Positions 1 to 36,957 of a stretch of DNA of 36,957 nucleotides are shown here, one piece after another. This stretch comes from a virus, in the IMG/VR virus record IMGVR_UViG_3300021368_000410, positions 1 through 36,957 of that record; one strand, 5' to 3'. The position numbers and the translations under genes were made by a program. How positions within the stretch are numbered: the stretch's first letter is position 1; each line of letters begins with the position of its first letter. The notes beneath the pieces were generated by a model that was given only the letters and a program-made list of their open reading frames with translations, was not told the origin of the DNA and ran no database searches.

Positions 1-456
1 TATTGTAATGTTATTGGATCTGATGCCAAGCAACTTCCAACAATAAACAAAAGTAATAACACAAATGTTTCATATGATGCGTTTGTCAAATGGCTTTTCA
101 AAGTCGACTCAACACTAACCAAAAAACAATTAGGTGTTAATGGTTGGTATGGTGCTAATATTTCCCAATGGAAATCAATTGGAAATATTATCGTTAAGCG
201 TGGTAAATATCACTTAACAAAGGAATGTATAGAAGAGGGTAACTCTCTATATAAACGTACTAAAAAAAGAGAGTTGAACCATTATAAATATTGGGCGAAA
301 CGCTTCGAGGATTTATATTGGGAACAAAGGCAAAAAAACCAAATATTAAATAGAGAAAAGTTTCAAGAAGAAAGAGAGCAAAAAAATATTAACTCCTTTC
401 TTTATACTATGGAATCACTTATTGAGCAATATAATTATTTAAAAAAATCGCTATGA
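1..456 (+). CDS. Hypothetical protein, 5'-truncated by window edge
   Basis: The reading frame is open from base 1 to the stop at 454-456, so this is the 3' end of a longer gene. The TTG at 274 is an internal codon, not a start. The visible 151 residues include SYDAFVKWLF, a WYGANISQWKSIG segment and a charged helical C-terminus (about residues 90-140, rich in E, K, R and Q) that could be a coiled coil. No family was recognised. The stop overlaps the next start (ATGA), so it is translationally coupled in a rightward operon. If the genome is circular, it may be the rest of the gene that starts at 36878. Confidence 0.7.
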   Translation, partial: YCNVIGSDAKQLPTINKSNNTNVSYDAFVKWLFKVDSTLTKKQLGVNGWYGANISQWKSIGNIIVKRGKYHLTKECIEEGNSLYKRTKKRELNHYKYWAKRFEDLYWEQRQKNQILNREKFQEEREQKNINSFLYTMESLIEQYNYLKKSL

Positions 457-746
457 ATAGAAAATCTTATAATATTTGGAACGAAATTAATTCGTGTGCA
501 TATTCAAGTGCAAAAAGCTATGGAGTAAAAGACCATAGCGAAATAAATTCCTTTTATGGAAGTAGCAAAACGCACTCCTCAAAATTAGGAACGATAAAAT
601 TTAGTAGGAAGCATTTATTTGATAATTGGTATTCCTATTGTATTTTATTAGATGGTAAAATAATTCGACAAAGATACTTTAATAATAAAACTAAGGAACA
701 TCGAAAAAGGTTACCAAGATCAAATGTTAAAATAAATACTTACTAA
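453..746 (+). CDS. Hypothetical basic protein, 97 aa
   Basis: The start ATG overlaps the upstream stop as ATGA, which fixes the start. The protein is basic, with a C-terminus rich in K and R (KTKEHRKRLPRSNVK) and a central segment NWYSYCILLDGKIIRQRYF that could be a beta hairpin. It has no signal peptide or membrane segment. I do not recognise the family. It lies in the short rightward unit ending at the terminator at 1027-1065, so it is probably an early, host-directed or regulatory protein; that role is inference from position only. Confidence 0.65.
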   Translation: MNRKSYNIWNEINSCAYSSAKSYGVKDHSEINSFYGSSKTHSSKLGTIKFSRKHLFDNWYSYCILLDGKIIRQRYFNNKTKEHRKRLPRSNVKINTY

Positions 747-748
747 TT

Positions 749-844
749 ATGGAAATATTATTAAACAACATTATGTTTTATGGGGCATCTTTGATGTATG
801 GTTATATGCTTTATATAATCATTTTCCCACCTAAGCAACAATAA
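749..844 (+). CDS. Small membrane protein, 31 aa
   Basis: The ORF starts two bases after the previous stop. The peptide is a single hydrophobic stretch (NIMFYGASLMYGYMLYIIIF) followed by PPKQQ, consistent with one transmembrane helix and a short soluble tail. It is too short for standard gene calling, but its spacing (TAA, 2 bases, ATG) and its place between two rightward genes support it. The function is unknown; small early phage membrane peptides often target the host envelope. Confidence 0.5.
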   Translation: MEILLNNIMFYGASLMYGYMLYIIIFPPKQQ

Positions 845-854
845 AAATATAATT

Positions 855-998
855 ATGGAAAAAGCAATTTTAAATCCAATTGATGAAATAATTTTTCAAG
901 TGATAATGTACAAAAATAATTATATCACTTACGAAGATTTAAACCAAGCAATTGGGGAAATATTTAAACATTATAATATAGAAAATAAAAGAAATTAA
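855..998 (+). CDS. Hypothetical protein, 47 aa
   Basis: The ORF starts ten bases after the preceding stop and is the last gene before the rightward terminator. The sequence (MEKAILNPIDEIIFQVIMYK, then NNYITYEDLNQAIGEIFKHY) reads like a small helical protein with an amphipathic pattern and no membrane segment. No family was recognised. The composition and operon position make it more likely real than not. Confidence 0.55.
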   Translation: MEKAILNPIDEIIFQVIMYKNNYITYEDLNQAIGEIFKHYNIENKRN

Positions 999-1026
999 TT
1001 CTTTTTTCTTAATTAGTTTTTGTTTG

Positions 1027-1065
1027 AACCCTCTAAAGTAAAAGAATTCTTTAGGGGGTTTTTTT
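1027..1065 (+). terminator. Intrinsic terminator of rightward operon
   Basis: The arm AACCCTCTAAAG (1027-1038) pairs with CTTTAGGGGGTT (1049-1060) over 12 positions with one G-U pair. The loop has 10 bases and T continues to 1065. This ends the rightward unit 29 bases after its last gene. Confidence 0.85.
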
Positions 1066-1098
1066 ATGCTCTTTATTTTCTTGATCTGATTTAGCTAC

Positions 1099-1129
1099 AA
1101 AAAAAAAGGGGAAGAAACAAATCAACCCC
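1099..1129 (-). terminator. Leftward terminator facing the rightward one
   Basis: On the minus strand GGGG (1129-1126) and CCCC (1111-1108) form a short stem followed by nine T (1107-1099). The stem is only 4 bp, so it is weaker than the rightward terminator, but it sits where the long leftward operon must end, leaving convergent transcription to meet at about 1.03-1.13 kb. Confidence 0.5.
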
Positions 1130-1162
1130 ATCGTATTGAACCCTATCGTATTGAAACAACCC
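1126..1162. repeat. Tandem ATCGTATTGAA repeat, copies 1 and 2
   Basis: The 11-mer ATCGTATTGAA occurs at 1130-1140 and 1145-1155, each flanked by C-rich ends (CCCC before, AACCC after). A third copy is at 3456-3466. All lie in the 3' untranslated part of leftward genes. The first copy borders the leftward terminator stem. The function is unknown. Confidence 0.6.
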
Positions 1163-1170
1163 TATTAAAT

Positions 1171-1245
1171 CTATTGACCTATTGAATCTACAATCAATAC
1201 AAATACAAGTAGGAAACCTGGCATTAAAAATATTAGTGCTTCCAT
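1171..1245 (-). CDS. Tiny hydrophobic peptide, 24 aa
   Basis: MEALIFLMPGFLLVFVLIVDSIGQ is one strongly hydrophobic helix. Its ATG shares one base with the stop of the upstream 55-aa gene (TAATG coupling), and it is the last ORF of the leftward operon. It is short enough to be a chance ORF, but the coupling and hydrophobicity favour a membrane peptide. The function is unknown. Confidence 0.4.
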   Translation of the reverse strand: MEALIFLMPGFLLVFVLIVDSIGQ

Positions 1246-1412
1246 TATTTATTTATTAATTTAGTTACTAATGTTGTCGCTAGGTAAATTATGAAAAAAT
1301 ATCCATAGGAATTACCACTACCTATTAAGTCTACAATTGTCAATATCAGAAAGCTGATAGCCATACATACATTTATTATGGTGGCAACAAATATTAATTT
1401 ATACTTAATCAT
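1245..1412 (-). CDS. Small two-helix membrane protein, 55 aa
   Basis: The start overlaps the previous stop as ATGA, and the stop overlaps the next start as TAATG. Two hydrophobic segments are visible: residues about 5-28 (KLIFVATIINVCMAISFLIL) and about 37-50 (YGYFFIIYLATTLV), joined by a short loop DLIGSGNS. It is below usual length cutoffs. Unlike the holin at 13042-13491 it has no lysin beside it, so a role in the host membrane is an open guess. Confidence 0.6.
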   Translation of the reverse strand: MIKYKLIFVATIINVCMAISFLILTIVDLIGSGNSYGYFFIIYLATTLVTKLINK

Positions 1413-1558
1413 AGACTTGATTTTAATGTATTAGACCTTTTGAGTCTATTGTTCTCTTCTCGTAGCTTTTTATTCTTTTGATTCAGCTTACGATTTTCTT
1501 CTGACAATCTTTCTACTCGATGGTGAAGAAATTTAATTAATGATTCTTGTGCTGTCAT
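1409..1558 (-). CDS. Small coiled-coil protein, 49 aa
   Basis: The peptide is a near-continuous charged helix (RVERLSEENRKLNQKNKKL, then REENNRLKR) with L/I/V at heptad spacing, typical of a leucine-zipper-like coiled coil. It begins inside the end of the upstream zinc-ribbon gene (26-base overlap) and is coupled to the next gene by ATGA. No family was recognised; a dimerising adaptor or regulator is possible. Confidence 0.6.
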   Translation of the reverse strand: MTAQESLIKFLHHRVERLSEENRKLNQKNKKLREENNRLKRSNTLKSSL

Positions 1559-2030
1559 TGTTTTTCCATTTATCTATTATTTGTTCATCTGTTGAGTCAT
1601 CTATATAATATGTATAATCTCCAATAGTTATATAAATACTTTCTTCACTTCTCTTATCAATTACCATTTTCTTTTTTATTTTTCTATCTACTACATTTGG
1701 CAAACCCTTAAAGGTTTCATATTCTATATCAAAGTCAAGTGGAAACCCACACCTTTCACAAAATACTAAAGTATCTTTAGGGTTATCATATTCGCATTGC
1801 TTACAATATGTTTTTATGTTATCCTTACTAAGCATTTCATACATCGCAGTCAGCTCAAACTTACAACCTAATTGTCTACAATTTTGATCGGTTGATATAT
1901 CTCTCATACTATAATAATATTCAGTCATAAATTTATTGTAGGCATCTTTTTTATCTTTGCCATCAATAGCATATTTAAATTTCTTGAGTTCTTGGAACTC
2001 TATAACAAAACCATTTTCTACCTTACTCAT
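1533..2030 (-). CDS. Zinc-ribbon-containing hypothetical protein, about 165 aa
   Basis: I chose the start MSKVENG because its ATG overlaps the upstream stop as ATGA; an in-frame ATG three codons earlier (2039) is the alternative. Around residues 80-100 two CxxC knuckles, YCKQCEY and FCERCGFP, make a four-cysteine zinc ribbon of rubredoxin-like spacing. A further pair of cysteines (NCRQLGC) lies upstream. The C-terminus is rich in D, Y and I. Zinc ribbons in phage proteins usually mediate nucleic-acid or protein contacts. The function is not known. Confidence 0.7.
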   Translation of the reverse strand: MSKVENGFVIEFQELKKFKYAIDGKDKKDAYNKFMTEYYYSMRDISTDQNCRQLGCKFELTAMYEMLSKDNIKTYCKQCEYDNPKDTLVFCERCGFPLDFDIEYETFKGLPNVVDRKIKKKMVIDKRSEESIYITIGDYTYYIDDSTDEQIIDKWKNNDSTRIIN

Positions 2031-2491
2031 CTTATCCATCTTCTTATTTCGTTATACTCTCCTACTTCTATCTCGATTGCTTTCTCTATTGTTTCTCTTT
2101 CCCATTTAGGATCTGACAACTTATATACTAGCATCTTTGTATAGCTTATTCCATTTTGTAGATTCATTTTCTCTACACATTCAATAACTCCATAGTCAGA
2201 TTTATCTTCTCCAACATATGTTACGTAGCCACTTAAAGTAACTCCCCACATTTCTAAATATTGTTTGCATACTAAGTCAAGCCAAGCAAAATATTGCTTA
2301 AACTTTTCTCCACCATTCCAAGCAAGATATTGATTGCCATATTGTCTTTTGATATACCATTGATTATATCTACTTGGGTAGGAATTCAGATCGTGTCTTT
2401 TAGTTTGTATTTTGTTGAACCTATCAACTAATACATCATCTAGGTTTTTACTTAACCTAAATTGTCCGATAAATTGTGTGTTATATCCCAT
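2027..2491 (-). CDS. Conserved phage hypothetical protein, 154 aa
   Basis: The N-terminus MGYNTQFIGQFRLSKNLDD and the later AWNGGEKFKQYFAWLDLV are hallmarks I recognise from a widespread phage protein family of unknown function (MGYxTxFxGxFxLxxPL, then W(D/N)GGEKFxxYxxWL, then GxVxYxGEDxxDxG). The length is usual for that family. It is coupled by ATGA to the zinc-ribbon gene downstream. It is cytosolic with no membrane segment. The role is unknown even in the family. Confidence 0.75.
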   Translation of the reverse strand: MGYNTQFIGQFRLSKNLDDVLVDRFNKIQTKRHDLNSYPSRYNQWYIKRQYGNQYLAWNGGEKFKQYFAWLDLVCKQYLEMWGVTLSGYVTYVGEDKSDYGVIECVEKMNLQNGISYTKMLVYKLSDPKWERETIEKAIEIEVGEYNEIRRWIR

Positions 2492-2492
2492 A

Positions 2493-2666
2493 TTAATTAA
2501 TATTTATATTTTCTAATTGCTCAACGTTTTCTTCTAAGTTATCTATAACTTGTTCAGTTAAGTTTTCATCATCAATAGATGGTAACCTATCAATGTCTTG
2601 CTTTAATTCTTCCATTCTTTTTAAAGCCCTTTCTTGTAATTTTAAATAGTAAGTAGTTAGTGCCAT
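2493..2666 (-). CDS. Hypothetical helical protein, 57 aa
   Basis: The ORF fills the gap between its neighbours exactly: it starts two bases after the upstream stop and stops one base before the next ATG (TAATATG). The sequence is acidic and helical (LKLQERALKRMEELKQDID, then ENLTEQVIDNLEENVEQLEN) with coiled-coil character. No family was recognised. Confidence 0.65.
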   Translation of the reverse strand: MALTTYYLKLQERALKRMEELKQDIDRLPSIDDENLTEQVIDNLEENVEQLENININ

Positions 2667-2668
2667 AA

Positions 2669-3274
2669 TTAATTTATTTGTCCTAGTTCTCTTAATCTTT
2701 GTACTCTTTCGTGTTCCATCTTATCATTCAACTTTTGAATTGCTTCTTGTTGATATTGTATATCTTCTTCAAGAACACCATCTACTAATTTATATTGTAG
2801 TTCAGTTTCGCACTCCCAAGAAGTCCAATAAGTATTAAAGTGATTATATGCTATGTCAAGTATGTCATCATCTTTTTTATATCTATCAACATCAAATACT
2901 TTGTCACCCTCAGCTTGATGTATATTTAGCATTAAGTCTTTTGTATACTTAACAACATCTTTTTTATACTTAAAATATATACCCTCATCTTCATCATACC
3001 AACCCTCATTCATTCCCTCATTTGTTATACTACATTGTCTTGCATACCTCTCGTTTTCGTACACATTGTGTTCAGTAATATAAATCTTTTCGCTACCCTC
3101 AGATCCATCGAAATAGAATTGGTCATACTCATCAGTATAGATTTCATTCGCTTCAGCTCTAGCTTCTTTAACTAGTTCTTGAAATTTAGTCACGACTTCT
3201 TTCCAAGATGTAAATACTTGGTGGTCGTTGTAATCTTGTAGATTACTTGTAGTGTGTAATATATATATTCTCAT
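2669..3274 (-). CDS. Hypothetical acidic protein, 201 aa
   Basis: ATG start at 3274. The protein is very acidic and rich in aromatics (YDEDEGIYFKYKK, YWTSWECETELQYKL), with a C-terminal helix (EAIQKLNDKMEHERVQRLREL). It has no membrane segment or catalytic motif that I recognise. It is the first gene of the leftward run below the terminase, after a 218-base gap. A DNA-mimic or inhibitor role would fit the charge, but that is speculation. Confidence 0.6.
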   Translation of the reverse strand: MRIYILHTTSNLQDYNDHQVFTSWKEVVTKFQELVKEARAEANEIYTDEYDQFYFDGSEGSEKIYITEHNVYENERYARQCSITNEGMNEGWYDEDEGIYFKYKKDVVKYTKDLMLNIHQAEGDKVFDVDRYKKDDDILDIAYNHFNTYWTSWECETELQYKLVDGVLEEDIQYQQEAIQKLNDKMEHERVQRLRELGQIN

Positions 3275-3314
3275 AATAATAGTTTAAATTAGACTACTAA
3301 GATAAAAAAAAACT

Positions 3315-3336
3315 AAGTTATATACAAGTTATATAC
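3315..3336 (+). repeat. 11-bp tandem repeat AAGTTATATAC
   Basis: Two perfect copies of AAGTTATATAC stand side by side (3315-3325, 3326-3336) in the intergenic region. The unit contains AAGTTATA, the same motif that precedes several late genes, here pointing rightward toward the small ORF at 3363. It is a candidate operator or promoter element. Confidence 0.55.
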
Positions 3337-3346
3337 AATAAAAATA

Positions 3347-3354
3347 TATATTTG
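3347..3354 (+). promoter_or_regulatory. Possible Bacteroidota -7 box (TATATTTG)
   Basis: TATATTTG matches TAnnTTTG, but no TTG lies about 20 bases upstream. It is 8 bases before the ATG at 3363, so a transcript would be nearly leaderless. This is a weak call, made because it follows the tandem repeat and points at a hydrophobic micro-ORF. Confidence 0.3.
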
Positions 3355-3362
3355 TCAGATCA

Positions 3363-3452
3363 ATGAAACATTATAGAATAATTTTACTAGCGATAGTGTG
3401 GACATCACTCGTGATACTATGGGTGTATGCTATGTGCTTGTGGTTCATATAA
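3363..3452 (+). CDS. Putative small membrane peptide, 29 aa
   Basis: The rightward ORF MKHYRIILLAIVWTSLVILW, followed by VYAMCLWFI, is a textbook single membrane helix with a positive N-terminus. It lies alone on the plus strand inside a leftward region, preceded by the tandem AAGTTATATAC repeat and a TAnnTTTG match. The reverse strand also has a 33-codon ORF here, but its composition is not protein-like. Existence is uncertain. Confidence 0.4.
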   Translation: MKHYRIILLAIVWTSLVILWVYAMCLWFI

Positions 3453-3484
3453 CCTATCGTATTGAAACCCATTATGTTGAACCC
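3453..3484. repeat. ATCGTATTGAA repeat, copy 3 plus degenerate copy
   Basis: CCTATCGTATTGAAACCC (3453-3470) is followed by the degenerate ATTATGTTGAACCC (3471-3484), matching the pair at 1126-1162. It lies nine bases past the terminase stop on the minus strand. Confidence 0.5.
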
Positions 3485-3492
3485 AATTAAGT

Positions 3493-4698
3493 TTAGCGAA
3501 TAACGTAGACTCCTTTGTTTGCGTTAGCTAAAAAGTATTGCGTACAATAACGTAGTGAATCTATGTGATGGTCGTATTTAGATATTGGCTTTGTGTTTCT
3601 TTCGTGCCAAACATAATTGTTCAACTCCTTAATCAGCTCTAAACTATTTGAATCTACAATCAGATCGTAGTCTTGTAGAAGTGCAATACCCGTTAGTATT
3701 GAACCCTTTCTTTTTATAGTAGGTTTTATATTACAATATTCTTGTAGTTCCTTAATTAATCTTGGTTCAGCACTATCACATATAATCAGATCATCACCTG
3801 CATACCTACGATTAGCTTCGCCAATCTCTTGTGTTGACATACCAGGTTTACAATACATTGTCTTAATCCATATCTTCTTTAATGCTTTGCTTATACCTAC
3901 TTTTATTAGTACAGTCGGATCAACGCTAAAGCCAAAGTCTTGACCAAATATATAGTCTACTTCCTCATTAAATTCACCGACTTTCCAATTGGTAAATATA
4001 ACTCCCTCAGCTTTGTCTAACCAACCACCTAGTATTTGATGATTGTATCTATCTGGTCGTCTACGTCTTATATCTTCTAATTGCAAAAGAAATGAATCAG
4101 AAAGATTTTCTACATTGTCTTTGAAAGTTGTGTGAATATATGTAATATTGTCTACGCATAGATTGACACCTGTGTTAACTCCTTTACCAGCAAAGAATCG
4201 TTGGTATATCCAATGCTCTTTAGTAGCAGGGTTTAATATTAATATAACCCTATTAGGTTTGTTCTTTGATCTGACTGATTGGTCTATCTTATCAAAGTCC
4301 TCTTCTTTAGTCATCTCCTCAGCTTCATCAAGAACCCAAGTAGTAATTCCATTTATAGATTTAAGTGCAGCTGTTTGATTACCAGCACTTGTTCTGATAC
4401 CTTTAAAGATTATTGAACTACCAGTACTTATGTTTAAGATTTCATCTTTGGTAATTCTAAAGTGGTGCATAATATCATAGAGTTGTAGTTTTTCTAAGAA
4501 CTCAGGAATTATTGAGTTTGACGCACTAATCATAGTGTACCTAGTAAATAGTATCTTATGACCTTGTTCAAACGTTAGAAAGGCTAAAAATGTGGTTATA
4601 GCGAATGATTTACCACTACCCCTACCACCAGTGATTACAAAATACCTAGAGTCATTTCCAAGTGCATTATATTTTTGGTTCAGACTCGGTTGTTTCAT
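3493..4698 (-). CDS. terL: Terminase large subunit (PBSX-like)
   Basis: This is the packaging motor: an ATPase that pumps DNA into the prohead plus a nuclease that cuts the concatemer. The N-terminal ATPase shows Walker A GGRGSGKS (24-31) and Walker B WVLDEAEE (121-128, with the acidic DE pair). The C-terminal RNase H-like nuclease shows acidic residues D254 (GQDFGFSVD), D308 (IICDSAEP) and D380 (YDHHIDSLRY). The 401-aa length is normal for the PBSX/SPP1-like terminase group. The start lies inside the end of the upstream TerS-like gene (32-base overlap), as expected for a terS-terL pair. Confidence 0.95.
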   Translation of the reverse strand: MKQPSLNQKYNALGNDSRYFVITGGRGSGKSFAITTFLAFLTFEQGHKILFTRYTMISASNSIIPEFLEKLQLYDIMHHFRITKDEILNISTGSSIIFKGIRTSAGNQTAALKSINGITTWVLDEAEEMTKEEDFDKIDQSVRSKNKPNRVILILNPATKEHWIYQRFFAGKGVNTGVNLCVDNITYIHTTFKDNVENLSDSFLLQLEDIRRRRPDRYNHQILGGWLDKAEGVIFTNWKVGEFNEEVDYIFGQDFGFSVDPTVLIKVGISKALKKIWIKTMYCKPGMSTQEIGEANRRYAGDDLIICDSAEPRLIKELQEYCNIKPTIKRKGSILTGIALLQDYDLIVDSNSLELIKELNNYVWHERNTKPISKYDHHIDSLRYCTQYFLANANKGVYVIR

Positions 4699-5068
4699 CT
4701 ATGTCTATTGTGTTTTGTTCTTCGTTACCAGTAAATAGATTCTTTATATTAATATTAACCTTGTTGTTATTATCTTCATTGTTCTCGCCAGGTTTACCAA
4801 AACCATACTCCATTAATTGTTTTGCGTGATTGAAAGAACCTTTCTTAGCAAACTCTGCCATAGACTCAAAGAATTCTTCTTGCGAACCAAAGACTTTTGC
4901 AATAGCATTTTGTGTATATATTGTTGCCCTATTACGTTTAGCTTTGTTTACTCGTAACGAACTATTTGCATCTAGTACATCAATATTACGTACACCTTTC
5001 TTCCTACCATTGTTTCTACGTCCATCATTTGCTTTGACGTATTTATATTGCTTTGGCTTTCTACCCAT
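4667..5068 (-). CDS. Probable terminase small subunit
   Basis: The protein directly precedes and overlaps terL, the normal place for the DNA-recognition subunit. The N-terminus is highly basic (GRKPKQYKYVKANDGRRNNG, then RKKGVRN), suitable for DNA binding. A helical middle carries FNHAKQLMEYGFGKPGE, which resembles the GKP motif of the DUF5681-type phage proteins often found beside terL. The C-terminus is acidic. The assignment rests mainly on synteny and charge layout; it has not been matched to a known terS by residue. Confidence 0.6.
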   Translation of the reverse strand: MGRKPKQYKYVKANDGRRNNGRKKGVRNIDVLDANSSLRVNKAKRNRATIYTQNAIAKVFGSQEEFFESMAEFAKKGSFNHAKQLMEYGFGKPGENNEDNNNKVNINIKNLFTGNEEQNTIDIDETTESEPKI

Positions 5069-5069
5069 A

Positions 5070-5501
5070 CTAAACCTCTAACTCTTGATTGTTAACTTTC
5101 TTCTCAAGTTCAAAATGATCTCGTAACAACTTATCGTACTCTCCAAGTAAATCTTCATACTTGATTCTCCAATAATGTACCTCACTATATCTCTTGAGTG
5201 CTTGATTACCCTCTTGCAATAAAACATCTCTTACTCTATTATAAGTTTGCATAATAGAATCATTATACATTGCCATTGTATCAAATACAGTAAGCCCGTG
5301 TATAACTGTTGCGTGTTCTCTATTCACACTATCTCCTATTTCAGTTAAAGATGCGTGTGTAAATTCTTTGCATAATTTAAAGTAAATTGCTCTACCATAA
5401 ACATACTTTCTGTTCCTAGTATTTTTCTTTATATTAATCTTCAGATCCTTAGATACTAAGATTTTTATTTGTGATAATGTTAAGTTCGTGTCTATACTCA
5501 T
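5070..5501 (-). CDS. DnaA domain IV-like DNA-binding protein
   Basis: Residues about 10-75 match the C-terminal DNA-binding domain of bacterial DnaA: RNRKYVYGRAIYFKLCKEF, then SLTEIGDSVNREHATVIHGL, which contains the DnaA signature region (EIG, then R-x-H-x-T-V-I-H). No AAA+ ATPase domain is present. The rest (about 76-143) is a charged helical tail likely to form a coiled coil. It could bind DnaA-box-like sites in phage or host DNA, acting in origin recognition, host DnaA interference or, given its place upstream of terS-terL, packaging-site recognition. The domain call is firm; the role is inference. Confidence 0.8.
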   Translation of the reverse strand: MSIDTNLTLSQIKILVSKDLKINIKKNTRNRKYVYGRAIYFKLCKEFTHASLTEIGDSVNREHATVIHGLTVFDTMAMYNDSIMQTYNRVRDVLLQEGNQALKRYSEVHYWRIKYEDLLGEYDKLLRDHFELEKKVNNQELEV

Positions 5502-5742
5502 AATCGTTTAATTCAATTTTTATTTGCTTATATGTTTTTTCCTTTGCATAATTTAATGCTTTTAGTATTCCTGCACAAACTTCATACATTTCTTTTTGTT
5601 CGAATTCATACAAGTCATCTACTAAATCTCTATATGATACACCTGAAACCAAATCTCTTAAAGCCAAGTAATAGCTTTGATTAATTTGCTCTTTATAAAT
5701 ACTCGATTGTAAGGTATTGGTTGATGTTCTTTGTTTTGTCAT
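5449..5742 (-). CDS. Hypothetical protein, about 97 aa
   Basis: An upstream GTG (5766) is in frame, but the first well-placed ATGs are at 5748 and 5742; I report MTKQRTSTN. Both ends overlap neighbours (about 50 bases each). The protein is soluble and mostly helical (YLALRDLVSGVSYRDLVDDL, KALNYAKEKTYKQIKIEL), without recognised motifs. It lies between the exonuclease and the DnaA-like gene, so a DNA-metabolism role is plausible. Confidence 0.6.
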   Translation of the reverse strand: MTKQRTSTNTLQSSIYKEQINQSYYLALRDLVSGVSYRDLVDDLYEFEQKEMYEVCAGILKALNYAKEKTYKQIKIELNDYEYRHELNIITNKNLSI

Positions 5743-6469
5743 ATACATAATCTTTATAAGTTTCACACGCTTTTTTAACTTTTTGTTCAGCGTTATCTAA
5801 AGTTTCTTGAGTAACAGGAAAGGCTTTTATCTCACCTGTACTCTTATCTATAACCAAAAAAACGAAGTTTTGTACTTGGAAAATTTGTGTGTATATGTAT
5901 GCTTGTATATCTGTATGATATACTTTCTTTGCTTTATATGCCCAACCATCAAGTGATTGTGTTGTCTTTATATCTACTATCATATCAGATCGTAGGTAGT
6001 CAGCTTTAGCACGAAAAGGAAAGCCAAATATATTATCAATGCCAGGTTCTTCAGCTACACCATTTCTTAAATATTCACTAGCTTCTACATTGCTTTCAAA
6101 CACGCTAATCAAATAACTAATTGACTCTAGTTCTCTATTTGTCATTACTGTTAAGTTTGGATTTTCCATCTCAGCTTCCTTAAACTTTTTTGTTGTTCTA
6201 GTACTTGAATCTACAAATAAATATTCGTTTGCTACTTTGTGTTCCTCTAATAACAAAGTGTGAAATAGTTTCCCATCTCTTATTGCTTTCTTATTACTTA
6301 TATTCTCTCTAACATATTTTCTATATGCTTGTGGTGATTTGTATAATGGCTTCGCACTACTTGAAGATAATGAAGCATTACCTAAATAATCATAATAAAA
6401 TGTATCATCATACATCTTTAATTTTAATTCATCTTTATCCCATTCGGAATTATCTAATAATTTAATCAT
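5693..6469 (-). CDS. RecE/ExoVIII-type PD-(D/E)XK exonuclease
   Basis: The layout follows the C-terminal nuclease of RecE-like exonucleases (PDDEXK_3/DUF3799 type): IRDGKLFHTLLLEE with His70, the acid-rich AEEPGID (139-145), KADYLR with Asp157, the core IVDIKTT with Asp166 and Lys168, and the downstream YHTDIQAYIYTQ helix. It would degrade one strand from double-strand ends, giving ssDNA for the Erf annealing protein encoded at 10921-11484 and the SSB-like protein. At 258 aa it is the nuclease domain alone, without the long N-terminus of E. coli RecE. It overlaps the methyltransferase gene by 8 bases. Confidence 0.85.
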   Translation of the reverse strand: MIKLLDNSEWDKDELKLKMYDDTFYYDYLGNASLSSSSAKPLYKSPQAYRKYVRENISNKKAIRDGKLFHTLLLEEHKVANEYLFVDSSTRTTKKFKEAEMENPNLTVMTNRELESISYLISVFESNVEASEYLRNGVAEEPGIDNIFGFPFRAKADYLRSDMIVDIKTTQSLDGWAYKAKKVYHTDIQAYIYTQIFQVQNFVFLVIDKSTGEIKAFPVTQETLDNAEQKVKKACETYKDYVYDKTKNINQYLTIEYL

Positions 6470-7112
6470 CTATACTTTGTTTTAATATTTCTACGCATAA
6501 CTCTTTTGGTAATATACTTCTATTGTGATTACCACTTAATTGACTTAATCCCATTTGTTTTACTTTCTTTGCTTCACGATCAGTTTTTTCGTGATGACAA
6601 TCTTTATTGCCATTAAAACATTCTTGTCTAGGTTTCCAACCATTCGTATTGAACATTGGATCATATAGATTATTAGTCCATACATCAGTTGGCTTAGCCA
6701 TAGTCATACCATATTTACAATACCATATTGTCGTTCTAGGTAAATCTTTTACTACGTCTAATGATCTGAGTTTACCTCTAGGGTTTTCCATATACCAATA
6801 TTTAGGTTTTAATTCATTAATTATATCTAATGTCTTTTGTACCATCTTTACTCCATATTTTGCTTTATCACTTATTGGTGTTAGTTTATCCCAATGTCGC
6901 CATAGTGCTGCAACACTAAATGACGTACAAGGTGGACTTGCCCATATTAAGTCTGGCTTAAATGGAACTTTAGAGATGTCAAAGTCAAAAACGTCTACTA
7001 CATAGTCAACATTACCAAATTGACGATAGTCAGAACTAAATGTTTTGTGACCAAGTTTTTGTGCTTCTTTACTAAAAGTACAACTTCCTGCAAACAACTC
7101 TAAAACATTCAC
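6462..7112 (-). CDS. DNA cytosine-5 methyltransferase
   Basis: Motif I is ELFAGSCTFS (5-14). Motif IV is SPPCTSFS (59-66) with the catalytic Cys62, and motif VI is MENPRG (108-113). These identify a C5-cytosine methyltransferase of the compact phage type (216 aa; ENP rather than ENV). The target-recognition part is short, so its specificity cannot be read. The start is GTG at 7112. Immediately upstream is a TAnnTTTG box, and a 34-base gap separates it from the previous gene, so it probably has its own promoter. A likely role is protection from host restriction. Confidence 0.85.
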   Translation of the reverse strand: MNVLELFAGSCTFSKEAQKLGHKTFSSDYRQFGNVDYVVDVFDFDISKVPFKPDLIWASPPCTSFSVAALWRHWDKLTPISDKAKYGVKMVQKTLDIINELKPKYWYMENPRGKLRSLDVVKDLPRTTIWYCKYGMTMAKPTDVWTNNLYDPMFNTNGWKPRQECFNGNKDCHHEKTDREAKKVKQMGLSQLSGNHNRSILPKELCVEILKQSIDD

Positions 7113-7116
7113 TTGA

Positions 7117-7143
7117 CAAATATAATAAACAATTTATAAACAA
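7117..7143 (-). promoter_or_regulatory. Candidate promoter of methyltransferase operon
   Basis: On the minus strand TTG (7143-7141), a 16-base spacer, then TATATTTG (7124-7117), a Bacteroidota TAnnTTTG box. The spacing is shorter than the usual 19-21 and the GTG start follows after 4 bases, implying a leaderless mRNA. Confidence 0.4.
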
Positions 7144-7146
7144 GCA

Positions 7147-7449
7147 CTAATTCTCTTTAGTTTCTAAGAATTTTTCTAACGCACCTAATATTCTCCAAGC
7201 TGATTTACCTAAATGTAAAATGCCATCATCATCAATAGGATTTTCTATGTGATCTAATAAATGTCTTACACAAGCATCTAATTCATCTTTAGATTTTGAC
7301 CTATCCCAATGTAGAGGAGTGCCAGGATTATGTTGTTCGTTACCTACGTAACTTACTTTAGATACGTATCGTATTGCTTTAGGAAAGTATTTAAGAACAC
7401 CACTAAATACAGGTTGTTCTTTTCGGATCTGATGTTTTGATTTAGTCAT
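7147..7449 (-). CDS. MazZ-like dATP/dGTP pyrophosphohydrolase (DUF5664 type)
   Basis: The compact helical sequence carries the family pattern: a bundle GVLKYFPKAIRYVSKVSYVG, an HWDRS segment, DELDACVRHLLDHIEN and ILHLGKSAWRILGALE. This matches the all-alpha NTP pyrophosphatase family DUF5664 (MazG-related), whose phage members hydrolyse dATP/dGTP or dGTP to the monophosphate. The histidine and acidic residues of the RHLLDH and LHLGKSAW helices are present. It would adjust the purine dNTP pool. It is coupled by ATGA with the upstream nuclease-like gene. No PurZ or DatZ was found, so a Z-genome is not implied. Confidence 0.75.
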   Translation of the reverse strand: MTKSKHQIRKEQPVFSGVLKYFPKAIRYVSKVSYVGNEQHNPGTPLHWDRSKSKDELDACVRHLLDHIENPIDDDGILHLGKSAWRILGALEKFLETKEN

Positions 7450-7826
7450 AATATTTCTGCATCTACTATTGGTAGCATTGCAATTTCTTTAGTTATTTTA
7501 AAGTTATCTGAAAAGTCAGTTGTCTTTGGTAATTGTTTTTCAAACCATATCGGTTTAACAAAAAACAAATTCCATTTATATATTCCTTTTGGTGTTGAGT
7601 TTATATATATAGGTAGATCAAAATTATCATTAGCTTTTTCTATCATTGCATCAAACTTACCACGTTCAATAACTAATTCGTCATAATGAGTTTTACGACA
7701 CTTTAATTCTATTCTATGTTTAGTTTTAGGACTATAACAATCCCATCTACTAATCGGACTATTACTCATAACTAAGTCAGGGTAAACCTTTTCCTTTAAG
7801 TATATGAATAAATCTTGCTCTATCAT
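7446..7826 (-). CDS. PD-(D/E)XK-like nuclease, putative
   Basis: The N-terminal third has an arrangement typical of small PD-(D/E)XK enzymes: SRWDCYSP with Asp29, then HRIELKCRKTHYDELVIERG, where E39-L-K41 gives the ExK core and the following basic helix could contact DNA. The rest is beta-rich (LPIYINSTPKGIYKWNLFFV). It is coupled by ATGA on both sides. It is probably a structure-specific or restriction-like nuclease in the recombination block. The motif is convincing, but the family is not assigned. Confidence 0.55.
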   Translation of the reverse strand: MIEQDLFIYLKEKVYPDLVMSNSPISRWDCYSPKTKHRIELKCRKTHYDELVIERGKFDAMIEKANDNFDLPIYINSTPKGIYKWNLFFVKPIWFEKQLPKTTDFSDNFKITKEIAMLPIVDAEIL

Positions 7827-8251
7827 AAATACAAAGTATATACTTCTCTTAATCTACTCAGCTTAGAGTTAAAACAACTACCACAACTTGTTGCTACATC
7901 ATTTGTATTAAATACATAATTATATATGTTTAATAAATCTCTTTGTTGTGCAGCAGTTATAGTATTAGTTTCTTGTTTAAAAAAATCTGTAAGATAATTA
8001 AATTGTCCCTCACTTAAACAATTAGGTTTATTATAAGGGTACATCTCATTTAAAGTTTTCTTACGACTATCACAACCACAATCTTTTCCAAGAGCATCAA
8101 ATATAGTGTCTACTACTTTTTTAATGCCAGTGGCTTTTGTTACTTTTTCGACACTATCACCTAAACCACTAGATTGCTTTTCATATTTAGCAACCCATTG
8201 TTTATATGCTTTTGTTCTTTTATCTTTAGGTTTACTAGGAATTTTACTCAT
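7823..8251 (-). CDS. Cysteine-containing conserved phage protein, 142 aa
   Basis: The N-terminus is basic and disordered-looking (PSKPKDKRTKAYKQWVAKYE). It is followed by GLGDSVEKVTKATGIKKVVD, a segment I associate with Bacteroidota phage proteins of unknown role. Two cysteine clusters, DCGCDSRKK and SCGSCFNSKL, flank a helical middle and could bind one zinc together. It is coupled to the nuclease-like gene downstream (ATGA) and overlaps the end of the sigma-like gene. Function unknown. Confidence 0.6.
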   Translation of the reverse strand: MSKIPSKPKDKRTKAYKQWVAKYEKQSSGLGDSVEKVTKATGIKKVVDTIFDALGKDCGCDSRKKTLNEMYPYNKPNCLSEGQFNYLTDFFKQETNTITAAQQRDLLNIYNYVFNTNDVATSCGSCFNSKLSRLREVYTLYL

Positions 8252-8840
8252 CTTTATTATGTTTTATTAAATGAAAATCACCATTAATATAATCTTGGTA
8301 ATCTTCGTTAAACTTACTATTCATTATTTGTTTATAGTTCTTACAACTATTAAATATTGATGTAACTGATATATGAGTATCTTTTGCAAGTTTTCTCATA
8401 CTAATATCAGTTTCATAATATATCTTAAATAATTTTTGATCGTACCATCTATCCCAACTATCTACTTCATTTTGTATGTTATCAAGTATAATTTGTTGTG
8501 CATAATCTTGATTTCTTTTGTGATAAATATCACTAGTATCATCAACTAAAGGTACGTATGTTTTATAATGGTCATTATTTTCACCAAGATCATCTATGCT
8601 AATCATTCTATGTTTTTGTTTAGCTTTTAGATAATCGTTCCATAAATTTTTTATTGTTATGTATACATAAAACTTGTTAGGTTCATTCTCATTATACATT
8701 ATTTTTTTTGGATCTGATATGTACTTATTAAGTTTCAAGTACATTTCGTGAATGAAGTCCTCAACTAAATCGCTACGAATTCCTATTGATAATCCCATCG
8801 CTATCCATAGTTTATGATATTTCGATAGGAGTTCCATCAT
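8244..8840 (-). CDS. Sigma-70-like transcription factor
   Basis: Residues about 20-75 look like sigma region 2: RSDLVEDFIHEMYLKLNKYI, then FYVYITIKNLWNDYLKAKQK (the conserved helix pair that binds core RNA polymerase and the -10 element). Residues about 140-175 (KLFKIYYETDISMRKLAKDT, then HISVTSIFNSCKNYKQ) resemble the helix-turn-helix of region 4. An acidic linker joins them. This is a small phage sigma-like factor, a candidate switch to late promoters. It could also be a helix-turn-helix regulator that only resembles a sigma. The start overlaps the upstream stop (ATGA). Confidence 0.65.
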   Translation of the reverse strand: MMELLSKYHKLWIAMGLSIGIRSDLVEDFIHEMYLKLNKYISDPKKIMYNENEPNKFYVYITIKNLWNDYLKAKQKHRMISIDDLGENNDHYKTYVPLVDDTSDIYHKRNQDYAQQIILDNIQNEVDSWDRWYDQKLFKIYYETDISMRKLAKDTHISVTSIFNSCKNYKQIMNSKFNEDYQDYINGDFHLIKHNKDE

Positions 8841-8980
8841 CTTAATATAAATACATTAATCCAAAAGAAACCCAAGCTAAACCTTATTAGGTCAGTATAC
8901 TCGTCAGGGAAATATTCTATGTCTTTAACAAAGTCAACACCTAATACAAAACCATTAATCCACTCAAATTGTATACTCAT
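8837..8980 (-). CDS. Small protein with C-terminal hydrophobic helix, 47 aa
   Basis: The ORF is coupled on both sides: its ATG shares a base with the RusA stop (TAATG) and its stop overlaps the sigma-like start (ATGA). The sequence MSIQFEWINGFVLGVDFVKD is followed by EYFPDEYTDLIRFSLGFFWI and NVFILR, with a terminal hydrophobic stretch that could be a membrane helix or a protein contact. Perfect coupling argues strongly that it is translated. No family was recognised. Confidence 0.65.
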   Translation of the reverse strand: MSIQFEWINGFVLGVDFVKDIEYFPDEYTDLIRFSLGFFWINVFILR

Positions 8981-9393
8981 TACATAACTTTGAATTGTAC
9001 TCTGATTCTATCTTGCTCTCCATAAAACTTACTCATCTTATTAATAACCACAATGTTTTGATCTTGTTCATAAATTAAACCCTCTAAAGCATCAAAAAAT
9101 GCTTTGTTTAAATTATCCTGTAAATCAGGTTTAGTAGTTTTATAAGTGAATTCTAGCTTTTTCTTTTTTGAGAAACTCTTAGGGTAACTAAATATATATT
9201 CTATATAGTTTACCTTAATTATAGAACCAGCTTGTATAATTTCAAAATTATTAGGTAGTTGCTCACTAACTAAGTTACGTAAATTATTTTGATAATCGGT
9301 AATCTTTTTTGGTTTATATCTTCTTCCATTTCTTGCAAACCTGAATGATTGATGTGCTTGTGGTTTGATCTGAATGTCTAAAGTAACCAACAT
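8980..9393 (-). CDS. rusA: RusA-like Holliday junction resolvase
   Basis: The RusA core is clear: KPDLQDNLNKAFFDALEG (88-105) supplies the catalytic aspartates (D90, D93, D101). It is followed by LIYEQDQNIVVINKMSKFYG, equivalent to the family's viy(e)DD(s)qI segment with one acid replaced by Q. The 137-aa length is typical. RusA dimers resolve four-way junctions, and in phages they debranch recombination and replication intermediates before packaging. Its start shares a base with the ATPase stop (TAATG). Position in the recombination block agrees. Confidence 0.9.
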   Translation of the reverse strand: MLVTLDIQIKPQAHQSFRFARNGRRYKPKKITDYQNNLRNLVSEQLPNNFEIIQAGSIIKVNYIEYIFSYPKSFSKKKKLEFTYKTTKPDLQDNLNKAFFDALEGLIYEQDQNIVVINKMSKFYGEQDRIRVQFKVM

Positions 9394-10199
9394 TAAAAAG
9401 GAGAGTTGTTGTATTCGTCTACGTTATCTATTACAATTGGTAAACCTTGTCTAACTTCAAATGCAAATTGTTTAAATGGTATACCTCTACTTTTTTTACA
9501 TTCTACTATTACAATATCATTATTAGCACTAGATGTTTCTACACTAATTTGTGTTTCTGTTTTCTTTTCTAAAAACGAACCTAAATGACCGGTAGCTTTA
9601 GAGTTATAGAAATTAGAATGTATTACTGTAATTATATGTATGTTGTAATCCAAAGTCCATTTCATTAAATAATGAATTACTTTGTTAGATTTTTCTATAT
9701 CATTTATGTCATTTAATAAATCAGCTACACCATCAATAATAACTAAACCAATATTGTCAGTTTTAGATATATGCCAATCTATAAACTCTAATCTTTCATT
9801 TGGCAAAAATTGTCTTAGTGCATATGTTTCATAACCTGTGCAATCCTTACACATTTTATGCACTCTATTAAATGTTCTTTGTGCGTGGTATCTACTTTGT
9901 TCCGTATCATAATGTAATACTTTTTTTGTACCTCTATATCCTTTAATATCTTTTACATAAGTTTCGTGTGAACCCATATAAGCTGATGCTAATAAACTAA
10001 CCAAAAATGTTTTCTTACTCTTAGGTCCTGCACTTATAAAACTAAAGTTACCATAAGTTCCTAATGGTATAGGTTCTTTATTAAATGCTAATCCTTTTGA
10101 TATTGCTACAGGTGGTTCTTTTATATCTTCATTAGAATCTACATAACTTTCTTTTAGTATCTTCTCAAACTTCTCTTCAAAATTGATATTATAATTCAT
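9393..10199 (-). CDS. RecA-fold AAA ATPase (RepA/DnaB-like helicase type)
   Basis: Residues 50-70 hold a non-canonical Walker A, SAGPKSKKTFLVSL, of the GxxKSxKT(F/L) kind seen in RepA-like and AAA_25 ATPases. HYDTEQ (96-101) provides the catalytic glutamate region. IGLVIIDGVADLL with Asp156 is Walker B, and ITVIHSNFYN (with His) is the sensor. GHLGSFLEKKTETQI follows. This is the fold of hexameric replicative helicases of the RepA family. With no primase or polymerase in the window, it could be the phage helicase or a recombination mediator. The start is ATG; 11 bases overlap the upstream gene. Confidence 0.75.
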   Translation of the reverse strand: MNYNINFEEKFEKILKESYVDSNEDIKEPPVAISKGLAFNKEPIPLGTYGNFSFISAGPKSKKTFLVSLLASAYMGSHETYVKDIKGYRGTKKVLHYDTEQSRYHAQRTFNRVHKMCKDCTGYETYALRQFLPNERLEFIDWHISKTDNIGLVIIDGVADLLNDINDIEKSNKVIHYLMKWTLDYNIHIITVIHSNFYNSKATGHLGSFLEKKTETQISVETSSANNDIVIVECKKSRGIPFKQFAFEVRQGLPIVIDNVDEYNNSPF

Positions 10200-10581
10200 T
10201 AATTAGGTCGTTTATTATAAGGGTTATTTTATTTTTGACATCATTGACAAATTCATCTATATCAAAATCATTAGTAATATTATTAATAACCATATACTCG
10301 TATAGATTAATTCTTAGTTTTTCAAAATGTTCTTTCTTACTTATTTGTATAACACTTCTAAAGTTATTTAAAATGTATGTATTAAAAAAATGTAGAAGCA
10401 TAGGTTTGTCATTATATAGTTCTTGCTTGTCAAATTTTTCAGTAATATACCATACTAAAAATCTTTCTAAGAACATATTCTTCATCTTCAATTTATTAAT
10501 ATCATCAACTAGATCGTCTAGTAAATCAATTATTTCTTGATCTGAAATCTTATTATATAGTTTGTTTATCTTCTTGTCCAT
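10189..10581 (-). CDS. Hypothetical helical protein, 130 aa
   Basis: I start at MDKKINKLYN (10581), not at the longer frame opening at 10620, because the extension falls inside a terminator hairpin. The ATG follows the terminator U-run directly. The protein is helical and acid/lysine rich (DQEIIDLLDDLVDDINKLKM), without recognised motifs. It may be a partner of the ATPase encoded next. Expression is likely set by readthrough of the terminator. Confidence 0.6.
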   Translation of the reverse strand: MDKKINKLYNKISDQEIIDLLDDLVDDINKLKMKNMFLERFLVWYITEKFDKQELYNDKPMLLHFFNTYILNNFRSVIQISKKEHFEKLRINLYEYMVINNITNDFDIDEFVNDVKNKITLIINDLINEL

Positions 10582-10612
10582 AAAAAAAAGGGAGAGCATA
10601 CACCCCCCCTTA
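10582..10612 (-). terminator. Intrinsic terminator/attenuator after SSB gene
   Basis: On the minus strand an AAGGGGG arm pairs with CTCCCTT (7 bp with one G-U), followed by eight T (10589-10582) that run straight into the ATG of the next gene. It separates the Erf-SSB unit from the replication genes downstream. Confidence 0.7.
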
Positions 10613-10640
10613 ACTACCAATTATTATGAAAAACTACTAA

Positions 10641-10913
10641 TTAAAAAGGCAAGTCGTCACTATCGTCAGAAACTACTTGCTTTGCTGTTTCCTTAGAATT
10701 GCTTTCTGCTACACTAACTTTACCATCAGTCCAAAACACTTTGCCATTACCTATATATTTCTTAGGTGCTTTTGCGTTTCTTTCTTCCTCTGATTGTTCT
10801 TCGTACATTGATATATTTTGACCATAGTCATTTGTGAAATCACTAATAGAAATAGTATAGTTTTTATAATTACCATCTCTACCTTTTATTCCAATTGTTC
10901 CTAATACACTCAT
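10641..10913 (-). CDS. Single-stranded DNA-binding-like protein, 90 aa
   Basis: The C-terminus ends DSDDLPF, the acidic tip that SSB proteins use to recruit partner enzymes. The body (GTIGIKGRDGNYKNYTISIS; KYIGNGKVFWTDGKVSV) is beta-rich, as expected for an OB fold, though shorter than classic SSB. The gene follows erf by 7 bases and is the last gene before a terminator, a common phage pairing. It would coat ssDNA made by the RecE-type nuclease and assist annealing. The tip is seen directly; the OB fold is inferred. Confidence 0.7.
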   Translation of the reverse strand: MSVLGTIGIKGRDGNYKNYTISISDFTNDYGQNISMYEEQSEEERNAKAPKKYIGNGKVFWTDGKVSVAESNSKETAKQVVSDDSDDLPF

Positions 10914-10920
10914 ATTTATT

Positions 10921-11484
10921 TTATTTAGTTATTACTTTACGTTCATCTATTGCTTTTTGCAATTTCTTTTCTACTACTTTAGACATTTTATATTTAGTTT
11001 TAATAACGTCTAACGAACCACCCTCTTTTAAATAGTTAATGGCTTTGTCAAACTTTTCACTTTTATCTTCAAGTGTTTCTCTAGCACCGTGTGTATTCGT
11101 TGCGTCAGAATCTTGAGTATCATCTATTAAAAATAAATTACCTAAAGCATACTTTTTTGCATAAGAAGAAGCACTCCCTGTTCTTTGTGGATCAGCTTGA
11201 CCTTTCATATTGAAATCAATCACAGCTTGTGCTTTGCTTTCTATTTGCATATCTACTGAATCACAATCAATTAACTTGGCTGTAGATTCAATGTATAAAC
11301 GTCCACCTTTATCCTTAATGGTATCACTAAGTTTTAGAGAAAGTTTATATTTCATAGTAAGTGGTTTGATACCCTCAAGAATATCTTCCGCACTTCTATA
11401 ATAATAATCACCAAACTTATTATGTCTTTTTTTAGGCACATTAAGTTCGTTTTGAATTGCTAATAATTTTTCTGAAATATTCAT
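10921..11484 (-). CDS. erf: ERF-family single-strand annealing protein
   Basis: The ERF superfamily signature is plain: KKRHNKFGDYYYRSAEDILEG (about 18-38), KPLTMKYKLSLKLSDT, then GSASSYAKKYALGNLFLIDD (about 101-120) followed by TQDSDAT. Members bind ssDNA and anneal complementary strands, driving phage recombination and circularisation. The C-terminus is a helical tail without a recognised motif. It is first in its unit, with a candidate promoter 20 bases upstream, and pairs with the SSB-like gene next to it and the exonuclease at 5693-6469. Confidence 0.9.
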   Translation of the reverse strand: MNISEKLLAIQNELNVPKKRHNKFGDYYYRSAEDILEGIKPLTMKYKLSLKLSDTIKDKGGRLYIESTAKLIDCDSVDMQIESKAQAVIDFNMKGQADPQRTGSASSYAKKYALGNLFLIDDTQDSDATNTHGARETLEDKSEKFDKAINYLKEGGSLDVIKTKYKMSKVVEKKLQKAIDERKVITK

Positions 11485-11503
11485 ATATTTAAATTTAGTA
11501 TTA

Positions 11504-11511
11504 CAAATGTA
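11504..11511 (-). promoter_or_regulatory. Candidate promoter for erf-ssb unit
   Basis: TACATTTG on the minus strand matches the Bacteroidota TAnnTTTG box and lies 19 bases before the erf ATG in a 45-base intergenic gap. No clear TTG lies 20 bases upstream. Confidence 0.4.
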
Positions 11512-11529
11512 AAAAAAATAATTAACATT

Positions 11530-11901
11530 TTATATATAGTTATTAATAATCCAAATACCAGGCTTTTTCAGATCATCATTATCTACGTGAATATGATCTC
11601 TTCCAATACCAAATCTTCTAAAACCTACCATAGATAATCCCTCTATAATTAACAATCTTTTCCTTGTGTCAGTACATCTAATATCACAAGCACGTCCTAT
11701 TAAATGACTTGATGTAGATAATCCACCTTTACGTATATTTTCTTTTGGACTTCTATAACCACTTAGTATTTTGAATTTAACTCCTGCTATATCTCTAGCT
11801 TCATCTAAACAATATAGAAACTCTCTATCCATATAACCATAACCACTCCCTGGCATATCAGGGGAATCAAATTCATCATATGTAAAATATCTAAGTTCCA
11901 T
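11530..11901 (-). CDS. M15-family peptidase (endolysin-like), first copy
   Basis: The Peptidase M15_3 zinc site is complete: SGYRSPKEN, then STSSHLIGRACDI with His66 and Asp73, and DHIHVD with His105. It has 123 residues from the ATG at 11901; a TTG one codon upstream is less likely. Such enzymes cut peptidoglycan cross-bridges. No signal peptide is visible, so release would depend on the holin. Unusually it is not beside the holin but downstream of the Mom-like gene, and a second M15 gene lies at 13488-13949. It overlaps the Mom-like gene by 11 bases. Confidence 0.85.
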   Translation of the reverse strand: MELRYFTYDEFDSPDMPGSGYGYMDREFLYCLDEARDIAGVKFKILSGYRSPKENIRKGGLSTSSHLIGRACDIRCTDTRKRLLIIEGLSMVGFRRFGIGRDHIHVDNDDLKKPGIWIINNYI

Positions 11902-12568
11902 CAAACATATTTAATTGTGTTGTTGTATTATGACTAGCGTCATATCTTTTGTTATCACCTTTAGGGTAAGGTAATATTTCGTAACCTAATGAATTAATCA
12001 TTCTTTTCTTAAGTCTTTTATTAGCTAATATCATTATGTATCTATGCTTTCTTGATCTTGGTATTCTTTCAAACCTCTCAGGGTGTGCATACATATACTC
12101 CGTGCTAAAACTATCACCTAAAGTTCTACTATGCTTATTAGTTCCTTTCTCTTTCCAATCAAAGTTCTTTTTTGTTAACCCTGTGTATATCCAATTAGTT
12201 GCTTGATAAATATAACCATTGTGATTTTGGTCTGTATCAGCATAAGAAACTAAAATAGATGGTTTAGGTAATTCATAAAAAGTATGTGCAACAAAATACG
12301 ATAAAGTGTTTTTAGGTAAATCTTCATTTACTACTAATCTATTTAGTTCTAATACATTGTTTCTCCATTTATTACCACAAACATTATCACATAATTCTTT
12401 TGATATAGGATTACCATAAGTACACACTCCTATCAGCTTGTCACTATCATACAAACCAAATGAATATCTAATACTAGGTATACGCTTTGCATAATGCTTA
12501 TACTTTAACCATTCCTTTGTTTGCTCTTTAGGAATTGATCTGATAATATATTTTTCTATTAATGACAT
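11891..12568 (-). CDS. Mom-like adenine-modification protein
   Basis: I start at MSLIEKYIIRS (12568); the frame runs open to 12625 but the extension looks non-coding. The 225-aa protein has the N-acetyltransferase-like layout of the phage Mu Mom family: FGLYDSDKLIGVCTYGNP (37-54), LELNRLVV (73-80), then the diagnostic VSYADTDQNHNGYIYQATNW (107-126) and IYTG. Mom adds a carbamoylmethyl group to N6 of adenine, which blocks many restriction enzymes. I infer that this phage may carry modified adenine. The C-terminus adds a basic segment (RIPRSRKHRY; NKRLKKRM). Confidence 0.75.
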   Translation of the reverse strand: MSLIEKYIIRSIPKEQTKEWLKYKHYAKRIPSIRYSFGLYDSDKLIGVCTYGNPISKELCDNVCGNKWRNNVLELNRLVVNEDLPKNTLSYFVAHTFYELPKPSILVSYADTDQNHNGYIYQATNWIYTGLTKKNFDWKEKGTNKHSRTLGDSFSTEYMYAHPERFERIPRSRKHRYIMILANKRLKKRMINSLGYEILPYPKGDNKRYDASHNTTTQLNMFDGT

Positions 12569-12719
12569 TTTTATATATTTGCAAATGCGTAGTCGTAAAT
12601 CTACGAAAAAAGTTACAAACTTCAATAGAGATATTGTTGGTTCAGGTAAATTATGAATTTTGTTTTTCTTAGGGGGACTTTTTCTTTTCTTTCTTTTTGT
12701 CCTTTTTCTTTCTTTTCTT
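12569..12719 (-). promoter_or_regulatory. Intergenic region upstream of Mom-like gene with polypurine tract
   Basis: The 151-base gap holds two things. Next to the upstream stop is a purine run on the minus strand (about 12672-12719; A and G with only two C interruptions and a weak GGAC/GTCC stem). Nearer the gene is an inverted repeat CGTAG-8-CTACG (about 12586-12603) that could be an operator. No good promoter match was found. Confidence 0.35.
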
Positions 12720-12911
12720 TTATTTTAATAACTTACGTATTATGTCTTTATAGTACATAAATTCATTTAATGCTAATGTTCTAGCATAAACACTTTCATA
12801 ATCTTCTATTTCTTTTTCATATTCAATTGTAGCTTTTACATTATTTAAATCAATGCCAGTAATAAAATCATTCCACAATTGACAATAAATTTCAAATTGT
12901 CTATGATTCAT
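12720..12911 (-). CDS. Hypothetical protein, 63 aa
   Basis: The start overlaps the stop of the upstream basic micro-gene (ATGA). The sequence is acidic and helical with several aromatics (FEIYCQLWNDFITGIDLNNV; YEKEIEDYESVYARTLALNE), and the composition is like that of a folded small protein. It is the last gene before the polypurine gap. No family was recognised. Confidence 0.6.
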   Translation of the reverse strand: MNHRQFEIYCQLWNDFITGIDLNNVKATIEYEKEIEDYESVYARTLALNEFMYYKDIIRKLLK

Positions 12912-13042
12912 CTTTTTTTACCTTGACCTATATATTTTTTTTTGTAACCAGGTTGACCTTTAGAAGCGTTTTTAGAATGTACTCCAGGTCTTTTCTTTTT
13001 TTTTGGTGGTATATAAATATGAACTTTAGGTCGTCTAGGCAT
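12908..13042 (-). CDS. Small very basic protein, 44 aa
   Basis: MPRRPKVHIYIPPKKKKRPG is followed by VHSKNASKGQPGYKKKYIGQ and GKKR. About a third of the residues are K or R, and the RPGVHSKNASK and YKKKYxGQG segments resemble short basic proteins often seen in Bacteroidota phages. The start shares a base with the holin stop (TAATG) and the end overlaps the next start (ATGA), so it is firmly in the operon. It could bind nucleic acid; function unknown. Confidence 0.65.
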   Translation of the reverse strand: MPRRPKVHIYIPPKKKKRPGVHSKNASKGQPGYKKKYIGQGKKR

Positions 13043-13491
13043 TATTTGCTTATTGATCTGAACTTTTCTGCACCTCTTGAACCAAAGTATGCAACATAAA
13101 CTGTGATTAATAAAGATTTTAATAGATCAATCCAACCACTATCAACACTAAACTCTAAACCACTTGAATCAACGAAGATTAACAATACCATAGATATAGT
13201 TAAGAATATTAATGCCATAGGTCTAGTATTTTTACTTAACCAAGAATCTGATTGCATATCACTAGACCACCTTTTTGATACTTCTTGCATTTCAATAGTA
13301 TCTTGATTTAGTAATGCTAATGCTTTTTCTTTATCCTCAGGTGGTAAAGTTTCATCTTTACTAATTAAATTTTTTACAACACCAAATACTCCATTGTCTG
13401 GTAATACATCACCTAATGAATCTATTATAGATGAACCAGCACCACTTAAAAACTTACCTACTTTAGTGTCTTTTAATTTCTTTTTACTCAT
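13042..13491 (-). CDS. Holin, 3TM GTA-type
   Basis: Residues 70-85 (EVSKRWSSDMQSDSWLSKNT, RP) are the conserved lead-in of the GTA-type three-TM holin family (RWxSDMxSDSWLSKNxRP). They are followed by hydrophobic segments PMALIFLTISMVLLIFV and WIDLLKSLLITVYVAYF. The N-terminal third is soluble. Holins open the inner membrane so that the lysin reaches the wall. The start overlaps the stop of the M15 peptidase gene (ATGA), making a lysis pair. Confidence 0.85.
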   Translation of the reverse strand: MSKKKLKDTKVGKFLSGAGSSIIDSLGDVLPDNGVFGVVKNLISKDETLPPEDKEKALALLNQDTIEMQEVSKRWSSDMQSDSWLSKNTRPMALIFLTISMVLLIFVDSSGLEFSVDSGWIDLLKSLLITVYVAYFGSRGAEKFRSISK

Positions 13492-13949
13492 ATTACCATA
13501 TATTTAGTTTTGCCATTTTCTTTATATGCTTTTAGACATCTATTTCTATTTTCGTCTTTGCTTACATAAGAAACGTGAACCCAATTAGGATTATTATCAT
13601 CTCCAAACTCCCATATCATTTGGTCAAAGTCTAAATTCTCCCGAATATATTTAAACATTTGTGCATTTGTTTTATGTCCAAAAGTATCATCTATATCTAT
13701 TGCTCTTCCTTGACAATGTTGAGATTTTGTGCTACCACCAATTGCTTTATTTAAGTCCTCAGATCTAAAGAAAGAATTTATTTTGATAGCACCACCTACC
13801 CAATCTCTTAAAGGTTCAAATATATTTTGTGCTACTCCACTCATATTTGTTAATTGATATGCACTTGGTGTGTTATCAATGTTTAATCGTAAAGCAGTAT
13901 TAGAACGAGTAGCTTCTTGAAAACTAATATGTTTACTTATACGATCCAT
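13488..13949 (-). CDS. M15-family peptidase (endolysin), lysis-cassette copy
   Basis: The zinc site is complete: FFRSEDLNKAIGGSTKSQHC (60-79) with His78, GRAIDID with Asp85, and NWVHVSY with His125, plus FDQMIWEFGD typical of the DD-carboxypeptidase-like M15_3 group. There is no signal peptide. It is coupled to the holin by ATGA, so it is the likely main endolysin. It is not a close copy of the other M15 protein at 11530-11901: the flanks and spacing differ (153 versus 123 aa). Confidence 0.9.
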   Translation of the reverse strand: MDRISKHISFQEATRSNTALRLNIDNTPSAYQLTNMSGVAQNIFEPLRDWVGGAIKINSFFRSEDLNKAIGGSTKSQHCQGRAIDIDDTFGHKTNAQMFKYIRENLDFDQMIWEFGDDNNPNWVHVSYVSKDENRNRCLKAYKENGKTKYMVI

Positions 13950-13951
13950 TA

Positions 13952-14050
13952 TTACATTTTAATTTTCTTCAACCAAGCGTTCCACTTAGCTGATACATAA
14001 TGATTAAACGTTTCAAATTGATTTGCTAACCATCTTAGTATTCTTACCAT
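13952..14050 (-). CDS. Tiny basic amphipathic peptide, 32 aa
   Basis: MVRILRWLANQFETFNHYVS, then AKWNAWLKKIKM. It starts three bases after the upstream 47-aa gene and stops two bases before the endolysin ATG. Four tryptophan/basic clusters give an amphipathic helix, suggestive of a membrane-active peptide in the lysis block. Reality rests on spacing and composition. Confidence 0.5.
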   Translation of the reverse strand: MVRILRWLANQFETFNHYVSAKWNAWLKKIKM

Positions 14051-14053
14051 AAT

Positions 14054-14197
14054 TTATTTTTTAAGTAATTGATATATTTTAATAATTGTATATATGAACG
14101 TTGCAATAATTAGAAGTCCTTGTAGTATTTCGTTTAACTCTGATATTGTTATCACGTAAACAGCAACCCCTAATATTGTAGGTTCAAATCCTTGCAT
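14054..14197 (-). CDS. Small two-helix membrane protein, 47 aa
   Basis: Two hydrophobic stretches (TILGVAVYVITI and ILQGLLIIATFIYTIIKIY) with a short polar turn SELNE. The start shares a base with the stop of the thioredoxin-fold gene (TAATG). The size and topology fit a holin/antiholin-like protein beside the true holin. No family was recognised. Confidence 0.6.
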   Translation of the reverse strand: MQGFEPTILGVAVYVITISELNEILQGLLIIATFIYTIIKIYQLLKK

Positions 14198-14508
14198 TAT
14201 CTTTTATATTTATTTATAATAGATTGTATGCTATCTAATGAAACACTTATTTTCATAGTTAAACCAGCTTCAAATCTAGCAACAGGTTTATTGTTGTTAT
14301 ATATAACAATTGTAGGAACTGATTTAATTGATCTTTTTATATTATCACTTTGTTCCTCTACAAAAGCATATTGAACTTTAGTGTTTTTTAATCTATCTAA
14401 TCTATTATAACTATTATTTTCGTTCCATTTATAGTTAAAATGTACTGTTGTTACATCTTGACCATAACTAAAACAACTTAACAATAAAGCTAATATTAAT
14501 ATTCTCAT
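14197..14508 (-). CDS. Exported thioredoxin-fold protein lacking CXXC
   Basis: The signal peptide is clear: MRILILALLLSCFSYGQ, with probable cleavage after SYG or YGQ; the Cys at 12 could alternatively mark a lipoprotein. The mature part matches thioredoxin-like topology: VTTVHFNYKWNENNSY, VQYAFVEEQSDN, then the cis-proline strand SVPTIVIYNNNKPVARFEAG. The active site where CXXC would sit reads KWNENN, so no redox cysteines remain. It is thus probably a periplasmic binding or structural protein rather than an oxidoreductase. It sits in the lysis-side cluster; its role is unknown. Confidence 0.7.
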   Translation of the reverse strand: MRILILALLLSCFSYGQDVTTVHFNYKWNENNSYNRLDRLKNTKVQYAFVEEQSDNIKRSIKSVPTIVIYNNNKPVARFEAGLTMKISVSLDSIQSIINKYKR

Positions 14509-14801
14509 TAGTTCTTAGTTATAATTTCAAATAATTTCTCATCAATATCTTCTAACTTTTCACCATTCTCTTGCACTTTTTCTTGTGTATTGATTATTGT
14601 TTCTCTAATAAGTTGATCTTTCAGATCATACTCTGTTCTTGACACTTCAGGTTCCGGTAACGCTTTAGCTTCTTCGATGTCAGCTTGTAGCGAATACCAC
14701 ATACCAACCACTGTTACTACTACAGCACCAAGTGTTATTAAGTTCTCAACACTTATGTTGAATTTCTTCTTCTTTATTTCTTCTAAATCTAAATCTGCCA
14801 T
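14508..14801 (-). CDS. Membrane-anchored coiled-coil protein, 97 aa
   Basis: After a basic cytoplasmic N-terminus (EIKKKKFNISVE), one membrane segment ITLGAVVVTVVGMWYSL is followed by an acidic helical domain (LKDQLIRETIINTQEKVQEN, GEKLEDIDEKLFEII). One helix plus a periplasmic coiled coil is the layout of i-spanins and of XhlA-like lysis accessories. Its place in the lysis cluster fits, but no lipoprotein partner is obvious. Its stop shares a base with the start of the exported thioredoxin-fold gene. Confidence 0.6.
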   Translation of the reverse strand: MADLDLEEIKKKKFNISVENLITLGAVVVTVVGMWYSLQADIEEAKALPEPEVSRTEYDLKDQLIRETIINTQEKVQENGEKLEDIDEKLFEIITKN

Positions 14802-14805
14802 TTTT

Positions 14806-15060
14806 TTACCATTTTCCTGCTGGACAATATGAAGCTATATCAAGTGCTTTTGCTGCTATAACACAACCACACCCTCTAACTACATTGCCAGTTTTTAAGT
14901 TAATTGTTCTTTTTGTTGGATCACATATACCTACATTTCTCATAGTACAATCATTGCAAATATTTAATCTTTGTGTAGCCATACTTTTAGTTTGTTTGTC
15001 TAATAAGCCAAACTTATCTTTAATTAAATTACCCCAACCATTTATTATATTATTTATCAT
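14806..15060 (-). CDS. Cysteine-rich zinc-binding protein, 84 aa
   Basis: The true start is MINNIINGWGNLIKDK (15060), two bases after the fibre gene stop. The frame is open to 15264, but that extension overlaps the fibre gene and reads as out-of-frame sequence. The protein has CNDC, a later Cys in VGICDP, GCGC and a final Cys in SYCPAGKW, giving six cysteines in a zinc-ribbon-like pattern. The xCPxGKW ending is one I associate with Bacteroidota phage proteins near tail-fibre and lysis genes. Function unknown. Confidence 0.75.
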   Translation of the reverse strand: MINNIINGWGNLIKDKFGLLDKQTKSMATQRLNICNDCTMRNVGICDPTKRTINLKTGNVVRGCGCVIAAKALDIASYCPAGKW

Positions 15061-15061
15061 A

Positions 15062-16336
15062 TTAAGGTCTATAAACTGTAAATGTATAACTTCCTGAAAC
15101 ATAAACCCCACAACCAGTAGTTGTTGGACAACCTGATGTATGGAATCCTTCTGCACCATTAGAATTAGCTGTATAAGGTGATGCACTATAACTATGAGCT
15201 GAACTTCCATAATACGGTAAAAATGTTTTATTTGCTCGAAATCCTTGTAAATTATTATCACCACAACACGCTTGACTTAAACCTTGACCTGAAATACTAG
15301 AAGTAGACCTTGAATCTGCGTGGTCAGCAGCAGCACTTCCTTTTCTATAATCAGGTAAAAATCCTACAGCATAATCTGTGTAACTTTTACAAAAGTTAGA
15401 TGGATTACTACCACTTGTACCTGCAGTAAAACTTCTATTTATACAACTATTGTCAGTTTGCCAACCTAATTGATTATGTAAATATTGTCCATACGCAGCT
15501 AAACTTTCAGATGAAACTGCCCAGTTACCAGCATCCATACCAGCATAAACAGCATTATTTGTACTATAACCTGTATATGAAGTTAAAGCACTTGTAGAAC
15601 TTGACACTGTTGAACCTCTTGTTTCACCTGCTGCATTTAAAGCATAAGCTGTCGCATAATAAGTTGTTGATGCTGACAAACTACTCATTGTTCTATTGTA
15701 TGAACCAGTTCCACTACCTGATGTATATTTTGGGTTATTTGCATAATTAGAACTTGTACCAAAATAAAACCCTCTTTCAGTCACAGTAGCACCACCATCA
15801 GCTGTAACATTACCATTTGCTCTCATACTATTGTACGATATATTACTATTTGAATTTGTTGTAACGCTAGGTGGCGAAGCATTTGCTGTTGCTTGAGTAA
15901 TAGTAGAACCTCTACCCTCTCCTATTGAGTTCGTTGCGTATGCTGTAATGTAATATGTTGTATTAAAAACTAAACCAGTTTTTGCTAACGAAAAAGTCCC
16001 TGTTCCAGTTCCACCAACACTTGTTTTTGTGTTATTAGCGTAATTAGAATCAGTTCCAACATAAAAACCTCTATCAGTTATACTAGCACCATTGTCAGAA
16101 GTCGCATTTCCATTTACTGTAAATCCACCAGCTGATACATTGGTAACTGTGTCAGTAGTAACGCTTGGTTCAGAAACACTCGAATAACCATAAAATTCAC
16201 TCATAGTGTCAGGTTCCGTAAAACCAGCACTATTTGACAACGTTCCTAATGAAACGTCTGTCCCAGTTGCACTTCCATCAACTTCTAGTGCTATATCTCC
16301 TCGTAATTGTAAAGGTCCAGAACTTGGTACTGCCAT
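15062..16336 (-). CDS. Tail fibre with fibronectin-type repeats
   Basis: The N-terminal 55 residues (VPSSGPLQLRGDIALEV through EPDTMSEFYGYSS) resemble virion-anchoring heads of Bacteroidota phage fibres. Two repeats of about 90 residues follow (about 55-150 and 155-245), each reading SVTT, then GGxxTxRGFYxGTxSNYANN, then TYYxTAYAxNxxGExRGST, typical of FN3/Ig-like beta modules. The C-terminal 180 residues, rich in S, Y, G and cysteine pairs (QACCGD, SGCPTTTGCG), are probably the receptor-binding head. Repeat similarity at DNA level makes it a candidate for recombination. Confidence 0.8.
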   Translation of the reverse strand: MAVPSSGPLQLRGDIALEVDGSATGTDVSLGTLSNSAGFTEPDTMSEFYGYSSVSEPSVTTDTVTNVSAGGFTVNGNATSDNGASITDRGFYVGTDSNYANNTKTSVGGTGTGTFSLAKTGLVFNTTYYITAYATNSIGEGRGSTITQATANASPPSVTTNSNSNISYNSMRANGNVTADGGATVTERGFYFGTSSNYANNPKYTSGSGTGSYNRTMSSLSASTTYYATAYALNAAGETRGSTVSSSTSALTSYTGYSTNNAVYAGMDAGNWAVSSESLAAYGQYLHNQLGWQTDNSCINRSFTAGTSGSNPSNFCKSYTDYAVGFLPDYRKGSAAADHADSRSTSSISGQGLSQACCGDNNLQGFRANKTFLPYYGSSAHSYSASPYTANSNGAEGFHTSGCPTTTGCGVYVSGSYTFTVYRP

Positions 16337-16352
16337 AATTATTTATTTTAAA

Positions 16353-16799
16353 TTAAACACTTTCCATTGTTTCAAATGGTTCTGCTATTTTTAATTGATT
16401 ATACGCAAAATCAACAATATTTTGTGAGTTAAATTCTTCACTCTCTATATCTATATCAACCATAGGTGTCCAATCAGTTAGATATAGTGGTGTATCTAAA
16501 TTGTCTTTTGATTCTTTAGATTCAAATACTTTATACATAATACTCAAATACCAAATTTTATCATCTTTTGAATAATTGTGTTGTGTAAAACCACAAGATT
16601 GAATAACAACATAAACATCTTGGAAAGACCTTTCTTCATCTAAATATCTTTCCATTATTGGTTGTTCTAATTGTATTGTAGTACCTCTACTTTCATAATG
16701 TGGGTGTTCCTCATCTATGTTTTCAGGTATATCAACGTCAACCATTTCTGTACCATTTTGTCTAAATAACCAAAAATTTATATCTCCTTGTAATGCCAT
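16353..16799 (-). CDS. Virion-associated hypothetical protein, 148 aa
   Basis: ATG start at 16799, three bases from the S74 fibre stop. The protein is acidic and beta-rich with several short strands (INFWLFRQNGTEMVDVDIPE; DVYVVIQSCGFTQHNYS; KIWYLSIMYKVFESKES). It lies between two fibre genes, so an adaptor or fibre accessory role is likely by position. No family was recognised. Confidence 0.6.
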   Translation of the reverse strand: MALQGDINFWLFRQNGTEMVDVDIPENIDEEHPHYESRGTTIQLEQPIMERYLDEERSFQDVYVVIQSCGFTQHNYSKDDKIWYLSIMYKVFESKESKDNLDTPLYLTDWTPMVDIDIESEEFNSQNIVDFAYNQLKIAEPFETMESV

Positions 16800-16801
16800 A
16801 A

Positions 16802-17869
16802 TTAATCTTTTTTACAATTTTCACATTTGTCTAATCTTTCAGACAATTCTTTTACTGATTCAATTAATAGACCTACTAAACCATTATAATCTACAGTTTT
16901 AAATGTGTCAGATCCATCAAGTGTGTTTTGCTCTTTAATTAATGATGGTAATACCTTTTCTACATCTTGTGCTATAATACCACCACTAGCTTTTCCATTT
17001 GATTTATAATTAAACGTTACACCATTTAATTGTTTTACTTTATCTAATGCACCATCAATAGTTTCTACATTATCTTTTAATTTTTCATCAGAAGATATTA
17101 CTGTAGAATATGCAACTACATCACCCTCTACTTGTAATGTACCACTATCTTGTAATCTCATATCTTCACTACCATCAATAAAGAAACTAATCTTATCAGA
17201 TAACACTGTGATATAATCATTTGTATCTAATCCTATTTGTGATACTAGACCTCTTGAATCTAATGAAGCACCATAACTTACTGTGTTACCCATACCACTA
17301 TGAGCTGTACAATATGTGTATAATGTTGGTGTATCTTGCTCTGTTGTAATTTGCGTATATGCACCAGCACTACCAGGTGTACCATTAGTTGAAACATTAG
17401 TTGTGTATTCCGATCCTGATGCGTGTGTACCATTTGCTGTTGTACTAAATCTTAATGGGTGACCATTATTAGATGAGTCGCTTTGGTCAAATCTATATGT
17501 TTGTCCTTTTGATAATGTTATTGCTTGGTTTGCACCATCATAATAATATACATTACCAGATCCAGGGTTTACAACTGTAATTGCTATGTTTGTATAAATA
17601 ACATCAGTTGTATCGTTAATTTTTATATCAGCTAAATTTGTTAAGGCAATAGTATCGTTTGCAATTTTTGCACCTGTAACAGCACCACTACCAATTGTAG
17701 CAGTACCACCACTAACACTAACGTCACCACTTAATGCTAACGTAGAACCATTACCAAATAGCGTATATACTTCATTGAAGTTTGAGTTTGTTGATTGCAT
17801 TGCGGTTCTTAATGGATCACCTGTTCCATCATTTGCACTAGTACCAACGTTTATTACTGTTTTTGCCAT
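16802..17869 (-). CDS. Tail fibre with cupredoxin-like module and S74 chaperone
   Basis: Domain order: N-terminal anchoring region (1-60, VGTSANDGTGDPLRTAM as in many marine phage fibres). A beta module at about 95-200 contains GHPLRFS (His137) and YCTAHSGMG (Cys187, His190, Met193), the ligand order of a type-1 copper site. A C-terminal Peptidase_S74 intramolecular chaperone (258-345) begins SSDEKLKDN, with Ser260-Asp261 as the self-cleavage pair and GGIIAQDVEKVLP following. S74 domains help fibres trimerise and then cut themselves off. The protein ends with a coiled coil and CENCKKD. Confidence 0.9.
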   Translation of the reverse strand: MAKTVINVGTSANDGTGDPLRTAMQSTNSNFNEVYTLFGNGSTLALSGDVSVSGGTATIGSGAVTGAKIANDTIALTNLADIKINDTTDVIYTNIAITVVNPGSGNVYYYDGANQAITLSKGQTYRFDQSDSSNNGHPLRFSTTANGTHASGSEYTTNVSTNGTPGSAGAYTQITTEQDTPTLYTYCTAHSGMGNTVSYGASLDSRGLVSQIGLDTNDYITVLSDKISFFIDGSEDMRLQDSGTLQVEGDVVAYSTVISSDEKLKDNVETIDGALDKVKQLNGVTFNYKSNGKASGGIIAQDVEKVLPSLIKEQNTLDGSDTFKTVDYNGLVGLLIESVKELSERLDKCENCKKD

Positions 17870-17879
17870 TGCTTAATTT

Positions 17880-18047
17880 TTAATATATTGTTTTATCTAC
17901 TGTTATACTTGTATCATCAACTAGTTCTAAAGTTGTGTCAACTCGTAAAAAAGAACCATCTGCATCAAATGGGTATATTGCACCCCAACCATTTGTTTCA
18001 TTTGTATTACCAAAAAAACTACTTTCGTATATCGATCCAAATGCCAT
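17880..18047 (-). CDS. Small virion-type protein, 55 aa
   Basis: MAFGSIYESSFFGNTNETNG is followed by WGAIYPFDADGSFLRVDTTL. The MAFGSIYxSxxxGN opening and WGxIYP motif look like short proteins next to tail-fibre genes in other Bacteroidota phages. It starts after an AAGTTATA-like element (18063-18070) and precedes the S74 fibre by ten bases. It is probably beta-structured and part of the virion or fibre assembly; role unknown. Confidence 0.65.
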   Translation of the reverse strand: MAFGSIYESSFFGNTNETNGWGAIYPFDADGSFLRVDTTLELVDDTSITVDKTIY

Positions 18048-18135
18048 CTTTTATCTTTTTAATATAACTCATTAATTTGATTTCGTTCTGCTTTTTTGTC
18101 TTATTATGATGTTTAACGTATTTCCCTCTTTTCAT
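18019..18135 (-). CDS. Small basic protein, 38 aa
   Basis: MKRGKYVKHHNKTKKQNEIK, then LMSYIKKIKDGIWIDIRK. The ATG shares a base with the stop of the connector gene upstream (TAATG). The 3' end overlaps the next small gene by 29 bases. It is strongly basic. Coupling supports translation, but the overlap lowers confidence. Confidence 0.45.
   Translation of the reverse strand: MKRGKYVKHHNKTKKQNEIKLMSYIKKIKDGIWIDIRK
18063..18070 (-). promoter_or_regulatory. AAGTTATA-like late motif (GAGTTATA)
   Basis: On the minus strand GAGTTATATTAAAAAG stands 15 bases before the ATG at 18047. It nearly repeats the sequence before the gene at 31101 (AAGTTATATTAAAAAAG). Confidence 0.4.
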
Positions 18136-18632
18136 TATAATACCCAACCTGTTAAGTTTTGATCTCTCTCAGGGTACATACCACCCTCTTGTGCTGCAGT
18201 ATATAGTGGGTATGATTCACTATTTTCATTCATATAACCTAAAAATCTTTGAGTGTAAAACTCTGCTTTTTGTTTTGCATCATCAGCTAAACTATCTATT
18301 TCTCTTAAAGAAGCACTATCTGAATTTTCAGATCTATGCTTATAAATACCACCATTACTAATTTGAAAAGCAATGTATGGAATTAGAGTAGCTTGTGAAT
18401 ACCAAACTAACATAGGTTTTAAATAATCATCAATTAATGTTTGATTCACAGTTGTTAATGAGTTATTAATTACTTCAAATTGCAATCTATCATATAACTT
18501 TGTTCCAAGTTGTGTTTGTATGTAAGTATCTTGTGCTACTTCTACAAATTGTATTAATTTATCTTGGTCTACATTACCATCTATAATAGACTTCCTTTTT
18601 AATTCTTTTAATGTTATAAATAGTGCTTTCAT
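18135..18632 (-). CDS. Head-tail connector-like protein (DUF6712 type)
   Basis: The gene follows the portal gene directly (its ATG shares a base with the portal stop). The helical N-terminus (DKLIQFVEVAQDTYIQTQLG, TKLYDRLQ) and the middle DYLKPMLVWYSQATLIPYIA, then ESYPLY near the end, match the all-helical connector-like proteins (DUF6712 group) that sit beside portal genes in Bacteroidota phages. It is probably the adaptor that docks on the portal. The call is by pattern and position. Confidence 0.65.
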   Translation of the reverse strand: MKALFITLKELKRKSIIDGNVDQDKLIQFVEVAQDTYIQTQLGTKLYDRLQFEVINNSLTTVNQTLIDDYLKPMLVWYSQATLIPYIAFQISNGGIYKHRSENSDSASLREIDSLADDAKQKAEFYTQRFLGYMNENSESYPLYTAAQEGGMYPERDQNLTGWVL

Positions 18633-20371
18633 TATTTATTATAATTTGGGTGATGCCCTCTATTCGGCATATCTTTTGGTGCAATTGCATATTCTTTTGG
18701 ATTTGTTGGTTCTTTAAATCCATCTTTTTTTGCATCTCCAATTGACACTTTATCTCCTTGTTTTACTCTCTTTTTATATACGTTTAACATAAATTTGTGT
18801 TGACAATTAACACCCCCTTTATATTTAAACAAACTATATCTTTGTCCTTTATGTCCTAACTCTTTGTTTAAACCTCTAAAAGACATCATACTAATATCTT
18901 CTTTTCTAAATACTATATTTTGTTCAGCTAAATTTTCCATACTAATACAAAACTTTCTACTATTAATAGATTTTTTTATTGGTGTATATGAATATCTAAC
19001 TTTAAATGTAGCACTATCTTGATATGACTCTTTGTTAGGATTTGCATCAGATTTACTAGCTTCGTTAGAAAACTTCTCTAAATCAAACTCTTGATCTGAA
19101 TCTTCTACTACTTCTTGATGTACCAATTCCCATTCATTGTCATCTATCTTTTCTCCTAAAGACTCTAATTGACTTAATAAGTCATCAGCTTCGTCATCAC
19201 ACATATCTATTTTTTCTTCACTAGACAACTTTTCTCCTGTTTCTTCTTCTCTTTTAATCTTAGTTGCTATGTTATCTAACTCAGTAAATTCAATAGGTTG
19301 TAACGTAACAAAATATAAGTTTAGATATATTTCATTAAAAGATAAAATAGTCTTAAGAGAGTCTATTAAAAGTGCTTGAAATGGTCGTATAACGATGTTG
19401 TCCATTAATATAGAAGCTGTTCTTAATTCTTCTGCATTGTTACCAAAACCAGTGTTGTCTTTTATACCTAATAATATAGGAGATACAACTCCGTGACCAA
19501 TCATAATCTTTTCTCTCGATTCCTTTGCTAAGAAATCATATTGTGCGTGTGCGTCTGGTAGGTTTATTGGCTCTACTGATGCTTGTGTTTCTGCATCTTC
19601 ATTAAATGCTAATATAAATCTACCTGCGTTTGATGATCCACTAAATTTATCATATATCTTTCTTTCTATTATTTCTTGTGCTTCATCACCAGGCACACCA
19701 TTATTAAAGTTTAATAACATAGATGGTTGTAAACCATTCTTAATGTTGTTTATGTGATAGTTAGATACCTCTTCCTCTAAATTACAATATTGCAAACAAC
19801 CTTGATAGTCGACTGGTGAATAATAATAAAAACCAGGTCTATAAGGTTTTACACAATATATTTCTACTAATTCACTTTTTTTACCAAATCCAAATGCTGG
19901 TATTCTTTTTGGTTTATCACTAGGTTTTATATCAGTCCATTTAGGGTGATAATAATATGCTTTTATTTTACCATCTTTTGCTTTCTCAGCTCTAAGTGTT
20001 TCAGTAGGAAAATGATAAATTCCATTGATCTGACTTTTTCTCTTGTCATAAGTAACTTGTATAGATGCTTGACCTAAAAGTTTTAAATCATTAACTATTC
20101 TTTTTAATTGGTCAGGTTTTAGTATCGCCTGCATTTTACCAAACATCTCTGCTTTCTCTTGTGAATCAGTTGCATCTAATCCTCTACCATATATCATATC
20201 GACAATACCATTAACACATCTTGAGTTAGTTGCACTACCTAAATATCTTTCTATAATCTCATCAAAGTATGCGTTATTTTCTCCATACTCAACCCAATTA
20301 TGTCTTTTACTTTCAATTACTTTAGGTATTTCATACCCTGCTAAATTGATTATTTTTAAATTTTTACTCAT
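18632..20371 (-). CDS. Portal protein with C-terminal extension
   Basis: Residues about 1-380 follow phage portal organisation: NNAYFDEIIERYLGSATNSR and CVNGIVDMIYGRGLD, a membrane-like clip region GFYYYSPVDYQGCLQYCNLE, the QASVEPINLPDAHAQYDFLA stem, and IMIGHGVVSPILLGIKDNTG followed by NAEELRTASILMDNIVIRPF, a typical portal core. Twelve copies form the DNA channel. After an acidic linker (about 380-450) comes an extra domain (about 460-579) with SRKFCISMENLA, VFRKEDISMM and YKGGVNCQHKFMLNVYKKR, a module also found in other phage head proteins and of unknown role. It is fused here rather than separate. Confidence 0.85.
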   Translation of the reverse strand: MSKNLKIINLAGYEIPKVIESKRHNWVEYGENNAYFDEIIERYLGSATNSRCVNGIVDMIYGRGLDATDSQEKAEMFGKMQAILKPDQLKRIVNDLKLLGQASIQVTYDKRKSQINGIYHFPTETLRAEKAKDGKIKAYYYHPKWTDIKPSDKPKRIPAFGFGKKSELVEIYCVKPYRPGFYYYSPVDYQGCLQYCNLEEEVSNYHINNIKNGLQPSMLLNFNNGVPGDEAQEIIERKIYDKFSGSSNAGRFILAFNEDAETQASVEPINLPDAHAQYDFLAKESREKIMIGHGVVSPILLGIKDNTGFGNNAEELRTASILMDNIVIRPFQALLIDSLKTILSFNEIYLNLYFVTLQPIEFTELDNIATKIKREEETGEKLSSEEKIDMCDDEADDLLSQLESLGEKIDDNEWELVHQEVVEDSDQEFDLEKFSNEASKSDANPNKESYQDSATFKVRYSYTPIKKSINSRKFCISMENLAEQNIVFRKEDISMMSFRGLNKELGHKGQRYSLFKYKGGVNCQHKFMLNVYKKRVKQGDKVSIGDAKKDGFKEPTNPKEYAIAPKDMPNRGHHPNYNK

Positions 20372-20730
20372 ATTACTATATATTGTTGTTCAGTTGTTTC
20401 AGAATCAAACTCATTATATTTATTTTGATTTAGTGTATGACTAGTAGTATAATCTACTTGACTTGTTGCATATGCTTTACCTCTATAAATTAAGGTTGAT
20501 CCTTGTTTAATCTCAAATGAATAATTTCCATCTTCAGCTAAGATACTAAACGTGCAAGACATATTTAAAAAATTACCATTAGAAGATAACGCACTTGTTA
20601 CGTTACTTAACGTTTCATTTTTCTTAGTTCCATCTTCAACTATTTTTAACGTTAAATTACTTGCAACTATATACGATCTTGGTATAATGCTAATAGTTTG
20701 TGCATTTGTGTTTGGCAATAATGTTGTCAT
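20368..20730 (-). CDS. Virion hypothetical protein, 120 aa
   Basis: I start at MTTLLPNTNAQ (20730); the frame opens earlier (20781), but those codons come from a terminator hairpin. The protein is beta-rich (ISIIPRSYIVASNLTLKIVE; YSFEIKQGSTLIYRGKAYAT) and its stop is coupled by ATGA to the portal. It may be a head-tail joining or tail component. It lies behind a strong terminator and the motif TAGTTATA, so its expression is probably separate from that of the capsid genes. Confidence 0.65.
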   Translation of the reverse strand: MTTLLPNTNAQTISIIPRSYIVASNLTLKIVEDGTKKNETLSNVTSALSSNGNFLNMSCTFSILAEDGNYSFEIKQGSTLIYRGKAYATSQVDYTTSHTLNQNKYNEFDSETTEQQYIVI

Positions 20731-20735
20731 AAGTA

Positions 20736-20743
20736 TATAACTA
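20736..20743 (-). promoter_or_regulatory. AAGTTATA-like late motif (TAGTTATA)
   Basis: TAGTTATATACTT precedes the ATG at 20730 by 5 bases and follows the tail-tube terminator. It could restart transcription for the portal unit. Confidence 0.4.
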
Positions 20744-20762
20744 GAAATGTTATATATTGTTC

Positions 20763-20797
20763 CAAAAAAAAAGAGGATCAAATTGATCCCCTCTTTC
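20763..20797 (-). terminator. Strong intrinsic terminator after tail tube gene
   Basis: On the minus strand AAAGAGG and the near-palindrome GGATCAAATTGATCC form a long stem closing with CCTCTTT, followed by about nine T. It lies 23 bases past the tail-tube stop and limits transcription into the portal unit. Confidence 0.85.
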
Positions 20798-20819
20798 GTA
20801 TTAAGAAAAAAACACTCTA

Positions 20820-21389
20820 TTACGAGTTTGTTCCCTCAGTCTTAGTAATTGTACCAGATAAACCAGCAAAATCAGTTGAGTTAAATGCTTCTTGACCTGA
20901 AGTGTGTGCCATAAAGTTTGCAGGTGTTGTTTCTTGTGCTGTGAAAGTAAGTGTATAACCACTTAAATCTCCCATAGCTGCACCTGTAACAATTGTACCA
21001 CCACTTACATCTGCACCATTTACTAATCCCATCATCATAAAGTTACCATTGTAATCTTCAACAGCAATATGTGGTCTACCATAAGCTAATAATTTTAACT
21101 CTTTGTTATCAGCTTTAGATAACTTCTTAAGTGTTAAATTTAATGTTTGCTCATAGAATGTAGTACCATTTTCTCTTGAAGAGTTCACGGTTTGTTCTAA
21201 TGATGAATTACCTTTTACTTGATAAACGAAATATGTTAAATCACCACTATTACCAGTCATATTTGTTATCTCATCGTTTGTAAGAGTCACAGTACCTAAT
21301 TTACCAAAGTCAACGAAATAAACATTTTTTATTCCACCAACTACGTCTTTACAAGGTTCTTTTCTTCCAAGTGTTAAATCACAAGCCAT
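20820..21389 (-). CDS. Major tail (tube) protein
   Basis: The N-terminus MACDLTLGRKEPCKDVVGGI followed by YFVDFG matches a tail-tube-like protein family of Bacteroidota phages. The body is beta-rich (TFYEQTLNLTLKKLSKADNK; KLLAYGRPHIAVEDYNGNFM; LSGYTLTFTAQETTPANFM). The length (189 aa) fits a siphovirus tube subunit. It sits between two strong terminators, directly after the capsid gene, as expected for a protein needed in hundreds of copies. It could instead be a head decoration protein; tube is more likely. Confidence 0.7.
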   Translation of the reverse strand: MACDLTLGRKEPCKDVVGGIKNVYFVDFGKLGTVTLTNDEITNMTGNSGDLTYFVYQVKGNSSLEQTVNSSRENGTTFYEQTLNLTLKKLSKADNKELKLLAYGRPHIAVEDYNGNFMMMGLVNGADVSGGTIVTGAAMGDLSGYTLTFTAQETTPANFMAHTSGQEAFNSTDFAGLSGTITKTEGTNS

Positions 21390-21403
21390 AATTATTATTT
21401 TTT

Positions 21404-21440
21404 ATAAAAAAAGGTAGGTAAGATAACCCCCCCTACCTTT
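21404..21440 (-). terminator. Intrinsic terminator between capsid and tail tube genes
   Basis: The 9-bp stem AAAGGTAGG (21440-21432) / CCTACCTTT (21418-21410) is followed by seven T on the minus strand. It lies 24 bases after the capsid stop and 15 bases before the tube ATG. Partial readthrough would set the capsid:tube ratio. Confidence 0.85.
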
Positions 21441-21463
21441 CTTTGAGTTATACAATCTATTTA

Positions 21464-22393
21464 TTAAGAGTAAAGTACGATGTCAGATCCAATAGCGTGT
21501 TGTATACCCGCTGTAAATCTCATTACTACTCTTACATTTTGGCTTCCATCAATATCTGCCATATCGATTACTTTTACTTCGTTTTGGTCATTTAATAAAC
21601 CACAACCAAAGAATAAGTTACCTTTTTCAGCAGCTACCGCTGTGTTAGAAGCTAAACCTGGTGCCATAACCATATTGATACCATCAAATGTTAATGCACC
21701 ACCATTGAACCATTGTGTACCTTTGTTGTCAGTACCAGCAGCACCTATGTTACTTGCAAAACCACCTAATGCTCTTACATATGCTCTATAAATGTTGTTA
21801 GATACATAGATGAATAAATCTTCAGATCCATACACTGCGCTTGGAATAGCGTCTACTATGTTACCTAATTGAGCAATTACGTTTGATGAATCAACTCCAC
21901 CACCTGCTGCTGCAACGTCATTTACGTCAGCATCAGCTAATAATGTAGTCTTGAAACCATCAAACTCACCAGCGTTTGCGTTAGTACCATTCCAAATGTT
22001 TTGTTCCATTTTTTGTGCTACTTTGTCTGCTACGTGAGCAATTAAAAAGTCAGAAAAAGATGGTGGCAAGTTATCAAATGCAGAATATCCCATTTGTACT
22101 GCTTCCCAATCTGCTCTAAAGTCTTTCTTACATAATTGTAAGTTAACTTGAAACTCTTCTGGAGTAAGGATTCTCTCAGTAAGAGTTAATGTTGAAGTTG
22201 CGTCAAAGTCACAAGTTGCATCTTTTACGATGTCATCAGTTGCTACTTTTTTCATTACTTCTTTATACTTGATGTTTGGCTTGATAGATATGTTACCCTC
22301 AGCCAAAGTCTTACCTGATAATAAAGCTGCAGAAACATATTTACCTGCAAATTCACCAGAATAAGTTGTCGTTAAATTATTTGTTGTCGCCAT
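21464..22393 (-). CDS. Major capsid protein (HK97-fold type)
   Basis: A 309-aa protein with the composition and order of HK97-like capsids of Bacteroidota phages: N-arm (TTTYSGEFAGKYVSAALLSG), a P-domain-like helix around FSDFLIAHVADKVAQKMEQN followed by IWNGTNA, the A-domain AQLGNIVDAIPSAVYGSEDL with FIYVSNNIYRAYVRALGG, and a beta-rich C-terminus NVRVVMRFTAGIQHAIGSDI. It follows scaffold-like and decoration-like genes and ends at a terminator. More guanine/cytosine-rich codons than its neighbours suggest translational selection. Confidence 0.85.
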   Translation of the reverse strand: MATTNNLTTTYSGEFAGKYVSAALLSGKTLAEGNISIKPNIKYKEVMKKVATDDIVKDATCDFDATSTLTLTERILTPEEFQVNLQLCKKDFRADWEAVQMGYSAFDNLPPSFSDFLIAHVADKVAQKMEQNIWNGTNANAGEFDGFKTTLLADADVNDVAAAGGGVDSSNVIAQLGNIVDAIPSAVYGSEDLFIYVSNNIYRAYVRALGGFASNIGAAGTDNKGTQWFNGGALTFDGINMVMAPGLASNTAVAAEKGNLFFGCGLLNDQNEVKVIDMADIDGSQNVRVVMRFTAGIQHAIGSDIVLYS

Positions 22394-22424
22394 TTTTTAC
22401 GAATTAAATTTGATTAATATTTGA

Positions 22425-22844
22425 TTATGATTCTGATGCCCAAATTCCTACACCACCTGTTACATACCAAGTAGTTAAGGCTACAGCTTTTAAAGTACAC
22501 CAGTCACCTTTGTTTGCTGTTGCTTTTGTGTTTTCCCAGTCTTTGTCTACTACTCCACTAGCTACTGAATCAGCAGCTGCGTTAGAAATAGTTCCATTGA
22601 TTCCATCAGCAGCAGCAGGAGATAAAGTAATAATGTTATTAGCATCAGCTCCAGTGTTTCTGAATGTAAATTCCATACCAATATTATTGGCGTTGATCTC
22701 AGGTAATGTGATAACTATTGCATCAGTCGCAATGTTGAACTCACCACCTGCTTGATTAGCTTTTAAGCTCTGTGTTGTAGTAAGAGTGTTTTGTTTTGAT
22801 CTTGCTCTTAGTACATCATTCGAAGTTGTTATTGTCGTTGACAT
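22425..22844 (-). CDS. Probable head decoration protein, 139 aa
   Basis: The protein is Ala/Thr/Asn-rich and all-beta (FNIATDAIVITLPEINANNI; EFTFRNTGADANNIITLSPA), ending CTLKAVALTTWYVTGGVGIW. This resembles stabilising or decoration proteins placed just before the capsid gene. There are no cysteine pairs and no membrane segment. It has its own 31-base spacer before the capsid gene. The assignment is by position and fold-like composition. Confidence 0.55.
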   Translation of the reverse strand: MSTTITTSNDVLRARSKQNTLTTTQSLKANQAGGEFNIATDAIVITLPEINANNIGMEFTFRNTGADANNIITLSPAAADGINGTISNAAADSVASGVVDKDWENTKATANKGDWCTLKAVALTTWYVTGGVGIWASES

Positions 22845-22858
22845 AATTTTAAATTTGA

Positions 22859-23383
22859 TTAATTATTAGATATTGCGTTTAATACTCTTGAGTAAGTTGT
22901 GTTTTGTCTTGCATTAGTTGAATATCTAATACCTAATTTTTCACTTACTTCATTTTCAGGAGAATGTGCTAAAGGTTCTGTAACTTCATCACTAGAAAGT
23001 TCTTGTGGAACTTCAGGACTTGTTTCCTCTTTTGCTTCAACCATTCCTCTTAGTTTTTCAACCATAGCTTTAATCTCTGCAACCTCTTCTACTGTTGCAT
23101 ACTTTGGTGCTTCCTCAACAATTTCTTCTTGAGTATCTTCCATAGGATTTTCAGCTAGTACCTCTTCAGCAGAATATGACACTTCTCTTACGTCATCTTC
23201 TTGCTTAGGAGTTTCTTCATTAGCGTTTTCTGTAACGCTTTTTGATTCCACCTCTTTTTTAGATTTAGGTGTAGAGTCCTTTAATTCAACTTCATTTTCG
23301 ATAGTAGTTTCTTCTACTTTCTCTACTTCAGTTGATGACAAAAGAACATCTTTAAGTTTGTTTACTATTTCACTTGCTCTCAT
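22859..23383 (-). CDS. Probable scaffold protein, 174 aa
   Basis: The protein is extremely acidic (E/D/S/K/V-rich, such as VEKVEETTIENEVELKD and MEDTQEEIVEEAPKYATVEE). A coiled-coil stretch VEEVAEIKAMVEKLRGMVEA follows, then a short C-terminal region that could contact capsid (GIRYSTNARQNTTYSRVLNA). Scaffold proteins between the protease and capsid genes have this low-complexity layout. The start is ATG with an AAGTTATA motif 19-26 bases upstream. Confidence 0.65.
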   Translation of the reverse strand: MRASEIVNKLKDVLLSSTEVEKVEETTIENEVELKDSTPKSKKEVESKSVTENANEETPKQEDDVREVSYSAEEVLAENPMEDTQEEIVEEAPKYATVEEVAEIKAMVEKLRGMVEAKEETSPEVPQELSSDEVTEPLAHSPENEVSEKLGIRYSTNARQNTTYSRVLNAISNN

Positions 23384-23401
23384 AAGATTAAGAATTTATA
23401 G

Positions 23402-23409
23402 TATAACTT
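23402..23409 (-). promoter_or_regulatory. AAGTTATA late motif before scaffold gene
   Basis: ACTTAAGTTATACTATA on the minus strand, 18 bases between the octamer and the ATG at 23383. It is the same core as at 24810-24817. Confidence 0.45.
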
Positions 23410-23432
23410 AAGTAAATATTATTGTTTTAATT

Positions 23433-23573
23433 TCAAACCTTACCTATACCCTGTGCTTCTAACGTACCATCACAACATTTTTTGTGATACGTTCTACCAT
23501 CAGGACATAGACACCCTCTTGAAGAAGATCGAGGGGAAGAATAACTTAATGTAGCGTCTTTTCTTCTTTTCAT
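23433..23573 (-). CDS. Small cysteine protein, 46 aa (CxC...CCDG...AQGIG)
   Basis: MKRRKDATLSYSSPRSSSRG is followed by CLCPDGRTYHKKCCDGTLEA and QGIGKV. CLCPDG, KKCCDG and AQGIG form a compact motif I associate with short proteins in Bacteroidota phages; four cysteines could bind one zinc. The start is coupled to the preceding 15-codon ORF by ATGA. It sits between protease and scaffold genes. Function unknown, possibly a virion component. Confidence 0.65.
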   Translation of the reverse strand: MKRRKDATLSYSSPRSSSRGCLCPDGRTYHKKCCDGTLEAQGIGKV

Positions 23574-23617
23574 TTTTTCTTTGTCTTTCTCTTTTTATAT
23601 TTATGTTTACCTGGCAT
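23570..23617 (-). CDS. Micro-ORF, 15 aa basic peptide
   Basis: MPGKHKYKKRKTKKK is 5 bases after the protease stop and overlaps the next start as ATGA. It may be a real basic peptide or a translational coupler that hands ribosomes to the cysteine protein. Length makes it uncertain. Confidence 0.4.
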   Translation of the reverse strand: MPGKHKYKKRKTKKK

Positions 23618-23622
23618 AACTA

Positions 23623-24804
23623 TTAATTTTTTATTGGAACACAATTAGGAACTTTCACGCCATTCTTTGTTTTCATACCTATTTGCTCGTAACCTGCTTG
23701 ACAAGGATCATCTTTGTCTTTAAGATTGTGTTCCTCACAAGGCATATACCAAACATCACCCTCGTATTCGTGTGTATGATACCCTGAACAACCCATATCT
23801 GTTGCAGCTCTCTCAGCTTCTTCTTGTGTTGAGTATGCTGCTCTGCCATCTATTATAACAGCTGATGCTTCAATTGCATCAAGACCTTTTAATTTAGAAG
23901 TAGTCCAATTTAACATTGATTTACCACCCCATAATAAATATGAAATTGTTCCACACGCTTCATTATTGCCTGGATCATAATATGCACTTGCTCTTGATAA
24001 ATAAGAATATATTCTTTTAAGTGTTGATAATGTAAATTTTTCACCTCTTGCTAATTGCTGCGCTCTTACTTTACCAACTTGTGTTGCACACTTATTGTTT
24101 ACTTTCTTGTTCAGATCAATACCTCTTTTTGCGTTATTTCTAGCTGATTGTGGGTAACCACCATAACTTTCTAAATCTACTTCTTCTTCTAAAGCTGATA
24201 GTGCTTCCATTAATTCAAAGTGTGCGTTCAACTCATCTAAACAACTATCACACGCTTTTTCTTCTATGCTTTCTTTTGGTCTTTCCATTTTATCAGCAAA
24301 GAATCCCTCTATTGAAAAACCTTTAACTTCTTCGTTTTTTACTCTTTGCCATACATCATCATTTAATACTTTCATAGACACAACCCAACTTCCTTTAGGT
24401 AAATCAAAACCATAAGCATTAGATTTGTCATTTGTTGGATCATCTACAATCCAAGATTCTACAACACTCATACCCTCTAGTTCGATTTGATGTTCGTATG
24501 TTGAATTGTTGTGTTTGCTTTTTATAAAGAATAACTCTGATGCTTTGCGAACAGTATCTTCGCTAAAGTAAATGTAATAATCTTCGTTGTCGTCAGCACC
24601 TTTTCTATATATCTTTTTGTTAGGTATTAACGCAGGTCCCATAAGAATTCTCTTCTCACCATCTACTTCTGCTAATCTAACTTCTTTATGTTCTTTAAGT
24701 GCTACAAAATCTTCTTCAATAGCTGGGTTTTCTACAATAGATATTGCTTGTATTCCACTTATCTCATTATTTTCATCAATGATTAACTCTATTACATTTT
24801 CCAT
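23623..24804 (-). CDS. Prohead protease, XkdF/S78_2-like, multidomain
   Basis: Residues 1-175 match the XkdF-like prohead serine protease (Peptidase_S78_2): RILMGPALIPNKKIYR (52-67), YYIYFSEDTVRKASELFF, His105 in YEHQ, and Ser164 in GFSIEGFF. Residues about 210-310 form a second module (GGYPQSARNNAKRGIDLNKK; YSYLSRASAYYD; CGTISYLLWGGKS) seen in many phage head proteins. A third stretch (GCSGYHTHEYEGDVWYMPCE) and a tail KTKNGVKVPNCVPI carry paired cysteines. Cleavage of scaffold and capsid is the expected job of the first domain; the others are unexplained. Confidence 0.85.
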   Translation of the reverse strand: MENVIELIIDENNEISGIQAISIVENPAIEEDFVALKEHKEVRLAEVDGEKRILMGPALIPNKKIYRKGADDNEDYYIYFSEDTVRKASELFFIKSKHNNSTYEHQIELEGMSVVESWIVDDPTNDKSNAYGFDLPKGSWVVSMKVLNDDVWQRVKNEEVKGFSIEGFFADKMERPKESIEEKACDSCLDELNAHFELMEALSALEEEVDLESYGGYPQSARNNAKRGIDLNKKVNNKCATQVGKVRAQQLARGEKFTLSTLKRIYSYLSRASAYYDPGNNEACGTISYLLWGGKSMLNWTTSKLKGLDAIEASAVIIDGRAAYSTQEEAERAATDMGCSGYHTHEYEGDVWYMPCEEHNLKDKDDPCQAGYEQIGMKTKNGVKVPNCVPIKN

Positions 24805-24809
24805 ATTAT

Positions 24810-24817
24810 TATAACTT
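24810..24817 (-). promoter_or_regulatory. AAGTTATA late motif before protease gene
   Basis: ACTTAAGTTATAATAAT lies directly before the ATG at 24804 (5-base gap). It also forms the palindrome AACTTAAGTT. Confidence 0.45.
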
Positions 24818-24835
24818 AAGTTTTATTTTTTTGTT

Positions 24836-26914
24836 TTATATCGAAGAATTAAACATAACTTGTCGCATTAATTGTTGTTTTGATGTTATTTCACTTTCTA
24901 CTACATATGCTTTTATAGGTTTCTCTTCAGCTCCAGCAATAGTTTGTGCTAATTGACTAGTTTGCGTTGCACCTACTACATTAAATGCTGGTGCTTGTAT
25001 TACTGGTGTTGGTGTATTAGCAATTGACGATGATGCACCAACTGATGCACTTTCAGGATTTCTTATTTCTTTTATAGCTTGTATTGCACTAGCTGTTGTC
25101 GCAGCGACACCTGTAAAAGCAGTTACTTTGTTTGTTGTTAGTAAAGCTGTTCCTAGTGGTGCTGTTAGAGGATTAGATAAAAGTTTTAAAGCAGATGCGT
25201 CAGCTATACTTTTATTAGCTATAATTTTTGATATAGCACCAGCTTTTTCAGTAACTACTCCTGCTATTGCTAATGTTTTATTTTTTCCTGCTAATTGTTG
25301 TAACAACTTACCTACTTGAACTGCTGCTTGAGCTGATACTCGTAAACTTTTTGCTTTAGATTGGTTTTCTACGTCAGCTATTTTAGCTCTTTGGTCAGCA
25401 TAAAATTGTTCTATCTTTGTTAAATCTTCATTAAATCCTATTCTACTACCTAACTCTTCTTCTTGTGCATCATATAAAACATTTAATTGACTAATTGCTT
25501 CTTGTTCTGCTATATTTATTCTCTCAAGAGCATTTGATCCTTGATACTCTTTCATAAACTCACTGAGATCATTTAATGCACCATCTAAACCACTTTCTTC
25601 AGCAAATCTAATTGCATCAAATCCATCTTTTAATTCATCATTAGGATCAAGTAATCTTTCTATCATATTTCTATCATCATCTAAAACATCATCATTTAAT
25701 GATTCAAAAAGATTATCATCAATTGGTTCTATATCACCAAACTTTTTTATTCTTTCATCTACAAACTCATTTAGTTGTCTTTCACCATCTATAACCTCTC
25801 TTAACAAATTCAAATCTATATCTCTTTTTTGAATTGTTGCTTCCATTTGACCAATTCTAATATCATTACCTCTAATAATATTTTTTACCCTAGCTTCCGT
25901 GCTTACTGTTAACGTTCCCTCAGCTCTACGTAAATCTACTGTTTTTTGTAGTTCAATATTTTCATTTCTAAGATTTGCTATTCTACCTTTTTTACGTTCA
26001 AATGCTTTAAGGTCTTTGTCATTAAACTTTTCTAGTTGTTCATTTAGTTTATTACTCTTTTCAGAAAAATCTAATTGTAACTTAAAAAACTCTTGAGATA
26101 ATTCTTTTCTTTTTTCACCACTAATAAGTTGTTCGTCTAATGCGTCATTTAATTCTTGATTTCCTCTAAGTAGTGCATCTAAAGCAGTGTTTTGATCTTC
26201 ATAAGATGAATTAACGTCATTTAATATTTGTAGGTATCTTTCAAGTGCTGCTCGACTAGCAATTGCTTCGTCTTTTATTGCAACCATACCCTCTTTTATT
26301 TTTTTACTACCACCAAATATAGACGCTACTAATTTTTCAATATCATCTCTAAAGAATGTTAACAACGCAAGTACACCTTGTATTGCTAATACAAAAGCAC
26401 CACCTTTCATTAATTGACGCTTTAATAAAGTCAATACATTTTGTGTACCACCAACTTTACCACTAAGTATCTCAAAGTTGTTTGCTAAGTTTGATAAGTT
26501 GTTTGTTACACCAATAATACCAAAGGGTGCATCTGATATTGTTCTACCAAATTCTACAATAGTGTTAGATGCAAGACCAGTGTTTGCAATCATATCAGCG
26601 TTTACTTGATCTTGACTTTTAGTAGTCGTAGTCAATTCACGCATTTGTGCTTCAACTTGTGCTATTTGTGCATTATACTTACCATATTCAGAAGATGTTT
26701 TAGCTAAAGAATCTCTTTGTTGTTTTAATGTTCTTATTTGTTTTTCAAAACTAGATACAGTTCCCTCAAGAAGTGCATCGGTCTTTTGTAACTCTCCATT
26801 AATTTCAACAAATGCTTGTTCAAGTGTTTCTACCTCTTGACCTAATTCGTCAATGACAACTCTACTTTTGTCAATAACCCTAATAGTATAAATTAATTCT
26901 TTACCCTTTGCCAT
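24836..26914 (-). CDS. Tape measure protein
   Basis: The 692-aa protein is mostly helical with long coiled coils (about 20-100 and 230-380). FGRTISDAPFGIIGVTNNLS (about 122-142) is a segment I recognise from Bacteroidota phage tape measures. A hydrophobic helix GAFVLAIQGVLALLTFF (about 170-190) and an Ala-rich hydrophobic C-terminal region (about 545-640) follow. The protein sets tail length and enters the host membrane. At roughly 1.5 angstrom per residue it implies a tail near 100 nm. It lies between the tail-tip and protease genes, an unusual position. Confidence 0.85.
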   Translation of the reverse strand: MAKGKELIYTIRVIDKSRVVIDELGQEVETLEQAFVEINGELQKTDALLEGTVSSFEKQIRTLKQQRDSLAKTSSEYGKYNAQIAQVEAQMRELTTTTKSQDQVNADMIANTGLASNTIVEFGRTISDAPFGIIGVTNNLSNLANNFEILSGKVGGTQNVLTLLKRQLMKGGAFVLAIQGVLALLTFFRDDIEKLVASIFGGSKKIKEGMVAIKDEAIASRAALERYLQILNDVNSSYEDQNTALDALLRGNQELNDALDEQLISGEKRKELSQEFFKLQLDFSEKSNKLNEQLEKFNDKDLKAFERKKGRIANLRNENIELQKTVDLRRAEGTLTVSTEARVKNIIRGNDIRIGQMEATIQKRDIDLNLLREVIDGERQLNEFVDERIKKFGDIEPIDDNLFESLNDDVLDDDRNMIERLLDPNDELKDGFDAIRFAEESGLDGALNDLSEFMKEYQGSNALERINIAEQEAISQLNVLYDAQEEELGSRIGFNEDLTKIEQFYADQRAKIADVENQSKAKSLRVSAQAAVQVGKLLQQLAGKNKTLAIAGVVTEKAGAISKIIANKSIADASALKLLSNPLTAPLGTALLTTNKVTAFTGVAATTASAIQAIKEIRNPESASVGASSSIANTPTPVIQAPAFNVVGATQTSQLAQTIAGAEEKPIKAYVVESEITSKQQLMRQVMFNSSI

Positions 26915-27050
26915 TAATTACTCTTTTAAAATGTTCACGAACCTCTTTCATATTTTTCTTTGCTTTGTATTTACCTTTAGCAATATCTACTCTTTCACTA
27001 ATACCATAGTGATCGTCTAACTTCAATAACTCTATTAAATTTTTAATCAT
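26901..27050 (-). CDS. Small basic protein before tape measure, 49 aa
   Basis: MIKNLIELLKLDDHYGISER is followed by VDIAKGKYKAKKNMKEVREH and FKRVINGKG. The start shares a base with the tail-tip gene stop (TAATG), and the end overlaps the tape-measure start by 14 bases in another frame. Perfect coupling suggests it is translated. It could be a small tail assembly factor. Confidence 0.6.
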   Translation of the reverse strand: MIKNLIELLKLDDHYGISERVDIAKGKYKAKKNMKEVREHFKRVINGKG

Positions 27051-30031
27051 TATTCATCTGTTTGATCTGACGTAATTATTCCACTATCAACATAAATATC
27101 AGTCGCATCTACTGTTAAGTTTCCTACTACTGGTGCTGATGGTGGCGTTGTAGACGTTAAACAATCTGCATTATAAACTAGATTATTTTCTCCACCCATA
27201 TACCCGTGATTATAACACTCGTAACTCATTGTACCAAAATCACCAGCAACAGTTATAGTAATGTTACCATAATAGTATGTATATGTATTACCATCTAACC
27301 CAGTTTTTGTACCACCACTTGCTGTACCTGTGTAAGTAATTCTACTTTCTTTACCAAAGTTGTGAAATGCAATTGGGTGAGCTGATGGAACGTCATTCAT
27401 TACATAAGTACCTAACCCCATTTGATATGTACCATACTTGTTGTCAAATACATAAGCATTACCACTTGATGTTACTTCTACTCTAGCATTAAAGTTAAGT
27501 GCTAAACAATCAAAAGAAACAACATCATAATATCTTTGTAACTCTAATTTTGATTGTCCATTTTGTAAATCTATATCAATTTTATTTATACTAAATGTTT
27601 TATCTAATATTCTAATCTTGTCAGCTAAAGAATATTTAGATATAAAAGCATTAGTTAAATTTGCATTTACTTTTATTAACCTTGACTTTACATCAAACAG
27701 ATGTTCAATATAATTTTTGTAGTATATATTAAATAAATTATTTACGTTACTTTGCTCGTTAGCATTATAAACTCTATACTCATCTACCTCTTCTCCAAAA
27801 TGATTAGATTGTGATGTATTTACATCAACTGAATTTAGTGGCACAAAATAAGATGTAATAGCACCATAGAAAACTGCATTATTATTTACATCAGTATATA
27901 CGTATGGTATTTGTGTACCACTAGTTTCTCTATGTGCGTAAAACAATAATGGTTTTTTACTAAAATGTGGACTATATTTTTCTTCTTGGAATGACTTAAA
28001 ACCCGCTGTACTACCACCACCAATAGCTACATTTCTTTCTGCATTACTTCTTTTAACACTAAAACCTACTTGTAATGATGATGGTGTTGTACCATCAACT
28101 AATAATAACCTTTCATATTTTAAATGTGAAAAAGGTGGAATTATTTCATACTTTTGTTCACCTCTTGAATCACTATACGTCCAACTTTCTCCACCCCATT
28201 CTAATCCAAAGTCAGATCTATGTTGTTCTGCAAGAACTGCTTCAGTATCTTCATACTTAAATTCTATTTGTGAATATGGCATCAATCTTTCTACACTACT
28301 TTCCTCAGTATTTACTTTACTTGTTATATCTAATTCTGAACTAGATGAAGCATAATATGAATCATACGTCATAACTCTTATTCTTTTCATATTTGATTGA
28401 GTCGTACTATAACTACTACTATCTGTATTTTCTACAAAACAAACTAGATTAAACATTTTAAATAAACCAGATAGAAATTCTATAACATTCATCTCAGGCA
28501 TATTTTTAGATATACTAAATTTACCTTTGTTAAATGTTAAAGAACCACCAGTAATTATTACGTCATTATATTCTTCATCATCTCTATCTCCAGATATAAC
28601 AAACTTAGCTTCAAAACCATTATTAATAGTTAACCCTGTTGATGAGAATAATTCAAATTGATAATCACCATCTTGTTCTACGTAAAAATCATAATCTTTT
28701 GATGTACCATTACCAACTGATGTTTCAAATGTTCTAATAACTGATCCATTTCTATAAATCCTTAAACCAAAAGCATTAGAAGTATCAGTAGTAAAAACTC
28801 TAAATCTACATTCTATATAATCAATATTTTCAGCAGTAGAGTTTCTAATTATAATTGTGTCACCTGATTGATTCCCTGTAAGACCTGATGAATTTACAGA
28901 TGATATTTCTAATAAACCTTGATTAGAAGCATCTTGATATAATGCTATTGTATTACTAGAAATATTAAATGAATTTACTTTTATTTCTTTATCACCCTCA
29001 CTAAATAATGTGTTAGCTTTTTTATCTTTATTAAGCCACATATATAAATTGTAGTAATCTTTATTACTAGCATTAAAGAAATCATTAGAGAATTCTATGT
29101 TTGGTGTATTAGGATCACGATTTATTTTTTGTTCTATTGCACGTAAAACTAAATGTACTCTAAGACCAGGTTTAAGATGTTCAAATTTCAATCCATTTAT
29201 TTGGTTGTTTAGAGGATAGTCGCTTGAATTGTAATATAAATTACCATCACTAATTACTCCATAAAAATTTGTATTGTTTGTATAGTACAATCTTTCAGAA
29301 GTAGATATTAAAGGAATAATGATTGGTTGTGTATAAAATAATTTTGTAGTTATAGAGTTACCAGCATTAGGAGCAGTGTCAAATGTAACATCTCCTGATG
29401 TATAAGAGTAAGAAAAATCACTTGTAGCAACTTCAGATCCAGCATTATACAACTTAAAATCTGTATCTAATTGTGGATATGGAGAATATAACAATCTAAA
29501 TGTTCTTTTTACACCATCTCCTGTTCCTATTGTAAATTCATCACTAGATGTATAATCTTTGCTTTGTGTTAAGTAATGATAAAAAGAATCTCCACTAGAA
29601 TCATAATGACTATCATTAATATTAAATCTTTCTAACCATTCTAAGTTTGTCAGCTTAACATTATTAAATAATTCCCTAAGCAATTTTAAGTTACCATAAA
29701 AAGTTACTTTATATGAACTAGGTTTATTAAATTTAAGTTTGACACTTTCTAGTGTTATATAACCATCTTTATATGGTCTATCATTTATTTCTATTCTAGC
29801 TTCCTTAGATGATCTAGCGTCAAAATTGTTTCCAACAAGATCATAATTATAATAATGCTTAAATAATTTATTATTCCTAGAAGTTGCCGGTAAGTTAAAG
29901 TTACGAGAAAAATCAGTAAATATTTTATCAGGTTCTCTAAAGTCTTTTATACTACTTACAATATTTATTGAACCATCTTGAAATACATCAACTTGTTCGT
30001 TTTCTATGTATAATTGTATTTTTTGGTTCAT
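27050..30031 (-). CDS. Large tail-tip/baseplate protein with C-terminal cupredoxin-like module
   Basis: The 993-aa protein opens with IQLYIENEQVDVFQDGSINI and FREPDKIFTDFSRNFNLPAT, typical of Bacteroidota phage tail-tip proteins. A long beta-rich body follows, including ISKNMPEMNVIEFLSGLFKM around residue 515. The C-terminal about 120 residues hold SAHPIAFHNF (His about 885) and YECYNHGYMGG (Cys about 939, His about 942, Met about 945), the same H/C/H/M order as in the S74 fibre. It is probably the hub or receptor-side protein of the tail. The start is coupled to the upstream 356-aa gene. Confidence 0.75.
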   Translation of the reverse strand: MNQKIQLYIENEQVDVFQDGSINIVSSIKDFREPDKIFTDFSRNFNLPATSRNNKLFKHYYNYDLVGNNFDARSSKEARIEINDRPYKDGYITLESVKLKFNKPSSYKVTFYGNLKLLRELFNNVKLTNLEWLERFNINDSHYDSSGDSFYHYLTQSKDYTSSDEFTIGTGDGVKRTFRLLYSPYPQLDTDFKLYNAGSEVATSDFSYSYTSGDVTFDTAPNAGNSITTKLFYTQPIIIPLISTSERLYYTNNTNFYGVISDGNLYYNSSDYPLNNQINGLKFEHLKPGLRVHLVLRAIEQKINRDPNTPNIEFSNDFFNASNKDYYNLYMWLNKDKKANTLFSEGDKEIKVNSFNISSNTIALYQDASNQGLLEISSVNSSGLTGNQSGDTIIIRNSTAENIDYIECRFRVFTTDTSNAFGLRIYRNGSVIRTFETSVGNGTSKDYDFYVEQDGDYQFELFSSTGLTINNGFEAKFVISGDRDDEEYNDVIITGGSLTFNKGKFSISKNMPEMNVIEFLSGLFKMFNLVCFVENTDSSSYSTTQSNMKRIRVMTYDSYYASSSSELDITSKVNTEESSVERLMPYSQIEFKYEDTEAVLAEQHRSDFGLEWGGESWTYSDSRGEQKYEIIPPFSHLKYERLLLVDGTTPSSLQVGFSVKRSNAERNVAIGGGSTAGFKSFQEEKYSPHFSKKPLLFYAHRETSGTQIPYVYTDVNNNAVFYGAITSYFVPLNSVDVNTSQSNHFGEEVDEYRVYNANEQSNVNNLFNIYYKNYIEHLFDVKSRLIKVNANLTNAFISKYSLADKIRILDKTFSINKIDIDLQNGQSKLELQRYYDVVSFDCLALNFNARVEVTSSGNAYVFDNKYGTYQMGLGTYVMNDVPSAHPIAFHNFGKESRITYTGTASGGTKTGLDGNTYTYYYGNITITVAGDFGTMSYECYNHGYMGGENNLVYNADCLTSTTPPSAPVVGNLTVDATDIYVDSGIITSDQTDE

Positions 30032-31101
30032 TATCTAATGTTATTGATACCATCAAATGCAAATTCAAAGTTTATTGTATAATTAACTAATTTATCATTT
30101 ACACTTGTTTTGTATTGGAAGTTAGAATCTTTTACTAATATTGGTAATGTTTGATTATCTTCTCTAATCCATATATTTTCTGATTGTAATAGTTGTCTTA
30201 TAGTTTCATTGTATTCTTCTCTTAAAAATCCAGTGTTTAAAGTTATTGATTTTGTAGAAGCAACATCTTGAACAATATTAGAGGGTGTAAATGTATCGTA
30301 AGTAGCAGAACTTGTTGTTGATCTGATTGTACTTGTAACAAAATTGTCTTTTTGCACACTTAATCTATCTTGTCTTTTTTTGTTAAAGTATATATCTTGT
30401 ATAACACCAAATTTATTTATAAATGAAACTTTATGATTTGTGTATTTTGTGTCACAAGTAAATATAGGATATATTGTTTCAGTAGCACTTCCAATTTGTG
30501 CGTTATATGAAGAAACACTAGTGTTAGTTGATACTATTTCTATTTTACTAGCTTGTATTGTACTTGATACATAAACAATAAAATCGTCAGAAGTTTCTAA
30601 ACCAGGAACGTTAGTTATAGGTGAAATAGACTTACTATCAGCTACCGATTCTACACCTGTACTATCTTTTGTGTAATATATAACATTTGTAACCCCATTC
30701 GGCCCTTTATAAACAGGTATATGGTATTGTATATTTTTTGGTATATATAAATAATTATTACTAAATAATTTTGATGTAGATAGTATTGAATTTAATCCAT
30801 CTTCAAAATATGTATAACCTTTAGTTGCTAGACCATATTCTGTTGTAGAAGTAGGTGTTGATAAATCAGTATATTGATTTGTTTTTACATAATACCACCA
30901 ACAAGTAGTGTTTATTGTATTATAATTATTATCAAATGTTACATCAATGTAATCTTGTACTAGTTCGGATATTTCAAACCTTACAGTGTTATTTGAATCA
31001 GGGTTTGATTTTGTTATTGTATATTGTGCTGTTGTTGGTTGTGAATTAAAACTTCCTGTCCAACAATACAATTTTAATGTAGAACTCTTTAATGTAGCCA
31101 T
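30031..31101 (-). CDS. Tail structural protein, 356 aa
   Basis: The beta-rich protein opens LKLYCWTGSFNSQPTTAQYT and carries TVRFEISELVQDYIDVTFDN, a pattern common to Bacteroidota phage tail proteins. The last 80 residues (LNTGFLREEYNETIRQLLQS; ENIWIREDNQTLPILVKDSN; KLVNYTINFEFAFDG) read like a tail-associated domain that packs onto the neighbouring tip protein. The stop shares a base with the next start. No catalytic motif. Probably a distal tail protein. Confidence 0.65.
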   Translation of the reverse strand: MATLKSSTLKLYCWTGSFNSQPTTAQYTITKSNPDSNNTVRFEISELVQDYIDVTFDNNYNTINTTCWWYYVKTNQYTDLSTPTSTTEYGLATKGYTYFEDGLNSILSTSKLFSNNYLYIPKNIQYHIPVYKGPNGVTNVIYYTKDSTGVESVADSKSISPITNVPGLETSDDFIVYVSSTIQASKIEIVSTNTSVSSYNAQIGSATETIYPIFTCDTKYTNHKVSFINKFGVIQDIYFNKKRQDRLSVQKDNFVTSTIRSTTSSATYDTFTPSNIVQDVASTKSITLNTGFLREEYNETIRQLLQSENIWIREDNQTLPILVKDSNFQYKTSVNDKLVNYTINFEFAFDGINNIR

Positions 31102-31115
31102 CTTGTCTTTTTTAA

Positions 31116-31123
31116 TATAACTT
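31116..31123 (-). promoter_or_regulatory. AAGTTATA late motif before tail gene
   Basis: TTTTTAAGTTATATTAAAAA lies 14 bases before the ATG at 31101, in a 39-base gap after the large fibre gene. Confidence 0.45.
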
Positions 31124-31140
31124 AAAAAGTAAAAATAGTA

Positions 31141-34100
31141 TTAATAGATGTCTACTCCTGCACAAGCACCAAAATTATAAACTATTCCAGACCTTACTCC
31201 TGATGGATTACCACTATAACCTATTTTAAATGCGTTTCTATCTTCATTAATTCTAAAACCAGTTTCACTTGTTGGTGCGTATATTGTACTTAATGCAGTG
31301 TCGCTATATAATATAGTTCCATCTCCAAATGTTCCAACATAATAAACATTTAAATCATAAGTAAATAGTGTACTACAAGCAGCAGATGTATTTAAAGCCG
31401 AACTAGAAGATATTCTCATAACTTTAATGTCAGATGGTCTTTCTTCCGTTGGGGGTGGTGGTGGATTAACAAAAGCATCACACGAAGCACAATCCCTAAA
31501 GTTAGTTAGATCATCAATATTAATAGTTGTCGTATCACTTGTAGTTGTAGAATATTCATAACAAATACCATTATATACAACACTAGGATATTGGTCTTGA
31601 AATTGAGCAGTAGTTAAATTATCTATATGACCAAATACTATTGTTTGTGATGCGTCATTACATTGTTTGTATACTCTTCTACCAGTAAGTGTTGTTGATG
31701 GGGGTGCAGAACCACCACTAGTACAAGTTGAACAATCATTAAAAGGTGTCCAAAATAAATCTTCAAATACTAAAGCGTCTGGACTATATGCTCTAACATC
31801 TCCCTCGTTATTATGTAAAGTAAAAACTGTGTGTCTACACTTTGTAGTGTCTGCACCAACTCTTAATACATTTGGTAATGGTGAGTTAGATACAATATAT
31901 GTTAAAGTACCACCTGTACTACCACATAATCTATAAGCACCATAATATTTATTAGGATCAACGACAACTTCTTCTTCAACAGTTATATCACCAATACAAC
32001 TTTCACAATCACCATATGGCTGCGCTCTTTCAAAATCCGAAGTAGATAGTGTATAATAACCACTAGGTAAATTATAATTATCAGCATATATTTCAATTAA
32101 CTCATAACAACCAGCACCACCTGTTTGACCAAAATCTTTTAGACTTAATATATTACCTAATTGATATTCAAAATTATCAAACACTATGTATTCTAATCTT
32201 CCAGAATTAGCATCACCAGTACTCGTACATCTTCTTAAAGCAACCTTTTGTATGTTTGTTGTAGGTTGACTAGCTGGTGGACCTGCACAACCATAATTTA
32301 TACAAGGACCTGCGATTCCACTTGCTTCAATGTATCTATAATTATTGTTAGTTCCATTTGTACTATCAGAATAAGTACCTGGAGATAAAGCACCAGTTCC
32401 ATCTGCATTTGCATAGAATTGATTACCAACACAAAAAGCAGTCACTGCATCTCTATCACCATATATTGTAACTGTTGTTCCTGAACTACAAGCTGTGTCA
32501 CTTGCAGCTCCAGTACTTGCAAATCTTAATGCAAAACTTGGTCTTGTTTGCCACGTAATTTGTTTTGCAGTCGTAGCAGTTAAATCTGTAACACCAACAC
32601 CACTTACTTTACAATTATAAAATACATCACCAGCACTTGTTTGCGTTTCACCACCACCACCAACTTCGTTAATAATAAGTTCAGATGATGTTTCACCACT
32701 TATGTCAGATTGACTACCTGCTGAACTACCTTTAGTCCATTGATAAGTTGGGTTTGTTATGTTTTCTGCTATTGCAACTAATTTTGTTCTTTGTGATACA
32801 AAAGCAAAACCTTGATTATTACCATCACTTGTTGACATACTTATTGTTACTCTAGCACTAGATGTTATTGTTGTATTTGGCGATACGTCAGTACCACACA
32901 TTTTGATAGATGAAACATAACCAGGTGGGTAGCTATTTACATATGCGTAATGTTCTTGTGGCGAACCATCACTACAAGTTAATATTAATTTATACCAATT
33001 GTCAGTACCACCAAAAGCTGATGATAAATTATTGTCAGATGCTCTTTGCGTATATAATAATGCACCCTCTGTGATTGCACCATTATAATAAACCTCTGTG
33101 TCAGCTAATAAATCACAAGCAGTTGCACCAAGAGGACCTGCTATTGTTGAATAGCTTGAAGATATAATTGCTGTGTTTGGAATATTACTTGATTCTTCAA
33201 TGTTACAAGATGTAGGTATAGTAGCACACTCAACATAACCACTAATTCTTCCATCAGCTTGTTCACCAATTATCGCATTATTATTTGAACCTATCTTATA
33301 ATATTTACCATCACTTGCATAAGGAGTTTGTAATGATTGATCTGAAAATAGAATAACACCATTTCCTAAAGCACTTTGACCATCAAGTAAAACAAAGTAA
33401 GCTGTTTCTGACGCAGTGTCTGCACAAGCAATACTTGCTAATGTTCTACCAACAGGAGAAACTAAAACAGTGCTTGGTGTCACTTGTGTTACTTCATCAT
33501 ATATTTTCACACTAGTAGATACTGTTGGACTAATATCAGTTAACGTCAATGTAAAAGTTTCATAAGGTTGCTCACTTATACTATCTTTAATTGCTTCAAA
33601 TGTTTCTTGTGCAGAATTATTAAATACTTGAAACGATCCTGTTAATCCATTTCTTACTAAATCACTTGCAGATACTCCTGTTATTTCAAATGGAATAGCT
33701 GTATCATCAGGAATATTTTGTGTTGTTAATTCTATTGTAAACGCATCACCCTCAGTTGCACTTGTAACACTTGGAGTTAGTATGTATGTTTCACTTAAAG
33801 CAAGAGTACCAGATAAAGATGAAGCTAAAGAAACATTAGCACTACCAAACGTACCACTAAAAGTAGCAGTTGATATTGCAAGAGCAGGATTTGCACTATA
33901 ATTAGATGCAAGTGTTAAAGCAATAGCAAAACTATAACTATCACCTTGTCTACCTTTTACTTCAAACTCTTCGCTAACTAATTTTTGTAAATTAACTACT
34001 TGTTGTGCTTGTATGCTTGATGATTTAGTTACAGTACCACTATAACCTGGTGATGAAACTGATGGTAATATTCCATTTGTAATTGTAAGCGTCGCAGTAT

Positions 34101-34500
34101 ATTGAGTTGATGTTGCCCAAGAAACTATAAAAGCTGTAGCAGTTATTTGATTTCCATCTGCGTCTAGTGTACTACAACCATAAGTAAATTCTTGATTAGT
34201 TACTCCACCCCCTAACGTTTCAGTAAATGTAATGTCTGGTGTTGTACCTGCAGCAGCAGCGTTTCCACCAGTCCACGTATAAGTTCCATTAGATGTAAAG
34301 TTAATAGGTATTGCACGAAGTGTTATGTTAGAAGCTGATGTTCCCTCTCCTGGACTATTTACTTCAACGTTGTTAACTACTTGTACTATTTTAAGTTGAT
34401 ATATCTCTCTTCCCTCTTCACTAGTTTGATCTGTTGATCCCTCAGATCCTGAAGCTACTATGTAATATGGACTCCTACTATTTACTTTGTTTACTGCCAT
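31141..34500 (-). CDS. Giant fibre protein with Ig-like domains, 1119 aa
   Basis: The start MAVNKVNSRSPYYIVASG is a typical virion-anchoring head of Bacteroidota phage fibres. It is followed by long Ser/Thr/Gly/Asn-rich beta segments, including Ig-like stretches (SVTSATEGDAFTIELTTQNI). Several repeats of about 90-100 residues then carry paired cysteines (IACADTAS; DCESCIGD; DCSTCTSGG; DCASCDAF; ACAGVDIY) and a YxG...LYSDxxLxxxY pattern. Disulphides or metal binding may rigidify it. It is the best candidate for an adhesive fibre; cysteine-rich repeats are unusual in fibres made in the cytoplasm. Confidence 0.75.
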   Translation of the reverse strand: MAVNKVNSRSPYYIVASGSEGSTDQTSEEGREIYQLKIVQVVNNVEVNSPGEGTSASNITLRAIPINFTSNGTYTWTGGNAAAAGTTPDITFTETLGGGVTNQEFTYGCSTLDADGNQITATAFIVSWATSTQYTATLTITNGILPSVSSPGYSGTVTKSSSIQAQQVVNLQKLVSEEFEVKGRQGDSYSFAIALTLASNYSANPALAISTATFSGTFGSANVSLASSLSGTLALSETYILTPSVTSATEGDAFTIELTTQNIPDDTAIPFEITGVSASDLVRNGLTGSFQVFNNSAQETFEAIKDSISEQPYETFTLTLTDISPTVSTSVKIYDEVTQVTPSTVLVSPVGRTLASIACADTASETAYFVLLDGQSALGNGVILFSDQSLQTPYASDGKYYKIGSNNNAIIGEQADGRISGYVECATIPTSCNIEESSNIPNTAIISSSYSTIAGPLGATACDLLADTEVYYNGAITEGALLYTQRASDNNLSSAFGGTDNWYKLILTCSDGSPQEHYAYVNSYPPGYVSSIKMCGTDVSPNTTITSSARVTISMSTSDGNNQGFAFVSQRTKLVAIAENITNPTYQWTKGSSAGSQSDISGETSSELIINEVGGGGETQTSAGDVFYNCKVSGVGVTDLTATTAKQITWQTRPSFALRFASTGAASDTACSSGTTVTIYGDRDAVTAFCVGNQFYANADGTGALSPGTYSDSTNGTNNNYRYIEASGIAGPCINYGCAGPPASQPTTNIQKVALRRCTSTGDANSGRLEYIVFDNFEYQLGNILSLKDFGQTGGAGCYELIEIYADNYNLPSGYYTLSTSDFERAQPYGDCESCIGDITVEEEVVVDPNKYYGAYRLCGSTGGTLTYIVSNSPLPNVLRVGADTTKCRHTVFTLHNNEGDVRAYSPDALVFEDLFWTPFNDCSTCTSGGSAPPSTTLTGRRVYKQCNDASQTIVFGHIDNLTTAQFQDQYPSVVYNGICYEYSTTTSDTTTINIDDLTNFRDCASCDAFVNPPPPPTEERPSDIKVMRISSSSALNTSAACSTLFTYDLNVYYVGTFGDGTILYSDTALSTIYAPTSETGFRINEDRNAFKIGYSGNPSGVRSGIVYNFGACAGVDIY

Positions 34501-34993
34501 CGATTGTTATTTTATTTAGATGTGTTTCTAAGTCTTTATTATAACTTGCTTCTATCTCTTTTGTTATTGAAGCATAATATTTTTTGTCAATGTAATCTAT
34601 AATATTTGCACCTCTATTTCTACCCCCAAATCTTGCAATTGTACCATCACGCTCAATTTTCTTCATTATTAGATATGCTAAATCCTCTATTGAGTTGTTT
34701 GCATAATTACTAACTACATTTTTTGCTCTAATCCAATTCTCTATTGCACCTCTATCAACTTTTCTAGGATCGCCACCTTGATCTACTTCGTTGAAATATT
34801 TCGCAGCGTAAAAATTTAGAAATATATCGTTCTTTTTTACAAACACTACACTATTCATACTTCTCTTCAAATTACCAGTCGCATTTAGTTTTGCAGGTGG
34901 TGTACCTTTTTTTACATCTAGTTGACGTTTTAAGTCAGCTTGTATTTTTGTTCTAAGTTTATTTAGTGCTTGTGATGTAAATTCATAGATCAT
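34478..34993 (-). CDS. Tail completion/neck protein, HK97 gp10-like
   Basis: I start at MIYEFTSQALNKLRTK (34993) because its ATG shares a base with the upstream stop; the longer frame (35047) overlaps that gene. Basic N-terminal helix, then PAKLNATGNLKRSMNSVVFV, where the A-TGxLxxS motif is the hallmark of gp10-like neck proteins, then YFNEVDQGGDP, IENWIRAKNVV and IDYIDKKYY. It probably links head and tail. It overlaps the fibre gene by 23 bases. Confidence 0.7.
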   Translation of the reverse strand: MIYEFTSQALNKLRTKIQADLKRQLDVKKGTPPAKLNATGNLKRSMNSVVFVKKNDIFLNFYAAKYFNEVDQGGDPRKVDRGAIENWIRAKNVVSNYANNSIEDLAYLIMKKIERDGTIARFGGRNRGANIIDYIDKKYYASITKEIEASYNKDLETHLNKITIDGSKQSK

Positions 34994-35454
34994 TAGCAAA
35001 GAGATAATTCGTTTGTAGGTACTTCTATTTCTATTGTTACACCCCACCCTGCAAGTTCATTCTCATATGAGTCGATTATTGGGTTGGCGATTACAGATGT
35101 AGTTATTTGAAAGTTCTCTGAAAATGTATCTCCTCTTCTCATTTCTTGTTGTAATAGATTTACTACTTGCAATTGTGTATTTAATACATCTTGTAAGTTA
35201 TCGTTGCCAAAAAATTCATCTTCATCTTCTTTTGTGTTTTTATCATCTACTATGTCTAAGCACAAAACTTGTATTGTTGCACTCATTATTCTATCATCAA
35301 AAGTAACGTCACCAAATACTATATGTGCTAATGGGTATATAGTTGTCTTATTCAGATCTATTTGTAGTAGATCACCAAATGTAACATATTTAGTTATTCC
35401 ATTTGCTCTTAATAATGTTTTTAATTTATCTAGTATTGTATAGACCTGTCTCAT
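34993..35454 (-). CDS. Tail terminator/completion-like protein, 153 aa
   Basis: An alpha-helical opening (QVYTILDKLKTLLRANGITK) is followed by beta strands YPLAHIVFGDVTFDDRIMSA and TIQVLCLDIVDDKNT, and a C-terminal strand WGVTIEIEVPTNELSLC. This is the layout of tail-terminator or minor tail proteins next to gp10-like genes. The start overlaps the frameshift product stop (ATGA), tying it to the chaperone locus. Confidence 0.6.
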   Translation of the reverse strand: MRQVYTILDKLKTLLRANGITKYVTFGDLLQIDLNKTTIYPLAHIVFGDVTFDDRIMSATIQVLCLDIVDDKNTKEDEDEFFGNDNLQDVLNTQLQVVNLLQQEMRRGDTFSENFQITTSVIANPIIDSYENELAGWGVTIEIEVPTNELSLC

Positions 35455-35705
35455 TTTGTATGTTTTTTTAGCATTTTATGTTCTAGTTCGTTTTTCTCTT
35501 TCTCAAACTCTAACCAAGTTAGACATTGAAATAAGGGTAATTTTGTAATGTTTTTAAATTTAGTGACATCTCCTTGAGCGATTGCGTAAATTGATTGATA
35601 CCAACCCCATTTTGTTCCAAAGTTTGACGTAGAGTCAAGTCCTTGTTCACTTGATCCACCAAAGAGCGAATCATATGACTCGACAACTCTTTCCCTAAAC
35701 GATAA
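35451..35705 (-). CDS. Frameshift (-1) extension of tail assembly chaperone
   Basis: The reading frame runs 84 codons from the slip site to a TGA at 35453-35451 that overlaps the next gene (ATGA). It has no start codon until near its end, and a TAA closes it immediately upstream of the slip (35717-35715), so it can only be reached by frameshift. The sequence is clearly protein-like: SFRERVVESYDSLFGGSSEQ, then FGTKWGWYQSIYAIAQGDVT, KFKNITKLPLFQCLTWLEFE. This is like the T part of gpG-gpT. With the upstream 177 codons it makes a 261-aa fusion. Its length and downstream coupling support it being functional. Confidence 0.75.
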   Translation of the reverse strand, partial: LSFRERVVESYDSLFGGSSEQGLDSTSNFGTKWGWYQSIYAIAQGDVTKFKNITKLPLFQCLTWLEFEKEKNELEHKMLKKHTK

Positions 35706-36235
35706 AAAAAAACATTAGCACCTATGGGAACACTTACTGGTGCATCTAACATAACGTCAGAATATTTCTCACTCCCCTCATAATCCTCTATCTCATATAA
35801 ATTTTTGTTTTTATATATTATAGGTCTATATAGTACAGCCATAGCTTTGTGCATAGTTTCCCAACTTTGTATGTATTTTTCTAAATCTACAAACTCACCT
35901 AATGTAATATCGTCTATCTTAGGTATAAACCCAAACTCTACTTCCTTGCCATTAGGATCAGTCATAGTAAATCTTTGTTGTAATGGTGTTTCTTCTTTAA
36001 ATATTGTTGCTAGGTGGTTTATGATGTTGGAGAATGCAGTCATAGGTAGTTCATATGCTTTCTTAAGATTTATACCACAAAATATTTCTAGCATCTTCAT
36101 ATTAGCAAAATCTATCTTCTCTTGAGTAGGTTCTTGCTCTTGATTAAAGTCAACTATCTTAATATACTTTTGGTAATCTATCAGCTTGACCTCTGATAAT
36201 GTTCTAGGTACTTTTACTTTTATTTCCTCAATCAT
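35519..36235 (-). CDS. Tail assembly chaperone, zero-frame product (G)
   Basis: The 238-aa soluble helical protein begins IEEIKVKVPRTLSEVKLIDY and continues KMLEIFCGINLKKAYELPMT and GFIPKIDDITLGEFVDLEKY, matching tail-chaperone-like proteins ahead of tail genes in Bacteroidota phages. It continues 61 residues past the slip site (YRLGKELSSHMIRSLVDQVN and onward to YPYFNV) in its own frame, so the two frames overlap. The chaperone would coat the tape measure during tail assembly. First gene of the long leftward late operon. Confidence 0.75.
   Translation of the reverse strand: MIEEIKVKVPRTLSEVKLIDYQKYIKIVDFNQEQEPTQEKIDFANMKMLEIFCGINLKKAYELPMTAFSNIINHLATIFKEETPLQQRFTMTDPNGKEVEFGFIPKIDDITLGEFVDLEKYIQSWETMHKAMAVLYRPIIYKNKNLYEIEDYEGSEKYSDVMLDAPVSVPIGANVFFYRLGKELSSHMIRSLVDQVNKDLTLRQTLEQNGVGINQFTQSLKEMSLNLKTLQNYPYFNV
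35703..35713 (-). promoter_or_regulatory. Slippery site (U9 run) for -1 frameshift
   Basis: The minus strand reads G-TTTTTTTTT-A. In zero frame GTT TTT TTT TAT, sliding back one base gives TTA TCG TTT. The nine T permit tandem slippage, either of the ribosome or of RNA polymerase. A stop in the -1 frame lies directly before it. Confidence 0.75.
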
Positions 36236-36240
36236 ACTTA

Positions 36241-36248
36241 TATAACTT
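36241..36248 (-). promoter_or_regulatory. AAGTTATA late motif before tail chaperone
   Basis: ACATAAGTTATATAAGT ends at the ATG at 36235 (5-base gap). It is at the head of the long late operon. Confidence 0.45.
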
Positions 36249-36271
36249 ATGTATTATTATTTGTCGTATAA

Positions 36272-36279
36272 CAAAATTA
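36272..36279 (-). promoter_or_regulatory. Possible leftward late promoter (TAATTTTG)
   Basis: TAATTTTG on the minus strand fits TAnnTTTG and lies 36 bases before the chaperone start, but no TTG lies 20 bases further upstream. Confidence 0.3.
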
Positions 36280-36306
36280 AAAAAAGTAGTTATATTATCG
36301 AATATA

Positions 36307-36337
36307 TTGTAAGAACAAATAGTTTATCTTATCTTTG
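36307..36337 (+). promoter_or_regulatory. Rightward Bacteroidota-type promoter
   Basis: TTG (36307-36309), 20 bases, then TATCTTTG (36330-36337). Spacing and both boxes match the -33/-7 consensus. The expected start is near 36344. No long ORF follows. Confidence 0.6.
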
Positions 36338-36717
36338 TATGGTAAATATATAGATTCACCAAAATTATATTCAATCAGATCATTTCTGAGTTCATATTAA
36401 TTTAGTTATTTAAATCCTTTAGCAAAGTTCCAAGCACGTAAACGCCCTGATCTTTTCTAAGGGATTTTTTTGTTTTCGCTTGAATTTATGAAAGTGGAGT
36501 ATTCACTAGACGTATACCGAATTTTACGTTGAAATTACTAAATTGACCTATTCACAAAAATAAAGTACTTAATTGCGTTAATTCCATTGAAAAAGAGCAA
36601 AATTTGTGCGTCCTGATTTCCGATTGAAATTAAATCCATTTATTAGTTAATAGATTAAACTTATATTGATACTCAACATTATAAAAAATAACTATATTTT
36701 ATTTTTATGTACAATTA
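36338..36717. other. Long non-coding divergent region
   Basis: 380 bases between leftward and rightward units. It holds one TCAGATC heptamer (36375), a possible short rightward transcript ended by the weak terminator at 36445-36471, and AT-rich sequence with two GTTGAAATTA/ATTGAAATTA-like words (about 36529 and 36624). No gene was accepted: a 33-codon leftward frame at 36538-36639 has no support. It is a natural candidate for a replication origin or control region. Confidence 0.4.
36445..36471 (+). terminator. Weak rightward terminator
   Basis: CCCT...AGGG with an 11-base loop is followed by seven T (36465-36471). The stem is short (4 bp). With the promoter at 36307-36337 it would define a transcript of about 130 bases. 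Confidence 0.35.
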
Positions 36718-36748
36718 TTGTAAATAACTATTTTTTTTTGTATCTTTA
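36718..36748 (+). promoter_or_regulatory. Early rightward promoter
   Basis: TTG (36718-36720), 20 bases, then TATCTTTA (36741-36748). Like the promoter at 36307 it begins ATTGTAA at the -33 region. The expected start near 36755 coincides with the first base of the hairpin RNA. Confidence 0.6.
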
Positions 36749-36755
36749 ATTAATT

Positions 36756-36811
36756 AAAATGGGTTGATGACCTCGTCTTAATGTTAGTCGAAAGCTGACG
36801 CCCATTTTTTT
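36756..36811 (+). ncRNA. Structured leader RNA or short RNA with terminator-like stem
   Basis: AAAATGGG (36756-36763) pairs perfectly with CCCATTTT (36801-36808), followed by T to 36811. Inside is GTTAG-7-CTGAC (36783-36799; one G-U). The transcript would begin at the base of the stem and could end at the U-run as a 55-base RNA, or read on into the gene at 36878. I matched it to no known riboswitch or ribozyme. Confidence 0.5.
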
Positions 36812-36843
36812 AACTAAATGAGGACTTTATATCCTCATTAGTT
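36812..36843 (+). other. Second leader hairpin
   Basis: AACTA-A-ATGAGGA (36812-36824) pairs with TCCTCAT-TAGTT (36832-36843): 12 bp with a one-base bulge and a 7-base loop. No U-run follows, so it is not a terminator. It sits 34 bases before the ATG at 36878. Confidence 0.6.
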
Positions 36844-36877
36844 CATTGACATATTGTAACTAAATTATAAAACTATT

Positions 36878-36957
36878 ATGAAAAAACACATTTATATACG
36901 TAGGTTTATTAATGACTATAAACCAACAAGAAAACAATTAGAAATCTTTTGTAAGTA
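36878..36957 (+). CDS. Hypothetical protein, 3'-truncated by window edge
   Basis: The ATG follows the two leader hairpins. The 26 visible codons read MKKHIYIRRFINDYKPTRKQ, then LEIFCK, a basic N-terminus without a signal peptide. The sequence continues beyond the window. If the genome is circular it may join the open frame at base 1: merging the shared terminal TA gives an uninterrupted frame, while a plain end-to-end join stops after 15 further codons. Likely the first early gene. Function unknown. Confidence 0.55.
   Translation, partial: MKKHIYIRRFINDYKPTRKQLEIFCK

Follow-up and report, generated by a model that had tools for sequence, protein, structure and literature searches.

A conserved U-run and a dual-coding overlap in a likely tail chaperone gene of marine phages

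Our data support a programmed −1 frame change at a run of nine uridines in a likely tail chaperone gene of a marine phage group. With a probability of roughly 0.7, the observations as a whole are best explained by two products that share a common front part, a gpG/gpGT-like −1 shift on U9 and a short form with a selected ending. Most expression would stay in the zero frame and yield a product of 238 aa, while on the U9 run a minority would change to −1 reading, giving a product of 261 aa with an additional helical domain, separate and conserved, in which the motif WGWYQSIY lies. About 186 nt would thereby carry two protein sequences at once.

Layout of the frameshift gene

The window, that is, the whole stretch of DNA that was analyzed, is a viral record of 36,957 bases from IMG/VR, and the frameshift gene lies on its minus strand. 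The zero-frame open reading frame (ORF; positions 35519 to 36235) encodes the G-like product of 238 aa, which consists of a conserved N-terminal domain and a 61-codon zero-frame tail. At the junction, the minus strand has G at 35713, nine Ts at 35712 to 35704 and A at 35703, read in the zero frame as ...GCT AAT GTT TTT TTT TAT CGT TTA GGG..., with GTT TTT TTT TAT at 35713 to 35702; within the U9 run, a slippery heptamer, U UUU UUU, occupies 35711 to 35705 in zero-frame phase. The −1 frame is open at 35451 to 35714 of the same strand. It opens only 2 nt upstream of the run, with a TAA immediately 5′ of the slip, and in the window there is no start codon in this frame ahead of its conserved motif. 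Its post-slip reading, the T-like part, is a C-terminal domain of 84 codons (LSFRERVVES...KWGWYQSIYAIAQGDVTKF...) that ends at an ATGA junction shared with the start of the next gene at 35454. Joining 36235–35705 to 35705–35451 gives the trans-frame product of 261 aa. The zero frame stays open for 61 codons past the slip, and 186 nt (35519 to 35704, minus strand) are consequently read in both frames, as the tail YRLGKELSSHM...NYPYFNV in the zero frame and as LSFRERV...LPLFQC in the −1 frame. An earlier sequence-only reading had claimed the G-U9-A at 35713–35703, the TAA, the missing start, the 84 codons and the ATGA end of the −1 frame, the 61 further zero-frame codons and the lengths of both products, and all of these were borne out by the coordinates.

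The next gene (34993 to 35454, minus strand), whose start overlaps the −1 frame stop in the ATGA, encodes a protein of 153 aa that belongs to phrog_30964, of unknown function, and its synteny is kept in relatives, for example, as a 153-aa gene in the related locus L006. The frameshift gene belongs to the structural cluster and precedes, with five genes in between, a gene for a probable tape measure protein of 692 aa (24836 to 26914, minus strand; its PHROG matches, to tail length tape measure, are weak, E 6.7e-5). It opens the morphogenesis cluster and is not situated between the major tail protein and the tape measure as in lambda; genes of the gpG/gpGT type normally stand directly ahead of the tape measure gene. 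The structural gene order from 36235 to 18632 is itself unusual, with the protease (Peptidase_S78_2), a putative capsid gene and the portal behind the tape measure. A protein of 1119 aa encoded at 31141–34500, in a tail-gene neighborhood, gave a weak Ig-domain match only, and L006 has a counterpart of 1068 aa in the corresponding position. The window contains seven A/T runs that are exactly nine long, at 1099, 3304, 12935, 12996, 20764, 36731 and 35704.

Conservation of the U-run and of both reading frames

Relatives were sought in IMG/VR with the zero-frame protein, an alignment of the trans-frame product and a divergent alignment, and in a fourth scan from the P12024L product; two of these scans each yielded at least 600 matching stretches, of which more than 560 were confirmed. 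Since the Nonlabens phages P12024L and P12024S (about 28% identical) are the only cultured relatives among the matches listed and a scan of genomes gave a single match, in a Flavobacteriaceae metagenome-assembled genome (MAG) contig (L160), the hosts are probably marine flavobacteria. We scored the 250 loci in which both halves of the gene could be placed, comprising marine flavobacterial phages and P12024L/S. The second half, with the conserved motif F..(K/R)WGWYQSIY, lies in the −1 frame in every one of them. The junction run is T9 in 230 loci and T10 in 20, and a shorter or interrupted run was found in none.

The codon ahead of the two Phe codons of the run (FF) is NTT (V, L, I or F), with GGT in one case, and the codon behind them is TAY, TGG, TTG, TCG or TTC (Y/W/L/S/F); the residue varies and the run is kept. 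Across 104 sequences, neither Phe codon of the run changes at its third position, whereas three other conserved Phe codons ahead of the slip have changed there 8, 12 and 20 times. Judging by these substitutions, the U-run is therefore under nucleotide-level selection. The comparison of relatives proposed in the sequence-only reading thus found both the frames and the U-run conserved and lends support to a programmed −1 frame change. A sequencing indel in the contig of the window could be rejected because independent assemblies, across all 250 loci, carry the run and share the frame relation.

Null tests of openness were carried out on 64 representatives of the main clade with less than 90% identity. 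In 63 of these, the zero frame is open for at least 50 codons past the slip, compared with 4.0 expected when −1 codons are resampled by usage and 18.8 when synonymous codons are permuted within each sequence. When the overlap is divided into thirds, each is open in 63/63, with 21.1, 48.6 and 16.4 expected. The converse test, of synonymous constraint on the −1 frame in 70 independent pairs, gave silent −1 differences in the overlap at 0.51 of expectation (z −21). At the slip codons there were 0 such differences versus 53.8 expected, and silent −1 change stood at 0.28 of expectation in post-slip codons 1 to 10 and at 0.41 in the next ten, while control tiles ahead of the slip ranged from 0.88 to 1.07. 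Hence, both frames are open beyond chance and the silent sites of one are constrained by the other, in agreement with the proposal that about 190 bases are dual coding. Parsimony by codon position revealed a zero-frame pattern just past the slip, at LGxEL with its invariant Leu, and a −1 pattern around WGWYQSIY; from these patterns we infer that the overlap is partly divided between the two proteins. In the main clade, the zero-frame tail appears to be selected, so that both endings appear to be under selection. Silent −1 change is still lowered past the zero-frame stop (35451–35518 in the window, and relatives), at 0.70 (z −6.7). Part of the drop must therefore have another cause, which may be connected with where the next gene starts. 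Constraint on the distal zero-frame tail is weak, with columns 60 to 68 at 0.67, like the 0.70 past the overlap.

The P12024 clade, to which 13 loci including L173 belong, has zero-frame tails of 15 to 25 codons, 25 in P12024L, and keeps the conserved tail beginning, as Y-x-L-G/A-x-D-L in most. Because these tails are short, the long zero-frame tail is, on the sequences compared, a clade trait and not universal. Loss of the tail in all relatives would, in the sequence-only reading, have told against its proposal; the loss is partial, the P12024 clade retaining a short stretch and the main clade keeping the long tail. Nearly all loci of the P12024 clade (L081:6480-6560 and L162–L172) carry a −1 frame ATG ahead of the motif, and in P12024L this ATG reaches into the stop of the zero frame (TTAATGG). 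Such an ATG would let the C-terminal domain be translated on its own in this clade, though not in the main one.

Such a start raises the question of whether the −1 ORF might simply be a separate downstream gene, translated from its own start or by coupling and involving no frameshift. The P12024 clade speaks for this, as a −1 frame ATG precedes the motif in 12 of its 13 loci, at the zero-frame stop in the case of P12024L, whose record annotates the −1 ORF as a gene of its own. However, 230 of the 234 long-tail loci lack an ATG ahead of the motif, which excludes separate initiation as the general mode, and 157 lack any common start codon whatever; moreover, the U-run is invariant and fused proteins with both domains are indicated elsewhere (see below), so that we regard a separate gene as exceedingly improbable. 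The frameshift might instead be real and the zero-frame tail functionless, a harmless extension that stays open as a side effect of −1 frame conservation. WGWYQSIY in the −1 frame does impose a GxGINQ-like stretch on the zero-frame reading, P12024-clade tails are short, the distal end of the long tail is modeled with a predicted local distance difference test (pLDDT) score below 50 at residues 225 to 238, and the constraint on columns 60 to 68 is about that past the overlap. A by-product would nevertheless be expected to stay open in 4 to 19 representatives, not in 63 of 64 and in every third of the overlap, and hardly any silent −1 changes affect the zero-frame LGxEL core; this reading is strongly disfavored. 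We consider it improbable, too, that the constraint arises from RNA structure or other nucleic acid signals with no second protein. Such signals would fit the peak of constraint directly past the slip, the lowered silent change beyond the overlap and the folding of the window alone, which is better than that of shuffles (z −2.3), but an alignment of 15 sequences produced 8 weak pairs with no compensatory change and no consensus structure, the mean folding z over the 64 representatives was −0.2 to −0.3, and a structure would not account for stop avoidance in one frame only.

Ribosomal or transcriptional slippage

All characterized gpG/gpGT-type cases are described as ribosomal, and by analogy with this precedent we lean toward a ribosomal −1 slip at U9; frameshifted tail chaperones as such are well known (PMC5009743). 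A conserved stimulatory RNA structure was found neither in the 15-sequence alignment nor among the 64 representatives, and a Shine-Dalgarno-like upstream stimulator was rejected, as it occurs in 18 of the 64 and is not conserved. The serious contender, to which we give somewhat less than an even chance, is transcriptional slippage, in which the polymerase would add a U on the T9 template and the resulting U10 mRNAs would be read into the −1 frame; ribosomes would then not slip, and only a fraction of the mRNAs would be U10. Long homopolymers are known to act in this way, since slippage on the nine As of Thermus thermophilus dnaX and on the U-run of Shigella mxiE is established (PMC1088944). 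As in the window gene, a long homopolymer joins or separates two frames in mxiE and dnaX, although these are not phage tail genes and the mechanism has been demonstrated for them.

Several properties of the run favor the transcriptional alternative. A homopolymer of about nine or more A/T residues stands at the frame junction in all 250 loci, always as nine or ten and uninterrupted, and it persists although FF may be preceded by V, L, I, F or G and followed by Y, W, L, S or F; L173 drops a T on one side and still reaches nine via TTG on the other. A C at the last heptamer position, which most sequences could accept with no residue change in either frame, is never seen, and the ribosomal site of SPP1, UUUUUUC, tolerates that C. 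The lack of an RNA stimulator points the same way, as does the position of the slip as the only coding A/T run of at least nine in the window (with conservative start choices); P12024L likewise has a single coding nine-run, at the slip. On the other hand, the first and the ninth T can also be explained by amino acids, through hydrophobic codons in the zero and −1 frames, and the shortage of other coding nine-runs is small (1 seen versus 3.2 expected). A combined proposal, that in a large clade of marine flavobacterial phages transcriptional slippage on T9, and not ribosomal frameshifting, sets the ratio of two tail assembly proteins, each with its own selected C-terminal part over about 190 shared bases, is offered tentatively and seems to us rather doubtful.

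Chaperone function and known systems

We return to the reading of two products with a shared front and a −1 shift on U9, and to what they may do. In an AlphaFold2 model of the zero-frame product (mean pLDDT 81, about 90 in the N-terminal part), a single helix (residues 168 to 208) spans the slip and continues into the zero-frame tail; the model of the −1 domain is all-helical, with a pLDDT of about 80 to 85 in its C-terminal half. In a viral structure library, the model of the N-terminal domain matches many unnamed phage proteins. Several unnamed viral proteins of 226 to 267 aa, among them A0A516L611, A0A6J5N0W0 and A0A516L5A8, match both models, and these matches therefore indicate that the two domains form single-frame fusion proteins elsewhere. 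Beyond this unnamed family, the fold resemblance to named proteins is weak, and the matches include the tape-measure chaperone of phage Seuss (E 0.04) and, from ctCpR1, a tail assembly chaperone (E 0.11). Searches of the PDB by fold and by sequence yielded no relative, Pfam and PHROG provided no functional assignment for the frameshift gene (nothing real in Pfam), and homology to lambda gpG or HK97 gp13 was not detected, with an hhalign probability below 1% for both. Because gpG/gpGT-type members are very divergent (PMC5009743), the lack of homology does not exclude analogy.

As in gpG/gpGT, the predicted products share a common N terminus through a conserved −1 frameshift, in 250/250 loci, and we find it quite probable that the gene works like gpG/gpGT, homology not being claimed. 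The identification as a tail chaperone put forward in the sequence-only reading thus stands as likely by architecture, neighborhood and weak fold similarity, whereas the searches for gpG or gp13 homology and for a Pfam or PHROG function did not bear it out. The 238-aa form would be the short tape-measure chaperone, like lambda gpG, and the 261-aa form a minor extended version, like gpGT, with an extra domain that would bring in the tail tube protein. Chaperones of the gpG/gpGT type bind the tape measure protein as well as the tail tube protein and are absent from the virion. Unlike its lambda and P2 counterparts, the short form would keep its own selected C-terminal extension, with a predicted helix across the slip site. 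We infer the chaperone function and the product ratio, and likewise that the phage makes both products and needs both.

In lambda, a −1 shift likewise adds a second domain to a minority of the tail assembly protein, but the site is G_GGA_AAG and the zero-frame stop follows about 6 codons past the slip. P2 E/E+E′ also uses a −1 frameshift, in a gene directly ahead of the tape measure gene, and differs in its short gpE, which stops at 19705, about 6 codons past the shift annotated at 19685. That zero-frame products usually end shortly after the slip is true of these two phages but not of the Bacillus phage SPP1. According to the published layout of SPP1 gp17.5/gp17.5* (PMC6316719), a putative −1 slip on UUUUUUC inside the gene gives products of 173 and 297 aa with 112 aa in common and, hence, a zero-frame tail of 61 codons. 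The U-rich heptamer and the tail, of the same length, resemble those of the window gene; the SPP1 site differs in ending in C instead of forming an uninterrupted U9, and the gp17.5 gene adjoins the tape measure gene. The account of this layout makes no mention of selection on the zero-frame tail. With this published tail, the arrangement has a precedent.

The homologous pair in Nonlabens phages P12024L/S (P12024L_40/_41, annotated as two hypothetical proteins) shares the T9 in the same phase and differs in the 25-codon zero-frame tail and the −1 ATG at the zero-frame stop. Flavobacterium phage 6H (L174) gave a weak fold match, AGN89393. An unannotated ORF of 105 codons (10361–10044, minus strand) lies directly behind it. 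This pair, in the same place, shows a −1 relation with a 10-nt overlap and no evident slippery run, and it neither supports nor refutes the frameshift reading.

What is new is the evidence for selection in both frames over a large clade, together with a rigid U9 that does not vary, and the identification of the gene among phages whose annotation lists it as a pair of hypothetical proteins. The short chaperone of lambda is viewed as the long form lacking one domain; a separate ending kept on the short form makes a C-terminal function of a G-type protein in its own right testable. The clade is abundant in the sea, judging from the at least 600 stretches matched in each of two scans, and the gene pair is unannotated even in its cultured relatives. 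With an invariant U9 and no RNA stimulator, it also offers a clean case for distinguishing ribosomal from transcriptional slippage in the Bacteroidota.
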